NCBI RefSeq assembly: GCF_002900975.1
Contig: NZ_PJON01000001.1
Span: 1,240,001-1,304,000, forward strand
Length of the DNA: 64,000 nucleotides
Source of the DNA: Tabrizicola aquatica
GTDB taxonomy: Bacteria > Pseudomonadota > Alphaproteobacteria > Rhodobacterales > Rhodobacteraceae
Direction of reading: 5' to 3'
Shown here: positions 1 through 64,000 of the stretch, piece after piece
Layout of the letters: each line of letters opens with the position of its first letter
Numbering within the stretch: position 1 is the first letter of the stretch
Translations under genes and position numbers: made by a program
Notes under the pieces: generated by a model
What the model was told of the DNA's origin: nothing
Database searches by the model: none
The model's input: the letters and a program-made list of their open reading frames with translations, nothing else

Positions 1-578
1 CGAAATCGGGGATCCACCGCCTGATTACCGCGCTTGAGGAGCGGGGCTTCATCCGCCGCCTTGCCCACCGGGCCCGCGCGCTGGAGATTGTGAAGCTGCC
101 CGAGGCGATGGAAAAGCCCGGCTTCTCGCCCAAGGTGATCGCCGGCGACAAGGTCGACCCGCCGCGTGGCGCGCTGCCGATCTCGTCCGTCCATGCGATG
201 GAACTGCCGGTGATGGGCCGCATTGCCGCAGGTGTCCCGATCGAGGCGATTTCCGAGGTGTCGCACCATGTTGCGGTCCCCGGCTCGATGCTCTCGGGCA
301 AAGGGCAGCACTATGCCCTTGAGGTCAAAGGCGATTCCATGATCGAGGCCGGGATCAACGACGGCGATATCGTGGTCATCCGCGAGCAATCGACGGCCGA
401 CAACGGCGACATCGTCGTGGCGCTGGTCGAGGATCACGAGGCGACGCTGAAACGCTATCGCCGTCGCGGCACCATGATCGCGCTTGAGGCCGCGAACCCC
501 GCCTATGAAACACGGGTGTTCCCCGATCACCTGGTCAAGGTGCAGGGCCGGCTGGTCGGCCTGATCCGCAGCTACTGA
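1..578 (+). CDS. lexA: LexA repressor, 5' end cut by window
   Basis: This is the SOS-response repressor, a transcription factor that cleaves itself when RecA is activated. The open frame begins at base 3 (Lys-Ser-Gly-Ile-His), so the start codon and most of the N-terminal winged helix lie outside the window. The visible part holds the end of the DNA-binding domain ([15 protein letters not shown]), a linker, and the S24 peptidase domain. The Ala-Gly cleavage site is in GRIAAGVP, the catalytic serine in KGDSMIEAG and the lysine in ATLKRY. Its 3' end overlaps the convergent comEC stop codon by seven bases. The identity is clear; only the N-terminus is missing. Confidence 0.95.
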
Positions 579-2683
579 CGCGCCAGATCCAGGGTCTTTC
601 GGTTCAGGTCCGGCAACTCTACCCGGCGAGAGGGCGGCGACCAAAGGCGGCGTGCGCCCTTCGTCTGCTCGATCCGCAGGGTTTCGCCGTCAACCCAGAT
701 CGCCAGCGGTCCGGTCTGGGCCAACGCCGGTTGCTCCAGAAGCGGGCAACCTTCGGGCGGACGCTCTGCCTTTGCCGCAAGGATGACCAGGTCGGCGGTT
801 CGGCATAGCTCCTCCAGCTTGGCCTCGGCCCCCCGGCCCGACAGCGCGACCGCCCGTAGCCCGGCAAGATCGAACCAACGCTCTCCCTTCGGCCCGTCAA
901 AGCCCGGACGCTCGGCCGCCTTTGCCTGCGCCAGAAGGTCGCCGTCGTTCTGCAACCAGTTTTCGGCCGCAAATCCACCGCCCTTCGCAGCGGAAAGCGC
1001 CCGGCCTTCCGGTCCGGCCAGCCCCACCAGGCGTCCATCACCCGAGATCAGCAGGCTTGGCCGCTCGGCCGTGGCCCACAGACCCAGCGCCACCAGCATG
1101 GGCAGGACACCGGCCAACTGCACCCTGCCCCGCCAAAGGATCAGCCAGATCGCCCCCAGCGTGAACAGCGGCAGCACCCAGGGGCCGGGCGCCGGGATCG
1201 CGGTCACCGCCCCCTCCAGGCCCGCAATCCAGTGGGCGACGAACAGGATCCAGCGCGCGCCCTGCTCCATGAACCACAGGGGTAGCCAGGCCAGGCCCAG
1301 CGGGGCCAGAAGCGCCGCCACCGCGCCGGCCGGCATAATGACCGCGCCCATGACCGGCACGGTCAGCACGTTCGCCAGCAGCCCATAGTCCGTGAACCGG
1401 TTGAAATGCGCCGCCGCGTAGGGCGCGGTCGACAGCCCGCCGATCAGCGAGGACAGGACCAGCGTGAACACCGGCATCAGCCATCGCGGCACCCGCTCGC
1501 GGTAGATGCTGCCGTCCAGCGCCGCAAAGCCCACGATCAGCGCGATGGTGGCAGCGAAGGACATCTGAAATCCCGGCTCCAGCAGGCTTTCGGGCTTCAG
1601 GAGTAGCAGGATCATCGCCGCCACAGCCACCGACCGCAGCGTCAGGGCGCGGCGGTCCAGCAGCACCGCCCCCAGCATCACCGCGATCATGATGAAGGCC
1701 CGCTCGGTCGCCACATTGGCCCCGGAGAGCAGGAGATAGAACAGCGCCACGCCCAAGCTGACCACCGCCGCGACCTTCTTGGTGTTCACCCGCAGCGCGA
1801 CATAGGGGATCAGCGCCAGACCATAGCGGAACAGCGCAAAGACGAAGGCGGTCAGGAACGCCATGTTCATGCCCGAGATCGCCAGAAGATGCGCCAGAGA
1901 GCTGTCGCGCAGCGCCTGCACCGTGTCTTCCGTGATCGCCGAGCGGTCGCCGGTCATCGCCCCCGCCGCGAAGGCACCCGCCTGGCCGTCCATATGGGCC
2001 AGCATCCCTTGCGTCAGCCAGCTGCGCAGCCGGTCGATGGGCAGCGCGCCGTCCAGGGGCTGTTCCAGCAGCAAGACCGGCGTCCGGGTATAGCCGACCG
2101 CGCCCAACTGGTCGAAAAAGGCCATGCGGCGAAAGTCGAAGGCGCCGGGTTCCACCGGCCCGTCGGGCGCGGCGAGGTTCGCGGTCAGGATCACGACATG
2201 TCCGGGCATCGGTTGCAGCCAGGCCTGTTCGCCCTGCAACGAGACCCGGACCCGCGCCGGCGTCCTGTCGGGCGGCGCCTCGCGCAGGACCACCTGGTCA
2301 AGCGTCAGCCGCAGCGCATCGGATTGCGAGCGGTCGATCTCGACGATCCGCCCCTCGACCGGGCCATAGTAGCGGAAGGTCAGCATCGGCGCGTCCAGCG
2401 CATGGGCGCGGATGCCGGCCGCGATCCAGCCAGCCGCCAGGGCCGCCACCGCCAGGCCAAGCGGACGCGCGAGGTCCAGCTTTGCGGCAAGGACCAGCCC
2501 GGCAGTCCCCAGCCCGGCTGCAAGCGCATAGCTGCCGGCCCCCGGCTCGACCGAGACCGAAAACCAGACGCCGACGCCACAGCCGATCAGCACGGCGATC
2601 CAGGGGAACAGCATCCCCTGCATCGTCTGCAACGCCACGAGCGGCGCGATCAGGGCCCTGGCCACGCCCACCTTGTTTCCCAC
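572..2683 (-). CDS. comEC: ComEC/Rec2-family DNA-uptake channel protein
   Basis: This is a polytopic inner-membrane protein of the ComEC/Rec2 family, which moves single-stranded DNA into the cytoplasm during transformation. The 703-residue product has N-terminal membrane segments, a DUF4131-type soluble domain (about residues 100-215), then the competence domain with the typical [13 protein letters not shown] segment and many hydrophobic helices. The C-terminal region (about 540-703) matches the place of the metallo-beta-lactamase domain, but I see no HxHxDH metal motif. That domain is therefore degenerate or truncated. The predicted first codon is GTG; other GTG codons follow closely, so the start is uncertain. 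The gene is divergent from gltX and convergent with lexA. Confidence 0.88.
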
Positions 2684-2748
2684 CCCGCGATTGCCTAAAC
2701 CCGCTGGACTCCTACACCTCGCATGGTTTCCGAAAGGTTAATGCCGTC

Positions 2749-4149
2749 ATGTCCGCACCTGTCGTCACCCGCTTCGCGCCCTCGCCCACCGGGTATCTGC
2801 ATATCGGCGGCGGGCGGACGGCGCTGTTCAACTGGCTGTATGCCCGGGGTCGCGGCGGCAAGTTCCTGCTGCGGATCGAGGATACCGACCGCGAACGCTC
2901 GACCCCCGAAGCCACGGCCGCGATCCTGCGCGGGCTGACCTGGCTGGGCCTGGACTGGGACGGCGAGGTGGTCAGCCAGTTCGAACGTCGCGATCGCCAT
3001 GCGCAGGTGGCGCATGAGATGCTGGCGCGAGGAACGGCTTACAAGTGCTTCTCGACGCAGGAAGAAATCGCCGCCTTCCGCGCGGCGGAAGAGGCTGCGG
3101 GCCGCTACCCGGTGTTCCTGTCGCCCTGGCGCGACGCGGACCCGGCGACCCACCCGGATGCCCCGTTTGCCATCCGCATGAAAGCCCCCCGCACCGGTGA
3201 GACGGTTATCGAGGACCAAGTCCAGGGCCGCGTGGTCATCAAGAACGAGACGCTGGACGACATGATAGTGCTGCGCAGCGACGGGACGCCGGTCTACATG
3301 CTGGCCGTGGTCGTCGATGACCACGACATGGGGGTCACGCATGTCATTCGCGGCGACGATCACCTGAACAACGCGGCCCGTCAGCAGATGGTGTATGACG
3401 CGATGGGTTGGACCGTGCCGATCTGGGCGCATATCCCTCTGATCCACGGGCCGGACGGCAAGAAGCTGTCCAAGCGCCATGGGGCGACCGGCGTCGAGGA
3501 ATACCAGGCGATGGGCTATCCGGCCGCCGGGATGCGCAACTATCTGACGCGTCTGGGCTGGGCGCATGGCGACGCCGAGATCTTCACCAGCGACGAGGCG
3601 ATGCAGATGTTCGACCTGAAGGGAATCGGTCGCGCCCCGGCGCGGCTGGATTTCAAGAAGCTGGAGAATACCTGCGGCCACCACATGGCGATGGCCGATG
3701 ATGCCGCACTGCTGCATGAATTGCAGGCTTTCCTGGCCGCGGCCGGGCGTGAGTCGCTGACGGACATGCAAAAGGCGCGGATGGCGGCGGCGCTGCCCTT
3801 CTTGAAGAAATCTGCGAAGACCTTCCCGGAACTTATGGAAAAGGCGGCATTTCTGCTGATCGAACGCCCCATTTCCCCCGAGACCAAGGCGGCGGAGTCC
3901 CTCGATACGGTATCCCGTGGTATACTGAAATCATTGACGCCGCGCCTGCAAAATGCTAGCTGGACCAAGGACGCGCTGGAGCCCATCCTGACCGAGATCG
4001 CCACTGAAAACGGCATCGGGTTCGGCAAGCTTGCAGCGCCCCTGCGCGCCGCCATCGCGGGCCGCAGCGTGACGCCTTCGGTTTACGACATGATGCTTAC
4101 CATCGGTCGGGAAGAAACCGTCGCAAGGCTGATGGACGCGGCCGGCTAG
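2749..4149 (+). CDS. gltX: Glutamyl-tRNA synthetase
   Basis: This cytoplasmic class I aminoacyl-tRNA synthetase (466 residues) charges tRNA-Glu. The HIGH motif appears as LHIGG near residue 18 ([19 protein letters not shown]) and the KMSKS motif as KKLSKR near residue 240. A helical anticodon-binding C-terminal domain follows. The frame is open far upstream, but the family sequence begins at the ATG at 2749 ([12 protein letters not shown]), so the upstream extension is rejected. gltA follows after about 95 bases. With gatB present at 18011, this enzyme may also feed the transamidation route, but the two roles cannot be separated from sequence alone. Confidence 0.95.
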
Positions 4150-4169
4150 GCCCGCCCCCCGGTCTTGCA

Positions 4170-4220
4170 GCCGCCCCTGCCGGGGTGCAGGATAGCCAAT
4201 GGCCGCCCCTGCCAGGGTGC
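4170..4220. repeat. Imperfect 19-bp direct repeat upstream of gltA
   Basis: Two copies of GCCGCCCCTGCC(G/A)GGGTGC lie at 4170-4188 and 4202-4220, 32 bp apart (about three helical turns) with one mismatch. They occupy the gltX-gltA gap and end about 24 bases before the gltA start. Each copy can also fold a short hairpin around its CCCCTGCC core. It could be a regulator site or chance duplication. Confidence 0.5.
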
Positions 4221-4243
4221 GACCGCCATGACCGGGGAGAACC

Positions 4244-5533
4244 ATGTCGGACAAAGTCGCGAAGCTTGAACTGGACGGTAAGACCTACGACCTGCCGGTC
4301 CACAAACCCACCATCGGCCCCGATGTGCTGGACATCCGCAAGCTTTACGGCGAGGCGGACGTGTTCACCTTCGACCCGGGCTTCACCTCGACCGCCGCTT
4401 GCGAAAGCGCGATCACCTATATCGACGGCGACAAGGGCGAACTCTTGTATCGCGGCTACCCGATCGAGCAGTTGGCCGAGAAATCGACCCATCTCGAAGT
4501 CTGCTATCTGCTGCTGTACGGTGAACTTCCGACTGCCGCGCAACTGGCCGATTTCACCCAGCGCGTGACCCGCCACACGATGGTGCATGAACAGATGCAC
4601 TATTTCTTCCGCGGTTTCCGCCGCGACGCGCATCCGATGGCGACGATGGTGGGCGTGGTCGGCGCGATGGCGGCCTTCTACCACGACAGTACCGACATCA
4701 ACGATCCCTGGCAGCGTGAGGTCGCGGCGATCCGCATGATCGCCAAGCTGCCAACCATTGCCGCGATGGCCTACAAGTATTCGGTGGGCCAACCCTTCGT
4801 CTATCCGAAGAACGCCCATAGCTATGCGGGCAACTTCCTGCACATGTGCTTTGCCGTCCCGGCCGAGGATTACGTCGTCAATCCGGTCCTGGAAAAGGCG
4901 ATGGACCGCATCATGATGCTGCATGCGGACCATGAGCAGAACGCCTCGACCTCGACCGTCCGTCTGGCCGGCTCCTCGGGTGCCAACCCGTTTGCCTGCA
5001 TCGCGGCTGGCATTGCCTGCCTTTGGGGTCCGGCGCATGGCGGGGCGAACCAGGCCTGCCTGGAGATGCTGAAGGAAATCGGCAGCGTCGACCGCATCCC
5101 GGAATACATCGCCAAGGCCAAGGACAAGAATTCGGGCTTCCGCCTGATGGGCTTTGGCCACCGGGTCTACAAGAACTTCGACCCGCGCGCCAAGGTGATG
5201 AAGGAATCCGCCGACGAAGTGCTGGGGCTGCTTGGGGTCGAGAACAACCCCCTTCTCCAAGTCGCCAAGGAGCTGGAGCGGATTGCGCTGGAGGACGAAT
5301 ACTTCGTCTCGAAGAAGCTTTACCCGAACGTCGACTTCTACTCGGGCATCATCCTGGAGGCGATGGGCTTCCCGACCTCGATGTTCACGCCGATCTTCGC
5401 GATTTCGCGGACCGTTGGCTGGATCAGCCAGTGGAAAGAGATGATCGCCGACAAGAACCAGAAGATCGGGCGTCCGCGGCAGCTGTACATCGGCCCGGCC
5501 CAGCGCGACTACGTCGACCTGCGCCACCGCTGA
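4244..5533 (+). CDS. gltA: Citrate synthase
   Basis: This enzyme condenses acetyl-CoA with oxaloacetate to form citrate, the entry step of the TCA cycle. The 429-residue protein is of the hexameric, Gram-negative type. Visible active-site elements are [10 protein letters not shown] (near 229), GPAHGGANQ (near 265), [13 protein letters not shown] (near 305) and the aspartate in NVDFYSG (near 363). The start is set by a GGGGAGAA ribosome site eight bases upstream. The gene follows gltX on the same strand and ends at a strong double-palindrome element (5544-5588) that separates it from the convergent DUF2235 gene. Confidence 0.96.
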
Positions 5534-5543
5534 TCGGAAGGGG

Positions 5544-5588
5544 CCGGAATTCGAACGAATTCCGGTCCGATTTCCGTTCGGAAATCGG
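5544..5588. repeat. Double-palindrome element, copy 1 (likely bidirectional terminator)
   Basis: Two perfect 22-base hairpins lie back to back with one base between them. The first has arm CCGGAATTCG with loop AA (5544-5565). The second has arm CCGATTTCCG with loop TT (5567-5588). The element fills the gap between the convergent gltA and DUF2235 genes and abuts the DUF2235 stop codon. Copy 3 (25916-25961) carries the same pair of arm sequences in reverse order. Confidence 0.85.
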
Positions 5589-6716
5589 TCACTCTGCCGG
5601 CAGGCCGCGCGGCCAGCGTGCGCCGGCAGTGGGGGTGGCGGTCGGATGCAGCCGTTCCGACCGGTCCCGCCCGATGACCCGGCGCCGGCGCCAGAGGAAG
5701 GCCTTGCCCCAGCTTTTCCAGGTGCCGACCATTGGTGCCTCTGGGTCGCAGGCATAGCGGTCGCGCCAGCCTTCGGGCAGCGTCAGGTCCAGCGCCTCGG
5801 CCCGTTCCAGCATCCAGACCAGAGGGATATTCGACAGCGCCCGGGCCGGCTCGAATCCCCCGATCTGTCCGCCGACATCGCCATGCGCGCCGCGGAACCA
5901 GACCTGCTCCACGTTGCCCTCCCAGCCTGGCGGGCAGTCCCACAAGACGGGTTCAAACGCCATGCGGGTTTCGTCCAGCGCCAGCGCGTGAAAGCCGTGC
6001 CGGATGCTGGCGCCAAGGTGGTGGCTGTGGAAGGCATAGCGGTCTGCGGCGAACAGCCAGAAGAACGGCAGCCGCAATCCCAGTGCCTTGACCGTATCCC
6101 AGACCCCCACCATCTCGATCGGCGCCTCCAGGTGGCAGAAGCGGCGGGCAAAAGCCTGGGCCGCCGTGCTGTCGGGCGCGCGTTCATAGTGCCGCCAGGC
6201 CAGCGTCACCGCCCGTTCAGTCGCATGTTCGCGTTTCAAAAGCCCCACGCGGTCGATCACCCCGGCCAGCGAGCGCACGGCGAAAGCCCCGCGCGAATAG
6301 CCGAACAGAAAGATCCGGTCCCCCTCGCGATAACCCGAGGCGAGCCAGCCATAGGCGCGGCGGATCTGCGGCGCGATCCCCCGCCCCTCGATCAGCGCCA
6401 GACCGCGCAGCCAGCCCTCCCATTGCATGCCGGGCTCGTAGTACAGCCGACGATGCGCGTGGACTCCGGCCTCGTGCAACAGCTGGAACAGAAGGCCCGC
6501 ATTGCCGATATGCCCCGGCTCCAGGCTGGACATGGTCCCGTCCAGGATCACCACATGGTCCACCCGGCCGCGCACCCGGCCCGGTTCGGGCGCGGGGGCG
6601 GGTTCCGCCGTAACTTCGGGGGCGCGGCGGAAAAAGCTGCGCAGGCGGTCAAACAGGCGCGTGGCGGGCCTCCTTGATCCAGGTCCAGATCCGGGACGGG
6701 GTGAACGGCATGTCAA
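5589..6716 (-). CDS. DUF2235 alpha/beta-hydrolase-like protein
   Basis: A 375-residue protein with a DUF2235 domain, an alpha/beta hydrolase fold found in some type VI secretion lipase effectors and in many stand-alone bacterial proteins. The nucleophile elbow is GYSRGAF with Ser141. HVVILDGTMSS (about 54-64) resembles the first strand and Asp-Gly-Thr motif of the family. Residues 1-50 are basic and proline-rich and look poorly folded. The predicted ATG overlaps the end of the upstream CoxL-like gene by 68 bases, so the true start may lie further in. No secretion-system or immunity genes lie nearby, so the substrate and location remain unknown. Confidence 0.75.
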   Translation of the reverse strand: MTCRSPRPGSGPGSRRPATRLFDRLRSFFRRAPEVTAEPAPAPEPGRVRGRVDHVVILDGTMSSLEPGHIGNAGLLFQLLHEAGVHAHRRLYYEPGMQWEGWLRGLALIEGRGIAPQIRRAYGWLASGYREGDRIFLFGYSRGAFAVRSLAGVIDRVGLLKREHATERAVTLAWRHYERAPDSTAAQAFARRFCHLEAPIEMVGVWDTVKALGLRLPFFWLFAADRYAFHSHHLGASIRHGFHALALDETRMAFEPVLWDCPPGWEGNVEQVWFRGAHGDVGGQIGGFEPARALSNIPLVWMLERAEALDLTLPEGWRDRYACDPEAPMVGTWKSWGKAFLWRRRRVIGRDRSERLHPTATPTAGARWPRGLPAE

Positions 6717-8934
6717 CCCGGTCGACCCCCAGCGGCGCCAGGGCGTCCCTTACCGCATTGGATATCGCGGCCAGCGCGCCGACGGTTCCCGCCTCGCCGC
6801 AGCCTTTCATGCCCAGGGGGTTGGTTCGCGTCGGCACCCCCTGCTCGGCGAAGGAGAACATCGGCAAGTCGGTGGCGCGCGGCATGGCATAATCCATGAA
6901 GCTGGCGGTCACCACCTGGCCGCTGTCGTCCTGGACCAGCCATTCGGTAACCGCCTGGCCAAAGCCCTGCGCGATGCCACCATGCACCTGCCCCTCCACC
7001 AGGTTCGGCGCGACCAGCACGCCGAAATCATCCACAACCGAGTAACGGTCCAGTCGCAGATGGCCGGTCTGCGGATCGATCTCGACCTCGCACAGGTGGA
7101 CGCCGTTGGGGAAGGACCGGCCGTCCAGTGTGATCTTCTCGCTGCGGTCGATCAGATCCTGCCGCGCCTTGGCCCGCGCCAGCGCTGCGGCCTCGGCCAG
7201 CGTGATGCTGTGGTTGGTCCCCGGTGCGACAAAGCGGTGGTCGGTGAAGCTGACCTCGGCTGCGTCCCATTCCTCGACCAGGAACTCCTCGAAGGCCTCG
7301 ATCATCGCGGTGACCGCCGCCCGTGTGGCCGTGCCCTGCACAGTGACCGAGCGCGAGCCGCCGGTGCCGCCGCCCTTGCCGATCCGGTCGCTGTCGCCTT
7401 CGACGATCCGCACCATGTCCTGCGGGATGCCCGTCGCCTCGGCCACCATGCGGGAATAGACGCTTTCGTGGCCCTGCCCGTTCGACTGGGTGCCGACAAA
7501 GAGGGTGGCCCCGCCATCCGCGTCCAGCACCAGCCGGGCGATTTCGTCCGGGGCCCCCAGGATCGCCTCGATATACGAGGCTAGGCCGATCCCGCGCACG
7601 AGCCCCCTGGCGCGGCTTTCGGCCTGACGCTGGGCATAGCCCTGCATCCGGGGGGCAACGGTGTCCAGGAGGCCCGCGAAGTCGCCGCCGTCGATCTCTT
7701 CCCCCTCCATCGTGCGGTGGGGAAAGCTGCGGATCACGTTCTTCTGGCGCAGGGTCACCGGATCGACGCCGAGCACTCGCGCCGCCTGGTCCATCGCGCG
7801 TTCGATGGTCAGGATCGCCTCGGGCCGGCCGGCGCCGCGATAGGCGTCGATCGGAGTGGCGTTGGTATAGACGCAGCGCGCCGTCAGCGCGGCCGCGGGG
7901 ATGTCATAGACGCCGGTCAGCACTTTGGCGAAAAGCTCCGTCTGGATGCCCTGTCCGAACTGCGAATTGTAGGCGCCAAGGTTTGACACAAGGTCGACGC
8001 GATAGCCCGTGATCCGGTGGTCGGCATCAAAGCCAAGCTCGACCCGCGCTACCAGATCGCGGCCAGCGTTGTCGGTGAGCATCCCTTCGGTCCGGGTCGA
8101 GACCCAGGCCACCGGCCGGCCCAGGGCCCGCGCGGCCTCGGCCAGGACGACGTATTCCGGGTAGGTCATCGCCTTCATCCCGAAACCGCCGCCAACGTCG
8201 GGGTTGGTCACCCGGACCGCCTCACGCGGGAGGCCCAGCATCCGCGACAGCTCGTTGCGCTGGGTCCAGACGCCCTGGCCGTTGACGCAAAGGTGCAGCC
8301 GGTCGCCCTCCCATTCGGCAAAGGCGGCGCGGGGTTCCATCGGGGCGGCGGTGACGCGGTTGTGGATCACCTCCAGCGCGACGCGGTGGGTCGCCGCGTT
8401 CAGCGCAGCTTCGGTCGCGGCTTCGTCGCCAAAGACAAAGTCCAGCGCCAGGTTGCCAGGAGCTTCCGGGTGGATGACGGGGTGTTCAGAGTTCAGGTGA
8501 AGAGCCGCATCGAGTGGGTTGATATCAAAAGATATAACCTCGACCGCATCCCGTGCGGCCTCGGGCGTGTCGGCCACCACCATGGCCAGCGCCTCGCCGA
8601 CGAAGCGGACCCGGCCCTGCGCCAGCACCGGGCGCTCCGGCCCCTGGCCCCGCTGCCCGTCGCGGCCCTTGATCCGCTCGCCCTTCATGCCAAGCTTCAC
8701 GCCCCGCGCCAGCAGGTCCTCGGCCGTCAGCACCAGATGCACCCCGGGCATGGCGCGCGCCTCGGACACGTCCAGCGTGACGATCTCGCCATGTGCGTAG
8801 TCCGAGCGCAGGAACACCGCCCACAACGCCCCGGCCGGCACAAGGTCCGCCACATAGCGGCCGGTCCCGGTCAGGAACCGCACGTCCTCGCGCCGCTTCA
8901 GCGGCTGGGCCGTTCCGAATCTCAGCTGCTCCAT
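6649..8934 (-). CDS. Xanthine dehydrogenase/CO-dehydrogenase-family molybdopterin subunit
   Basis: This is the large, molybdenum-cofactor-binding subunit of the xanthine oxidase family (761 residues). The N-terminal Ald_Xan_dh_C-type domain (about 15-130) is followed by the molybdopterin-binding domains. The active-site loop is AYRGAGR near residue 362. This is the form II signature, not the AYxCSFR loop of true CO dehydrogenase. The GCGEAGTVGA segment near 709 carries the conserved catalytic glutamate. A GGAGGTG ribosome site precedes the ATG at 8934. Such enzymes normally need a FAD subunit and a 2Fe-2S subunit; neither is encoded within the window, so the partners must be elsewhere. The substrate cannot be inferred. 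Confidence 0.88.
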   Translation of the reverse strand: MEQLRFGTAQPLKRREDVRFLTGTGRYVADLVPAGALWAVFLRSDYAHGEIVTLDVSEARAMPGVHLVLTAEDLLARGVKLGMKGERIKGRDGQRGQGPERPVLAQGRVRFVGEALAMVVADTPEAARDAVEVISFDINPLDAALHLNSEHPVIHPEAPGNLALDFVFGDEAATEAALNAATHRVALEVIHNRVTAAPMEPRAAFAEWEGDRLHLCVNGQGVWTQRNELSRMLGLPREAVRVTNPDVGGGFGMKAMTYPEYVVLAEAARALGRPVAWVSTRTEGMLTDNAGRDLVARVELGFDADHRITGYRVDLVSNLGAYNSQFGQGIQTELFAKVLTGVYDIPAAALTARCVYTNATPIDAYRGAGRPEAILTIERAMDQAARVLGVDPVTLRQKNVIRSFPHRTMEGEEIDGGDFAGLLDTVAPRMQGYAQRQAESRARGLVRGIGLASYIEAILGAPDEIARLVLDADGGATLFVGTQSNGQGHESVYSRMVAEATGIPQDMVRIVEGDSDRIGKGGGTGGSRSVTVQGTATRAAVTAMIEAFEEFLVEEWDAAEVSFTDHRFVAPGTNHSITLAEAAALARAKARQDLIDRSEKITLDGRSFPNGVHLCEVEIDPQTGHLRLDRYSVVDDFGVLVAPNLVEGQVHGGIAQGFGQAVTEWLVQDDSGQVVTASFMDYAMPRATDLPMFSFAEQGVPTRTNPLGMKGCGEAGTVGALAAISNAVRDALAPLGVDRVDMPFTPSRIWTWIKEARHAPV

Positions 8935-8951
8935 GCGGCACCTCCGGCCGC

Positions 8952-8998
8952 AAACGCTAGACGCCCGGCCGGGAATGTCCAGCCGGGCGCCCGCGTTT
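8952..8998 (-). terminator. Hairpin between decarboxylase and CoxL-like gene
   Basis: An inner stem CGCCCGGC/GCCGGGCG (8962-8969 with 8982-8989) lies inside an outer pair AAACGC/GCGTTT (8952-8957 with 8993-8998). It follows the decarboxylase stop on the minus strand and precedes the ribosome site of the next gene. There is no long T run, so it may attenuate rather than fully terminate. Confidence 0.5.
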
Positions 8999-9012
8999 CC
9001 CCGGAAAAGGGG

Positions 9013-10158
9013 TCAGAGTTTCAGCGACAGCACCGTGGCCATCTGCACGTCGCCAAACCCGTTGAACCGGGTGTTGGTGACGGTGGAGTAGGACCCCATG
9101 CCCTGCCAGATCACGAAGTCACCCTCGGTCAAGTCGGCCGGCAGCGGGATCTCGCCCGGCAGACGGTCAACCGAATCGCAGGTCGGGCCAAAGATGATGC
9201 GCGGCATGGTTTCGGCCTTGCGCTTCTGGCCCTCGGGCGACAGAACCTCGATCCGGTCGATCACGCCGATCATCGGCAGTTCGGTGAGCGAGCCATAGAC
9301 GCCGTCGTTCAGGAACACATGCGTCCCGTCGCGCAGCGCCTTGACGCGGGCCGCCAGAGCATAGGCGTCACCGCACAGCGCCCGGCCCGGTTCGCAGACC
9401 AGAAGCGGCCGGTCGGCGCCGAACGCCTCGGTCGTGACGCGGTCGATCAGCTGGAAGGTTTCCTCAAGCTGCGGCACGACCGCATTCATCCGGTGGCTGG
9501 GGAAGCCGCCGCCGACGTTCAGCCGGGCGATGGTCACGCCAGCGTCGCGCGCAATGTTGGCGCCTTCGCGGATATAGGCCTCCCAGGCGTGGGGATCGGT
9601 GCATTGTGTGCCCGGATGGAAGGTCAGCGAGGGGATGTAACCCGCTGCCGCCACGTCCTTCAGCAGCTCCACCGCCAACTCGACCGTGGCGCCGAACTTG
9701 GCGCCGAAGTTGTAGGCCGCCCCGGCGACCGGCAGCTTGTAGCGGACCGAGATTTCGGTGCCCTCGACCGGGACCATCTCGATAAGCTTGGCCAGTTCCG
9801 ATTTGGAATCAACGCTGTAGGATTTCACCCCACGCTCGACCGCATAGGCGATCTCGGCGCGCGAGCGCACGGGGTTGTTGTAGTGGATCGCCGCATCGGG
9901 TGCCAGGCGACGGATGAGGTCGATCTCGAACGGGCTGGCGCAGTCATAGCCCCGGATGCCCGCGGCGGCCAGGTTTTCGACCATCGCCTCACCGGGGTTG
10001 GACTTGACGGCATAGGTCACCAGACCGGGAAACCCGTCGATGAATCGCCGCGCGGCAGCCTGTGCGGCCGAGGGTGCAAAGAACAGCACCGGATTCTCCG
10101 GCTGCTGGTTCTTCAGATACTCGGTCGGATTGGTCCAGATCGTCTTGGAGAGTCCCAT
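9013..10158 (-). CDS. Type III PLP-dependent ornithine/lysine decarboxylase
   Basis: This is an alanine-racemase-fold (fold type III) decarboxylase of 381 residues, most like bacterial ornithine or ornithine/lysine decarboxylases that make putrescine or cadaverine. The PLP lysine is Lys52 in TYAVKSNP. The phosphate-binding GGGFP is at 216-220, EPGRA at 256-260, and the catalytic cysteine is Cys327 in GPTCDSVDR. The open frame extends 16 codons upstream, but the ATG at 10158 has an AAGGGA ribosome site about nine bases away and begins the family sequence (MGLSKTIW). It is divergent from an Lrp/AsnC regulator, the usual type of sensor for amino-acid enzymes. Ornithine versus lysine preference cannot be read reliably. 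Confidence 0.88.
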   Translation of the reverse strand: MGLSKTIWTNPTEYLKNQQPENPVLFFAPSAAQAAARRFIDGFPGLVTYAVKSNPGEAMVENLAAAGIRGYDCASPFEIDLIRRLAPDAAIHYNNPVRSRAEIAYAVERGVKSYSVDSKSELAKLIEMVPVEGTEISVRYKLPVAGAAYNFGAKFGATVELAVELLKDVAAAGYIPSLTFHPGTQCTDPHAWEAYIREGANIARDAGVTIARLNVGGGFPSHRMNAVVPQLEETFQLIDRVTTEAFGADRPLLVCEPGRALCGDAYALAARVKALRDGTHVFLNDGVYGSLTELPMIGVIDRIEVLSPEGQKRKAETMPRIIFGPTCDSVDRLPGEIPLPADLTEGDFVIWQGMGSYSTVTNTRFNGFGDVQMATVLSLKL

Positions 10159-10344
10159 CGGCGTATTTCCCTTTGCCAACAAGACGCTTCGCCCTTCCCC
10201 TTGCAAGACATGGGACCGGGCACCAGCGTGGTTTCAAGTGAACCAGGCCAGGTGCGTATGAGCCGCCCTTTTCCTGCAATGAGGATGCCGCATATGGGTT
10301 ACAAACTCACCGAACAAAACTGTATAAATGCGGTCAAACCTCGT

Positions 10345-10350
10345 TATAAT
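10345..10350 (+). promoter_or_regulatory. Putative -10 box of the Lrp/AsnC gene
   Basis: A perfect TATAAT lies 22 bases upstream of the regulator's start codon, inside an AT-rich island (about 10300-10360) that is unusual for this GC-rich region. No convincing -35 hexamer is seen at 17 bases. The island separates the divergent decarboxylase and regulator, so it probably also holds the regulator's binding sites. Confidence 0.45.
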
Positions 10351-10372
10351 GACGAAAAGGATGGCAGATTGA

Positions 10373-10804
10373 ATGGACGAGCTGGATCGCAACATCATCG
10401 GGCTTCTGGGGGCCGACGCGCGGATGTCGGTTGCCACGCTCTCGCGGCGGTTGAAGGTGGCGCGGTCCACGATCCAGGCCCGGCTGGAACGGCTGGAAAC
10501 CAGCGGCGTGATCGCGGGTTACACGCTGAAACTGGGCGAAGGCGCGCGTGAAGGCCGGCTGCGGGCCAGCGTCCTTCTGACGATCGAGCCGCGCTCGCAG
10601 GCGGCCGTGCTGACGCGGCTGAAGTCGATCTCGGAAATCGAACGGGTTTTTACCACCTCGGGCCGATTCGACTTTCTGGTACAGATCGCCTGCCCCAACA
10701 CCCAGGTGCTGGACCAGGTGCTGGACCAGATCGGCGCGATGGCCGGGGTGCGCAGTTCCGAAAGCCTGATCCACCTGTCGACCAAGATCGACCGCGCCGT
10801 CTAG
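10373..10804 (+). CDS. Lrp/AsnC-family transcriptional regulator
   Basis: This 143-residue regulator has an N-terminal winged helix-turn-helix (DELDRNIIGLLGADARMS, about 2-60) and a C-terminal RAM/AsnC ligand-binding domain (about 65-140) in which family members bind amino acids and form octamers. It starts at an ATG with an AAGGA sequence about eleven bases upstream. The gene is divergent from the PLP decarboxylase; regulators of this family often control the adjacent amino-acid enzyme, so ornithine- or lysine-responsive control of that gene is a reasonable inference. DUF1428 follows after about 55 bases on the same strand. Confidence 0.9.
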   Translation: MDELDRNIIGLLGADARMSVATLSRRLKVARSTIQARLERLETSGVIAGYTLKLGEGAREGRLRASVLLTIEPRSQAAVLTRLKSISEIERVFTTSGRFDFLVQIACPNTQVLDQVLDQIGAMAGVRSSESLIHLSTKIDRAV

Positions 10805-10858
10805 GGAACAGATCCCGGCCCCGGCGGTTACCCCCGGCCCAACCAAAGGGAGGCGACG

Positions 10859-11206
10859 ATGTACTTCGACGGATTCCTCATCCCGGTCCGCACGTCCGAC
10901 CAGGAGACCTACCGCGCCCATGAACAGCACTGGTGGCCCCGGTTCCGCGAGATGGGCGCCCAGTCGCTGGTTGTCGGCTGGGGCGACGACGTGCCGGCAG
11001 GCCAGCAGACCGACTTTCGCCGCGCCGTTGACCTGAAGGACGACGAAACGGTGGTCCTGTGCTGGATGACCTGGCCCGACAAGGCGATGCGCGATGCCGC
11101 CTATGCCAAGATGATGGCCGACCCGGCGATGGAAGGCATGGAGATGCCCTTCGACGGCAAGCGGATGGTCTGGGGCGGCTTCACGCCGATCCTGCAACTG
11201 GACTGA
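10859..11206 (+). CDS. DUF1428 family protein
   Basis: A 115-residue protein of the DUF1428 family, a ferredoxin-like (dimeric alpha-beta barrel) fold of unknown function. It shows the family's opening (YFDGFLIPV) and the conserved MPFDGKRMVWGGF end. A GGGAGGCGACG ribosome site sits directly before the ATG. It follows the Lrp/AsnC gene and may be co-transcribed with it. Its 3' end overlaps the tail of the convergent TetR gene by 26 bases. Confidence 0.88.
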   Translation: MYFDGFLIPVRTSDQETYRAHEQHWWPRFREMGAQSLVVGWGDDVPAGQQTDFRRAVDLKDDETVVLCWMTWPDKAMRDAAYAKMMADPAMEGMEMPFDGKRMVWGGFTPILQLD

Positions 11207-11777
11207 CCGGCGGCAGCACCCGCCGCAACAGGTCGCCCAACACTGCCTGGCGCTCGGCTTCGGACAGGGCCGCCAGGCTGCGCATCCGCTGGCCCGCCGC
11301 CAGGTCCGCCAGCCCGTGGCTCATCGCCCAAAGCGCGGCGACATCGGCAAGCCCGCCGCCCATGTCGTCAATCAGCCCGACGAGATGGCGATAGGCCGCC
11401 TCGGCTGCCTCATGCATTTCGGGGTCGGCGAAATCGGGCTTCTTGGACGAGAAGATCAGCCGGAATAGCGTCGGCCGGGCCACCGCGAACTCCATATAGC
11501 CCAGGCCCGCCCGCACGGCGCGGTCGCGCGCATCCGCAGCCCCCGCTTCGCGCGCATCCAGTGTGGCCTGAAACCGGCGGAACCCCTCGGCCGCCAGCGC
11601 GGTCAAAAGGCCTTGGGCGTCGCCAAAGTGGTGGGCGGGGGCCGCGTGACTGACCCCGGCCCGCTTGGCGACCGATCGCAGCGAGAACCCTTCAATTCCC
11701 CGGTCGGCCAACTCGGCCTCGGCCGCGCTTAGAAGGGCCGCGCGCAGATCGCCGTGATGATAGGGTTTCGACGCCAT
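11181..11777 (-). CDS. TetR/AcrR-family repressor
   Basis: A 198-residue one-component repressor. The N-terminal helix-turn-helix spans about residues 8-60 (GIEGFSLRSVAKRAGVSHAA), and the C-terminal region resembles the WHG-type ligand domain of TetR proteins. The frame also opens at a GTG three codons upstream, but the ATG at 11777 has an AGGTG ribosome site seven bases away and is preferred. The gene is divergent from the ABA4-like and membrane-protein pair. Two similar 19-bp palindromes in the 100-bp gap are probably its operators, which would give autoregulation and control of the pair. The ligand is unknown. Confidence 0.9.
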   Translation of the reverse strand: MASKPYHHGDLRAALLSAAEAELADRGIEGFSLRSVAKRAGVSHAAPAHHFGDAQGLLTALAAEGFRRFQATLDAREAGAADARDRAVRAGLGYMEFAVARPTLFRLIFSSKKPDFADPEMHEAAEAAYRHLVGLIDDMGGGLADVAALWAMSHGLADLAAGQRMRSLAALSEAERQAVLGDLLRRVLPPVSPVAGSA

Positions 11778-11796
11778 GTCATACACCTAGCCGTCC

Positions 11797-11815
11797 ATCT
11801 TTCCAGCGTAAAGAT
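11797..11815. promoter_or_regulatory. Operator-like palindrome O1 for the TetR repressor
   Basis: Nineteen bases with ATCTTT at one end and AAAGAT at the other around a CCAGCGT core; seven of nine pairs match. It lies 20 bases upstream of the preferred tetR start. The right half (GTAAAGAT) is identical to that of O2. Confidence 0.6.
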
Positions 11816-11844
11816 TTTTCTTGACGCAGCCAAGTCGCCGCCCC

Positions 11845-11863
11845 ATCCTGACAGTGTAAAGAT
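11845..11863. promoter_or_regulatory. Operator-like palindrome O2 for the TetR repressor
   Basis: Nineteen bases (ATCCTGACA G TGTAAAGAT); seven of nine pairs match. Its centre is 48 bp from the centre of O1, and it ends 13 bases before the ABA4-like start. A TTGACG hexamer at 11821-11826 lies between the two sites and could be the -35 box of the rightward promoter, so O2 would cover the -10 region. Confidence 0.6.
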
Positions 11864-11876
11864 AAATGAGGCCGCA

Positions 11877-12302
11877 ATGCCCCCCGACCAGTTGTTCCAA
11901 CTTGCCAACCCGCTTGCCCTGCTGGGCTGGGTCGCCCTGCTGGCGGCACCGCTTGCGCCCCGCGCGGCGCAGGCGGTGGCGGCGGCGGCGATCCCGCTTC
12001 TGCTCTCGCTGGCCTATGCCGGGCTGGTCCTGGCTTTCTGGTGGCAAGCTCCCGGCGGGTTCGGCAGTCTGGCCGAGGTTCAAACCCTGTTCACCCACCC
12101 CCAGATCGCGCTGGCCGGGTGGCTGCACTACCTGGCCTTTGACCTGTTCCTGGGCGCCTGGGCCGTCCGCACCGCCCGGGCCGAGGGCATCCCGCATTGG
12201 ACGGTGATCCCCTGCCTGGTGCTGACGTTCCTCTTCGGCCCTGCGGGGTTGCTTGCCTTTGCGATCCTGCGTTTCACCTTTGTCCGAAAGGTCCTGCCAT
12301 GA
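11877..12302 (+). CDS. ABA4-like (DUF4281) membrane protein
   Basis: A 141-residue inner-membrane protein with about four hydrophobic segments, matching the ABA4-like/DUF4281 family. The plant member is needed for neoxanthin formation; the bacterial function is unknown. Hallmarks are the PLALLGW start and the AGWLHYLAFDLFLGAW segment. The frame is open 41 codons further upstream, but that extension crosses the operator region, and the ATG at 11877 begins the family sequence. Its stop overlaps the next start by four bases (ATGA), so the two membrane proteins are translationally coupled. Both are probably controlled by the divergent TetR repressor. Confidence 0.82.
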   Translation: MPPDQLFQLANPLALLGWVALLAAPLAPRAAQAVAAAAIPLLLSLAYAGLVLAFWWQAPGGFGSLAEVQTLFTHPQIALAGWLHYLAFDLFLGAWAVRTARAEGIPHWTVIPCLVLTFLFGPAGLLAFAILRFTFVRKVLP

Positions 12303-13069
12303 CCGCCACCCTTGCCGCCCCACGTCTTGCGGCCGTCTCGGCCCCGAACCGGCAACTTGTGCGCCTGACCCTTTTCGTCGCCTTGGCCGCCCTGCCCCTG
12401 ATGGCCGCACATGTCCTGGACGACCGGCAGTTCCAAGGCGACAACATCTGGCTCAAGCCGTTGAAGTTCCACCTGGCCCTGGCGGTATATACCGGCACAC
12501 TGGCCCTGTTCGCGATGCTTTTGCCCGAGGGCACCTTCACCTCGCGCCGCTGGCGGATCTACCTTGGCGTCGTGTCCGCCTGCATCCTTGCCGAGGTTGC
12601 CTGGATCGGCAGCGCGGCGGCGCTAGGCACCGCATCGCATTTCAACCAGACCGGCCTTTGGGCCCCGCTTTACAGCCTGATGGGGGCGGCGGCGGTGATC
12701 CTGACCTCGCTGGCGCTGGTGATGGGCCTGGCCTTCTGGCGGCACCGCACCGACGCCCTGATGCTGTCGGTGGCGCTGGGGCTGATCCTGACTTTCCTGC
12801 TGACCGTGCCGATTGCCGGCACCATGTCCTCGGGCACCGGCCACCTGATCGGCACCCCCGTCACGGGGGCCCGCTTCCCCCTGATGGGTTGGTCGACGGA
12901 GGTCGGCGATCTGCGCCTGCCCCACTTCCTGGCGACCCACGCCCTGCATGCCGTCCCCTTGGCGGGCCTGACCGGCAGCCGCGCGGCCGTCTGGGTGGCG
13001 GCGGCAGGGTTTACGGGCCTCACGTTGTGGTGCTTTGCGCGCGCCTTGATGGGTCTGCCGCCCTTCTGA
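12299..13069 (+). CDS. Polytopic membrane protein, function unknown
   Basis: A 256-residue protein with about seven hydrophobic segments. I do not recognise a named family. A short loop (DDRQFQGDNIWLKPLKFHLA, about 42-61) between the first two membrane segments is the most polar and distinctive part. The start is the ATG that overlaps the ABA4-like stop by four bases; the frame open upstream of it is read-through of the preceding gene. Coupling to the ABA4-like gene suggests that the two proteins act together, perhaps in lipid or pigment handling, but that is inference only. Confidence 0.75.
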   Translation: MTATLAAPRLAAVSAPNRQLVRLTLFVALAALPLMAAHVLDDRQFQGDNIWLKPLKFHLALAVYTGTLALFAMLLPEGTFTSRRWRIYLGVVSACILAEVAWIGSAAALGTASHFNQTGLWAPLYSLMGAAAVILTSLALVMGLAFWRHRTDALMLSVALGLILTFLLTVPIAGTMSSGTGHLIGTPVTGARFPLMGWSTEVGDLRLPHFLATHALHAVPLAGLTGSRAAVWVAAAGFTGLTLWCFARALMGLPPF

Positions 13070-13125
13070 CGCTTTTCCTTCCGCCAAGGTCACGCTAGAA
13101 CCCCGCTGACCGTAGGGGAACGCAA

Positions 13126-16161
<3,036 letters not shown>

Positions 16162-16185
16162 GTTTTCAGGGAACCGATCCGCGGC

Positions 16186-16237
16186 GGCAGCCGCAGGCGG
16201 GCGGTGGCATAGCCGGGCGCACCGGCCCGCCGCTGCC
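16186..16237 (+). terminator. Hairpin terminator after valS
   Basis: A long imperfect stem pairs GGCAGC with GCTGCC, GGCGGGC with GCCCGCC, and GGTG with CACC, with small bulges. It is followed by TTTGGCTT. It lies 25 bases after the valS stop and fits a factor-independent terminator with a short T run. The remainder of the gap to 16428 shows nothing else that I can identify. Confidence 0.5.
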
Positions 16238-16428
16238 TTTGGCTTGGCGGGACTGCGGTGACGACTGGGCGCATGCTCCGGCCCTGACGGCGACAGTCAC
16301 AGTCTGAAAAGATGCCCCCGTCCGGCCAGACGGATGCCGGACGCATTCCAGACGCTTCACCTTTCGTTAACCGGACCGCCCGCAGCACCCCTCTTGCGCA
16401 GCCCCCTGCCCCATGCCAGCCTGCCGGA

Positions 16429-17529
16429 ATGAGCCGCTTTCTCACCCCCCACGCCGCGCAATTGCCGTCGACCGTGCCCTTCACCGGCCCCGAGGCGCTG
16501 GAGCGCCGGACGGGCATTCCTTTCCGTGCCCGCCTTGGCGCGAACGAGTCGCTTTTCGGCCCTTCGCCCCGTGCAATCGATGCGATGAAGGCGGCGGCCG
16601 AAGGGGCCTGGATGTATGGCGACCCGGAAAATCATGATCTGAAGCAGGCGCTTGCGGCGCACCATGGCGTCACGCCCGCCCATATCGCAGTAGGGCCGGG
16701 GATCGACGGCTTGCTGGGTCTGGTGTGTCGCCTGGTGCTGGATGAGGGAACCCCCGTCGTCACCAGCCTTGGCGCCTATCCGACCTTCAACTTCCACGTC
16801 GCAGGCTATGGTGGCGCGCTGACGCGCGTGCCCTACAAGGCTGACCACGAGGACACGGAAGCACTTGTTTCTAAGGCAAAATCCCTTGGCGCCAAGCTGA
16901 TTTACCTGGCCAATCCAGACAACCCGATGGGCAGCCACCATCCCGCCGCGGTGATCGAGGACATGGTCGCGAACCTGCCCGAGCAAAGCCTGCTGATCCT
17001 GGACGAGGCTTATGCCGACCTTGCCCCGCCCGGCACGGTGCCAATGATACCGGCGGACCATCCGCAGGTCATTCGGATGCGCACGTTTTCCAAGGGTTAC
17101 GGTCTGGCGGGCGCCCGCGTCGGCTATGCGGTGACCAACCCGGACCTGGCGTTGGCCTTCGACAAGGTGCGCGACCATTTCGGGATGGGGCGGATCAGCC
17201 AGGCCGGGGCGCTGGCGGCGCTGGCGGATCAGGACTGGCTGAAAAGCGTGCAAAGCCGGACCCTTGCGGCGCGCGACCGGCTTTCAGCTATCGCAACCGC
17301 CAACGGGTTGCGCCCCCTGCCCTCGGCCACCAATTTCGTGACCATCGACTGTGGCCGCGACGGGGATCACGCGCGGAAGGTGCTGGCCGAGTTGGGAACG
17401 CTTGGCGTCTTTATCCGGATGCCCGGTCTCGCCCCCCTCGACCGATGCATCCGCATCAGCCTGGGAGACGACCAGACGCTTGACATCCTTGAGGAAACCC
17501 TGCCAATGGCGCTGAAGGCCGCGGGCTGA
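16429..17529 (+). CDS. PLP-dependent aminotransferase, HisC-like
   Basis: A 366-residue class I/II aminotransferase resembling histidinol-phosphate aminotransferases. The PLP lysine is in TFSKGYGLAGARVGY (about residue 224). NPDNPMG is the cofactor-contacting asparagine motif, and LDEAYADL holds the conserved Asp and Tyr. Earlier, RLGANESLFGPSP matches the substrate-binding N-terminus of HisC proteins. The frame is open 39 codons upstream, but the family sequence begins at the ATG at 16429. No his genes are nearby, so the substrate could be another amino acid. The convergent DUF4177 gene ends immediately after its stop. Confidence 0.85.
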   Translation: MSRFLTPHAAQLPSTVPFTGPEALERRTGIPFRARLGANESLFGPSPRAIDAMKAAAEGAWMYGDPENHDLKQALAAHHGVTPAHIAVGPGIDGLLGLVCRLVLDEGTPVVTSLGAYPTFNFHVAGYGGALTRVPYKADHEDTEALVSKAKSLGAKLIYLANPDNPMGSHHPAAVIEDMVANLPEQSLLILDEAYADLAPPGTVPMIPADHPQVIRMRTFSKGYGLAGARVGYAVTNPDLALAFDKVRDHFGMGRISQAGALAALADQDWLKSVQSRTLAARDRLSAIATANGLRPLPSATNFVTIDCGRDGDHARKVLAELGTLGVFIRMPGLAPLDRCIRISLGDDQTLDILEETLPMALKAAG

Positions 17530-17910
17530 TTACTCGGCCGCAAGCTCGGGCTTTGCTGGACCCACCGACGGCGCCGAGGCGGGAACCGGCAGTTCGGCTG
17601 GCCCAAGACGCGGGGTGGGTCCGGCCTGCGGCTCTTGCAGCATCAGCCGTGCGCCCGAAGGCGTGGCGGCCGCCGAGGCGAGGGTGCGGCGAAAGACCAG
17701 CATGTTCTGGTAGTTGGTCTTCGTCCCGGTCAGACCGACCCGCTCTTCGCAGGGCAGCGCGTCAGAGCGCACATACTCCCACCCGTCTGCACCAAGCTCG
17801 TTCATCAGCAGCGTCAGCGCTAGGGCAAAGCGATCCTCGGTCGTCTTGACACCGCGCGCCTTTTCGCCCCGCTTCGGGGCTGGGATGACCTTGTACTCAA
17901 ACCGCAGCAT
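17530..17910 (-). CDS. DUF4177 domain protein
   Basis: A 126-residue protein whose first 75 residues match DUF4177 (FEYKVIPAPKRGEKA, GADGWEYVR). The remainder is an alanine- and proline-rich tail that is probably disordered. The function of the family is unknown. The ATG has an AGGAGA ribosome site seven bases upstream. Its stop codon directly abuts that of the convergent aminotransferase. It lies just downstream of gatB, with a hairpin in between, so it is probably transcribed separately. Confidence 0.82.
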   Translation of the reverse strand: MLRFEYKVIPAPKRGEKARGVKTTEDRFALALTLLMNELGADGWEYVRSDALPCEERVGLTGTKTNYQNMLVFRRTLASAAATPSGARLMLQEPQAGPTPRLGPAELPVPASAPSVGPAKPELAAE

Positions 17911-17982
17911 CGGGCGTCTCCTGCCTGTGTTGGCAGATCTGATAGGCGATTTTCACGAAGTCGGCAAATAACGCAAATGTTT

Positions 17983-18004
17983 CCGGCGGGTCCTTGCCCG
18001 CCGG
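17983..18004 (-). terminator. Hairpin after gatB
   Basis: A perfect 8-bp stem CCGGCGGG/CCCGCCGG with a six-base loop lies six bases beyond the gatB stop on the minus strand. The following T run is short (TTT after AAACA on the minus strand is weak), so termination strength is uncertain. Confidence 0.55.
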
Positions 18005-18010
18005 GCCGGA

Positions 18011-19522
18011 TCAGAGCCCCAGTTTCTTCGCCACCAACGCGTTGACCGTGGCCGGATTCGCCTTGCCGCCCGAGGCCTTGATGACCTGGCCGGTAAACCA
18101 GCCGGCAAGCTTTGGATTTGCCTTGGCTTTTTCCACCTGTTCGGGGTTGGCGGCGATAATCTCGTCCACCGCTTTTTCGATGGCACCGGTGTCGGTGACC
18201 TGCTTCATGCCGCGCGCTTCGGCGATGGCCGCCGGGTCACCGCCTTCGGTGTAGACGATCTCGAACAGGTCCTTGGCCATCTTGCCGCTGATGGTGCCGG
18301 CGGCGATCAGGTCGATGATCCCGCCCAGTTGCGCAGCCGAAACCGGGCTTGACGTGATGTCGTGCCCTTCCTTCTTCAGGCGGCCGAAAAGCTCGTTGAT
18401 GACCCAGTTCGCGGCCATCTTGCCGTCGCGGCCCTTTGCCACCTCATCAAAATAGCGGCCGCTGTCGAGCTCGGCGGTCAGGACGTTGGCGTCATAGTCG
18501 GTCAGGCCGTAATCGGCCATGAAGCGGGCCTTCTTGGCGTCGGGCAGTTCGGGCATCCTGGCGTGAATGTCGTCGACCCAGGCCTGCTCGATCTCAAGCG
18601 GCAGCAAGTCGGGGTCGGGGAAGTAGCGGTAGTCGTGTGCTTCTTCCTTGGACCGCATCGAGCGGGTCTCGTTCTTGTCGGGGTCATAGAGGCGGGTTTC
18701 CTGCACGACCTTGCCGCCATCCTCCAGAATGGCGATCTGGCGGCGGGCCTCGTATTCGATGGCGGCCTGGATGAACCGCATCGAGTTCATGTTCTTGATC
18801 TCGCACCGCGTTCCCAGGTGCGAGAAGTCCTGGGTGGCCTGGTACTTCTCATACTGGCCGGGGCGGCAGACACTGACGTTGACGTCGGCGCGGAGGTTGC
18901 CGTTCTGCATGTTGCCGTCGCAAGTGCCCAGATAGCGCAGGATCTGACGCAGCTTGGTGACATAGGCGGCAGCTTCCTCGGGTCCCCGGATGTCGGGGCG
19001 GCTGACGATCTCCATCAGCGCGACGCCCGTCCGGTTGAAGTCGACGAAGGACAGGTTCGGGTCCATGTCGTGGATGGATTTCCCGGCGTCCTGTTCCAGG
19101 TGGATACGCTCGATCCGCACCAGACGCGCGACGCCGGGGGCCATCTCGACCAGCACTTCACCCTCGCCCACGATGGGGTGGTAAAGCTGGCTGATCTGAT
19201 AGCCCTGCGGGAGGTCGGGGTAGAAATAGTTCTTGCGGTCAAAGGCCGAGCTCAGGTTGATCTGTGCCTTCAGGCCAAGGCCCGTACGGACGGCCTGTTC
19301 CACGCAGAATTCGTTGATGACCGGCAGCATCCCCGGCATCGCGGCATCGACGAAGGCGACGTTGGAGTTCGGTTCAGCCCCAAAGGCAGTCGAGGCGCCC
19401 GAGAACAGCTTGGCGTTGGACGAGACCTGGGCGTGGATTTCCATCCCGATGACCAGCTCCCAGTCATGCTTGGCCCCGGCGATCACCTTGGGCGTGGGCG
19501 CGGTATAGGTCAGGTCAAGCAT
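18011..19522 (-). CDS. gatB: Asp/Glu-tRNA amidotransferase subunit B
   Basis: This is the GatB subunit (503 residues) of GatCAB, which turns Glu-tRNA(Gln) and Asp-tRNA(Asn) into the amidated forms. The N-terminal catalytic cradle begins with [13 protein letters not shown]. Other landmarks are the metal-binding region ([20 protein letters not shown]), [14 protein letters not shown] and RCEIKNMNS; the C-terminal helical and YqeY-like tail follows. The frame stays open upstream, but the ATG at 19522 has a GGAGG ribosome site and starts the family sequence. gatA and gatC are not in this window. The gene is adjacent to, and on the same strand as, the unrecognised 402-residue protein. Confidence 0.95.
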
Positions 19523-19590
19523 CGGTCGCCTCCGGGACTGCGGTCTTGCGCCCGGGTTTAGGCCGCAAGGCCGCGCGGGGCAAGGGGGCG

Positions 19591-20799
19591 TCACTGGCGC
19601 GGGATGCGGCTGCCCAGTCCTTCGCCCCAGCGTCCGATCCGCGCACCGCGCTGAAGGGCGGGACCAAAAACCTCGGCCAAGGCATAGGCCAGGCCATCGG
19701 CACCATGAATCCAGCAATCCAGATGGATTTCGCGCAGGCGGTTCCAGATCACGTTCGACAGGGCGGCGCGGGCCTTGGTCAACTGCCAGTTCGCGGCCGG
19801 TCCAGCCTCGCGGTAGTCATGGACCATCCGCGTCAGAAGGCTGGCGGCGACGTTGGCTCGGTATTGGCACCCGGTCGCATCCTGATAGTCGCCCAGCGCC
19901 TCGATGAAGAATTCCAGGTCCAGCGTCGGAACGAAATCGCCCAGCGCCTCGGCGGCGGCGATGTGGAAGATGGCATAGGCCGCACGGCCGGTGGTGCCAG
20001 CGGTCATGTTCGCGGCGCGGCGGGCCTCTTTCTCGAAGGCGCCCAGGGTGCCGAACCAGTCGGGCAGAAGGTGGACCGCGTGCGTGGCATGGACGGTCGC
20101 ATCCTCGGGGTCCAGATCGCACCAATCCTCGAACCAGTCGCGGCACAGATCGGCCCCGTCCTCAATCCCGCGGACCAACAGATAGCGACTGCCGGCCAGC
20201 AGCGGAGACAGTTGTTCGATCGGGTCGAAGGCGGTCAGGATATCCTCGGCTGCGGCGTAATGTGCGGAACTTTCTGCAATCAGGTCGCGCGACAACTGGC
20301 CCTGGCTTGCGGCCGCCAGCATCGCCGCGCCGATGTCGAGATGCGCCTGCGCCAGAAGATGCGCTGCGGCGTAGTTCTCGGGGTGCATGGCCATCACGGC
20401 TTCAAACCGGTCAAGTTCCGCCCGCGCGCCGCGCCAATCCTGGCGGGCCAACGCCTCGGCCAGGATGGTGCGGACACCTTCGCTGATCAGGGCCGCGACG
20501 CGCCGCCCACCCGAGGCCATGGTGCGTTCCTGGTCGGCATAGCGCAGCGCCTCAAGCAGGTCGGCCCATTCGCCCGCATCCGCCATGGCCGCGTGATCGG
20601 CCCGCACGCAATGCCATTCGGTCGCTTCCGGCCCCACCCGCATCACCGTCGCGTCCAGCCGCGACAGCACCAGATCGGCCCCCAACCCCTCCACCCGGAA
20701 CCCCGAGCCGGCACCGCCTGCCTGCAGCACAACGGCGTCTTCCTGCCGATGCCGGCCGGTGCGGGTTTTCACATGCAGAAGCGAGGGGGTAATCAGCAT
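19591..20799 (-). CDS. Conserved-looking helical protein of unknown function
   Basis: I do not recognise this 402-residue protein. The first 60 residues look like beta structure ([20 protein letters not shown]). The remainder is rich in alanine and aromatic helices in a repeating pattern that resembles tetratricopeptide-type repeats (for example [20 protein letters not shown]). No signal peptide or membrane segment is seen. The frame opens eight codons earlier at a GTG, but the ATG at 20799 has AGGA nine bases upstream and is preferred. It is divergent from the lysozyme-like lipoprotein and upstream of gatB on the same strand with a 68-base gap. Confidence 0.7.
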
Positions 20800-20866
20800 C
20801 ACTGGAATTCCTGGGCAGTTCACGGGCTGCCATTGTGTACAGCATGGCTTAGATCAGGGCGGAATG

Positions 20867-21493
20867 ATGGAAATGCGGTGGATTTCAGGTGTCAGGTCCT
20901 GGCGGCTTGCCGGAATTTCGGCAATGGTTGCGGTAACTTCGCTGGCAGGCTGCGTTCCGATGAACACCGAGGACCAAATGTCCTTCGTCGCCCCGCCGAT
21001 GCAGTGGGATCACCATCCCGAGGCCGAGGAATGGACCGAATCGACCATGGTCGCCATCTCGACCAAGGACCCGATTCTGTCGCAGCGCGTGCCGGCCGAT
21101 ATTGAAACCTGGTGCCCAGGCTATCCCGAAGCCTCGGTCGAAGAGCGTCGGGCCTTCTGGGTCGGGCTCCTGTCGGCGGTGGCCAAATATGAAAGCACCT
21201 GGAACGAAAACGCTTCTGGCGGGGGTGGGCGCTGGATCGGTCTTATGCAGATTTCGCCACGCTCGGCCGTGAATTATGGCTGCGAGGCGACGTCGGTCAA
21301 CGCGCTGAAAGACGGCGAGCAGAACCTTGAATGCGCGGTTGAGATCATGTCGACCCAGGTCGCCAAGGACAACCTGGTGGCCGGCGGCGGCAACCGTGGG
21401 ATCGGCCGCGACTGGGCCCCGCTGCGCTCGGCTGAAAAGCGTGCCGCTATGGCGGCCTGGACCCGCGCGCAGCCCTACTGCAAGGCGACCTGA
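20867..21493 (+). CDS. Lysozyme/SLT-like lipoprotein
   Basis: A roughly 208-residue exported protein with a lysozyme-like (SLT transglycosylase) fold, probably cutting peptidoglycan. A signal sequence ends in a lipobox, VTSLAGC, so the mature protein should be a lipoprotein. The probable catalytic glutamate is in AVAKYESTWN, followed by the IGLMQISPRSAVNYGC segment typical of goose-type/SLT folds. Three in-frame ATG codons (20864, 20867 and 20873) lie behind an AGGGCGGA ribosome site; the middle one is chosen. A double-palindrome element lies 35 bases after the stop, between this gene and the convergent pepN. Confidence 0.75.
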   Translation: MEMRWISGVRSWRLAGISAMVAVTSLAGCVPMNTEDQMSFVAPPMQWDHHPEAEEWTESTMVAISTKDPILSQRVPADIETWCPGYPEASVEERRAFWVGLLSAVAKYESTWNENASGGGGRWIGLMQISPRSAVNYGCEATSVNALKDGEQNLECAVEIMSTQVAKDNLVAGGGNRGIGRDWAPLRSAEKRAAMAAWTRAQPYCKAT

Positions 21494-21527
21494 CTGTTTA
21501 ACCGGGGTGGGCCGGGGCGTCCGGGAC

Positions 21528-21572
21528 CAAAATCCTTCAAAGGATTTTGCAAGAGTTTTCGAAAACTCTTGC
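21528..21572. repeat. Double-palindrome element, copy 2 (likely bidirectional terminator)
   Basis: The first hairpin (21528-21549) has arm CAAAATCCTT and loop CA. The second (21549-21572) is a perfect 24-base palindrome with arm GCAAGAGTTTTC; the two share one G. Each hairpin has T-rich flanks on both strands. The element lies between the convergent lysozyme-like gene and pepN, so it probably stops transcription in both directions. Confidence 0.85.
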
Positions 21573-21595
21573 CCCCGCCCCAGATGCCGGCCTGA

Positions 21596-24160
21596 CTAGC
21601 CCGCCGCCAGCATCCGCTCCACCATCTCGCGCAGATCGCCGCTCAGGTTCGGGGCATCCAGGATACGTTCCAGTTCAGACTTTGCCCGCTTGCGGCGTGA
21701 CGCGTCATAGCGCGGCCAGGTCTCAAAGGCGGTGGACACCCGCGCCGCCGTCTGCGGGTTCAGCGGGTCCAGTTGCAATAGCCAGTCCGCAACCATCCGG
21801 TACCCCTCGCCCGACCGGTGGTGGAAGCCTGCGTGGTTCGCCGCCAAGGCCCCGATGACCGAACGGAAGCGGTTGGGGTTTTTCCAGTCGAAATCGGGCC
21901 GTGCGGTCAGGCGGCCGGTCAGCGCTGCCGCTTCGGCCGGTTCGGCATGGGCGATCTGCAGCGCGAACCACTTGTCCATGACATTGGCGTCCTTGCCCCA
22001 GCGGTCGGCAAAGGCCTGCAACTCGGCTTCGCCCTCGCGGATATCCAGCAGCGCGGACAGGGCGCCAATCTCCTCGGTCATGCTGCGGGCGGCGGCATAG
22101 GCGGCGGCGGCCAGCTTGCCCCCGTCCCGCCGCGTCAGAAGCGCCAGCGCCGCCAGCCGCAGCGCCCGCCGCCCCGCCTGCGCGGCCGAGGGGCTGAAGG
22201 GCGCGCCGTCATCCAGCGCCTTGTAAAGCTGCGACAATCCTTCGCCCAGCCGGACGGCCAGGGCCCCCGACATCTCGCGCCGGGCGGCGTGGATCTTGGC
22301 CGGGTCGGGCACGCGGCCCAGCGCATGGATCGTCTGCGCCATGTCATCCTCGCCCGGCAGGCGCAGGCACAGCGCCCGGAAGGCCGGGTCCAGGCTTTCG
22401 TCAAAAGTGACCGCCGCGACGGCATCCAGCCAGGCGCGGCTGACCGGCGCGCCCTTCAATGCCATTTCTGCCATCACGTCCTTGGCCAGCGCCCGTCCCG
22501 CCTCCCATTTGTTGAAGGCGTCGGTGTCATGCGCCAAGAGGAACGCCCGCTCTTCGGGCGGGGCCTTGCGGTCCAGGACCACGGGCGCGGAAAACCCGCG
22601 CAGGATCGAAGGGATGGGCCGCGCCGCCAGCCCCTCAAAGCGGAAGGACTGCTTGGCCTTGGTCATCTCCAGCGTGGTGGTGGGCAGCACCTCGTCCCCG
22701 TTCGGGTTCAGCAGGCCCAGGTTGATCGGAATCACCTTGGGTGCCTTTTTCGGTTGGCCCGGTGTGGGCGGGTTGGTCTGGGTGAAGGTCAGCGTATAGA
22801 CCCCGTCGGCCCAATCCTCGGCCACCTTCAGATGCGGCGTCCCGGCTTGGGAATACCACAGCTTGAACTGCGCCAGGTCGCGGCCGGTCGCATCCTCGAA
22901 AACCTTCAGCCAGTCCTCGATCGTGGCCGCATCCCCGTCATGCCGGTCGAAATACAGGTCCAGCGCGCGTTTATAGCTGTCGTCCCCGACCAGGGTCTTC
23001 AGCATGCCGATGACCTCGGCCCCCTTCTCGTAGACCGTGGCGGTGTAGAAGTTGTTGATCTCGACAAAGCTTTCCGGCCGCACCGGATGGGCCAGCGGCC
23101 CGGCATCCTCGCGGAACTGGCGGGCGCGCAGGACCACCACATCCTCGATCCGCCGCACGGCGCCAGACCGCATGTCGCCGCTGAACTGATGGTCGCGAAA
23201 GACCGTCAGCCCCTCTTTCAGGCACAACTGGAACCAGTCGCGGCAGGTGATCCGGTTGCCGGTCCAGTTGTGAAAATACTCATGCGCGATGATCGCCTCG
23301 ATCCGGGCAAAATCGTCGTCCGTCGCGGTCTCGGGCGAGGCCAGGACATAGCGGGAGTTGAAGATGTTCAGCCCCTTGTTCTCCATCGCGCCCATGTTGA
23401 AGTCGTCGACCGCGACGATGTTGAACACGTCCAGGTCGTATTCGCGGCCATAGACCTCTTCTTCCCATTTCATCGACCTGACCAGCGCGTCCAGCGCATA
23501 GGCGCAGCGGTCCTCGTCCCCCGGACGGACCCAGATGTTCAGGTCGACCTTGCGGCCCGAGAAGGTGCGGAACCGGCCCGACCGCGCCCGCAACTCGCCC
23601 GCGACCAGCGCGAAAAGATAGGCCGGCTTCGGCCAGGGATCGTCCCACTCGGCCCAGCCCTTGCCCTTGGCGACCGGATTGCCGTTCGACAAGAGGATCG
23701 GCAGGTCGGACTCGATCCGCACCTTGAACCGCGCCATAACGTCGGGTCGGTCGGGGTAGTAGGTGATCTTGCGAAAGCCCTCGGCCTCGCACTGGGTGCA
23801 GTACATGCCCTTCGACATGTAAAGCCCCTCGAGCGCGGTATTGTCCGCGGGCGCGATCTCGACCTCGGTCTCCAGCAGAAAGCCATCCGGCGGCAGGTCG
23901 GCGGCCGAGATCGTCATGCCCTTGGCGTCCAGCGCAGCCTGGACCTGCTGGCCGTCCACGCTGCAGGCAAGCAGGCGCAGCCCTTCGCCGTCCAGCCGCA
24001 ACGGATGGACCCCGGGGCGCGCCGGGTTCGGGGCAAAGCGGATTCGGGCCAGAACCCGCGTCGCCTGGGGCGCCAGCCGGAAGGTCAGTTCCACCCCGTT
24101 CACCAGATGGGTGAAGGGCTGGTAATCGGCCAGATGGACGGTGGCAGGCGCGTCGGTCAT
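21596..24160 (-). CDS. pepN: Aminopeptidase N
   Basis: An M1-family zinc aminopeptidase (854 residues, close to the E. coli length of 870) that removes N-terminal residues from peptides in the cytoplasm. The exopeptidase motif GAMEN is near residue 256. The zinc site HEYFHNWTGN is near 291, with the third ligand in LKEGLTVFRDHQFS. The C-terminal region is the usual helical DUF3458 ARM domain. The frame extends 129 codons upstream in non-protein-like sequence. The ATG at 24160 has an AAGGAG ribosome site eight bases away. It is divergent from the photolyase gene. Confidence 0.95.
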   Translation of the reverse strand: MTDAPATVHLADYQPFTHLVNGVELTFRLAPQATRVLARIRFAPNPARPGVHPLRLDGEGLRLLACSVDGQQVQAALDAKGMTISAADLPPDGFLLETEVEIAPADNTALEGLYMSKGMYCTQCEAEGFRKITYYPDRPDVMARFKVRIESDLPILLSNGNPVAKGKGWAEWDDPWPKPAYLFALVAGELRARSGRFRTFSGRKVDLNIWVRPGDEDRCAYALDALVRSMKWEEEVYGREYDLDVFNIVAVDDFNMGAMENKGLNIFNSRYVLASPETATDDDFARIEAIIAHEYFHNWTGNRITCRDWFQLCLKEGLTVFRDHQFSGDMRSGAVRRIEDVVVLRARQFREDAGPLAHPVRPESFVEINNFYTATVYEKGAEVIGMLKTLVGDDSYKRALDLYFDRHDGDAATIEDWLKVFEDATGRDLAQFKLWYSQAGTPHLKVAEDWADGVYTLTFTQTNPPTPGQPKKAPKVIPINLGLLNPNGDEVLPTTTLEMTKAKQSFRFEGLAARPIPSILRGFSAPVVLDRKAPPEERAFLLAHDTDAFNKWEAGRALAKDVMAEMALKGAPVSRAWLDAVAAVTFDESLDPAFRALCLRLPGEDDMAQTIHALGRVPDPAKIHAARREMSGALAVRLGEGLSQLYKALDDGAPFSPSAAQAGRRALRLAALALLTRRDGGKLAAAAYAAARSMTEEIGALSALLDIREGEAELQAFADRWGKDANVMDKWFALQIAHAEPAEAAALTGRLTARPDFDWKNPNRFRSVIGALAANHAGFHHRSGEGYRMVADWLLQLDPLNPQTAARVSTAFETWPRYDASRRKRAKSELERILDAPNLSGDLREMVERMLAAG

Positions 24161-24269
24161 GCGAAGACTCCTTTCCCGACAAGCTAAGCCCTTGGTCCGC
24201 GCGTGCAAGTAGGGGGCAGCGCGCAATGGGTGCTTTACGAATCCGGGGCAGACGCTACATCTATGTTCC

Positions 24270-25772
24270 ATGAATGTTCTTGTCTGGCTGAAACGCGACC
24301 TGCGCACGCATGACCATCCGGCGCTGACCCTGGCGGCAGGCCTTGGCCCGGTCCTGCCGGTCTTTGTGGTGGAACCTTCGCTCTGGTCGCTGCCGGATGC
24401 CTCGGCCCGGCAATGGGACTTTGTCGCCGAAAGCCTGGCCGACCTGCGCGAGGCGATGGCGGCCCTGGGCCTGCCCCTCATCGTCCGGGTGGGCGAGGCG
24501 GTGGAGGTGCTGGACCGCCTGTGCCGCCAGCACCACATCGCCCGCATCGTCAGCCATGAGGAGACGGGGAACCTTGCCAGCTATGCCCGCGACCGCGCCG
24601 TCGCTGCCTGGGCGCGGCAGGCCGGCATCCCTTGGGCCGAGGTGCCGCAGTCCGGTGTCACCCGGCGTCTGCCAAACCGCGACGGCTGGGCGTCCCGGCG
24701 CGACGGGTTCATGTCGCAGCCGTTCCTGCCCCTGCCCGCCCTCCGTGCCGTGTCGGGGGTGGAACCCGGCCAGATCCCCACCGCCCGGGCCCTGAAGCTG
24801 CCACCCGACCCCTGCCCGCATCGCCAGCTTGGCGGCCGCACCCGCGCGTTGGAGCTTCTGGACAGCTTCCTGACCCGGCGGGGAGAGCCCTATCGCACCG
24901 CCATGTCCTCGCCGCTGACGGCGGAACGTGCCTGCTCGCGCCTCTCGCCACACCTAGCCTGGGGCACTTTGAGCCTGCGAGAAGGGGTCCAGACCACCAC
25001 CATCCGGCAGGCCGAGCGTCCGGGCGGCCGCTGGGGCGGCGCACTCTCCAGCTTCCAGTCGCGCCTGGCCTGGCGCGACCACTTCATGCAGAAGCTGGAG
25101 GATCAGCCCTCGATCGAGTTGCGCGACCTGCATCCCCTGGCTGTCACCCGCCCCCGCGACAGCGACCCGGCCCGCCTGACCGCGTGGTGCAACGGCGAGA
25201 CCGGCCTGCCCTTCCTGGACGCCTGCCTGCGCTACCTGCGCGCGACGGGCTGGCTGAACTTCCGGATGCGGGCGATGGTGACCTCGGTCGCCTCCTATCA
25301 CCTGTGGCTGGACTGGCGGGTGACGGGCCAGCACCTGGCGCGGATGTTCACCGATTACGAACCCGGCATCCATTGGCCGCAGGTCCAGATGCAATCGGGC
25401 ACGACCGGAATCAACATCCCCCGGATCTACAACCCGGTCAAACAAGGCCTGGACCAGGACCCGACCGGCGCCTTCACTCGCCGCTGGCTGCCCGAACTGG
25501 CCCCGGTTCCCGACGCCTTCCTGCACGAACCCTGGAAATGGCCCGAGGCGCGCCGCCTGCTTGGCCACCGCTACCCCGAGCCGATCATCGACATCGCCAC
25601 CGCCGCCCGTGCCGCGCGTGATGCGGTCTGGACCGCCCGCCGCGCCCCCGGCTTTGCCCCCACCGCCGCGCAGATCGTCCAGCGCCACGCCAGCCGGGCC
25701 GATGCGCGCTTCGTCAACGACCGCACCCCCCGCCGCCGCGCTTCGTCGGCACAACTGACGCTGGACCTTTAG
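24270..25772 (+). CDS. FAD-dependent DNA photolyase/cryptochrome
   Basis: A 500-residue photolyase/cryptochrome-family flavoprotein that probably repairs UV photoproducts in DNA or senses blue light. The N-terminal Rossmann domain ([17 protein letters not shown]) binds the antenna chromophore. The C-terminal FAD domain is clear ([31 protein letters not shown]). It lacks obvious iron-sulfur cysteine clusters of the FeS-BCP type, and I cannot assign a photolyase class with certainty. Its TAG stop is one base before the start of a DUF2256 gene; that pairing is common for photolyases in bacteria. The start ATG is divergent from pepN. Confidence 0.85.
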
Positions 25773-25773
25773 G

Positions 25774-25938
25774 ATGCCAAAGGGCGTGAGGAAATCCGAC
25801 CTGCCGCAAAAGACCTGCGCGACTTGCGGCAAGCCTTTCACCTGGCGGAAGAAATGGGAAAAGGTCTGGGATGAGGTCCGCTATTGCTCGGACCGCTGCC
25901 GGGCCGGGCGCAAGGCGATTTCCGAACGGAAATCGTGA
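25774..25938 (+). CDS. DUF2256 small zinc-finger-like protein
   Basis: A 54-residue protein beginning [15 protein letters not shown]. It carries CATC at 15-18 and CSDRC at 38-42, a four-cysteine pattern that fits a zinc ribbon and the DUF2256 family. The ATG lies one base after the photolyase stop with an in-gene GGA before it, so translation is coupled. The function is unknown, but DUF2256 genes frequently accompany photolyase/cryptochrome genes. The last seven codons (AISERKS) are encoded by the first hairpin of double-palindrome copy 3. That repeat therefore either supplies the natural C-terminus or replaced an older one. Confidence 0.85.
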
Positions 25939-25961
25939 CGGAATTCCCCTTCGGAATTCCG
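25916..25961. repeat. Double-palindrome element, copy 3
   Basis: The first hairpin has arm CGATTTCCG with loop AA (25916-25935), and the second has arm CGGAATTCC with a five-base loop (25939-25961). The three bases between them are the DUF2256 stop codon. Both arm sequences match copy 1 but in reverse order, so this is the same element inverted. It lies between the convergent DUF2256 and AHSA1 genes. Confidence 0.85.
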
Positions 25962-25976
25962 CCCCCCATCGCCGCG

Positions 25977-26867
25977 TCAGTCTGCCCCGACGATCCGCGC
26001 CAGCTTGCCCAGGGTCTGCAACCCAAGCGCCTCGGCGCCAAAGCCCTTGGCGTCCCGGAACTCCTGTCCGGTCGCAAAGACCATGCCCAGCGTCACCAGG
26101 GTCGCCCCGCCCAGATCGTCGAACGACGCCCAGGCATCGGCGTGCTTCGGCCCGTTCTCGCCCCAGTGCAGAGTGTAATCCAGCCGTGCCTCGGGGATCA
26201 CGGCGCCGTATTTGTGGTGGTTCGGAAAGACCGTCCCGTCCGGCCCGATCATGTCGAACACCCATTCGCCCCCGGCCCGCAGGTCGATCCGCGAGGTTCG
26301 GCAGGAAAACCCCTCCGGCCCCCACCATTTCGGCAAGGACTCCGCGTCCATCCAGGCACCCCAGACCACCGGGACCGGGGCCTTGATCAGCCGTTGCAGC
26401 ACCATCGTCCGCTCGGCCACCCCGCCCAGGTTCGCCATCCCGGCATCGAAGCCCTGCCGATAGCCCTCGGTCATATCCTCGGCCAGCGAGGCCAGCTGGA
26501 CCGTCACCGTGATCCGGCTTTCGTCGCCCGCCTGCGCGAAATCGGCCGTGACCAGCGCGGCGGACTGGCGGTCGCCCTCTTTCGAGACGACCTCATACCC
26601 GACCGAGCGGGTCTCTGGCACCAGGTCCAGCCAGCCGCCCTCGACCCGCAGATCGGGCTCGCCGGCCACCTTGCACAACAAGACTTCGCGGCCCCCGACG
26701 CGGGCATCGGCTTCCAGGAATTCCACCGTCACCGACGGCGTGGGCGCGGCCCAGACCGCCCGCGCGGCCGGAGAGGTCCAGGCCGCGTAGAGCGTCGCCA
26801 CCGGGGCCGCGACCTTGCGCTGGAAGGTCAGCGTGGCGAAGCGGTCAGCGGGAAGGTCGCGGCTCAT
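25977..26867 (-). CDS. Tandem AHSA1/SRPBCC-domain protein
   Basis: A 296-residue cytoplasmic protein that appears to contain two AHSA1-type SRPBCC (START-like) domains in a row. The first spans about residues 10-135, beginning with FQRKVAAPVATLYAAWT. The second spans about 150-290, beginning with LQRLIKAPVPVVWGAWMDAE and containing PKWWGPEGFSC. Single-domain members are about 150 residues, so this is a duplication or fusion. Such domains bind hydrophobic ligands, but none is known here. It is last in an ArsR-AHSA1-AHSA1 operon; its start overlaps the preceding stop by four bases. Confidence 0.83.
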   Translation of the reverse strand: MSRDLPADRFATLTFQRKVAAPVATLYAAWTSPAARAVWAAPTPSVTVEFLEADARVGGREVLLCKVAGEPDLRVEGGWLDLVPETRSVGYEVVSKEGDRQSAALVTADFAQAGDESRITVTVQLASLAEDMTEGYRQGFDAGMANLGGVAERTMVLQRLIKAPVPVVWGAWMDAESLPKWWGPEGFSCRTSRIDLRAGGEWVFDMIGPDGTVFPNHHKYGAVIPEARLDYTLHWGENGPKHADAWASFDDLGGATLVTLGMVFATGQEFRDAKGFGAEALGLQTLGKLARIVGAD

Positions 26868-27340
26868 TTCACCAGCCCCTTGGCATAGTCCTCAAGCTGC
26901 GTCACCACCGTGCCCCAGCCATCGAAAAAGCCCATGTCCTCATGCGCCGCCTTGGTTTCGGGGCTGCGGTGCCGGGCGATCGCGGTATAGGTCGTGCCGC
27001 CGCCGGGCGCGTCGGACAGAAGCAGGATCGCGGTCATGAAGGGTTCCGGCGCAGGTTTCCAGCCTTCGGTATAAGCGTCGGTGAACACAAGCTTTTCGCC
27101 CGGAACCACTTCCAGGTAGACGCCCTTGTTGTCCATCACGTTGCCGTCCACATCGAAGGACGTGTTGAACCGCCCGCCGACCCGCAGGTCGATGTCCACC
27201 GCCGTCACCTTGTGCGGCTTCGGCACGAAGAAATGAGGGATGTGCTTCGGCTCGGTCCAGCACTCCCAGACCAGCGCGCGGGGCACGGCCAGGGTGCGGG
27301 TGAAGCTGAGGTCGGTCGCAGGGTCCAGATCGGGGGTCAT
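26864..27340 (-). CDS. AHSA1/SRPBCC-domain protein
   Basis: A 158-residue single-domain AHSA1/SRPBCC protein. The opening FTRTLAVPRALVWECWTEP and central GGRFNTSFDVDG segments are typical of the family, as is the C-terminal GFFDGWGTVVTQLEDYAK helix. It overlaps the ArsR gene by four bases upstream and the tandem AHSA1 gene by four bases downstream, so the three are translated as a unit. A role in binding a small hydrophobic ligand is possible, but no substrate can be inferred. Confidence 0.87.
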   Translation of the reverse strand: MTPDLDPATDLSFTRTLAVPRALVWECWTEPKHIPHFFVPKPHKVTAVDIDLRVGGRFNTSFDVDGNVMDNKGVYLEVVPGEKLVFTDAYTEGWKPAPEPFMTAILLLSDAPGGGTTYTAIARHRSPETKAAHEDMGFFDGWGTVVTQLEDYAKGLVK

Positions 27341-27678
27341 TGCTCGCGTTCCTTCATAAGTTTCGTGACATAGTCGTCCAGCCGATCCAGCCGCGACTCC
27401 CAGACCTTGCGCTGCTCGTCCAGCCAGTCGGTCATCGGCTGCAAGGCCTTGGGCTGGAACGCGCAGGACCGGACGCGGCCGTCCTTCTGCGTGGCGACCA
27501 GGCCCGCCTCTTCCAGCACCGACAGGTGCCGCAGGATCGTCGGAAGCTTGAACCCCGACGGCCCGGCCAGCTCCGAAACCGGAGCCGGGCCCTTGGCCAA
27601 CTGGTTCAGCATCATGCGCCGGGTCGGATCGGACAGGGCGTGGAACAGAAGGTCCAGGTGTGGATCATGCTTAGCCAT
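27337..27678 (-). CDS. ArsR-family repressor of the AHSA1 operon
   Basis: A 113-residue winged-helix repressor of the ArsR class that normally travels with AHSA1 genes. DLLFHALSDPTRRMMLNQLA leads into the recognition helices (GFKLPTILRHLSVLEEAGLV). There are no paired metal-binding cysteines in the recognition helix, so this is not a typical metal sensor. It heads a three-gene operon. The divergent gap to glcB contains repeated TTGGGAAA motifs that could be its binding sites. Confidence 0.88.
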   Translation of the reverse strand: MAKHDPHLDLLFHALSDPTRRMMLNQLAKGPAPVSELAGPSGFKLPTILRHLSVLEEAGLVATQKDGRVRSCAFQPKALQPMTDWLDEQRKVWESRLDRLDDYVTKLMKEREQ

Positions 27679-27702
27679 GCTGCTAACTATATACCCTTTT
27701 CG

Positions 27703-27766
27703 GCTTGGGAAAAGTAAAACTTAGCCACTTGGGAAAGTTTTCACCTTCCTGTTTTCCCGACAAGTG
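27703..27766. promoter_or_regulatory. TTGGGAAA repeats in the arsR-glcB gap
   Basis: CTTGGGAAA occurs at about 27704-27712 and again at about 27728-27736. A related inverted copy (TTTTCCCGACAAGTG) follows at about 27752-27766. The stretch is AT-rich compared with its surroundings. It lies closer to the ArsR start, so binding by that repressor is a reasonable guess. Confidence 0.4.
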
Positions 27767-27831
27767 ATTTTCGGCTGTGCTTGAAATTATCCCCCTGCTT
27801 TTCTTGCCGAACCCCGGCGGGCTCGCATATT

Positions 27832-27847
27832 GTGTGCCATAGCATAC
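27832..27847. promoter_or_regulatory. Inverted repeat upstream of glcB
   Basis: GTGTGC and GCATAC flank a four-base CATA spacer; five of six pairs match. The site ends 34 bases before the glcB start, a place where an activator or repressor of the glyoxylate pathway could bind. No regulator of that type is encoded next to it. Confidence 0.4.
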
Positions 27848-27881
27848 AGAACGGCCCCGGCGGCCTTGCGGAGGACTTGCG

Positions 27882-30026
27882 ATGACCGAACGTCTGGATC
27901 GGGCGGGGCTTCAGGTGGATGCGGTCCTGGCCCGCTTTGTCGAGGATGAGGCGCTGCCCGGCACCGGGGTGGCGGCGGGGGCGTTCTGGTCGGGTCTCGC
28001 CGGGCTTCTGGCCGGTTTCGCGCCGAAGAACCGCGCCTTGCTGGCCAAGCGCGACGACCTGCAGGCAAAGATCGACGCCTGGCACATCGCGCGGCGCGGC
28101 CAGCCGCACGACCATGCAGCCTACAAGGCTTTCCTGACCGAGATCGGCTATCTGCTGCCCGAAGGCCCCGACTTCACCATCGAGACGACGAATGTCGACC
28201 CCGAGGTCGCCACCATTCCCGGCCCGCAACTGGTGGTGCCGGTCACCAATGCCCGCTACGCGCTGAACGCGGCCAATGCCCGCTGGGGCAGTCTTTATGA
28301 CTGCCTTTACGGAACCGACGCGATGGGCTCGCTGCCCCCCTCGGGCGGGTATGAGCGTGGCCGGGGCGCGCGGGTCGTGGCCCGGGCGCGGGTATTCCTG
28401 GACGAGGCCTTCCCCATCGCTGGGGCCAGCCACGCCGACGTGCGCCGCTATGTGGTGAAGGACGGCCAGCTTCTGGTCGACGACCTGCCGCTGGTGGACC
28501 CGTCGAAGTTCGCCGGCTACCGGGGCAACCCCAAGGCGCCCGACGCGGTGCTGCTGCGCAACAATGGCCTGCATGTCGAACTGGTCTTTGACCGGGCGCA
28601 TTTCATCGGCTCGCGCGATCAGGCCCTGCTGGCCGACGTCCAGATGGAAAGCGCGCTTACGGCAATCATGGACTGCGAGGATTCGGTCGCCTGTGTGGAC
28701 GCCGAGGACAAGGTCGGCGCCTACCGGAACTGGCTGGGGCTGATGAAGGGCAACCTGTCCGAGGCGTTCCAGAAGGCTGGCCGCACGGTAGAGCGGCGGC
28801 TTGCGGCCGACCGGGAATATCTGGACCCGAATGGCAGCCCCTTCACCCTGAAAGGCCGTGCGCTGATGTGGGTGCGCAACGTCGGCCACCTGATGACCAA
28901 CCCGGCGATCCTGTTGCCGGACGGGTCCGAGGTTCCCGAGGGCCTGATGGACGCGATGGTGACGGTGGCCATCGCGCTGCATGACCTGAAGAAGACCGAG
29001 GGGATGCGGAACTCGGTCCTGGGGTCGGTCTATGTGGTGAAGCCCAAGATGCACGGGCCCGAGGAAGTGGCCTTTGCCGACGCGGTGATGGCGCGGGTCG
29101 AAGAGGTGCTGGGGCTGCCCAAGGCGACCGTGAAGCTGGGGATCATGGACGAGGAACGGCGGACCTCGGTCAACCTGAAGGAATGCATCCGGGCAGCGAA
29201 GGGGCGGGTGGCGTTCATCAATACGGGCTTCCTCGACCGGACCGGGGACGAGATCCACACCAGCATGGAAGCGGGGGCGTTCAGCCGGAAGGACTTTATC
29301 AAGCGGAAGTCCTGGATCACGGCCTATGAGAACCTGAACGTCGATATCGGGCTGGAATGCGGGTTGTCGGGCCGCGCGCAGATCGGCAAGGGGATGTGGG
29401 CGATGCCGGACCTGATGGCGGCGATGCTGGACGAGAAGATCGCCCATCCCCGCGCGGGGGCGAACACGGCCTGGGTGCCCTCGCCGACGGCGGCCACCTT
29501 GCATGCCCTGCACTACCACAAGGTCGACGTTTTCGCGGTGCAGTCCCGGCTGGCGAAGGGGGGCCGCAGGGCGCATGTGGACGGGATCCTGGACATCCCG
29601 CTGGCCAGTTTCCAGGCCTGGGACCGCGCCCAGGTCCTGCGGGAAGTCGAGAACAACGCCCAGGGGATCCTGGGCTATGTGGTGCGCTGGATCGATCAGG
29701 GGGTGGGCTGTTCGAAGGTGCCGGACGTGAACGATGTCGGGCTGATGGAGGACCGGGCGACCTGCCGGATCTCGGCCCAGCATGTGGCGAACTGGCTGCA
29801 TCATGGGGTCGTCTCGGCCGACGAGGTGATGGAGGCGATGAAGAAGATGGCCGCCGTGGTGGACCGGCAGAATGCGGGCGATCCCCTCTATCGGCCGATG
29901 GCCCCGGCTTTCCAGGGGGCGGCGTTCCAGGCGGCCTGCGATCTGGTTTTCAAGGGACGGGAGCAGCCTTCGGGGTATACCGAGCCGCTTCTCCATGCCT
30001 GGCGGCTGCGGGTGAAGGCGGGGTAG
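27882..30026 (+). CDS. glcB: Malate synthase G
   Basis: A 714-residue monomeric malate synthase of the G type that joins acetyl-CoA and glyoxylate to make malate. The catalytic arginine lies in [12 protein letters not shown] (near 331). The catalytic base aspartate is in [13 protein letters not shown] (near 622). Other family marks are [15 protein letters not shown] and MWAMPDLM. An AGGAC-type ribosome site (GGAGGACTTGCG) precedes the ATG. It stands alone with its own upstream region. No isocitrate lyase is present in the window; glyoxylate could come from elsewhere, or the enzyme may use glyoxylate from glycolate. Confidence 0.95.
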
Positions 30027-30445
30027 TGTCCACGGTGGACAGAATCTGATTTTCTTTTTCCTTCAATGCCTTGCGCGTGGCCGTTAGGGGTTTCTCAACC
30101 TTTGGCCCGCGGGTGGCTTCGGGCGGTTTTCAAAAGGAGCGCTGACGCGCACGCCTTTGTCTCACCCTTTGCGCGCGAAGGGCGCGCAAAGGGTTCAGCT
30201 GCTTGGGGGCGCTTCGCCCCCCAAACCTCCAGAGGATATTTGCCGAAGGGAAAGCCATCCCGCCTTGCACGGGCGGCTGTCCGTGAAGTGGTCGGGGGAA
30301 ATCCGCCACGGGTCAGGCCAGAACGGCGCGCCCGGTCATCGACCGGCGGATGCTTGACAGAAGTCCACCGGCAAGAGAGCAAGCACTATCTTGCGGTTGC
30401 AACGGGGAGCGGCGCCCCTGGGCCGTGCGGGTGGGAGCGTCACTG
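30027..30445. other. Gene-free stretch containing interspersed repeat A
   Basis: About 420 bases between glcB and the DUF1963 gene. Most of it is occupied by repeat A (30137-30241). Bases 30242-30445 contain no protein-like frame I can support; they probably hold the promoter of the DUF1963 gene, but no clear -35/-10 pair was found. Confidence 0.6.
30137..30241. repeat. Interspersed repeat, copy A
   Basis: About 105 bases that match 40237-40340 at roughly 85 percent by eye. It contains a 12-bp hairpin (arm CCCTTTGCGCGC, loop GAAGG, 30165-30193), then TTGGGGGCG CTT CGCCCCCCAA, and ends in CCAGAGGATATTT. In copy B the innermost C-G pair of the first hairpin is T-A, so the fold is conserved although the sequence changed. 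Confidence 0.8.
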
Positions 30446-32116
30446 GTGAAAGCACTGGCTTTGGTTGTCGCCCTGCCTTGGTTCGTAGCCGGGATCTGGC
30501 TTTACGTGTTGAAAGAGCTTGAGACCGTCCCGATGGGCACGCTGGGGTGGTATGTGCTGATCTGGCTGGGCATCCCCCTGATCCCCGTCGCCATCTTGGT
30601 TCTGGCCGTGCGGAACCCGTTCAACAGGATGACCGCGGAAGAGCGTGAGCGCGTGATTGGCATCGTCCGCCAGTTGTCGGTGAACGAACCCGTCACGCCC
30701 GCCGATACAACCTGGATGGTTGCGCTGTTCAAGAAATACGGCGGTGGGCGCAAAGAGACGGACATGTTCCGGCTGTTGAAACGCGCGATCCGCAACGAGT
30801 TGCCCGCAATCCAGCGCGAGCGTCAGGCGGCTGAGGGCGCGCATGACGGGCCATCCATCGTGCTGGCGCGGCGGCGGCGCGGGGCGGGGTTCGACCCCAG
30901 CCGCGACGGGACCAGCTGGTTCGGCGGGCTGCCGGCCCTGGGCGACATGACCTGGCCCCTGGACGACGAGGGGCGGCCGATGACCCCACTGGCGCAGATC
31001 GACCTGACCGGACTTGCGGCGCATCTGCAGGTGCCCGGCCTGCCAGCGGAGGGAAGCCTGGCCTTCTTTGCGGCGCTGCCGGAAAAGGGCGAATGGGTCG
31101 GCAGGGTGCGCCATGTCGCGGGGCCGGTCGGCGCCACGACCAAGCCGCCGGGGGCGCTGCGGCCGGTAGAGGACCATACGGTCGGCGGTCCCCTGCGCCG
31201 GGGCGAGCCGGGCGACGGTCAGCTTCTGTTCCCGCGGATGGCCTTGGAGCTGGTGCCAGTCCACGGCAAGCGCGCTGAACAGAAGGCCGAGGTGGAGCGG
31301 GTGCTGGGACCGGCGCGCCACTACAACCTGGATGCAACCCTGTTCAAGGAGGCTTTCTCGCCCGACCGCCCCTTCAACCGCGACAGCCTGCTGCGGTTTC
31401 TGCATGGCGCGAAGATCGCGCTTGGCGCAGGCGAGAAGGCCGAGGCGGCGCTGCGGAAGATGCAGGCCTCATACACCGCGTCCGAAGCGGCGCTGGTGGC
31501 GAAGCTGGAGACGGCGACCGAGGGGCGCGAGGAGATGGAGGCGCGGTTGCAGGGGCTGCGGACCGCCCTGGGGCGGCTGGAGCGGAACCTGGCCGATTTC
31601 CCGGCCGCCGTCGCGGCCCTTGCGGCCGAGCGCGACGTGATGGAGACCTGGGCCCGGACGGGCGACCGCTGGGCGCCCCTGACCGAGGCCGAGCAGGAGA
31701 CGCTGGCGCCGCTGCTGGCGCCCTGGACCGAGCATCGCGGGCTGGGCCATGTGCATCTGGACCAATGCTATGGCATCCACCGGCGTATGGGCGACTGCGT
31801 GTCCGAAACGCTGCTGGTGATGGCGGTGGCCGAGGACCGCGTCTTTGCCGCCCTGCCCCAGCCGGTGCAGGAGGCAGTCAACGGTGCCTGGCGTCAGCCC
31901 TATGACCGCGGGTTTCACCAGATGTTCGGCGAACCGGACAGCGTGCAGGACGCGGCCTCGACCTACATGGGGTATTACCTGCTGTTGCAGTTGCAATGCG
32001 ACGATCTTGCCGGGTTTCACTGGGGCGATGCCGGCGTGCTGCAGTTCTGGCTGCGGCCTGCCGATCTGGAAGCGGGTCGCTGGGACCGGGTGACCATGTC
32101 CTTTGAGGGACACTAG
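30446..32116 (+). CDS. DUF1963 protein with two N-terminal membrane segments
   Basis: A 556-residue protein with two hydrophobic helices at about residues 3-24 and 34-56, followed by a large domain like DUF1963 (SWFGGLPALGDMTWPLDDEGRPMTPLAQIDL near 155-185 is characteristic). A helical, coiled-coil-like segment (about 320-390) interrupts the domain. The start is taken as GTG at 30446 because GGGAG lies nine bases upstream. Other in-frame GTG codons at 30425 and 30431 are possible, and an ATG at 30350 is far upstream in non-protein-like sequence. The function of the family is unknown. Confidence 0.75.
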   Translation: MKALALVVALPWFVAGIWLYVLKELETVPMGTLGWYVLIWLGIPLIPVAILVLAVRNPFNRMTAEERERVIGIVRQLSVNEPVTPADTTWMVALFKKYGGGRKETDMFRLLKRAIRNELPAIQRERQAAEGAHDGPSIVLARRRRGAGFDPSRDGTSWFGGLPALGDMTWPLDDEGRPMTPLAQIDLTGLAAHLQVPGLPAEGSLAFFAALPEKGEWVGRVRHVAGPVGATTKPPGALRPVEDHTVGGPLRRGEPGDGQLLFPRMALELVPVHGKRAEQKAEVERVLGPARHYNLDATLFKEAFSPDRPFNRDSLLRFLHGAKIALGAGEKAEAALRKMQASYTASEAALVAKLETATEGREEMEARLQGLRTALGRLERNLADFPAAVAALAAERDVMETWARTGDRWAPLTEAEQETLAPLLAPWTEHRGLGHVHLDQCYGIHRRMGDCVSETLLVMAVAEDRVFAALPQPVQEAVNGAWRQPYDRGFHQMFGEPDSVQDAASTYMGYYLLLQLQCDDLAGFHWGDAGVLQFWLRPADLEAGRWDRVTMSFEGH

Positions 32117-32138
32117 GGGCCTATAGGTCCGGGGGGGC

Positions 32139-32168
32139 CTAGGTCCGGTCGGGCTAGGTCCGGTCGGG
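32139..32168. repeat. 15-bp tandem repeat at gene end
   Basis: The unit CTAGGTCCGGTCGGG occurs twice in direct succession (32139-32153 and 32154-32168), with a degraded third copy just before. The second copy encodes the last codons and stop of the small membrane protein on the minus strand; its CTA is that gene's TAG stop. Confidence 0.7.
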
Positions 32169-32387
32169 CGGGACCTGACCCAGCACGCCCACCTGACGTG
32201 CGCGGTTCGGGCGCAGCCGGACCCAGTTCAGAAGCGCGGCGGGGACACCGATCAGCAGGCCGAACACAGCGGCCCACAGGAAGGTGGCCCATTCGTAATG
32301 CCCCAGAACGAGGCCGGCGATCACGACAGCTCCGGCCACGGACGAGGCCCAGAGTGCGATCAGCCATAGACGGAGATGCGGGACCAT
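32154..32387 (-). CDS. Small two-helix membrane protein
   Basis: A 77-residue protein with two predicted membrane segments (about residues 7-28 and 33-53) and a short basic, then acidic, tail. A strong AGGAGG ribosome site sits eight bases before the ATG, which argues that it is a real gene. I do not recognise the family. The final codons come from a 15-bp tandem repeat. It is transcribed away from BolA on the same strand. Confidence 0.6.
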   Translation of the reverse strand: MVPHLRLWLIALWASSVAGAVVIAGLVLGHYEWATFLWAAVFGLLIGVPAALLNWVRLRPNRARQVGVLGQVPPDRT

Positions 32388-32433
32388 GATGTGTCCTCCT
32401 GCATGGGTTTACGGGGGCTTAGGTGTACAAGGC

Positions 32434-32453
32434 TAACCGGTTGCGACCGGTTA
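32434..32453. terminator. Hairpin upstream of small membrane gene
   Basis: A perfect 8-bp stem TAACCGGT/ACCGGTTA with a four-base loop TGCG. It lies in the gap between BolA and the small membrane protein. Without a T run it may instead be a regulator site. Confidence 0.4.
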
Positions 32454-32512
32454 AGTTCCCGCCATCTTAGGGAAATGCAGGCACGTTTCCGCTACCCCCG
32501 GCAAAAGGGCGC

Positions 32513-32533
32513 GCGCGCCGAGGAGGGGCGCGC
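32513..32533 (-). terminator. Rho-independent terminator of the BolA gene
   Basis: On the minus strand a 7-bp stem (GCGCGCC/GGCGCGC, loop of seven) begins at the BolA stop codon and is followed after a few bases by CCCTTTTG. This is a good fit to a factor-independent terminator. Confidence 0.6.
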
Positions 32534-32784
32534 TAGCCGATGTCCAGTGCGATCGCGTGGATGCGCTGGTTCAGATCCCCCAGCGCGGCTTGCACAGCGC
32601 GGTGGCGGGCGATGCGCGTCATGTCCTGGAAGGCCGCGGCGCGGATCATGATGCGGAAGTGGCTTTCGCCCGAGCCGTCGTCGCCAGAGTGGCCCGCGTG
32701 CTTGTGGCTTTCGTTCTCGACCACCAGCTGCGATGGCGCGAAGGCAGCGGTCAGGCGCGCCTCGATTTCGTCTTTCACGGCCAT
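32533..32784 (-). CDS. BolA-family protein
   Basis: An 83-residue BolA-family protein. Members bind monothiol glutaredoxins with a shared 2Fe-2S cluster and take part in iron or stress regulation. The KH-like fold is seen in NESHKHAGHSGDDGSGESHF (the conserved His/loop region) and RIARHRAVQAALGDL. The conserved cysteine sometimes used as a cluster ligand is not present, so the histidine is the likely ligand. The gene is divergent from the DnaJ-domain gene with a gap of about 75 bases. The BolA-DnaJ-cobS neighbourhood is common in Rhodobacterales. Confidence 0.9.
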   Translation of the reverse strand: MAVKDEIEARLTAAFAPSQLVVENESHKHAGHSGDDGSGESHFRIMIRAAAFQDMTRIARHRAVQAALGDLNQRIHAIALDIG

Positions 32785-32858
32785 GTCAGTGCCACCCCCT
32801 TCAAAACCCTGTGGAAAGCCCTAAACTCGTGGCCCCGAGTCGGAAAGGCCCAGTTCGC

Positions 32859-33491
32859 ATGTCCAGTCGCCCGCCATTCGAGTTCAACATCAGCGCCGCC
32901 GCTGACAAGAAGCGCAAGAAAACCGGGCGGCGCGGGATGTCGGGGGCGTTCGACACCGCCGACCGGCCCTGCGATTACCCTGGCTGCAAGGAAAAGGGCG
33001 CCTACCGGGCGCCGAAATCGCCGGACCTGCTGGATGAGTTCTTCTGGTTCTGCAAGGACCACATCCGCGAGTACAATCTGAAGTGGAACTTCTTTCAGGG
33101 GACCACGGACGAGGAGTTCCAGAAGTTCCTGGACAAGGACCGGGTCTGGGAGCGGGAGACGAAGCCGTTCAGCCGGATCGGGGATGGCAATGCCTGGGCG
33201 CGGCTGGGGGTGAACGACCCGATGGCGCTTCTGGGCGAGAAGGCGACGCAGAATCCGGGGCGCCCAAGCTCGGCCGCGACGCGGAAGCTGCCGCCGACCG
33301 AACGCAAGGCGATCGAGATCCTGGATGCGCGGGACACGATGTCCAAGACCGAGATCCGCAAGGTCTACAAGGGCCTGATAAAGGTGCTGCACCCCGACAT
33401 GAACGGCGGCGACCGCAGCCACGAGGAGCAGCTGCAGGAAGTGGTCTGGGCCTGGGACCAGCTGAAGGACAGCCGGTATTTCCGCGACTAG
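32859..33491 (+). CDS. J-domain (DnaJ) protein
   Basis: A 210-residue protein with a C-terminal J-domain (about residues 148-208). It carries the HPD tripeptide in VLHPDMNGGDRS, which stimulates Hsp70 ATPase. The N-terminal part has PCDYPGCKEKGAYRAPKSP and an aromatic-rich stretch not found in classical DnaJ. The start is the ATG at 32859; the upstream open frame runs through the BolA promoter region and is rejected. It is a specialised co-chaperone of unknown client, typical of alphaproteobacteria. Its last bases overlap the convergent msrB stop. Confidence 0.87.
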   Translation: MSSRPPFEFNISAAADKKRKKTGRRGMSGAFDTADRPCDYPGCKEKGAYRAPKSPDLLDEFFWFCKDHIREYNLKWNFFQGTTDEEFQKFLDKDRVWERETKPFSRIGDGNAWARLGVNDPMALLGEKATQNPGRPSSAATRKLPPTERKAIEILDARDTMSKTEIRKVYKGLIKVLHPDMNGGDRSHEEQLQEVVWAWDQLKDSRYFRD

Positions 33492-33934
33492 GCCGGTCTG
33501 AAGGTCAGCGCGGCCCCATTCATGCAGTAGCGCAGGCCGGTGGGCTGGGGGCCGTCGTCGAACACATGGCCGAAATGACCGCCGCAGCGGCGGCAGTGGA
33601 CTTCGGTCCGGGCGCCGAACAGGCCGCCGTCCTCACGCGTGCGGATCGCGTCCGGCAGGGGCTCCCAGAACGAGGGCCAGCCAGTGCCGCTGTCGTACTT
33701 GGTCTGTGACGAGAACGCGGCCAGGTCGCAGCCGGCGCAGTGATAGGTGCCGGCGCGGGTTTCGGTGTTCAGGCGGCTGGTGTTCGGACGCTCGGTCTCT
33801 TCCTCGCGCAGGACGCGGTAGGCCATGTCGGAGAGGCGCGCGCGCCATTCGGCCTCGGTCAGGGAGACCTCATAGCTTTCGGCCCGGGCCATTGGCGCGG
33901 CAAGGACGGTGAGAAGGAACAGGCGGCGGTGCAT
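33488..33934 (-). CDS. msrB: Peptide methionine (R)-S-oxide reductase, exported
   Basis: A 148-residue MsrB that reduces R-methionine sulfoxide in proteins. An N-terminal signal-like segment ([18 protein letters not shown]) suggests export to the periplasm. Zinc-binding cysteines are Cys66 and Cys69 (CAGC) with Cys114 and Cys117 (CRRC). The catalytic cysteine is Cys137 in [11 protein letters not shown]. Most MsrB proteins have Asn-Ser after the catalytic RYC-hydrophobic motif; here it is Asn-Gly. It is tail-to-tail with the DnaJ gene and divergent from cobS. Confidence 0.92.
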
Positions 33935-34110
33935 TGGCGGTCCTTTCGTGGGCAGAGGATATGCGCCAAGCTACGCACGCAAGAAGCGGCAAGTTTCAGG
34001 ATCACGCAATCGGGAAGTCCGCCCTTCCCCTTGAACCCCCCGGCGTTATGTTCCAAGGATGCCGTGGTGCGGTGCAATGGGGCGCTGCCGGCGAAAGATG
34101 GACCTTCACG

Positions 34111-35085
34111 ATGCTGGATCAGGTGATGAAACCGACCGAGGAAATCTCGGTCCGCGATGTGTTCGGGATCGACACCGACATGCGTGTGAAGGGCTTCGCC
34201 GACCGCACCGACCGGGTGCCCGAGATCGACCCAACCTACAAGTTCGACCCCGATACCACTTTGGCCATCCTGGCAGGCTTTGCCTATAACCGCCGGGTGA
34301 TGATCCAGGGCTATCACGGCACGGGGAAATCCACCCATATCGAGCAGGTCGCCGCCCGGCTGAACTGGCCCTGCGTCCGGGTCAACCTGGACAGTCACAT
34401 CAGCCGGATCGACCTGATCGGCAAGGACGCGATCAAGCTGCGCGACGGCAAGCAGGTGACCGAGTTCCACGAGGGCATCCTGCCCTGGGCGCTGCGGAAC
34501 CCCGTCGCCATCGTGTTCGACGAATACGACGCGGGCCGCGCGGACGTGATGTTCGTGATCCAGCGCGTGCTGGAGCATGACGGCAAGCTGACGCTGCTGG
34601 ACCAGAACGAGATCATCACCCCGCATCCCTGCTTCCGCCTGTTAGCCACCGCGAACACCGTGGGTCTGGGCGACACGACCGGGCTGTACCACGGCACCCA
34701 GCAGATCAACCAGGCGCAGATGGACCGCTGGAGCCTGGTGGCGACGCTGAACTATCTGTCCCACGACGCGGAAACCGCGATCGTGCTGGCCAAGAACGCG
34801 CATTACAACACCGAGAAGGGCCGCAAGACCATCAGCCAGATGGTGGCGGTGGCCGACCTGACCCGGACTGCCTTCATGAACGGCGACCTGTCCACGGTCA
34901 TGTCGCCCCGGACGGTGCTGAACTGGGCGCAGAATGCCGAGATCTTCCGCAACGTGGGCTATGCCTTCCGGCTGACCTTCCTGAACAAATGCGACGAGCT
35001 GGAGCGGCAGACCGTGGCCGAGTTCTACCAGCGCTGCTTTGCCGAGGAACTGCCGGAGTCGGCGGCCAGCATGGCGATGAAGTGA
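34111..35085 (+). CDS. cobS: Cobaltochelatase ATPase subunit CobS
   Basis: A 324-residue AAA+ ATPase of the aerobic cobaltochelatase (CobN-CobS-CobT), which inserts cobalt into hydrogenobyrinic acid a,c-diamide in vitamin B12 synthesis. The Walker A motif is GYHGTGKST near residue 68, and Walker B is VAIVFDEYD near 131. The start is the ATG at 34111; upstream codons are non-protein-like. Its TGA overlaps the ATG of the next small exported protein (TGATG). The partner cobT, which often follows cobS, is absent from this window. Confidence 0.95.
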
Positions 35086-35555
35086 TGCGGGCGGGGCAGG
35101 CCTTCGGGTTTGCCCTGGCGCTCTCCTGCGCTCCGGGTGCGGCCGCCGCCCAAGCGACGGCGGATGAATTGCTGGCCTGCGCGGCCGAGTACGAGGCACG
35201 TGCAACCTATGCCGGAGTCCTTGGGCAGGGGGACGCGGGCCATCTTGCCTTTCTTTCGGGGCGGGCCGACCTGTTCTTGCATCTTGCCGAGATGCGCTCT
35301 CCAACCTTTTGGGCTGGCTGCAGCAGCGACCGCGCGCCACTGTTAAGTCTGGTCCTGTGTGTCGGTCCGAAAGACCTGAGTGGGGAACGGCATGCCCTTG
35401 CAGAAGAGCGTCTAATCGAACTGGCGGACACCTATCGCGGCAATCTTCGTCTGGAAGCCTGCATGGTGGATGAAGGTTGCGCCGACTGCATGCGGCTTTT
35501 CAACCGGATGGTCCGCGCCAACTTCCCGCAATCGTACAACACCACGCCACCCTGA
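35085..35555 (+). CDS. Small exported protein coupled to cobS
   Basis: A 156-residue protein with a probable signal peptide ([23 protein letters not shown]) and six cysteines in the mature part (ACAAE, GCSSD, LCVGP, ACMVDEGCADCMRL). A disulfide-stabilised periplasmic protein is likely. It overlaps the cobS stop by one base, so it is translated with it. I do not recognise the family. The following gene is similar in size and N-terminal pattern. Confidence 0.7.
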   Translation: MRAGQAFGFALALSCAPGAAAAQATADELLACAAEYEARATYAGVLGQGDAGHLAFLSGRADLFLHLAEMRSPTFWAGCSSDRAPLLSLVLCVGPKDLSGERHALAEERLIELADTYRGNLRLEACMVDEGCADCMRLFNRMVRANFPQSYNTTPP

Positions 35556-35626
35556 CCGCCAGCTGCCTGCCGCAGAAGTTTTCATTCTGCCTTGAAAAAG
35601 TGCTTTTCTGCGCGCCCAATGCTGAA

Positions 35627-36040
35627 ATGGCGCGTGGTTTGCGAACATGTCTTGCCGTCTTTCTGCTTGGGGTTTCCAGCGGTCCCGGGGCGGCTGAGGC
35701 CTTGCTTCAGCAGTTTGCCGTCTGCGCCGGTCGGCTGTCGGCCGTGATGGAAGATCAGTGGATGTTCGACGGCCCGGCCTCGGAACACACCAGGGACGAG
35801 CTTGCGGCCATGGTCGCGCTGGTCGAGGCCCTGATGCCGCCGGACAGCGGGGTCCGGGTGATGGATTGGCGGATCAAGGCCAAGGTGGCGCAGCGCGCGC
35901 TCCTCTATCAGGCGCGGTTCAGGACGGATGCCCGGCTGTCCGCGGTAGCGATGGCGCGGGCCGAGGCCCTGACGGCCGAGTGCCGGTCGCTGCTCTTGGG
36001 CCAGGCGGGAACTTTGGCGGACGTGGCTGCGTTGAATTGA
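35627..36040 (+). CDS. Second small exported protein
   Basis: A 137-residue protein with a signal peptide (LRTCLAVFLLGVSSGPGAAEA) and two cysteines in the mature part (VCAGRLS, AECRSLL). The Cys-Ala opening of the mature domain (QQFAVCAGRLSA) resembles that of the previous gene (DELLACAAEY), so the two may be distant paralogues. A longer frame exists upstream but does not look like protein; the ATG at 35627 is chosen for the signal peptide. A small hairpin (GCAGAA/TTCTGC, 35572-35590) lies before it. The function is unknown. Confidence 0.68.
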   Translation: MARGLRTCLAVFLLGVSSGPGAAEALLQQFAVCAGRLSAVMEDQWMFDGPASEHTRDELAAMVALVEALMPPDSGVRVMDWRIKAKVAQRALLYQARFRTDARLSAVAMARAEALTAECRSLLLGQAGTLADVAALN

Positions 36041-36059
36041 ATTAACTTCGGACCGGATA

Positions 36060-36791
36060 ATGACGTTAGACAGCCTGCTTGCCCTGCTGCAAGACCATAC
36101 CATCACCCTGCCCCTGGGCCTGAGCGTCCTTGCCGGACTTCTGATCGGCATCGAGCGCGAGTTTCGCGGCAAGCCCGCGGGGGTGCGGACCCATGCACTG
36201 GTCTGCCTCGCCTCGGCGTTAATGACGCTGCTGGGCCTGCGGATGGACGAATGGCTGACCACCCTGCCCCCGGATGCGCAGATCGTCACCGACATGGCGC
36301 GGATGCCGCATGCGATCCTGACCGGGATCGGTTTTCTGGGCGCGGGCGTGATCTTCCGCGAGGGGCCGGCGGTGCAGGGGTTGACCACGGCGGCCTCGGT
36401 CTGGTTGACGGCGGCCTTGGGGATCGTCTTTGGCGCGGGTCTGCTGGAGTTGGGGGTGATCGGCACGGTGGTGGCGCTGCTGGTGCTGGTGCTGTTCCGG
36501 CTGTTGCAGCGGGTGCTGCCGGCGCGGCCGGTGATCCGGCTGGACGTGGTGGTGCCACAGGCCAGCGCGCTGGATGCGGCGGTCTTGTCCAAGGTGCTGG
36601 ACCGGATCGGGCTGAAGGCCGGGCCGATTTCCTTGTCGCAGGATGTGGCGCTGGGGCTGCGGCGCTACAAGTTGCTGGCAGCAGGGCTGGACCAGCGCAT
36701 CGACTGCGACGAGGTGGCGCGGGCCGTGCGCGACACGGCGGCGCTGCACAAGCTGACCGTGGTGCCGCTGGACCGCGACACGGGGAACTAG
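36060..36791 (+). CDS. MgtC/SapB-family membrane protein
   Basis: A 243-residue inner-membrane protein with about four or five helices (residues 15-150) and a C-terminal cytoplasmic ACT-like domain (about 155-240). The family motif GLLIGIEREFRGKPAGVRTH is present, as is GIGFLGAGVIFREG. Family members help survival in low magnesium and regulate ATP synthase or phosphate uptake, but many are of unknown role. Its stop lies within a short tandem repeat (GGGAACTAGGCGCC, 36783-36810) shared with the convergent glycerate kinase end. Confidence 0.85.
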   Translation: MTLDSLLALLQDHTITLPLGLSVLAGLLIGIEREFRGKPAGVRTHALVCLASALMTLLGLRMDEWLTTLPPDAQIVTDMARMPHAILTGIGFLGAGVIFREGPAVQGLTTAASVWLTAALGIVFGAGLLELGVIGTVVALLVLVLFRLLQRVLPARPVIRLDVVVPQASALDAAVLSKVLDRIGLKAGPISLSQDVALGLRRYKLLAAGLDQRIDCDEVARAVRDTAALHKLTVVPLDRDTGN

Positions 36792-36801
36792 GCGCCGGGA
36801 A

Positions 36802-38049
36802 CTAGGCGGCGGGCGGCTGGATCAGGATGGCGCGGAAGTCGTTGACGTTGGTTAGCGTCGGGCCGGTGATGACCTGAGCGTTGGCCGTGGCGAAAAAGCT
36901 GTGGGCGTCGTTGCGGGCCAGCGCCTCGGCCGCGCCGGGGGTGTGCAGGGTATCGGGGCTGACCAGCGCGCCCGCAACCTCGGCCGCGCCGTCGACGCCG
37001 TCGGTGTCGCAGGCGATGGCGTGGATCCCGGGGTGGCCTTGCAGGGCAAGCGCGAGGGCCAGGCAGAATTCGGCATTCGGCCCCCCTACCCCGTCGCCGG
37101 TGCGGGTGACGGTCAGCTCGCCGCCCGAAAGCAGCAGGATCGGCCGGTCGCCGGGTTTCAGGGTGGCGGCGATTGCGGTTGCCATGGCGGCCTGATCGCG
37201 GGCCACGTCGCGCGCCTCGCCTTCCAGCCGGTCGCCAAGGGTGCGCACTTCGGCCAGCGGGTCAGCCAGCGCGGCGGCAGCGGCGAGGGACTGGGCGGGC
37301 GCGGCATAGATGACGTTTTCAGTGCGGGAAAGGCGCGGGTCGCCGGGCGGGACGACCTGGGATTTCGCCAGGGCCGCACGGGCGGATTCGGGAACCGGGA
37401 TCTGCCAGCGGTCCAGCACGGCGCGGGCGTCCTGCGCCGTGCTGGCGTCGCCGACCGTGGGGCCCGAGCCGATGAAGGCCGGATCGTCGCCCGGCACGTC
37501 CGAGATCATCAGCGACAGCATCCGCGCTGGGTAGGCGGCGGCGGCAAGCTGGCCGCCCTTCACGCGGGACAGGTGCTTGCGCACGGTGTTCATCGCCGAA
37601 ATCGGCGCGCCCGAGGCAAGGAGTGCGGCGTTGACCTGCTGCTTTTCGGCCAGCGTCATGCCGGTGGCCGGCGCACAAAGGAGAGCAGAGGCCCCGCCCG
37701 AGATGAGGGCGAGGACGAAATCGTGTTTCGTCAGACCCTGGAGGAGGTGCAGCATCTGCTGCGTCGCCTCGACCCCGGCCTGGTCGGGGACCGGATGGGC
37801 GGCCTCGACGATGCGGATGCCCTGGCAGGGGCGGCCATAGCCATAGCGGGTGATGACCAGACCCTGACACGGTCCCCAGACGGCCTCGACCGCCTCGGCC
37901 ATGCGGGCGGAGGCCTTGCCGGCGCCGATCACCAGGACGCGGCCCTTGGGCTTGTCCGGCAGGAACCCGGCCAGCGAGCGCATGGGATCGGCCACCTCGA
38001 CCGCGCGGTCAAAGAGGCTGCGAAGGAAGCGGGCGGGGTCAGGAATCAT
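36802..38049 (-). CDS. Glycerate 2-kinase (MOFRL family)
   Basis: A 415-residue enzyme of the MOFRL/GckA/TtuD family that phosphorylates D-glycerate to 2-phosphoglycerate and so feeds lower glycolysis. VLVIGAGKASARMAEA, ALISGGASALLCAP and the C-terminal GGPNAEFCLALALAL with DTDGVDGAAEVAGA are the family signatures. The ATG overlaps the LacI stop in a TGATG arrangement. It is the last gene of the long catabolic operon, so glycerate (or a precursor such as tartronate semialdehyde) is probably an end product of the pathway. Confidence 0.92.
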   Translation of the reverse strand: MIPDPARFLRSLFDRAVEVADPMRSLAGFLPDKPKGRVLVIGAGKASARMAEAVEAVWGPCQGLVITRYGYGRPCQGIRIVEAAHPVPDQAGVEATQQMLHLLQGLTKHDFVLALISGGASALLCAPATGMTLAEKQQVNAALLASGAPISAMNTVRKHLSRVKGGQLAAAAYPARMLSLMISDVPGDDPAFIGSGPTVGDASTAQDARAVLDRWQIPVPESARAALAKSQVVPPGDPRLSRTENVIYAAPAQSLAAAAALADPLAEVRTLGDRLEGEARDVARDQAAMATAIAATLKPGDRPILLLSGGELTVTRTGDGVGGPNAEFCLALALALQGHPGIHAIACDTDGVDGAAEVAGALVSPDTLHTPGAAEALARNDAHSFFATANAQVITGPTLTNVNDFRAILIQPPAA

Positions 38050-39044
38050 CACAGGCTCGACGCGCGGGGGATCAGGGTGACCGGTGTAATCGTTTCCGGC
38101 GGCGGGCGACGGTCGTTTTCCAGCCAGTTCAGCACGGTTTCCGCCATCTGCCGGCCAAAGCCCGCGATATCGCAACGGACCGAGGAGAGCGCGGGATAGA
38201 CCTGGGCGCAATCTTCGATGTCGTCGAAGCCGACGATCTTGAGGCTGGTGCCGATGCTGCGGCCCTGTTCGGCGCAGCCGGTCAAGAGGCCAAGGGCGGT
38301 CAGGTCGTTGAAGCACAGGACAGCGTCGACGCCGGGGTTTTCCTCGGACAGACGGCGGGCGGCTTCGCGTCCGAAGGCCCGTCCGGGGCGGCCGGGAAGG
38401 TGAAGCGGTGTCCGGCCATTGGCAGCAAGCGTCGCAAGGTAGCCGGACATGCGAAGCTGTGTGACGGCGCGGCCTTCGAGGCCGCCCAGGAAAGCGATGT
38501 GCCTGGCACCTTGGGCAAGGAGGTGTTCCGTGGCCAGGCGGCTGCCGGTCGGGTAATCGGGGGCCGCGAAGGGGACACGTTCGCTGGACACGACCTGGCG
38601 CAGGACCTGCAACGCAGGCACATTGGCGCGGGCGATGGCGTCAAAGGCGGTCTCGTCGCCATAGGCGGGCGAGACGATCAGGGCCGAGACGCCGTGTTCC
38701 AGCATCGCGCCGATGACCTGCGCCTGGAGTGCGGGGTCTTCGTCGGTATTGGCAAGGACGGTGGCATAGCCCCGGGCCGAGAGGGCCATCTGCAGCGAGG
38801 TGGCGAACTCGGTGAAAAACGGGTTCCGCAGGTCGTTGATGACGACGCCGATCAGGCCCGCATTGGAGGATCGCAGGTTGGCGGCGGCGCGGTTGTAGAC
38901 GTAGCCAAGCTGCGCCATGGCCCGGCGCACGTCATTGCGCGTTTCCTCACGCACCAGGGGGCTTTGTTGCAGCACCAGGCTGACGGTCGATTTGGAGACG
39001 CCCGCAAGCGTCGCCACGTCGATGATCGTCGGCCGTTTGTCCAT
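38049..39044 (-). CDS. LacI-family transcriptional regulator
   Basis: A 331-residue LacI repressor. The N-terminal helix-turn-helix and hinge occupy residues 1-60 (TIIDVATLAGVSKSTVSLVL), followed by a periplasmic-binding-protein-like ligand domain. It lies inside the operon, between DUF993 and glycerate kinase, with TGATG overlaps on both sides. It is therefore expected to regulate this operon in response to a sugar intermediate. LacI-type sites upstream of the first gene (55110-55142) are candidate operators. Confidence 0.92.
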   Translation of the reverse strand: MDKRPTIIDVATLAGVSKSTVSLVLQQSPLVREETRNDVRRAMAQLGYVYNRAAANLRSSNAGLIGVVINDLRNPFFTEFATSLQMALSARGYATVLANTDEDPALQAQVIGAMLEHGVSALIVSPAYGDETAFDAIARANVPALQVLRQVVSSERVPFAAPDYPTGSRLATEHLLAQGARHIAFLGGLEGRAVTQLRMSGYLATLAANGRTPLHLPGRPGRAFGREAARRLSEENPGVDAVLCFNDLTALGLLTGCAEQGRSIGTSLKIVGFDDIEDCAQVYPALSSVRCDIAGFGRQMAETVLNWLENDRRPPPETITPVTLIPRASSL

Positions 39045-40207
39045 CAGTCCTGGTCGATCCCGTGGAGCGTGAGCAGCACCTTCATTCGCGCTTCTGCCAG
39101 ATCGGGCCGCGAAAGCAAGCCTGCGGCGTCGGCAAGGCGAAACACCTGGGCGTAATGGGTGATGTCGCGGCTGGACTGGAACCCTGCGGGCATGATGAAG
39201 TGCCTCTGGTGGCCGTTCAGCCAGCTTAGGAAGGCGATGCCTGCCTTGTAAAAGCGGGTGGGGGCGCGAAAGATTTCACGGGAAAGGGGGACGGTCGGGG
39301 CCAGGAGGCGGTGGTAGGTGGCGTGGTCGCCTTGCGCCAGCGCCTCAAGCGCCTGTGCCGCGGCGGGCGCGATTGCGGCGAAGATGCCCAAGAGCGCGTG
39401 GGAGTGGTGGGCGCCGTCGCCTTCGATCAGCGGGGCATAGTTGAAGTCGTCGCCGGTATAGAGGCGGACGCCGGCGGGAAGGCGGGCGCGGAAGGCTTCT
39501 TCGTGGGCCTGGTCGAGGAGAGAGATCTTGATGCCGTCCACCTTGGCGGGGTTTTCCCGGATCAGGTTCAGGACGAAGTCCGAGGCCTTGGCAATATCCG
39601 TCGTGCCCCAATAGCCTGCAAGCGCGGGGTCGAACATGTCGCCCAGCCAGTGCAGGATGACCGGGTCTTTCGCGCCATCGATCAGGTGGCGGTAGACATG
39701 GTGGTAGGTGTCCTGGGGCGCCCTGATCGCGGTAAATGCGCGGGAGGCCATGAGGATGAGTTGCCCGCCAGCGGCCTCGATCGCCTCGGCCTGGTCGGTG
39801 TAGGCGGCGCGGATGGCGTCGGGGGTGGCAAGGTCTTGCGCGTGGTCGGTCCCTGCCCCACAGGCGACGCGGGGGCGCATCGGGTGCGCCTTGGCGGCGC
39901 GCATGGTGCGCTGGATCAGTTGAAGCGCCGTCGGCCAGTCGACGCCCATGCCGCGTTGGGCGGTGTCCATCGCTTCGGCGAGGTGGAGGCCCTGGTCCCA
40001 GAGTTGGCTGCGAAAGGCCAGGGTCGCCTCCCAGTCGACGGCGGGCCTGGTGTCCCAGGGGGAACGTTCGCGCAGGGGATCGCTGATGACATGGGCCGCG
40101 GCAAAGGCGGTACGGGTAAGCGGTGTGCGGGGTGCACGCGGCGTAAGGGGGCTGCCGGCGAGGCAGTAGGGGTCCAGGCGGGCGTCGGCGGTGGGCAGGG
40201 TCAGCAT
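39044..40207 (-). CDS. DUF993 (dihydrodipicolinate-synthase-like) protein
   Basis: A 387-residue protein of the DUF993 family, related by name to the DapA-type aldolase barrels. A TIM-barrel pattern is suggested by strands such as GGQLILMASRAF, PVILHWLGDMF and VDGIKISLLD. The lysine in IKISLLD is a candidate Schiff-base residue, by analogy only. Family members occur in sugar gene clusters with Gfo/Idh oxidoreductases. The ATG at 40207 is used; the frame upstream runs into repeat B. An aldolase or isomerase role on a keto-sugar is possible but unproven. Confidence 0.78.
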   Translation of the reverse strand: MLTLPTADARLDPYCLAGSPLTPRAPRTPLTRTAFAAAHVISDPLRERSPWDTRPAVDWEATLAFRSQLWDQGLHLAEAMDTAQRGMGVDWPTALQLIQRTMRAAKAHPMRPRVACGAGTDHAQDLATPDAIRAAYTDQAEAIEAAGGQLILMASRAFTAIRAPQDTYHHVYRHLIDGAKDPVILHWLGDMFDPALAGYWGTTDIAKASDFVLNLIRENPAKVDGIKISLLDQAHEEAFRARLPAGVRLYTGDDFNYAPLIEGDGAHHSHALLGIFAAIAPAAAQALEALAQGDHATYHRLLAPTVPLSREIFRAPTRFYKAGIAFLSWLNGHQRHFIMPAGFQSSRDITHYAQVFRLADAAGLLSRPDLAEARMKVLLTLHGIDQD

Positions 40208-40236
40208 GAGGTTGCCTCTCGGGCGGGTTTGACATT

Positions 40237-40340
40237 GAGCGCTGGCGCGCACGGCTTTTGTCTCGCCTTTTGCGCGTGAAGAACGCGCAACGGCTCGGAC
40301 GTTGGGGGCGCTTCGCCCCCCAAACCCCCAGAGGATATTT
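40237..40340. repeat. Interspersed repeat, copy B
   Basis: The second copy of the repeat seen at 30137-30241. The first hairpin here is TTGCGCGT/ACGCGCAA with loop GAAGA (40270-40290). The second (TTGGGGGCG...CGCCCCCCAA) and the CCAGAGGATATTT end match copy A. It lies between DUF993 and Dabb, inside the operon, so it would be transcribed. Confidence 0.8.
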
Positions 40341-40355
40341 GGGGACAGAAAATGG

Positions 40356-40661
40356 TCATGGGATCGGAAGGTCGAACACGAGGAGGCCGTCGATGCCACC
40401 CTGGGCAGCGGCGACGAGGGCGGCGCCGACGCGCTTGTGGTCGGGGTGGGCCTGGTAGGCGGCCAGCGCGTCCCAACCGGCGAAGTCGACGGTGAAGCCA
40501 TGGAGGTAGCCGCGTTCGATCTTCTCGGGGCTTTCGGAGCGGCCGGAGTGGATGGCGAGGATGCCGGGGAGGCTCAGGGCGTGGAGGTCGGCGAAGATGC
40601 CTGCGATCAGGGCGTCGGTGACTTCGGGGCGGGCTTTGAGAAGGACGATGTGACGGATCAT
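40356..40661 (-). CDS. Dabb-family (stress-responsive A/B barrel) protein
   Basis: A 101-residue protein with a Dabb domain, a small dimeric ferredoxin-like fold. MIRHIVLLKARPEVTD and the HPDHKRVGAAL motif are typical. Such proteins often occur in sugar catabolic operons and may act as small lyases or isomerases, but a reaction cannot be assigned here. Its start overlaps the preceding GMC gene stop by four bases. Confidence 0.87.
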   Translation of the reverse strand: MIRHIVLLKARPEVTDALIAGIFADLHALSLPGILAIHSGRSESPEKIERGYLHGFTVDFAGWDALAAYQAHPDHKRVGAALVAAAQGGIDGLLVFDLPIP

Positions 40662-42232
40662 TTGCGGGCTTCCTTTATGAGGTCGGCGGCTTTCTCGGCG
40701 ATCATGATCGTGGCGGCGTTGGTGTTCGACGAGACGACAGTGGGCATGACCGAAGCGTCGACGACGCGGAGGTTTTCGATGCCATTGAAGCGGAGATGCG
40801 GGTCGACGACGGCCTCCATATCCGCGCCCATGCGGCAGGTGCCGGCGGGGTGGTGGTCGGTCTTGGCGTTCTTCACGGCGTAGTCGAAGTAGTCCTCGTC
40901 GGTTTTGACTTCGGGACCGGGGAGGCGTTCGGCCAGGACGAAGGGTTTCAGGGCGGGTTGGCGCATGATCTCTTGCGCGAGTTTGAGGCCCTTGATCGAC
41001 ATCTCGCGGTCGTAGGGGTCTTCCCAGTAGTTCGGGTCGATCAGGGGGGCGGCGTTCGGGTCATTGGACGCGAGCCTGACAGTTCCGCGCGAGCGGGGTC
41101 TAAGGAAGGCGGAGTTCAGGGTGACGCCGCCCTGGGGCATGGCGGCGACGCCGGCCTCGATCCCCGAGCCGAGGCCGAGGTGGAACTGGATGTCGGGGCT
41201 GCGGGCGGAGGGGTCGGCGTACCAGAAACCTCCCGTCTCGAAGAGGGAGGAGGCGACCGGGCCTTTGCGCGTCAGCAGGTACTGCAGGCCTGCGAGGGCG
41301 GACCAGTGCGGTTTGGCGTAGCGGTCGTAGGTGTGCGGGCCGGTGCATTCGGCGATCACGAAGAGGTCGAGGTGGTCCTGCAGGTTCGCGCCGACCTGCG
41401 GGCGGTCGAGGACCACGGGGATGCCGAGGCGGGTGAGGTCGTCGGCGGGGCCGATGCCCGAGAGTTGCAGGAGGCGGGGGGAGCCGATGGCGCCGGAGGA
41501 GAGGATGACTTCGGTGCTGGCGCGACGGGTGCCTTCCGTGGTTTCGACGCCGACTGCCCTGCCCTTTTCGGTGACGATGCGCAGGACCTGCTGGCCGGTT
41601 TTCACGGTCAGGTTCGGGCGACCCAGGGCGGGTTTCAGGAAGGCGGTCGAGGTCGAGGAGCGGCGATACCAGCGTTGGGTCAGCTGGTAGTAGCCGAGGC
41701 CGTCTTGCGTCTCACCGGTGAAATCGTGGTTGCGGGGGATGCCAAGCTCGGCCCCGGCGGCGAAGAAGGCCTCGCAGATCGGCAGGGGCGCGCGGGGTTG
41801 GCTGACGCCGAGCGGGCCGTCGGTGCCGTGAAAGCGGTTGTCATGGGTGTCGTTGTGTTCCGACTTGCGGAAATAGGGCAGCACGTCCTCATACCCCCAG
41901 CCGGGGCAGCCCATCTGCCGCCAGTCGTCATAGTCCTGCGCGTTGCCGCGGGTGTAGAGCTGGGCATTGATCGAGGAGCCGCCGCCGATCACCTTGGCCT
42001 GCGTGTAGCGGATCTGCATGCCCTTCATGTGCCGCTGCGGGACGGTCTGCCAGCCCCAGCTTCCGATGCCCTTGGTCATTTTCGCGAAGCCTGCGGGCAG
42101 GTGGTAGAACGGGTGGCGATCACGGCCCCCGGCTTCAAGGAGGAGGACCTTGGCGGTGGGGTTCTCAGACAGGCGGGCAGCGAGGACGCAGCCTGCGCTG
42201 CCGCCGCCGATGATGATGTAGTCGTAGGTCAT
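40658..42232 (-). CDS. GMC oxidoreductase, choline-dehydrogenase-like
   Basis: A 524-residue flavoprotein of the glucose-methanol-choline family. The FAD-binding start is YDYIIIGGGSAGCVLAARL. The second GMC signature is SGAIGSPRLLQLSGIGP. The active-site region near the C-terminus is HHPAGTCRMG, followed by VVDPHLRFNGIENLRVVDAS. It resembles BetA/alkanol dehydrogenase-type members. In this operon it probably oxidises a sugar or alcohol. It is coupled to Dabb by a four-base overlap, and double-palindrome copy 4 lies 26 bases upstream of its start. Confidence 0.9.
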   Translation of the reverse strand: MTYDYIIIGGGSAGCVLAARLSENPTAKVLLLEAGGRDRHPFYHLPAGFAKMTKGIGSWGWQTVPQRHMKGMQIRYTQAKVIGGGSSINAQLYTRGNAQDYDDWRQMGCPGWGYEDVLPYFRKSEHNDTHDNRFHGTDGPLGVSQPRAPLPICEAFFAAGAELGIPRNHDFTGETQDGLGYYQLTQRWYRRSSTSTAFLKPALGRPNLTVKTGQQVLRIVTEKGRAVGVETTEGTRRASTEVILSSGAIGSPRLLQLSGIGPADDLTRLGIPVVLDRPQVGANLQDHLDLFVIAECTGPHTYDRYAKPHWSALAGLQYLLTRKGPVASSLFETGGFWYADPSARSPDIQFHLGLGSGIEAGVAAMPQGGVTLNSAFLRPRSRGTVRLASNDPNAAPLIDPNYWEDPYDREMSIKGLKLAQEIMRQPALKPFVLAERLPGPEVKTDEDYFDYAVKNAKTDHHPAGTCRMGADMEAVVDPHLRFNGIENLRVVDASVMPTVVSSNTNAATIMIAEKAADLIKEARK

Positions 42233-42258
42233 TGGGGCGCCTTGGTGCGGCCGGGAAG

Positions 42259-42304
42259 CCGGAATTTTCGAAAATTCCGGGCAAAATTCTTCGAAGAATT
42301 TTGC
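42259..42304. repeat. Double-palindrome element, copy 4
   Basis: Two adjoining perfect palindromes: arm CCGGAATTTT with centre CG (42259-42280), then arm GCAAAATTCTTC (42281-42304). It lies between the SDR stop and the next gene's start on the same strand, so it is transcribed inside the operon and could slow degradation of the upstream message or reduce read-through. Confidence 0.85.
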
Positions 42305-42329
42305 GGTGCGCGGGGTGGAGAGGTCATTG

Positions 42330-43085
42330 CTACAGTCTTTCGATGGAGAGGCCGCCGTCGACCGGGATCACCGCCCCGGTGGCGAAGGCAAACTGTCCGG
42401 TGACAAGGGGGAGGACGGCCTGGCCGATGTCCGATGGCTGCCCCCAGCGGCCAGCGGGGACGAGGCCTTGCGCGATGCGGGTGTCGTATTTGTCCTTCAC
42501 GCCTGCGGTCATGCCGGTTTCGATGATGCCGGGGCGCAGTTCGAAGACGCCGATGTTGTGGGGGGCGAGCCTTAGCGCCAGCGTCTGCGCGGCCATCGCG
42601 GCGGCGGCCTTGGAGATGCAATAATCGGCACGCTCGGGGCTGGCCATCTGGGCCGAGACGGAGGTCACGAAGGTGATGGAGCGGTAGTGCCCGGCTGGGG
42701 TGGCGAGCATGCGTTTGGCGACCTGTTGGGCGAGGAAGAAGGCTCCGGTCAGGTTGATGTTCAGGATCCAGTCGAAGTTTTCAGGCGTGAGGTCGAGCAT
42801 GTCGCCCCGGACCTTGGCGGCCACTCCGGCGTTCTGGATCAGGGCGTCGAGGGGGCCTTGCTGGGCTTCGATCAGGTCCAGAAGCGCCGGGATGGCAGCG
42901 ACGTTCGAGAGGTCGTGCTGGTAGTAGCGGGCGTCCGGCAGGGATTGCAGGGCTTGTTGGACGGTCGCGTCCTCGGGGGCCGAGCGGGAGGCGATGGCGA
43001 GGCGGAAGCCTTGGGTGGCAAGGGCCTGGGCGATGCCGAGGCCGATGCCTTGCTGGCCTCCGGTAATCAGGGCGAGGGGTTTCAT
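42330..43085 (-). CDS. Short-chain dehydrogenase/reductase
   Basis: A 251-residue classical SDR. The cofactor-binding motif is TGGQQGIGLGIA (about 8-19), NAGVAAK lies near 86, and the catalytic Tyr and Lys are in YCISKAA. Preference for NAD or NADP cannot be read with certainty. It overlaps the upstream GMC gene by four bases and is likely to act on the same substrate series, for example reducing or oxidising a keto-sugar made by the GMC enzyme. Confidence 0.9.
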   Translation of the reverse strand: MKPLALITGGQQGIGLGIAQALATQGFRLAIASRSAPEDATVQQALQSLPDARYYQHDLSNVAAIPALLDLIEAQQGPLDALIQNAGVAAKVRGDMLDLTPENFDWILNINLTGAFFLAQQVAKRMLATPAGHYRSITFVTSVSAQMASPERADYCISKAAAAMAAQTLALRLAPHNIGVFELRPGIIETGMTAGVKDKYDTRIAQGLVPAGRWGQPSDIGQAVLPLVTGQFAFATGAVIPVDGGLSIERL

Positions 43086-44569
43086 GTGTGGGCTTTCGCG
43101 ATGTGGTCACCCGCGCGGAGGGCGAGGGCTGCGATGGTGAGCGAGGGGTTCACGGCTGCCGACGTCGGCAGGACCGAGGCGTCGACGATGTAGAGGTTGT
43201 CCAGGTCGTGGGCCTTGAGGTTGGGGTCAACGACGGAGGTCTGCGGGTCCGCGCCCATGCGGTTGGTGCCGCATTGGTGGGAGGGTTTGGATTTGGGGAA
43301 GCCCCGGGCCAAGGTGATGGGCCAGCCTGCCTTCTTCATCGCCTGTTTCAGGCGCTGGACGAGGAGGTCGTGGGCCTTGGTGTTGGTCTTTTTCCAGTCG
43401 AGGACGACTTCGTTGTTCCGCCACAGGACGCGAGAGTTCGGGTCGGGCAGGTCCTCGGACATGGCCATGATGTGGATCGAGTGGTCGGCGATGTGGTGGG
43501 CGAGCCAGAGGGGAAGGCCCGCCTCGCCCGCAAGGATCGGGCCAGTGATGCGGCCGAGCATCTGAATGTTGCCGAGGGGTTCGTTATTGGGACCGCCGGT
43601 CAGGTAGAGGTCGTTGATCTGGATGGTTTTCTCATAGGTCGTGCGGTTGCGGCGGAAGGGGTTGTAGGCGACCATGCCGGTCAGGTTGTGGTTCATGAAG
43701 TTGCGCCCGACCTGGTCGGAGCGGTTGGCAAGGCCGGTGGGGTAGTGGTCGTTGGCACTGGCGAGGAGGAGGGCGGAGGAGAGGATGGCTCCGGCAGACA
43801 GGACCACGAGGGGGGCGGTGAGCGTCTCGCGGGTGCCTTGGCGGTCCACCTCGATGCCGGTTATGCGGCGGGCGTCGGAGAGAAGGCGGGTGACTTTGGT
43901 GTTCGTTTGCAGCGTGACGTTGGGGTGCGTCAGCGCCTCGGCCAGCGCGCAGGATTCGGCGTCGGATTTCGCTCCGGTCGTGCAGGGGAAGGCGTCCCAG
44001 CCGGTCTTTGCGCGTTTCAGCCAGGCGTCGATGTCCACGCCCAGCGGGAGGGCGGAGACGTGGAGGCCTTGGGCTTGGAATGCGGCGCGGAGGCGTTGGA
44101 TATCGGGCTCATCCGGGACGGGGGGGAAGGGATAGGGGGCGGAGTGCGGTGGTTCGGAGGGGTCGTTCGCAACGTCGCCCCGGACGCGGTAGAGGGTTTC
44201 GGCCTGGGAATACCAGGGTTCAAGGTCGGCGTAGGCGATGGGCCAGCCGGGGGTGGTGCCTTCGAGGTGGCGGAGGGGGGCGAAATCCTCGGCCCGGTAG
44301 CGCAGGAGGACCGCGCCGTAGAATTTGGTGTTGCCGCCGACATAGGCGTAGTTGCCGGGCTGCAGGGGCTCGCCCGAGATGTCGCGCCAGGTCTCGTTCG
44401 GCTTGAAATGGCCGCGCTGGAAGATGGCGGCGGGGTCGCGGGCTTCGGGCGAGTCCTTCAAGTAATCGCCGCGTTCCAGGATCAGGATGCGGCGGCCGGT
44501 GGGGGCGAGTGCGGCGGCGAGGGTCGCGCCGCCCATGCCGGAGCCGATGATGATGATGTCGGGTTGCAT
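43082..44569 (-). CDS. GMC-family oxidoreductase, second paralogue
   Basis: A 495-residue GMC flavoprotein different from the first. The FAD motif is PDIIIIGSGMGGATLAAAL. The active-site region is SHQCGTNRMGADPQTSVVD, and the C-terminal segment is NLYIVDASVLPTS. This version resembles sugar-oxidising GMC dehydrogenases more than choline-type ones. No cytochrome or small subunit is adjacent, so the electron acceptor is unknown. It directly follows the ATPase gene (stop and start are adjacent). Confidence 0.88.
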   Translation of the reverse strand: MQPDIIIIGSGMGGATLAAALAPTGRRILILERGDYLKDSPEARDPAAIFQRGHFKPNETWRDISGEPLQPGNYAYVGGNTKFYGAVLLRYRAEDFAPLRHLEGTTPGWPIAYADLEPWYSQAETLYRVRGDVANDPSEPPHSAPYPFPPVPDEPDIQRLRAAFQAQGLHVSALPLGVDIDAWLKRAKTGWDAFPCTTGAKSDAESCALAEALTHPNVTLQTNTKVTRLLSDARRITGIEVDRQGTRETLTAPLVVLSAGAILSSALLLASANDHYPTGLANRSDQVGRNFMNHNLTGMVAYNPFRRNRTTYEKTIQINDLYLTGGPNNEPLGNIQMLGRITGPILAGEAGLPLWLAHHIADHSIHIMAMSEDLPDPNSRVLWRNNEVVLDWKKTNTKAHDLLVQRLKQAMKKAGWPITLARGFPKSKPSHQCGTNRMGADPQTSVVDPNLKAHDLDNLYIVDASVLPTSAAVNPSLTIAALALRAGDHIAKAHT

Positions 44570-45682
44570 TCAGGTGGTGATCCGTTCCTCGGTTGTCGGA
44601 TCGAAGGCTACCGCCTTTTCCATGTTCACCGCGAACTCGAATGTCTGTCCGGGGGCGACGGAAGCGTCGGCGCGCATCCTTGCGATGGCGTCGCGGCCAG
44701 AGACGGCCATCGTCGCGAAGGTGTCTGCCCCGGCAGGTTCGATCACGGCGACGCGGTTGGTCAGGGGCTGGATGTTACCGGACTTGCGGTCCGCGCCTTC
44801 GGGATCGGTGATCGCCTCGGGGCGGATGCCGAGGAGGATGGGCTTGCCCTGCCACTGTGCCAGGTTGGGTTGGGAGAAGCGCAAGGTGCGGGGGGTGCCG
44901 TCGGCGTCGGTGATGGCGGCGTGGGGGTGGCCGTTTTCCATGACCACCGTGGCGGGGACGATGTTCATCGCGGGGCTGCCCATGAAGGTGGCGACGAACA
45001 GGTTCGCCGGCGTGTCGTAGATTTCCTTCGGAGTGCCCAGTTGCTGGACATGGCCCTTGTTCATCACCGCGATGCGGGTGGAGAGGGTCAGCGCCTCGAT
45101 CTGGTCGTGGGTGACGTAGACGATGGTGGTGCGCAGCTTCTGGTGGAGCTTCTTGATCTCGGTCCGCATGTCGACGCGGAGCTTGGCGTCGAGGTTGGAA
45201 AGCGGCTCGTCGAAGAGGAATACGTCAGGGTTCCGCACGAGTGCGCGGCCCATCGCGACGCGCTGGCGCTGGCCGCCGGAAAGCTGGCCGGGCTTGCGGT
45301 CGAGGAGGGTCTCGATTTGCAGGAGCTTGGCGACATCGGCCAGCGCGCGGTCACGCTCGGGCTTGGGGACACCGTGCATCTCCAGCCCGAAGGTCATGTT
45401 CTGGCCGACGGTCATGTTGGGGTAAAGCGCGTAAGACTGGAACACCATCGCGATGTTGCGCTTGGACGGATGCACCCCGTTGACCACGCGGCCCTTGATG
45501 GCGATCTCGCCGCCCGTGATCCCTTCCAGCCCCGCGATCATGTTCAGAAGCGTGGACTTCCCGCAGCCGGAAGGGCCGACGAGGACGAGAAACTCGCCTT
45601 CTTCAACCGCGATGTCGATGCGGTGCAGGACCTGGACCGGCCCGTAGGATTTGGTAACGTTGCGGATGTCGAGAAAGCCCAT
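44570..45682 (-). CDS. Sugar ABC transporter ATPase, UgpC/MalK-type
   Basis: A 370-residue ATP-binding subunit of the CUT1 sugar transporter. Walker A is GPSGCGKST (about 37-45), the signature is LSGGQRQRVAMGRAL, Walker B is VFLFDEPLSNLDAKLR, and the C-terminal regulatory OB domain (about 235-370) is present. The start is the ATG at 45682, with GAGG seven bases upstream; the longer frame is rejected. It energises uptake through the two permeases encoded upstream. Confidence 0.93.
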   Translation of the reverse strand: MGFLDIRNVTKSYGPVQVLHRIDIAVEEGEFLVLVGPSGCGKSTLLNMIAGLEGITGGEIAIKGRVVNGVHPSKRNIAMVFQSYALYPNMTVGQNMTFGLEMHGVPKPERDRALADVAKLLQIETLLDRKPGQLSGGQRQRVAMGRALVRNPDVFLFDEPLSNLDAKLRVDMRTEIKKLHQKLRTTIVYVTHDQIEALTLSTRIAVMNKGHVQQLGTPKEIYDTPANLFVATFMGSPAMNIVPATVVMENGHPHAAITDADGTPRTLRFSQPNLAQWQGKPILLGIRPEAITDPEGADRKSGNIQPLTNRVAVIEPAGADTFATMAVSGRDAIARMRADASVAPGQTFEFAVNMEKAVAFDPTTEERITT

Positions 45683-45743
45683 GTTCGTCCTCATGTCGTT
45701 GGGTGGCCCCATCCCACGGGAGGGAGGGATGGGGCCGGTTGCC

Positions 45744-46982
45744 TTACCGGGCCGCCGCGATGGCGTCGGCAAGGGCGGTTGCGGCCTCTTCGGGGGTCTG
45801 GTCAGAGTTGAAGAAGGCGGTGATGGCGTCGGTGGCGGCGCCCACGACGGCGGCGTTGGCGGCGTGGGTGCCGGCGAAGGTCGGGAGAGCGGTTCCGCCC
45901 GCGTCATTGGCGGCAAGGGCCGTGCTCGTCGCTTGGGCGCAGACGTCCATCGCCGAAAGGTCGATGTCAGTGCGGGCCGGGATCGCGCCCTTGGCCTGGT
46001 TGAAGGCGATCTGGACGGACGCGTCCATGATGGCCGAGGCAAGCACTTCCTGGCCCTTGATCAGGTCGGGGTCGGTTTGCGTGAACAGGGACAGCGAGTT
46101 CACCAGGTAGACGAAGGCATCGCCTTTGGCCTTGGGGACCGGGATGCAGGCGTAGTCGTCGCCGGGCTTTTTGCCGGCATTGGTGAATTCGCCCTTGGCC
46201 CAGTCGCCCATGATCTGCATCGCGGCCTCGCCGTTGATGACCATCGAGGAGGCAAGGTTCCAGTCGCGGCCGGGGAAGTTCGGGTCGACCATGCCGCGCA
46301 ATTCGGCCATCTGGGCAAGGACCGCGATCATCTCGGGGCCGCGCAGGGTGGAGTCGTCGAGGTCGATGAGGGCTTTGCGGTAGAACTCCGCGCCCCCGAC
46401 CCCGGCGGCGACGGCTTCGAACATGTAGGCTTCCTGCCAGGCCTGCCCACCGTGGGCCAAGGGGATGATCCCGGCCTCCACGAACTTTGGCGCGAGGGCG
46501 TTCAGCTCTTCCCAGGTGGTGGGATAGGCCGCGCCGATCTTGTCGAAGGCGGCTTTGGAGGCCCAGATCATGTCAGTGCGGTGGACGTTGGTGGGGACAG
46601 AAACATAGTGGCCGTCGATCTTGGTCCAGTCCTTGACAGCCTGCGGCAGGGCGGCGTCCCAGCCTTGCGCCGAAGCCAGGGCGTCGACGTTGCCCAGCAT
46701 CCCCTCAGCCGCCCAGTCGGTGATCGTCTGGCCCAGCATCAGCATCGCCGCGGGCGGGTTGCCGGAGGCGATGCGGGCCTGCAGCGCGGTCTTGGCCTGG
46801 TCGCCCCCACCCCCGGCGACGGGCGCGTCGGTCCAGGCGACGCCCTCGGCCACCACCTTGTCGCGGACGGCGCCCAGAGCGGCGGCCTCTCCGCCAGAGG
46901 TCCAGAAGTGCATCACCTCGACCGACGGCTCGGCGAAGGCGGGGGTCGCGAGGAGGAGGGCAGTTATGGACAAGGCTCTCAT
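45744..46982 (-). CDS. Sugar ABC transporter substrate-binding protein 2
   Basis: A 412-residue periplasmic binding protein of the CUT1 type, with a signal peptide (MRALSITALLLATPAFA). It opens with [16 protein letters not shown] and contains APVAGGGGDQAKTALQARI, as in GtsA-like glucose/mannose-type binding proteins. It is clearly paralogous to binding protein 1 (48954-50204): both share [30 protein letters not shown] and VINGEA. Having two binding proteins around one permease pair is unusual. The AAGGAA ribosome site fits the ATG at 46982. Confidence 0.9.
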   Translation of the reverse strand: MRALSITALLLATPAFAEPSVEVMHFWTSGGEAAALGAVRDKVVAEGVAWTDAPVAGGGGDQAKTALQARIASGNPPAAMLMLGQTITDWAAEGMLGNVDALASAQGWDAALPQAVKDWTKIDGHYVSVPTNVHRTDMIWASKAAFDKIGAAYPTTWEELNALAPKFVEAGIIPLAHGGQAWQEAYMFEAVAAGVGGAEFYRKALIDLDDSTLRGPEMIAVLAQMAELRGMVDPNFPGRDWNLASSMVINGEAAMQIMGDWAKGEFTNAGKKPGDDYACIPVPKAKGDAFVYLVNSLSLFTQTDPDLIKGQEVLASAIMDASVQIAFNQAKGAIPARTDIDLSAMDVCAQATSTALAANDAGGTALPTFAGTHAANAAVVGAATDAITAFFNSDQTPEEAATALADAIAAAR

Positions 46983-47079
46983 ATGCGGTATTCCTTCCGG
47001 TGTTCGCCCTTGTTGGTGTGAAAGCGGGCTTGGGTTGAACAAAGACCGTCGGGCGGTTGCCGCCGCCCGGCGGTCGGCC

Positions 47080-47958
47080 TTACCCCTTGACCGACCCCGC
47101 CATCAGCCCGCGCACGAAGTAGCGGCCTGCGACGATGTAGACGAAGAGGGTGGGAAGGGCGGCAAGGATCGCGCCCGCGAAGTGGACGTTGTATTCCTTC
47201 ACGCCGGTCGAGGATTGGACGAGGTTGTTGAGGGCGACGGTCATCGGCTGGCTGGTGCCTCCGAACGAGACACCGAAGAGGAAGTCGTTCCAGATGTTGG
47301 TGAATTGCCAGATGACCGAGACGACGGCGATGGGGCCGCTGACCGGCAACAGGATGCGCCAGAAGATGCGGAAGAACCCTGCCCCGTCGATCATCGCGGC
47401 GCGGACGAGTTCGGTGGGGAAGCTGGCGTAGTAGTTGCGGAAATACAGGGTCGTGAAGCCGATCCCGTAGACCACATGCACCAGGATCAGGCCGGGTACG
47501 GTTCCGGCGAGGCCAAGCTTGCCCAGGACCACGGCCATCGGGATCAGGACGATCTGGAACGGGATGAAGCAGGAGAAGAGCATCAGCCCGAAGACCCAGG
47601 TATCGCCCCGGAAGCGCCATTTGGTCAGGACGTAGCCGTTGAGGGCTCCGATGATGGTGGAGATGGCGACGGCGGGGACGACCATCAGGATGGAGTTGAT
47701 GAAATAGGGCTTCAGGCCCGTGGGTTCGACGCCGATCTGGGCGGTGGACCAGGCGCTGCGCCAGGGGTCCAGCGTCCATTCGGACGGCAGGGCCATCATG
47801 TTGCCGCCGGTGATCTCGGCCAGGGGTTTGAGGGAGTTCACGCCCATCACGTAAAGGGGGAGAAGGTAGAACACCGCGAAGAGGAGGAGGGTTAGGTAGA
47901 TCAGCGCTCGGGTGAAGCGGCCGGTGGAGACAGCGGTGTCTTGGGTCGCGACGCTCAT
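47080..47958 (-). CDS. Sugar ABC transporter permease 2 (MalG-type)
   Basis: A 292-residue inner-membrane permease with six predicted helices. The EAA loop reads ELVRAAMIDGAGFFRIFWRI, which contacts the ATPase. It starts at the ATG at 47958, which overlaps the first permease's stop by four bases; the longer frame upstream is read-through. It forms the channel with permease 1. Confidence 0.93.
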   Translation of the reverse strand: MSVATQDTAVSTGRFTRALIYLTLLLFAVFYLLPLYVMGVNSLKPLAEITGGNMMALPSEWTLDPWRSAWSTAQIGVEPTGLKPYFINSILMVVPAVAISTIIGALNGYVLTKWRFRGDTWVFGLMLFSCFIPFQIVLIPMAVVLGKLGLAGTVPGLILVHVVYGIGFTTLYFRNYYASFPTELVRAAMIDGAGFFRIFWRILLPVSGPIAVVSVIWQFTNIWNDFLFGVSFGGTSQPMTVALNNLVQSSTGVKEYNVHFAGAILAALPTLFVYIVAGRYFVRGLMAGSVKG

Positions 47959-48845
47959 GCCTTCTTCTCCTTCAACTCGGCGTATAGGTAGGGGACCATG
48001 ATCGCGGCGATGGTCATCAGCATGATCACGGCAGAGGAGGCGCCGATGCCCATCTGGTTGCGTGTGAAGGTGTAGGAATACATGAAGGTCGCGGGCATTT
48101 CGGTGGCCCGGCCGGGGCCGCCGCCGGTCAGCGCGATGACAAGGTCGTAGGACTTGATCGCGAGGTGCGACAGGATGACGAAGGCCGACAGGAAGGCCGG
48201 GCGGAGAAGCGGGATCACGATGCGGCGGTAAAGCTGCCAGTTCGACGCGCCGTCGATCTGGGCGGCCTTCAGGATCTCGTTGTCTATCCCGCGAAGACCT
48301 GCCAGGAACATCGCCATCACGAAGCCCGAGGTCTGCCAGACGGCGGCGATGACGATGGTGTAAAGCGCCATCTCGCCGTCCTTGATCCAGGTGAAGGAGA
48401 AGGACTCCCACCCCCACTGGTGCATGATGCGTTCAAGGCCAATGCCGGGGTCGAGGAACCATTTCCAGGCGGTGCCGGTGACGATGAACGACAGGGCCAT
48501 CGGGTAAAGGTAGATGGGACGCAGCATCCCCTCACCCCGGATCTTCTGGTCGAGGAAGATCGCCAGCATCAGGCCGATGACGGTGCAGATCACGATGTAA
48601 AGCGTGGCAAAGATCGCGATGTTGGTGATCGCGGTGGTCCAGGCGGGAAGGGCAAAGAGTTTCTCGTAGTTCTCGAAGCCGACCCAGTCATAGCGGGGCA
48701 GCATCTTCGAGCCGGTGAAGGACAGCACCACGGTAAAGAGGATGAAGCCGTAGACGAAAAGCAGCGTCACGGCGAAGGAGGGGGCAAGCACCAGCTTTGG
48801 CAGCCAATCCTGTAGCGTCGTGCGGAAATCGGCCTTGGTGGCCAT
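47955..48845 (-). CDS. Sugar ABC transporter permease 1 (MalF-type)
   Basis: A 296-residue permease with six predicted helices. The EAA loop reads NEILKAAQIDGASNWQLYRR. A GGGAGGGA ribosome site precedes the ATG at 48845, nine codons inside the longest frame. The region upstream of the ribosome site holds double-palindrome copy 5. It pairs with permease 2. Confidence 0.93.
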   Translation of the reverse strand: MATKADFRTTLQDWLPKLVLAPSFAVTLLFVYGFILFTVVLSFTGSKMLPRYDWVGFENYEKLFALPAWTTAITNIAIFATLYIVICTVIGLMLAIFLDQKIRGEGMLRPIYLYPMALSFIVTGTAWKWFLDPGIGLERIMHQWGWESFSFTWIKDGEMALYTIVIAAVWQTSGFVMAMFLAGLRGIDNEILKAAQIDGASNWQLYRRIVIPLLRPAFLSAFVILSHLAIKSYDLVIALTGGGPGRATEMPATFMYSYTFTRNQMGIGASSAVIMLMTIAAIMVPYLYAELKEKKA

Positions 48846-48871
48846 CGGTCCCTCCCGTTGGTTCTGGGGCA

Positions 48872-48916
48872 CAAAAGTTTTCGAAAACTTTTGGCAAATT
48901 CCTTCGAAGGAATTTG
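48872..48916. repeat. Double-palindrome element, copy 5
   Basis: Arm CAAAAGTTTT with centre CG (48872-48893), one base, then arm CAAATTCCTT with centre CG (48895-48916). It sits exactly between the binding-protein-1 stop and the permease-1 start in the same operon. In other sugar operons a hairpin in this place stabilises the binding-protein message. Confidence 0.85.
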
Positions 48917-48953
48917 GGTCGGGGGGCAGATGGCCCGCCCCCTTTCCATGCGG

Positions 48954-50204
48954 TTACTGCGCGGCGGCGACGGCCTCGGCAAGTGCTGCGGCAGCGGCGG
49001 CCCCATCGGCGTATTCGCCGTTGAACGCCGCGGTGATCACGTCATAGGTCGCGTTCTTCACCGAGGCCGGGGCCGCGTGACCATGCGCCATCGAGCCGAA
49101 GAGCTTGCCACTGGTGTTCGCCTCGGCCAGGTCCGCCATGCCCTTCTTGCCGCAATCATCGAACGCGTCGTTCGGCACATCCGTCCGCGCCGGGACCGAG
49201 CCCTTGACCACGTTGAACGCCGACTGGAACGTCGGGTTCATGATCGCGCTGGCCATCGCCGCCTGTGCCGCCTTTGCCGCGTCACTTTCGACGTTGAACA
49301 TCGCGAACTGGTCAGAGTTGAAGGTCACCGCCCCCTGCGTGCCGGGGAAACGGATGCAGACGAAGTCGGTGCCGGGGACCTTGCCGGCCTTCAGGAACTC
49401 GCCCTTGGCCCAGTCGCCCATCATCTGCATCCCGGCTTCGCCATTGATCACCATGGCCGAGGCCAGGTTCCAGTCGCGGCCCGAGAAGTTCGCGTCGACA
49501 TAGGTGCTAAGCTTGATCAGGCGGTTGAAGGCTTCCGCCATCTGCTCGCCGCCCAGGGCTGCGGGGTCAAGGTCGATGAAGGCGGCCTTGTAGAAGTCGG
49601 TGCCCATGCCCAGAACGATCCCGTCGAAGACGGTCGCGTCCTGCCAGGCCTGGCCGCCGTGGCCAAGCGGCGTGATCCCGGCTTCCTTCATCTTGTCGAG
49701 GACGGCGACGAGTTCCTCCCAGGTGGTCGGCGCGGCAAGTCCGGTCGCATCGAGCGCGGCCTTGTTGATCCAGACCCAGTTGGTCGAGTGGACGTTGACC
49801 GGGGCCGCGATCCACTTGCCGTCGGACTTGGAGAAGCCTTGCAGGGCGGCGGGAACCACGGCATCCCAACCCTCGGCGGTCGCCACTTCGGTCAGGTCGC
49901 CCAGGGCGCCCTCGCCGGCCCAGTCCAGGATGTCGAAGCCCAGCATCTGCACGGCGGTCGGCGGGTCGCCGGCCGTGACGCGGGCGCGAAGGGCGGTCAT
50001 CGCCGCCTCGCCGCCGCCGCCGGCGACGGGCATGTCGACCCAGCCGATCGACTTGGTGCCAAGGTCGTCCTTCAGCACGTTCAGCGCCGCGGCCTCGCCA
50101 CCCGAGGTCCACCAGTGCAGGACCTCCACATCTTCCGCGAAGCTGATCGAGGTGGTCATCACCAGTGCCGCCGCAGCGGTCATCGTCTTTCCGAAAAAGC
50201 GCAT
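48954..50204 (-). CDS. Sugar ABC transporter substrate-binding protein 1
   Basis: A 416-residue periplasmic binding protein with signal peptide ([18 protein letters not shown]) and the GtsA-like opening [16 protein letters not shown]. It lies immediately upstream of the two permeases, the classic place for the primary binding protein, and a double palindrome separates them. Shared motifs with binding protein 2 ([18 protein letters not shown]) show duplication. Substrate is probably a hexose or oligosaccharide; identity is not resolved. Confidence 0.92.
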
Positions 50205-50234
50205 GTTGGTTCCTCCCTTTATGCGTCTTGCCCG

Positions 50235-51758
50235 CTAACTGCGGGGTCTTACCCAAGGCGCCCGCGTGCGGCCGATCCGCATCACCAGCGACTTGGTTTC
50301 CATGAACTCATCCAGGCCCTGGCGGCCGATCTCGCGACCCAGGCCCGATTGCTTGACCCCGCCGAAGGTCACTTCGGGGAAGCCGTCCATCCAGGTGTTG
50401 GTCCAGACCGTGCCGGCCTGCGCGCCACGGGCGAAGGCCAGGCAGGTGTGGATGTTCTCGCTCCACACGCCGGCGGACAGGCCATAGTCGGCGTCGTTCA
50501 CCAGATGCAGGGCCTCGTCCAGCGTGCGGAAGGTGAGGACGGTAAGGACCGGACCGAACACCTCTTCCCGCGCGATGGCCATATCCGGGGTGACGCCGGT
50601 CACGACGGTGGGCTGGTAGAATTGCGGGCCAAGGCCCGGAACCGTCAGCGCCGCGCCGCCCATTGCGACGTTTGCCCCGGCCTTGCGGGCGGCGGTGACA
50701 TAGGCGTCGATCCGCTGCCCATGTTCGGGGCTGACTATGGCCCCCACCTGCGTGGCGGGGTCGAGGGGATCGCCGAAGGCGACCTGTTGCGACAACTCGA
50801 CCACGCGGGCAGTGAAGGCTTCTGCGATTTCCTCATGCACGATGATCCGGCTGCCCGAGTTGCAGCATTGGCCCACGTTGAAATAGACGCCAAAGACCAC
50901 GGCATCGGCGGCGCTTTCCAGATCGGCGTCGGGGAAGATCACCTGCGGGTTCTTGCCGCCAAGTTCGAGGGCGACCTTCTTTAACGTGCTGGAGGCGGCC
51001 GCCGCAATGCCGCGTCCGACAGCGGTGGAACCGGTGAAAGTGACCATGTCCACGCGGGGATCGCTGGCCAGCGTCGCGCCGACCGGCTGGCCGTGTCCAA
51101 GGACGATGTTGACGACGCCGGCGGGAAGGCCCGCTTCGGCCAGAAGCTCTGCCAGCATGACGGTGGTCGAGGGCGTCAGTTCCGACGGTTTGACGACACA
51201 GGTGCAGCCTGCCGCCAGCGCGAAGGGCAGTTTCTGCGACAGGATCCAGAACGGGAAGTTCCACGGCGTGATGATGCTGACGACGCCGATGGGTTCCTTC
51301 AGCACCACGGCCAGCATGTCCTGGCCAAGCGAGTTGTGGCTGTCGCCGTGCAGCGTCCGGGCAAGCGAGGCTGCATAGCGCCAGAGGTCGGCGGCCCCGC
51401 TGATCTCGCCCCGCGCCTGGGTGATCGGCTTGCCGGATTCCAGCGTCTCGATCAGGGCCATGCGGTCGGCGTTGGCCTCGATCAGGTCGGCGACTTTCAG
51501 CAGGACCGTGGCGCGGGCCTTGCCGGAAAGCTGGCTCCAGCGGCCATCGTCAAAGGCCGCGCGGGCGGCGGCGATGGCGGTCTGGGCGTCCTGGGCCGAG
51601 CCTGCAGCCGAGCGGCTGACGACCACGCCATGCGACGGCGAGGTGCGCTCGATCCAGCCAGTGTCTCCGGATGCGGATGCTCCGTCGATCCAGTGGCGGT
51701 TGACCCGGACCTCGGGCAGGGTGACGGCAAGGGCCGGGATAATGGTCAGGTCAAGCAT
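50235..51758 (-). CDS. NAD(P)-dependent aldehyde dehydrogenase
   Basis: A 507-residue enzyme of the aldehyde dehydrogenase superfamily that oxidises an aldehyde to the acid. The catalytic glutamate is in VALELGGKNP and the catalytic cysteine in FNVGQCCNSGSR; NFPFWILSQKLPFALA and the GSTAVG motif bind the cofactor. Its start directly follows the enoyl-CoA hydratase stop. In this operon it probably handles an aldehyde from the sugar pathway. Confidence 0.9.
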   Translation of the reverse strand: MLDLTIIPALAVTLPEVRVNRHWIDGASASGDTGWIERTSPSHGVVVSRSAAGSAQDAQTAIAAARAAFDDGRWSQLSGKARATVLLKVADLIEANADRMALIETLESGKPITQARGEISGAADLWRYAASLARTLHGDSHNSLGQDMLAVVLKEPIGVVSIITPWNFPFWILSQKLPFALAAGCTCVVKPSELTPSTTVMLAELLAEAGLPAGVVNIVLGHGQPVGATLASDPRVDMVTFTGSTAVGRGIAAAASSTLKKVALELGGKNPQVIFPDADLESAADAVVFGVYFNVGQCCNSGSRIIVHEEIAEAFTARVVELSQQVAFGDPLDPATQVGAIVSPEHGQRIDAYVTAARKAGANVAMGGAALTVPGLGPQFYQPTVVTGVTPDMAIAREEVFGPVLTVLTFRTLDEALHLVNDADYGLSAGVWSENIHTCLAFARGAQAGTVWTNTWMDGFPEVTFGGVKQSGLGREIGRQGLDEFMETKSLVMRIGRTRAPWVRPRS

Positions 51759-52526
51759 TCAAGTCCCCGGAAATTCTGGTTTGCGTTTGGCCCGGAAGGC
51801 GGCGACGCCCTCTTGCCGGTCGGCGCTGGCGGCGATGGCGGCGGACCCCAGCGCCTCGATCAGGGCGGCCTGGTCCTCGCCCTGACCCGCGTGGATCATC
51901 GCCTTGGTGATCTCGGTCGCGCGGGGGGAGAGGGGGACGGCGGTCTCGGCAATGGCCTGGGCGGCGGCGCGGGGGGCGTCGGTCACTTCGGCGACGAAGC
52001 CGCAGGAGAGGAGGCGGTCCGCGCCGATGCGGCGGCCAAAGAGGGCCATTTCCTTGACCATGCCTTCCGGGATCAGGCGGGCCAGGCGCTGGCTGCCCGA
52101 CCAGCCGGGAACGATGCCGACGCCTGCTTCTGGCAGCGCGATGGTGGCCTTGGGCGTGATCAGGCGGATGTCGCAGGCCGCAGCGAGTTCCAGCCCGCCG
52201 CCGAACGCATGGCCATTCAGTGCGGCGATGGTGGGTTTCGACAGGCGCGCGAGGCGGTCAAAGATCCGGTGGCCGCCGCGGACCCAGGTGCGGGCGAAGT
52301 CGGCGGGGCTCAGGCCGCCCCAGGCGTTGATGTCGGCGCCGGAGCAGAAGGCGCGGTCGCCCTCGCCGGTCACGATCACGGCGCGGAGGTCGGGGTTCGC
52401 TTCGATGGTTTCAAGGTGCCCGGCAAGCTGGGCCAGCATGTCCACGGTGAAGCAGTTCAGTTTCGCCGGATTGTCCAGCGTCAGGGTCGCAACGGGACCG
52501 GCAAGGTGAAGGCGGACGCCGCTCAT
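51759..52526 (-). CDS. Enoyl-CoA hydratase/isomerase-family protein
   Basis: A 255-residue crotonase-fold enzyme acting on CoA thioesters. The oxyanion-hole motifs are AFCSGADINAWGG and NGHAFGGGLELA, and a catalytic glutamate is likely in PEAGVGIVPG. A GTG lies three codons upstream of the ATG at 52526. The ATG overlaps the CoA-transferase stop by four bases and is preferred. It is probably a CoA-ester step working with the adjacent CoA-transferase. Confidence 0.88.
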   Translation of the reverse strand: MSGVRLHLAGPVATLTLDNPAKLNCFTVDMLAQLAGHLETIEANPDLRAVIVTGEGDRAFCSGADINAWGGLSPADFARTWVRGGHRIFDRLARLSKPTIAALNGHAFGGGLELAAACDIRLITPKATIALPEAGVGIVPGWSGSQRLARLIPEGMVKEMALFGRRIGADRLLSCGFVAEVTDAPRAAAQAIAETAVPLSPRATEITKAMIHAGQGEDQAALIEALGSAAIAASADRQEGVAAFRAKRKPEFPGT

Positions 52527-54094
52527 GGCTGCCACCCCATCGGGCCATCAGACAGAAGGGATAGGGGCATGGTGGTGGCGTTCTCGGCCACGCTCACGCG
52601 GCCTTGGCTCGCGGCGATGATATCGCGGGCGGGGTCGATCCCCGGCATGATCTCGGTTGCCACAAGGCCCTGGTCGGTGGACCGGATCACGCAGCGTTCC
52701 GTGACATACAGCACCTCTTGCCCCTGCGCGCGGGCGCGGGTGCCGGAGAAGGTGACGTGTTCGACCTTCTCGACCATCTTGCAGAACTTACCGGGGGTGG
52801 TGACGCTTAGCCCGGCGGGGGAAAGGGCGACCCCTGCCCCGGCCTCGAACCAGCCGGAAAAGACGATCTTGCGGGCGTGCGAGGTGATGTCGACGAAGCC
52901 GCCGCAGCCGGCGGTAAGGTAGGGCTTCTTGCCCAGTTTCGAGACGTTGACGTTGCCCTCGATGTCGATCTCCAGGAAGGACAGGAAGGACAGGTCGAAG
53001 CCCGCGCCCTGGAAGTAGATGAACTGCTGCGGCGAGGGGACGTAGCCCCAGGCGTTCGACGCACAGCCAAAGGCGAAGCCGGTCAGCGGCATCCCCCCCA
53101 CTGCACCCTGTTCGATGGCCCAGGTCACCGCCTCGGGGTGGCCTTCTTCCAGGAGGATGCGCGGGACCATCGCGCTGATGCCAAAGCCGAGGTTGGCGGT
53201 CATGCCGCCCTTCAGTTCCAGCGCGGCGCGGCGGGCGATGACCCTTTCCACGCCTTGCTCGGCCAGGGAGAAGCTGGACCAGGGGCGCATGATCTGGCCC
53301 GAGATGGCGGGGTCATAGGGGGTTTCCGTGGTCTGGCGCTGGTCGGGGTCAAGCACGATCAGGTCCACCAGATGCCCCGGCACCCGCACGTCATGCGGCC
53401 GCAAGCTGCCCTTGGCGGTGATCCGCGAGACCTGGGCAATCACCAGTCCGCGGTTGTTCCGTGCGGCGATGGCCTGCTCGAGGCCCCCAAGGTAGGCGCC
53501 TTCGTGTTCGTAGGTCAGGTTCCCGTTTTCGTCCGCCGTCGTCGCGCGCAGGATGCAGACGTCGGGCTGGATGTTGGAGAAGTGCAGCCAGGTCTCGCCG
53601 CCGAAGTCGACGCGCTGCACGATGGGCGCTGCGGCCCCGCGGGCGTTCATCGAACAACCCTCGCGCACCGGGTCGGCGAAGGTGTCCATCCCGACCTTGG
53701 TCAGCACACCGGGACGGCGGGCAGCGGCTTCGCGGTGCATGTCGAACAGGATGCCGGAGGGCACGTTGTAGGCCGCAACCCGGTCCTCGACGATCATCTT
53801 CCAGATTTCCGGCATCGGCAGGTTTGACGACCCCGACGGATAGGACCCGGCCAGCACCCGCGCCAGAAGCCCGTCCTGCGCGATCCATTCCATGCCCTTG
53901 ACGCCATACATGTCGCCCGCCGCGATGGGGTGGAGCGTGGTGATGGCCCTGGGATGGCCTTCGGCGCGGAACCGGTCGCCCAGCGCCTTCAGCACCAGGT
54001 CGGGACAGCCAAGCGCCGAGGAGGACGAGACGGTGACAACCGCGCCATCCGCAATGCGGGCCACGGCCTGGGCTGGGGTGACAAGCTTGGTCAT
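52523..54094 (-). CDS. Family I CoA-transferase (YdiF-like)
   Basis: A 523-residue CoA-transferase joining both halves in one chain, like YdiF and propionate CoA-transferases. The catalytic glutamate is about Glu328 in WAIEQGAVGGMP. Donor-binding glycine-rich turns and MNARGAAAPIV are visible. It would move CoA between carboxylates, activating an acid made in the pathway. It overlaps genes on both sides by four bases. Confidence 0.88.
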   Translation of the reverse strand: MTKLVTPAQAVARIADGAVVTVSSSSALGCPDLVLKALGDRFRAEGHPRAITTLHPIAAGDMYGVKGMEWIAQDGLLARVLAGSYPSGSSNLPMPEIWKMIVEDRVAAYNVPSGILFDMHREAAARRPGVLTKVGMDTFADPVREGCSMNARGAAAPIVQRVDFGGETWLHFSNIQPDVCILRATTADENGNLTYEHEGAYLGGLEQAIAARNNRGLVIAQVSRITAKGSLRPHDVRVPGHLVDLIVLDPDQRQTTETPYDPAISGQIMRPWSSFSLAEQGVERVIARRAALELKGGMTANLGFGISAMVPRILLEEGHPEAVTWAIEQGAVGGMPLTGFAFGCASNAWGYVPSPQQFIYFQGAGFDLSFLSFLEIDIEGNVNVSKLGKKPYLTAGCGGFVDITSHARKIVFSGWFEAGAGVALSPAGLSVTTPGKFCKMVEKVEHVTFSGTRARAQGQEVLYVTERCVIRSTDQGLVATEIMPGIDPARDIIAASQGRVSVAENATTMPLSLLSDGPMGWQP

Positions 54095-55092
54095 GCGGCC
54101 CTTCCATAGTCGACGTGCTGGCGGGTGCCGGTCTCTGCGGCCTGCCGCACCGCCAGCGCCACGGCCAGCGAGGCAACCCCGTCCCAACCGGTCGCGGCGG
54201 GCTGGCCCTTGCCCTGGACAGCGGCCAGGAAATCCGTGATCGCCTGGACGTAAAGGTTGTGCGACGCGTAAGCCACGACCTCACGCCCCGCTGCGGTGAC
54301 CAGGTCCACCTCGCCCACCGGCTGTTGCGTCATCACGCCCCGCGCGAAGATCGACCCCTTGTCGCCATGCACCTCCAGCCCCGAGCCGGCGAAGGGATGG
54401 GTGAAGCTTTCATGGGCCAGGATCATCGCGCCCGAGGGCATGGTCCAGACCGACATGGCCGAATCCTCGACCCCCTGCCCCAAGCCGCTGGTCCCCATCT
54501 GGGCGACGACCGAGACTGGGTCCTCACCCAAAAGGAAGCGGGCCACGTCGGCGTCATGCACGGTGATGTCGGGGATCACGCCGCCCCCCGCCGAGGGATC
54601 GTTGATCCGCCAGCCCTGAAGGTGCGGTGGCAAGTGGACGGCGTGGAACAGGCGCAGGGACAGCACGCGACCAATGCGGCCTGCGCGGATCAGGTCCCGC
54701 ACCGCCCTGTGGCTGCCGGAACAGCGCAGATGGTGGTTCGTGGCAAAAACCAGGCCGGCGCTTTCGGCGGCGCGGACCATCGCGGCCGCCTCGGCCACGG
54801 TCATCGCCAGCGGCTTTTCGCACAGCACATGCTTGCCCGCCGCGATGGCTGCCAGCGCCTGATCACGGTGCTTTTCGTTCGTCGAGGAGATGTAGACCGC
54901 CGCCAGCATCGGATCGGCCAGGAGGTCGTCCAAACGGTCATGGACCGCCGGAATGGCATGGGTCGCCGCATAGTCCCGCGCCCGGGTCGGATCACCGCTG
55001 TGCAGGGCCGCAACCTCTTGCCCGGCGGCGCGGAGGGCCCCGATCACATGCTCGGCCGCAATCGTACTGGCCCCGATCAGCCCCCAGCGCAT
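54091..55092 (-). CDS. Gfo/Idh/MocA-family oxidoreductase, first gene of operon
   Basis: A 333-residue NAD(P)-dependent oxidoreductase. The Rossmann start is RWGLIGASTIAAEHV and the EKP motif is CEKPLAM (about residues 92-98). The C-terminal domain has the GGGVIPDITVHDADV segment with a likely catalytic histidine. Such enzymes act on sugars, inositols or keto-glycosides. It is the first of sixteen same-strand genes; the LacI-type operator pair lies 18-50 bases upstream of its start codon. Confidence 0.9.
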   Translation of the reverse strand: MRWGLIGASTIAAEHVIGALRAAGQEVAALHSGDPTRARDYAATHAIPAVHDRLDDLLADPMLAAVYISSTNEKHRDQALAAIAAGKHVLCEKPLAMTVAEAAAMVRAAESAGLVFATNHHLRCSGSHRAVRDLIRAGRIGRVLSLRLFHAVHLPPHLQGWRINDPSAGGGVIPDITVHDADVARFLLGEDPVSVVAQMGTSGLGQGVEDSAMSVWTMPSGAMILAHESFTHPFAGSGLEVHGDKGSIFARGVMTQQPVGEVDLVTAAGREVVAYASHNLYVQAITDFLAAVQGKGQPAATGWDGVASLAVALAVRQAAETGTRQHVDYGRAA

Positions 55093-55109
55093 CCTCGCCC
55101 CCTTGATTC

Positions 55110-55121
55110 TGGATCGTTCCA
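55110..55121 (-). promoter_or_regulatory. LacI-type operator, site 1
   Basis: TGGATCGTTCCA, one base off the perfect palindrome TGGAACGTTCCA, with the central CG usual in LacI-family operators. It lies 18 bases upstream of the Gfo/Idh start. Together with site 2 it makes an 11-bp inverted repeat (GGATCGTTCCA/TGGAACGATCC). Confidence 0.6.
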
Positions 55122-55130
55122 AATCATTAC

Positions 55131-55142
55131 TGGAACGATCCA
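55131..55142 (-). promoter_or_regulatory. LacI-type operator, site 2
   Basis: TGGAACGATCCA, the exact reverse complement of site 1. The site centres are 21 bp apart, two helical turns, so two dimers could bind on the same face. An operon-encoded LacI protein (38049-39044) is the obvious candidate to bind. Confidence 0.6.
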
Positions 55143-55144
55143 AT

Positions 55145-55345
55145 TCCTGTCAATCAGCAATATCGGTCGAAAGGTTGATTGTGAACGACGCCGCAGCGCA
55201 AGCTGCATTGATCCGGCCGATCACGTGCGCCTGGAAGGCGGGGGCGAGGGATTGGCTGCCGCGACCGCCCGCCCGCCCGGTCGCGTGGCGGGGGCGTCCC
55301 TGCGGCCGCCGCCCTGCCCCGGCGCTTCCGTTTCGCACAAGGGCC
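55145..55345. other. Gene-free divergent gap
   Basis: About 200 bases between the operators and the RND-operon promoter without a supportable gene. It contains a GCGACCG/CGGTCGC stem (55261-55284) of unknown role. Confidence 0.5.
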
Positions 55346-55375
55346 TTGCATTTTACATCTTCAAAGCTTTATAGA
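55346..55375 (+). promoter_or_regulatory. Putative promoter of the RND/SQR operon
   Basis: TTGCAT at 55346-55351 and TATAGA at 55370-55375, separated by 18 bases, lie about 30 bases upstream of the adaptor gene start. The AT-rich stretch contrasts with the GC-rich flanks. Confidence 0.5.
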
Positions 55376-55376
55376 T
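55357..55376 (+). promoter_or_regulatory. Operator-like palindrome over the promoter
   Basis: A 20-base palindrome, ATCTTCAAAG|CTTTATAGAT, with eight of ten pairs matching, covers the -10 box and part of the spacer. A repressor binding here would block transcription. The dithiol ArsR regulator at 61129 is the likely binder. Confidence 0.5.
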
Positions 55377-55405
55377 AAAGAGCCAATGAGAAGGACCCGA
55401 CTCGC

Positions 55406-56398
55406 ATGCCCCTCCTGCGCAAGCTGATGCTGACGGCATCCCTCCTTTTCCCGTTTTCGGCCCTGGCCGAACCGCTGACCCTGTCGCCCGTCGCCGTCAC
55501 CGACTGGAAGGCGGTCTACGGCACGGTCGAGGCGCGCGACCGTATCCCGGCCCGCGCCCGGATCGGCGGCACTCTGGTTGCCCTGGCGGTGGCCGAAGGC
55601 GACGTGGTCGAGGCCGGGCAGGAACTGGCCCGAATCGTCGACGACAAGCTGGATTTCCAGCTGGCCGCGCTGTCGGCCCAGCGGGAATCCCTTTCCGCCC
55701 AACTTGCCAATGCCGAGACCGACCTGAAGCGGGGTGAGGAGTTGCTGGCCAATGGCGTGACCACGACCCAGCGGGTCGATGCCCTGCGCACCCAGGTCGA
55801 TGTGCTGAAAGGCCAGATCGCCGCGCTGGAGGCGCAGGCCGATGTGATCTCGCAGCAGGCGCGTGAGGGGGTGGTGCTGGCGCCGGTCGCGGGCCGCGTG
55901 CTGGATGTGCCGGTGACCGAAGGCGCTGTGGCCATGCCCGGCGAAGTGGTCGCGGTGATCGGCGGCGGCGGAACCTACCTGCGCATCGCGGTGCCCGAAC
56001 GCCATGCCACGGCCTTGCAGGAGGGCGACACGATCCGCCTGTCCGAAGGGACAAAGGGGCGTCTGGCCCGCGTATATCCGCTGATCGAGGGCGGCCGCGT
56101 CGTCGCCGATGTCGAGGTCGCTGACCTGCCCGACACCCATGTCGGCGCGCGGCTTCTGGTGCGCCTGCCGGTGGGCGAGCGTCAGGCCCTGCTGGTCCCC
56201 GCCGCGTCCATCGTGACCCGCGCGGGTCTGGATTTCGTCCGCCTGCAGACGCCCGAAGGCGTGGCCCTGCGCAGCATCGTGCCGGGCGAGGCGCATGAGG
56301 TGGACGGCGTGGCGATGGTCGAAGTGATTACGGGTCTGGTCGCGGGCGACGTGGTCGTTCCGGCCGCCGAAGCCGGTGGCGAGGTGGGCCATGACTGA
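55406..56398 (+). CDS. RND efflux periplasmic adaptor (MFP)
   Basis: A 330-residue membrane-fusion protein with a signal peptide (about 1-21, ending SALA). A lipoyl/barrel-sandwich domain lies on both sides of a coiled coil (RESLSAQLANAETDLKRGEELLANG, shown in part here as SLSAQLANAETDL, about 95-150). The C-terminal beta-barrel follows. It links the inner-membrane pump to an outer-membrane channel. AAGGA lies about twelve bases before the ATG. Its stop overlaps the pump start by eight bases (ATGACTGA). No outer-membrane TolC gene is present. Confidence 0.9.
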   Translation: MPLLRKLMLTASLLFPFSALAEPLTLSPVAVTDWKAVYGTVEARDRIPARARIGGTLVALAVAEGDVVEAGQELARIVDDKLDFQLAALSAQRESLSAQLANAETDLKRGEELLANGVTTTQRVDALRTQVDVLKGQIAALEAQADVISQQAREGVVLAPVAGRVLDVPVTEGAVAMPGEVVAVIGGGGTYLRIAVPERHATALQEGDTIRLSEGTKGRLARVYPLIEGGRVVADVEVADLPDTHVGARLLVRLPVGERQALLVPAASIVTRAGLDFVRLQTPEGVALRSIVPGEAHEVDGVAMVEVITGLVAGDVVVPAAEAGGEVGHD

Positions 56399-59300
56399 CC
56401 GCAAGCACCCCTTGGGCATTGCCGGGGGCCTGACCAAGGCCTTCATCAACTCGGCCCTGACGCCGCTCTTCATCCTGGCTGCGCTGGCGGCGGGGATCGT
56501 CGCGCTGGTCAGCCTTCCGCGTGAGGAAGAGCCGCAGATCTCGGTTCCGCTGGTCGACATCCATGTGATGGCGCAGGGGCTCAAGGCCGAGGATGCGGTC
56601 AAGCTGGTGACGGAGCCGCTGGAGGTCATTGTCAAGGGCATCAACGACGTCGAGCATGTCTATTCCCAGACCCGCGACGATGCGGCGATGGTGACGGCGC
56701 GGTTCGAGGTCGGCACCCGGTCCGAGGACGCGATCCTGCGGGTGCATGACAAGGTGCGCGCGAATATCGGCGCGATCCCGGTGGGCATACCCGAGCCGCT
56801 GATCGTCGGCCGTGGCATCGACGATGTGGCGATCCTGACGCTGACGCTTTCGGCCGAGGATCTGACCGCCAACGACCTGACCCGCATCGCGCGTACCCTG
56901 CAGACCGAGGTCGCCAAGACCCAGGATGTCGGCCTGACCTATCTGGTCGGCGACGCGCAGGACGCGATCCGCATCGAGCCGGACCCGGACCGGCTGGCGC
57001 TGTATGGCGTGACGTTGCAGCAACTGGCGGGGAAGGTCGCGCAGGCGAACCGGACACTGAACACGGGCAAGCTGCGCGATCAGGGCCAGATGGTGGACCT
57101 GGTGGCCGGCGAAACGCTGACCGCCCCGGCCGAGGTGGCGAACCTCCTCCTGACCACGCGGGACGGGCGGCCGGTCTATGTCGCGGACGTGGCGACGGTC
57201 GCTTATGTCGCGAACACCAAGGACGCCATCGTCTCGCATCTGGCAAAGACCGACGACGGCCTGACCGGAGGCCCGGCGGTGACGCTGGCGATTGCCAAGC
57301 GCGCCGGGGCGAACGCGGTGGTGGTGGCCGAAGAGGTCCTGCACCGGGTTCACGCGCTGGAAGAAAAGCTGATCCCCGAAGGCGTGACGCTGACGGTCAC
57401 GCGCGACTATGGCGAGACGGCGAATGAAAAGGCGAACGAGCTTCTGTTCCACCTCGGCCTGGCCACGGTGTCGATCATCATTCTCGTGTGGCTGGCGATC
57501 GGCTGGCGCGAGGCCGGGGTTGTCGCCATCGTGATCCCGGTGACGATCCTGCTGACCTTGTTTGCGGCATGGGTGATGGGCTTCACGCTGAACCGGGTGT
57601 CGCTCTTCGCGCTGATCTTCTCCATCGGTATCCTGGTCGACGACGCCATCGTGGTGATCGAGAACATCGACCGTCACTGGGGCCTTGACCGCCGCAAGCC
57701 GCGCCTGCAGGCCGCCATCGAGGCGGTGGCCGAGGTCGGCAACCCGACGATCGTAGCCACCTTGACCGTGGTGGTGGCGCTGTTGCCCATGCTGTTCGTC
57801 AGCGGGTTGATGGGCCCCTACATGTCGCCGATCCCGGCCAATGCCAGCGCGGCGATGATCTTCTCCTTCTTCGTGGCGGTCATCATCACCCCCTGGCTGA
57901 TGGTCAAGATCGCCGGCGGCGCGGACATGAAGGACCATGCACAGGATGACGCCCACGGCGGCCATCACGGCGGCTGGCTGGAGCGGTCCTATGCCGCCGC
58001 CGCAAAGCCGGTGCTGGCCACCAAGGGGCGCAGCCTGGGCTTCCTGCTGGTCGCGGCGGCACTGTCTTTCGGGTCGCTGGCGCTGCTTTACACCCGCGAT
58101 GTCACGGTGAAACTTTTGCCCTTCGACAACAAGTCCGAGCTTTCGGTCGTGATCGACCTGCCCGAAGGCTCTTCGGTCGAGGCGACGGACCGGGTGGCCC
58201 GCGACGTGGCGGATGTGGTGATGGGCCTCTCGGAGGTGACCTCGGTCCAGACCTATGCCGGGACGCCCGCGCCGTTCAACTTCAACGGGCTGGTGCGGCA
58301 TTACTACCTGCGGGCCGAACCGCAACTGGGCGAAGTGGCGATCAACCTAGCGCCGAAGGCCGACCGTGACCGGGCCAGCCATGACATTGCGCTGGACCTG
58401 CGGGAACGGCTGGCGGCGCTGGCGGTGCCCGAGGGCACAAGCCTGAAGGTGGTGGAACCCCCGCCGGGGCCGCCCGTGATCTCGACCCTTCTGGCCGAGG
58501 TCTATGGCCCGGATGCCGAGACGCGGCGTCAGGCGGCGACGATGATCAGGGCTGCGTTTGAATCCGTGCCCTTCATCGTGGACGTGGACGACAGCTTTGG
58601 CACCCAGGCGCGGCGGCTGCGGGCGACGATTTCCTCGGACGATCTGGATTTCTACGCCGTGCAGGAGCAGGACGTGTTCGACACGCTGGCACTGCTGAAT
58701 GGCGGGCAAACCGTCGGCTACTCGCACCGCGGCGAGGGGCGATTGCCGATCCCGCTGGTTGTCGGGCGCGACAAGTCGGACCGGGTGCTGGACGAACGCT
58801 TCCTGACCACGCCGATCCCGGCCAATGCCCTGCCGGGCGCACGCGGGGTGGTGGAGCTGGGCGACGTGATCCGGGTTCAGGAGGAAGCCGCAAGCTTCCC
58901 GATCTTCCGCCGCAACGGCCGCGACGCCGAAATGGTCACCGCCGAACTGGCCGGCGATTTCGAAGCCCCGCTTTACGGGATGCTGGCCGTCGCCGACGCG
59001 ATCGAAAAGATGGACTGGCCCGAAGGGACCAAGCCCGAAATCGCGCTGAACGGCCAGCCCGAGGACGAGGGCAAGGTCACCCTGCTGTGGGACGGCGAAT
59101 GGGAGGTGACCTTCATCACCTTCCGCGACATGGGGGCCGCCTTCGGGATCGCGCTTCTGGGGATCTACATCCTTGTCGTGGCGCAGTTCGGCTCGTTCAA
59201 GCTGCCCTTGGTGATCCTGACGCCGATCCCGCTGACCTTCCTGGGGATCATGTTCGGCCACTGGCTGTTCGCCGCCCCCTTCAGCGCCACCTCGATGATC

Positions 59301-59585
59301 GGCTTCATCGCACTGGCCGGGATCATCGTGCGCAACTCGATCCTGCTGGTGGACTTCATCCGCCATGGGCAGGGGCCGGTCACGGTGGACCTGCTGATCG
59401 AGGCGGGGGCGATCCGGTTCAAGCCGATCATCCTGACCGCCATCGCCGCCATGATCGGCGCGGTGACGATCCTGGCGGACCCGATCTTCCAGGGTCTCGC
59501 GATTTCCCTGCTGTTCGGTCTGCTGAGTTCGACCTTGCTGACCGTCCTTGTCATCCCGGCCATCTACCGCGTGTTCCGCACATGA
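56391..59585 (+). CDS. RND-family efflux pump (AcrB/HAE1-like)
   Basis: An inner-membrane proton-driven transporter of 1064 residues, near the usual RND length. The signature GILVDDAIVVIEN is in the fourth helix region, and repeated large periplasmic loops are present. The ATG at 56391 has a GAGGTG ribosome site; a GTG five codons upstream is in frame but less likely. Compared with drug pumps, this group resembles the AcrB/AcrD/AcrF family broadly; the substrate is unknown. The context (SQR and a persulfide-type ArsR) suggests that it could export sulfur-stressed or thiol-modified compounds, which is inference only. Confidence 0.92.
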   Translation: MTDRKHPLGIAGGLTKAFINSALTPLFILAALAAGIVALVSLPREEEPQISVPLVDIHVMAQGLKAEDAVKLVTEPLEVIVKGINDVEHVYSQTRDDAAMVTARFEVGTRSEDAILRVHDKVRANIGAIPVGIPEPLIVGRGIDDVAILTLTLSAEDLTANDLTRIARTLQTEVAKTQDVGLTYLVGDAQDAIRIEPDPDRLALYGVTLQQLAGKVAQANRTLNTGKLRDQGQMVDLVAGETLTAPAEVANLLLTTRDGRPVYVADVATVAYVANTKDAIVSHLAKTDDGLTGGPAVTLAIAKRAGANAVVVAEEVLHRVHALEEKLIPEGVTLTVTRDYGETANEKANELLFHLGLATVSIIILVWLAIGWREAGVVAIVIPVTILLTLFAAWVMGFTLNRVSLFALIFSIGILVDDAIVVIENIDRHWGLDRRKPRLQAAIEAVAEVGNPTIVATLTVVVALLPMLFVSGLMGPYMSPIPANASAAMIFSFFVAVIITPWLMVKIAGGADMKDHAQDDAHGGHHGGWLERSYAAAAKPVLATKGRSLGFLLVAAALSFGSLALLYTRDVTVKLLPFDNKSELSVVIDLPEGSSVEATDRVARDVADVVMGLSEVTSVQTYAGTPAPFNFNGLVRHYYLRAEPQLGEVAINLAPKADRDRASHDIALDLRERLAALAVPEGTSLKVVEPPPGPPVISTLLAEVYGPDAETRRQAATMIRAAFESVPFIVDVDDSFGTQARRLRATISSDDLDFYAVQEQDVFDTLALLNGGQTVGYSHRGEGRLPIPLVVGRDKSDRVLDERFLTTPIPANALPGARGVVELGDVIRVQEEAASFPIFRRNGRDAEMVTAELAGDFEAPLYGMLAVADAIEKMDWPEGTKPEIALNGQPEDEGKVTLLWDGEWEVTFITFRDMGAAFGIALLGIYILVVAQFGSFKLPLVILTPIPLTFLGIMFGHWLFAAPFSATSMIGFIALAGIIVRNSILLVDFIRHGQGPVTVDLLIEAGAIRFKPIILTAIAAMIGAVTILADPIFQGLAISLLFGLLSSTLLTVLVIPAIYRVFRT

Positions 59586-59621
59586 CCGGTACTTCACGCC
59601 TGATCAGAAGAGGAGACTGAA

Positions 59622-60905
59622 ATGGCACATGTCGTTGTTCTGGGGGCCGGACTTGGCGGCGCCATCATGGCTTACGAATTGAAGGACCAGTTGCGGCCCG
59701 AGGACAAGGTCACGGTGGTGACGAAGGACCCGAAGTATCACTTCGTGCCTTCGAACCCCTGGATCGCCGTCGGCTGGCGCGACCGTGAGGACATCACGGT
59801 CGACCTTGCGCCAACCATGGCGAAGAAGGGGATCGAGTTCATCCCGGTGGCCGCCGAAAAGCTGGTGCCGGAGGAGAACCGGATCGCCCTGGTCGACGGC
59901 CAGTCGGTCGCCTATGACTATCTGGTGATCGCGACCGGGCCGGAATTGGCCTTTGACGAGGTGCCGGGCCTGGGGCCTGAGGGGCACACGCAGTCGATCT
60001 GCCACATCGACCATGCCGAGGCCGCGAAGGCGGTATTCGAAAAGCTGGTGGCGAACCCCGGCCCGGTCATCATCGGCGCGGCGCAGGGCGCGAGCTGTTT
60101 CGGCCCGGCCTATGAGTTCCTGTTCATCCTGGAAACCGCGCTCCGCCGGGCCAAGGTGCGCGACCGGGTGCCGATGACCTTTGTCACACCCGAGCCTTAT
60201 GTGGGCCATCTCGGGCTGGACGGCGTCGGCGACACCAAGGGCCTTCTGGAAAGCCAGATGCGCGAGAAGCACATCAAGTGGATGACCAACACCCGGATCA
60301 AGCGGGTCGAGGAAGGCCACATGATCGTCGAGGAAGTGGGCGAGGATGGCGTGGCGAAACCCGAAAAGGACCTGCCCTTTGCGTTTTCCATGATGCTGCC
60401 GGCCTTCCGGGGGATCAAGCCCGTCTCGGGGATCGAGGGGCTGAGCAATCCGCGCGGCTTCACCATCGTCGACAAGCACCAGCAGAACCCGAAATACCCC
60501 AACGTCTTTGCGGTGGGCGTCTGCGTGGCGATCCCGCCGATGGGACCGACGCCCGTGCCCTGCGGCGTGCCAAAGACCGGGTTCATGATCGAAAGCATGG
60601 TCACCGCGACCGCGCACAACATCGGCAACATCGTCCGCGGCAAGGAACCCGACAGCGTCGGCACCTGGAACGCGGTCTGCCTTGCCGACTTCGGCGACGG
60701 GGGCATCGCCTTTGTCGCCCAGCCCCAGATTCCGCCGCGGAACGTCAACTGGTCCTCGTCGGGCAAATGGGTCCACCTGGCCAAGGCGGGGTTCGAGAAA
60801 TACTTCATCCGCAAGCTGCGCAAGGGCCAGTCGGAACCCTTCTACGAAAGCCTCGCACTCAAGGTGCTGGGCATCGACAAACTTAAAGCAACCACGAAAG
60901 GATAA
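59622..60905 (+). CDS. sqr: Sulfide:quinone oxidoreductase, type I
   Basis: A 427-residue FAD protein that oxidises sulfide to sulfane sulfur and passes electrons to the quinone pool at the membrane. The FAD motif is VVLGAGLGGAIMAYEL. Cysteines lie at 127 (QSICHIDH), 159 (AAQGASCFGPAYEF) and 353 (AVCLADFG). These fit the three catalytic cysteines of type I SQR (128, 160 and 356 in Acidithiobacillus). TPVPCGVPKTGFMIE is also typical. A GAGGAG ribosome site is directly upstream. It shares an operon with DUF2892 and the ArsR sensor. Confidence 0.92.
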   Translation: MAHVVVLGAGLGGAIMAYELKDQLRPEDKVTVVTKDPKYHFVPSNPWIAVGWRDREDITVDLAPTMAKKGIEFIPVAAEKLVPEENRIALVDGQSVAYDYLVIATGPELAFDEVPGLGPEGHTQSICHIDHAEAAKAVFEKLVANPGPVIIGAAQGASCFGPAYEFLFILETALRRAKVRDRVPMTFVTPEPYVGHLGLDGVGDTKGLLESQMREKHIKWMTNTRIKRVEEGHMIVEEVGEDGVAKPEKDLPFAFSMMLPAFRGIKPVSGIEGLSNPRGFTIVDKHQQNPKYPNVFAVGVCVAIPPMGPTPVPCGVPKTGFMIESMVTATAHNIGNIVRGKEPDSVGTWNAVCLADFGDGGIAFVAQPQIPPRNVNWSSSGKWVHLAKAGFEKYFIRKLRKGQSEPFYESLALKVLGIDKLKATTKG

Positions 60906-60908
60906 ATC

Positions 60909-61112
60909 ATGTCGCTTGATCGCGCCGTCATGCTGTTTGCCGGGGCCATGGTCCTTCTCAGCGTCGTGCTGACCATGTATGTCTCGCCCCTGTTTGTGTG
61001 GTTCACCGTGTTCATCGGTCTGAACCTGATCCAGTCCTCCTTCACCGGCTTTTGCCCGGCGGCCATGCTGTTCCGGTCGTTGGGGGTGAAGAAGGGCTGC
61101 GCGTTCGAATGA
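60909..61112 (+). CDS. DUF2892 (YgaP-type) membrane protein
   Basis: A 67-residue protein with two membrane helices and the DUF2892 signature SSFTGFCPAAMLFRSLGVKKGC, which carries two cysteines (here shown by TGFCPAAMLF and KKGC). The same domain forms the membrane part of E. coli YgaP, a rhodanese. In this organism the rhodanese part is missing, and the domain stands alone three bases after the SQR stop. It could pass sulfane sulfur from SQR to other proteins; this is inference. Confidence 0.88.
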   Translation: MSLDRAVMLFAGAMVLLSVVLTMYVSPLFVWFTVFIGLNLIQSSFTGFCPAAMLFRSLGVKKGCAFE

Positions 61113-61128
61113 AGCCGTAGGAGCGAAG

Positions 61129-61455
61129 ATGGCAGAGATCCTGGAAGGCTTCGGCGGCACGGCCGAGCAGGCATCGCGTGCGGTGGCGCTTCTGAAATCG
61201 CTTTCGCATGAGGGGCGGTTGCAGATCCTCTGCCTTCTTGTCGATGGCGAGCGCAATGTCTCCCAACTGGCCGAGGCGCTGGGGTCCAGTCCCGTCAGCG
61301 TCTCGCAACAACTGATGCGCCTGCGGGCCGAGGGTATCGTGCAGACCCGCCGCGAAGGGAAAAGCGTGATCTACCACCTGGCCCGAGACGAGGTGGCGAC
61401 CATCGTGACCGCCCTGCGCGACACGTTCTGCAAGAAGCCGCACGCGGCCCCGTGA
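61129..61455 (+). CDS. ArsR-family sulfur-sensing repressor (SqrR/BigR/YgaV-like)
   Basis: A 108-residue winged-helix repressor. The helix LKSLSHEGRLQILCLL carries Cys35, and the C-terminal end TALRDTFCKKPH carries Cys101. Known persulfide sensors of the SqrR/BigR/YgaV group use a pair at the same spacing (Cys41 and Cys107 in SqrR), forming a tetrasulfide link that releases DNA. TAGGAGCG precedes the ATG. Its place after SQR and DUF2892 matches the expected regulator of the cluster, and it is likely to bind the palindrome at 55357. Confidence 0.9.
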   Translation: MAEILEGFGGTAEQASRAVALLKSLSHEGRLQILCLLVDGERNVSQLAEALGSSPVSVSQQLMRLRAEGIVQTRREGKSVIYHLARDEVATIVTALRDTFCKKPHAAP

Positions 61456-61619
61456 CAGGTGCGGCCGGGGTCGCCACCGAGCCCGGCCGCACCCGCAGAC
61501 CTGAAGCTGGTGCCGGGCCTGTCGCGGGTGCCGGGCACGGGTTGACCGACATCAAGGCCGACTGCCGCCGCCCGTGCGACGGTCGGCCGACCTTCGTCCT
61601 GCATCCAGAAAGTCCCGAC

Positions 61620-62834
61620 ATGCCCCAGCGCAGCGATACCGACCTCCCGCTGGAGATCCACGCGCAAGCGGAGGCCGGGACCACCGCCCCGCCCCGGGCC
61701 CGCTTTGCGCGGCGCTACCTGCTGGTGCTGCTGGTCCCGGCCCTCATGTTCGCGGGCGCGGTGATCGGCATGTATTTCCAGCCGCCGCTTCTGCGGGCCT
61801 TCTACGGCCTGACCGGATTGCAGCCGGGCGGCGGGTCGGACACCCCCATCGCCCTGCCGCCGAATGTCGAACTGCCGCCGCGCATGGCCGAAACCATGTT
61901 GCCCAGCGACGTGGTCGGCTTGGCGCGCCTGATGCCCGAGGGCGATGTCTCGGTCGTCGCTGCCCCCTATGGCGCGGGCGATGCGCGGATCGCGGAAATC
62001 CTGGTCGCGGTCGGCCAGACCGTGGAAAAGGGTGCGGAACTGGCGCGGCTGGACAATGCCCTGGCGCTGGAAGGCGCGGTCCTGACTGCCGAGGCCAATC
62101 TTGCGGTCCGCGAGGCCACGCTGATGCAGACCCGCGCGGCCGTGCAGGCCAGTCGGGACGAGGCGCAGGCGACGCTGGACCAGGCCACCGCAACCGCCGC
62201 CGAGGCCGCCTCGGGCCAGCAGCGCACGGAAGAGTTGTTCCTGCGCGGCGTTGCCACGCAAGAGACACTGGACGCCGCCCGCACCGCAGCCCAAAGCGCC
62301 CGCCTGGCGGTGACGCGCGCCGAGGCGACGCTCGCGCGCTTTGCCGGGGTCGCGCTGGACGAGCAGCCCGACATCGTCGTCGCCACCCGCAACGTCGAGG
62401 CCAGTCGCGCCGATCTGGCCCGCGCGCGGCTGGACCTGCAACGCGCAGTCGTCGTCGCCCCGATCAGCGGCGCGATCCTGGACATCAACGCCACCCCCGG
62501 CCAGCGCCCGCCCGCCGACGGGATCATGCAGATGGGCGCCACCGGCCGCATGATGGCCGAGGTCGAAATCTGGCAGGACCGCATCGCCCGGGTTGCCGTC
62601 GGCCAGCCGGTCGAACTGGTCTCCTCGGCCTTGGGCCGAACGTTGCAGGGGCAGGTCGCGGCCATCGGCCTGACCGTGGGCCGCCAGGGCCTGATCTCGG
62701 ACGATGCGGCGGAAAACAAGGATGCCCGCGTCATCCGCGTTCTGGTGGCGCTGGACCCCGACTCCTCGGCCATTGCGGCGCGGTTCACCAATCTTGAGGC
62801 GATTGCCCGGATCGACACGCAGGCCGCGCCGTGA
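61620..62834 (+). CDS. HlyD-type adaptor of an ABC exporter (DevB-like)
   Basis: A 404-residue inner-membrane-anchored adaptor. One membrane helix (RRYLLVLLVPALMFAGAVIG) is near residue 30, and barrel-sandwich halves flank a long coiled coil (about 135-270). The frame is open from a GTG at 61452 that overlaps the ArsR stop, but residues coded before the ATG at 61620 look unstructured, so the ATG is chosen with moderate confidence. The next gene, with a GTG start overlapping its stop by four bases, is a DevC-type permease. Confidence 0.82.
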   Translation: MPQRSDTDLPLEIHAQAEAGTTAPPRARFARRYLLVLLVPALMFAGAVIGMYFQPPLLRAFYGLTGLQPGGGSDTPIALPPNVELPPRMAETMLPSDVVGLARLMPEGDVSVVAAPYGAGDARIAEILVAVGQTVEKGAELARLDNALALEGAVLTAEANLAVREATLMQTRAAVQASRDEAQATLDQATATAAEAASGQQRTEELFLRGVATQETLDAARTAAQSARLAVTRAEATLARFAGVALDEQPDIVVATRNVEASRADLARARLDLQRAVVVAPISGAILDINATPGQRPPADGIMQMGATGRMMAEVEIWQDRIARVAVGQPVELVSSALGRTLQGQVAAIGLTVGRQGLISDDAAENKDARVIRVLVALDPDSSAIAARFTNLEAIARIDTQAAP

Positions 62835-64000
62835 CGCGGCTTTTGCAACGCCTGCTGGGCCGCCTGCCAATCGGCTGGCTGCAACTGACGCACAACCCGA
62901 TGCGCTTTGCCGCGGCCCTGGTCGGGGTGGCCTTCGCCAACGTGCTGGTTTTCGTCCAGCTGGGGATCATGAATTCGATGGGGACGGCCGTCCTGCAACC
63001 CTACAGCTTCTTTTCCGCCGATGTGATGATCTCGGCTTCGGATGCCAACGCGCTGACCGATGGCGGCAATGTCGCGCGGCAGTGGCTGTTGCAGGCGATG
63101 GCCGACCCGGATGTGGTCGACGGGATCGGGCTGTTCGTCGGCAACGTGCCCCTGGACCGCGCCAGCACGGACATCGCCCTGACCACCTTCGGCATTGATC
63201 CGACCAAGCCCGATTTCCTGTCGCCCCTTATCGCGGACGACATCGCGCTGCTTCAGGTGCAGGACTCGGCCCTGATCGACCGCCTGGCCCGCGGCCTGCC
63301 GCGCGACGAGGCCGCCGCGATCCGCCCGCAATCGCCCCTGGCCTTCGAGACGCAGGGCCGCACCGTGACGGCCTATTCCACCTTTGCCGGCGGAGGCGGG
63401 TTCGGCGGCGACGGCTACATGATCATGTCGGACCAGACCTTCCTGTCGCTGTTTCCCGCCCGCCGTTCGGCCGCGCCCGACCATATCCTGTTGCGCCTGC
63501 GCCCCTCGGCGGATGTCGACGCCACCGTCCAGCGCCTGCGCAAGCTGATCTCGGACCCCGAATTGCGCATCCGCAGCTATGCCGACGCCGGGCAGGAGGA
63601 ACTGACTTACCAGCAGACCAAGCGCCCGACCGGGATCATCTTCGGCTTCGGCGTGCTGATTGGGGTGCTGGTCGGGCTGGTGATCGTCTACCAGGTGCTG
63701 TCCACCGATGTGGCCGACCACCTGCGCGAATATGCGACCTTCAAGGCGATGGGCTATGACCAGCGTTTCTTCATGGGCATCGTCCTGGAAGAGGCGCTGA
63801 TCCTGGGCATCCTGGGGTTCGTGCCGGGGGTGACGGTCGGCGGCACGATCCTGACGGTGATGGGCAAGGTCACCACCCTGCCGCTGGCGGTGACCTGGTC
63901 GATGGCGGCGACCGTCTTTGTCGGGACCGTGGTCTTTTCGGCCCTGTCCGGCGCGATTGCCACCCGCCGCCTTGCCGCCGCCGATCCGGCCGACCTGTTC
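62831..64000 (+). CDS. DevC-like ABC exporter permease, 3' end at window edge
   Basis: The frame starts at a GTG whose bases overlap the adaptor stop (GTGA) and remains open to the window end, 390 codons. It is a DevC/FtsX/MacB-type permease. An N-terminal membrane segment (AAALVGVAFANVLVFVQLG) is followed by a large periplasmic domain, then three helices near the C-terminus. The last residues, TRRLAAADPADLF, match the usual DevC end, so very few codons are missing. A DevA ATPase probably lies just beyond the window. Confidence 0.85.
   Translation, partial: MTRLLQRLLGRLPIGWLQLTHNPMRFAAALVGVAFANVLVFVQLGIMNSMGTAVLQPYSFFSADVMISASDANALTDGGNVARQWLLQAMADPDVVDGIGLFVGNVPLDRASTDIALTTFGIDPTKPDFLSPLIADDIALLQVQDSALIDRLARGLPRDEAAAIRPQSPLAFETQGRTVTAYSTFAGGGGFGGDGYMIMSDQTFLSLFPARRSAAPDHILLRLRPSADVDATVQRLRKLISDPELRIRSYADAGQEELTYQQTKRPTGIIFGFGVLIGVLVGLVIVYQVLSTDVADHLREYATFKAMGYDQRFFMGIVLEEALILGILGFVPGVTVGGTILTVMGKVTTLPLAVTWSMAATVFVGTVVFSALSGAIATRRLAAADPADLF

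Follow-up and report, generated by a model that had tools for sequence, protein, structure and literature searches.

A gene cluster of Tabrizicola aquatica that combines an RND efflux pump with a sulfide:quinone oxidoreductase and a dithiol ArsR-type regulator

The cluster and its proteins

The window analysed here is a stretch of 64,000 nucleotides that covers positions 1240001-1304000 of a contig in a 3.87-Mb Rhodobacteraceae genome. Between 55406 and 61455, its + strand encodes an RND adaptor, an RND permease, a sulfide:quinone oxidoreductase (SQR), a DUF2892 protein and an ArsR protein, each of which was confirmed by family searches. Genes for a DevB/DevC-type exporter follow on the same strand:

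55346..55375, + strand: candidate sigma-70-like promoter TTGCAT-N18-TATAGA in an AT-rich island, read by eye from the sequence
55356..55377, strand not assigned: candidate ArsR operator, imperfect 22-bp palindrome CATCTTCAAAGCTTTATAGATA, from the motif common to 14 related promoters
55406..56398, + strand: RND periplasmic adaptor (membrane fusion protein, MFP), 330 aa (TIGR01730, 110 bits, cut-off 94.9)
56376..59585, + strand: RND permease, 1069 aa (PF00873, 466 bits; alignment of 164 pumps)
59622..60905, + strand: type I SQR, 427 aa (A. ferrooxidans SQR structures, E=1e-151; cysteine positions)
60909..61112, + strand: DUF2892 / YgaP-like transmembrane protein, 67 aa (PF11127, 51.2 bits, cut-off 25.3)
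61129..61455, + strand: SqrR/BigR-type dithiol ArsR repressor (best PDB match SqrR, 5.7e-22, BigR next)
61620..62834, + strand: DevB-family membrane fusion protein of an ABC exporter (TIGR02971, 167.5 bits, cut-off 129)
62831..64000, + strand: DevC-like ABC permease, with its stop codon just past the window (TIGR01185, 265.1 bits, under the cut-off of 290.35)

All genes that the original prediction had placed on one strand are thus present, and on the + strand. The short gaps it described hold from the adaptor to the ArsR gene (-23, 36, 3 and 16 nt) but not between ArsR and DevB. DevB most likely starts at the ATG at 61620, because its orthologues begin there, and their N-termini speak against the GTG at 61452; the gap therefore amounts to 164 nt.

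The SQR contains Cys127, Cys159 and Cys353, exactly as had been predicted. These three catalytic cysteines and the similarity over the whole length to the type I SQR structure from Acidithiobacillus ferrooxidans identify it as a type I enzyme. SQRs oxidise sulfide and pass the electrons to quinone. The 67-aa DUF2892 protein consists of the YgaP-like transmembrane domain alone, the rhodanese domain of YgaP being absent from the same protein. It bears an FTGFCP motif that is conserved among the pump-linked copies.

The predicted Cys35 and Cys101 of the ArsR protein were likewise found exactly. Both align with the cysteine pair of R. capsulatus SqrR (Cys41/Cys107) and X. fastidiosa BigR; a dithiol pair of this kind senses persulfide. 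The protein shares only 47% identity with SqrR and scores 81.3 bits with the BigR equivalog model NF040642, under its cut-off of 155. Judged by its sequence, it is of the same kind as BigR, not a BigR equivalog. Nine places in the genome encode an HTH_5 domain, and among the eight that we examined, a C-X65-C pair occurs only in this protein. Two close paralogues, one of them about 4 kb from soxB, retain the first cysteine only. Among pump-linked ArsR proteins, 57 of 61 have the C-X65-C pair.

The permease belongs to the RND superfamily, as seen from its ACR_tran domain (466 bits) and the paired proton-relay aspartates Asp422/Asp423, which are kept in all 122 aligned alphaproteobacterial members of its clade. 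Tripartite efflux is proton-driven. A domain search of the genome found one gene with a pair of outer-membrane efflux (OEP) domains, away from the cluster. None of the curated subfamily cut-offs is reached (RND_permease_1/2, AcrB type and CusA/CzcA: 420/1250, 327/1250, 263/940 and 226/701 bits). In the alignment of 164 pumps, Arg986 occupies the place of Lys940 in AcrB; arginine is found there in 143/143 aligned clade members, while 18 of 20 control pumps have lysine. The window's pump has no cysteines, and the alphaproteobacterial clade members are cysteine-poor in general (93 of 123 have none). In the tree, the clade is well supported and stands apart from all control pumps, the deep branches being rough because FastTree was used; 56 of its 69 alphaproteobacterial members have sulfur neighbours.

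The authors of the Azospira study suggested that sulfide-induced RND pumps export metals or the metal-sulfide complexes formed where sulfide meets cations (PMC5358917). For the pump described here this seems improbable, given the lack of cysteine, the distance from the heavy-metal cut-off (226 against 701 bits) and an ArsR protein that is closer to sulfane-sulfur sensors than to metal sensors.

Linkage of the pump clade to sulfur genes

We searched other genomes with the pump as query, regardless of its neighbours, and examined 125 loci together, a few of which represent the same genome reached twice. The nearest relatives of the pump are found in Tabrizicola and Rhodobacter-like genomes. DUF2892, ArsR or SQR genes lie near the pump in 41 of 80 genome loci. 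Of all 125 loci, 18 show the order adaptor-RND-SQR-DUF2892-ArsR, namely that of the window and about 17 others from Rhodobacteraceae. The core arrangement, for which a search of other genomes had been proposed, is therefore not confined to this genome. Other orders were also seen, among them SQR-DUF2892-adaptor-RND, adaptor-RND-DUF2892-ArsR and ArsR/DUF2892-adaptor-RND. The recurrence of the core order together with these rearrangements argues for selection on linkage.

The association extends across the class. Outside the family, 20 of 25 alphaproteobacterial loci of the pump clade have a DUF2892, ArsR or SQR gene as neighbour, compared with 0 of 20 control RND pumps from the same class-wide genomes (Fisher p=1.7e-8; the p-values given here overstate independence, because the loci are related). 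Beyond this sample, 7/7 further alphaproteobacterial loci are linked, as are 7/22 in other Pseudomonadota, where the pumps are 36–45% identical.

Several of the loci are plasmid-borne or reordered. Rhizobium rhizogenes, Shinella and Azospirillum carry the pump with DUF2892, ArsR and SQR; Nitratireductor and R. leguminosarum with DUF2892 and ArsR; Agrobacterium and Paracoccus denitrificans with DUF2892 and a type II SQR. The P. denitrificans locus adds an MBL-fold (persulfide-dioxygenase-like) gene, YeeE, a sulfurtransferase and ArsR. In Thioclava and Defluviimonas relatives, the pump adjoins a SoxR-type ArsR, SoxT and more sox genes, and in R. aestuarii a protein with 93% identity to SqrR is encoded about 1.5 kb away from it. 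One laboratory strain with a pump of this clade is P. denitrificans PD1222 (WP_011750916). Rhodanese, a carboxymuconolactone-decarboxylase-family protein and persulfide dioxygenase are recurrent companions, which fit a sulfur-handling role.

Two findings count against reading the cluster as a persulfide-switched operon. SQR is often placed elsewhere in the genome than the pump: in a family sample of 395 genomes, 102 have the pump and 61 have SQR, with the two adjacent in only 9. Furthermore, a relative from the same genus has pump-DUF2892-ArsR without SQR.

Promoter, operator and the DevBCA exporter

Of all 40-mers in the window, the one with the lowest GC (27.5%) starts at 55350, shortly before the adaptor gene. 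Relatives also show TTG...TATA boxes upstream of the MFP gene, akin to the one read here by eye. A mechanical sigma-70 promoter scan found no site at 55346..55375, so that this candidate promoter was not called. The 164-nt gap between ArsR and DevB has 74% GC; promoter, terminator and GC scans called neither promoter nor terminator in it and showed no AT-rich promoter. Together with the AT-rich island ahead of the adaptor, this suggests that one promoter serves the whole run, DevBCA perhaps included.

DevA (L009:11014-11709) lies outside the window and completes the exporter. By family thresholds, DevB is a clear member, and DevC falls just under the equivalog cut-off. It is possible, though unlikely, that the sulfide switch has DevBCA as a genuine second output, which would export a further sulfide-related compound; its strand and the featureless gap would allow this. 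Two other genomes have a homologous DevBCA in the vicinity of a type II SQR-DUF5368 pair, which is suggestive only. However, no other pump locus examined has DevBCA downstream, DevC turned up in just 9 of the 124 genomes of the family, and an RND pump of this clade is absent from all the further DevC neighbourhoods inspected. In Shinella, the ABC genes next to the SQR-RND cluster proved not to be kin of DevBCA, the permease being 26% identical to DevC over partial length only. The inclusion of DevB/DevC in the sulfide unit, as originally predicted, was thus not borne out. Since the arrangement is found after the pump in this genome only, we regard DevBCA as a lineage-specific addition, a passenger probably on a shared transcript.

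The SqrR site has been deduced as ATTC-N8-GAAT (PMC9774250). The window contains a single perfect match to this consensus, at 48898, which belongs to an AT-rich hairpin sequence and not to the pump promoter. The lack of a perfect site at the promoter first seemed to be evidence against SqrR-type control; a comparison of relatives then led to a variant palindrome. A palindromic motif is common to 14 related promoters and scores 320, compared with 114–126 in shuffles. At the operator position, the group that includes the window has the variant CAnCTATAAAGCTTTATAGnTG, and its sister group has the classical ATTC-N8-GAAT form. The palindrome of the window's own promoter differs from ATTC-N8-GAAT by three mismatches, which we also counted against the persulfide-switch reading. 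The ArsR repressor would act on this predicted operator at 55356-55377.

The classical site is frequent where the pump stands alone, that is, at Rhodobacterales loci without a linked sulfur gene (n=43). Upstream of the adaptor gene, 24 of these 43 loci have a perfect ATTC-N8-GAAT, compared with 10 of 1054 other upstream regions from the same loci (p=8e-30). With up to one mismatch the counts are 38/43 and 44/1054. The sites mostly lie 25–90 bp ahead of the adaptor start, and scrambled control patterns gave no excess. These sites suggest that an SqrR/SoxR-type protein controls the lone pumps in trans. Considering the sulfur-gene linkage as well, the pump is most likely a member of a persulfide-sensing regulon.

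These data also bear on whether the genes could be chance neighbours, independent and merely co-directional. The pump does occur alone in many marine Rhodobacterales. However, a chance arrangement is hardly credible in view of the linkage of 20/25 pumps compared with 0/20 controls, and of an operator that is kept even where the pump is alone. The sole C-X65-C pair among the eight HTH_5 places and the recurrence of the core arrangement in other genomes likewise argue that the cluster is more than chance.

Proposed role and comparison with known systems

We consider it probable that the cluster is a persulfide-switched sulfide-stress operon whose RND pump exports a compound accumulating while sulfide is oxidised. 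In the resting state, the dithiol ArsR protein would sit on the palindrome that overlaps the sole promoter-like island, upstream of the adaptor gene. By analogy with SqrR, BigR and YgaV, the entry of sulfide or polysulfide would lead to persulfidation that joins Cys35 and Cys101, and the repressor would leave the DNA. As expected for its family, SQR would then convert sulfide to sulfane sulfur, with the electrons going to quinone, and the DUF2892 protein probably aids sulfur handling at the membrane. The RND pump, with the product of the only TolC-type gene found in the genome, may expel from the periplasm or membrane the compound that accumulates during sulfide oxidation.

Joint control of the RND pump and SQR by sulfane sulfur had been the core of the original prediction. 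It is supported by a conserved linkage that control pumps lack, by an SqrR-type operator at the pump promoter in many relatives and by the H2S induction of an SQR+RND operon in Azospira (PMC5358917). The support for this idea is good, and it applies more widely than had been supposed.

The candidates for the cargo that seem most likely are a small molecule modified by sulfide and, of greatest interest, polysulfide or zero-valent sulfur. A pump of general multidrug or envelope-stress function for which sulfide serves as an alarm signal, with a cargo unrelated to sulfur, is the less likely explanation. In its favour, RND pumps are often polyspecific, the proton-relay aspartates are kept, and E. 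coli YgaV influences antibiotic tolerance (PMC9774250). On the other hand, the sulfur-gene linkage is clade-specific and old, and the scores stay far under the curated cut-offs of multidrug RND subfamilies. Because the pump keeps either sulfur-gene neighbours or the DNA site of the sensor across Alphaproteobacteria, it seems to be a dedicated but little-studied branch of how bacteria respond to sulfide. The stronger proposal is rather doubtful, namely that the clade is dedicated to exporting sulfide-oxidation products (polysulfide or zero-valent sulfur, or their adducts) across the outer membrane and is switched by sulfane-sulfur sensors throughout Alphaproteobacteria and beyond. If it were true, sulfur would be the cargo of an RND pump, and its export one route of extracellular sulfur deposition.

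In either case, persulfide sensing is linked to a widespread, unnamed RND clade that has signature residues and an operator open to testing. A sulfur product as cargo would help to explain the clearance of sulfane sulfur and the sulfur left outside cells, and drugs as cargo would provide a route whereby sulfide alters antibiotic tolerance.

The claim that such a unit was undescribed stands in part. RND pumps alongside SQR or dithiol ArsR genes have already appeared in two papers (PMC5358917 and PMC12423496). The latter, a 2025 survey of sulfane-sulfur ArsR proteins, notes in one sentence that RND pumps occur near dithiol ArsR genes; its main text, as available, does not contain the pump clade, the operator or control pumps. 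In the literature searched, mostly open-access papers, we found no account of the clade, its class-wide linkage as a module or the operator. The sqrR of P. putida (PMC10128140) is not a relative, as it encodes a sigma-54 regulator of another family.

The most similar published operon, judged by gene content and not by placement of its pump in the clade, is Dsui_3440-3443 of Azospira suillum PS, where SQR, an RND pump, an adaptor and an unknown protein are together (PMC5358917). It differs in gene order, its DUF2892 gene (up about 10-fold) is located elsewhere, and neither regulator nor operator has been described. The operon is highly expressed during H2S oxidation and shows a fitness hit in Bar-seq, yet its deletion left the rate of sulfide oxidation unchanged (PMC5358917), which agrees with a function in tolerance and not in oxidation itself. 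We also counted the unchanged rate against the persulfide-switch reading.

The SqrR regulon of R. capsulatus shares a dithiol ArsR repressor with the window; there it controls sqr via ATTC-N8-GAAT, whereas the window's regulator is only 47% identical and its candidate operator differs. No RND pump was found in the searchable literature on that regulon. PexA of R. capsulatus has been proposed to export polysulfide species (PMC6424863); unlike the pump described here, it is an ABC transporter of ABCB7 type and unrelated to RND. Finally, the BigR operon of Xylella and Agrobacterium and YgaVP of E. coli have a BigR/YgaV-type regulator, and YgaP has the DUF2892 membrane domain. Their output, however, is the Blh dioxygenase or a rhodanese, in a unit without RND pump or SQR.

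Cysteine content of the pumps

The RND pumps of the sulfide-linked clade, which includes the window's own pump (56376-59585), contain on average 0.28 cysteines each, versus 1.85 in control pumps, the other RND pumps of the same genomes. This near-absence of cysteine is perhaps an adaptation to persulfides.

Regulator paralogues and a consensus palindrome

Two ArsR paralogues of the window's genome are close to SqrR/SoxR:

G000:C6:533467 and G000:C1:938587 (loci L005, L006), ArsR paralogues

Both retain the first cysteine and lack the second, and soxB lies about 4 kb from one of them. The absence of the dithiol pair from a SoxR-like regulator is unusual. The published SqrR operator consensus, ATTC-N8-GAAT, occurs in perfect form within the following element:

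48870-48920, AT-rich palindrome AAATTCCTTCGAAGGAATTT

This palindrome, downstream of the stop codon of a gene for a substrate-binding protein, resembles a terminator hairpin.

Companions of the pump module and DevBCA

In several orders of Alphaproteobacteria, the pump module is repeatedly adjoined by the same gene:

L204:4062-4415 (also in L208, L221, L226, L304, L305, L307 and L309), carboxymuconolactone-decarboxylase-family protein

A type II SQR adjoins DUF5368 in four loci (L330, L333, L202, L209); the pump is nearby in two of these and the DevBCA exporter in the other two.

Directly right of the window lies a convergent run of genes:

L009:11717-16520, - strand, assigned by Pfam to an NrsF-type anti-sigma factor, an ECF sigma factor, thioredoxin, a DsbD-like membrane protein, DoxX, DUF2063, an MbnB/TglH-family enzyme and DUF2282

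This run resembles a bufferin-type (copper-linked) operon together with its sigma factor.
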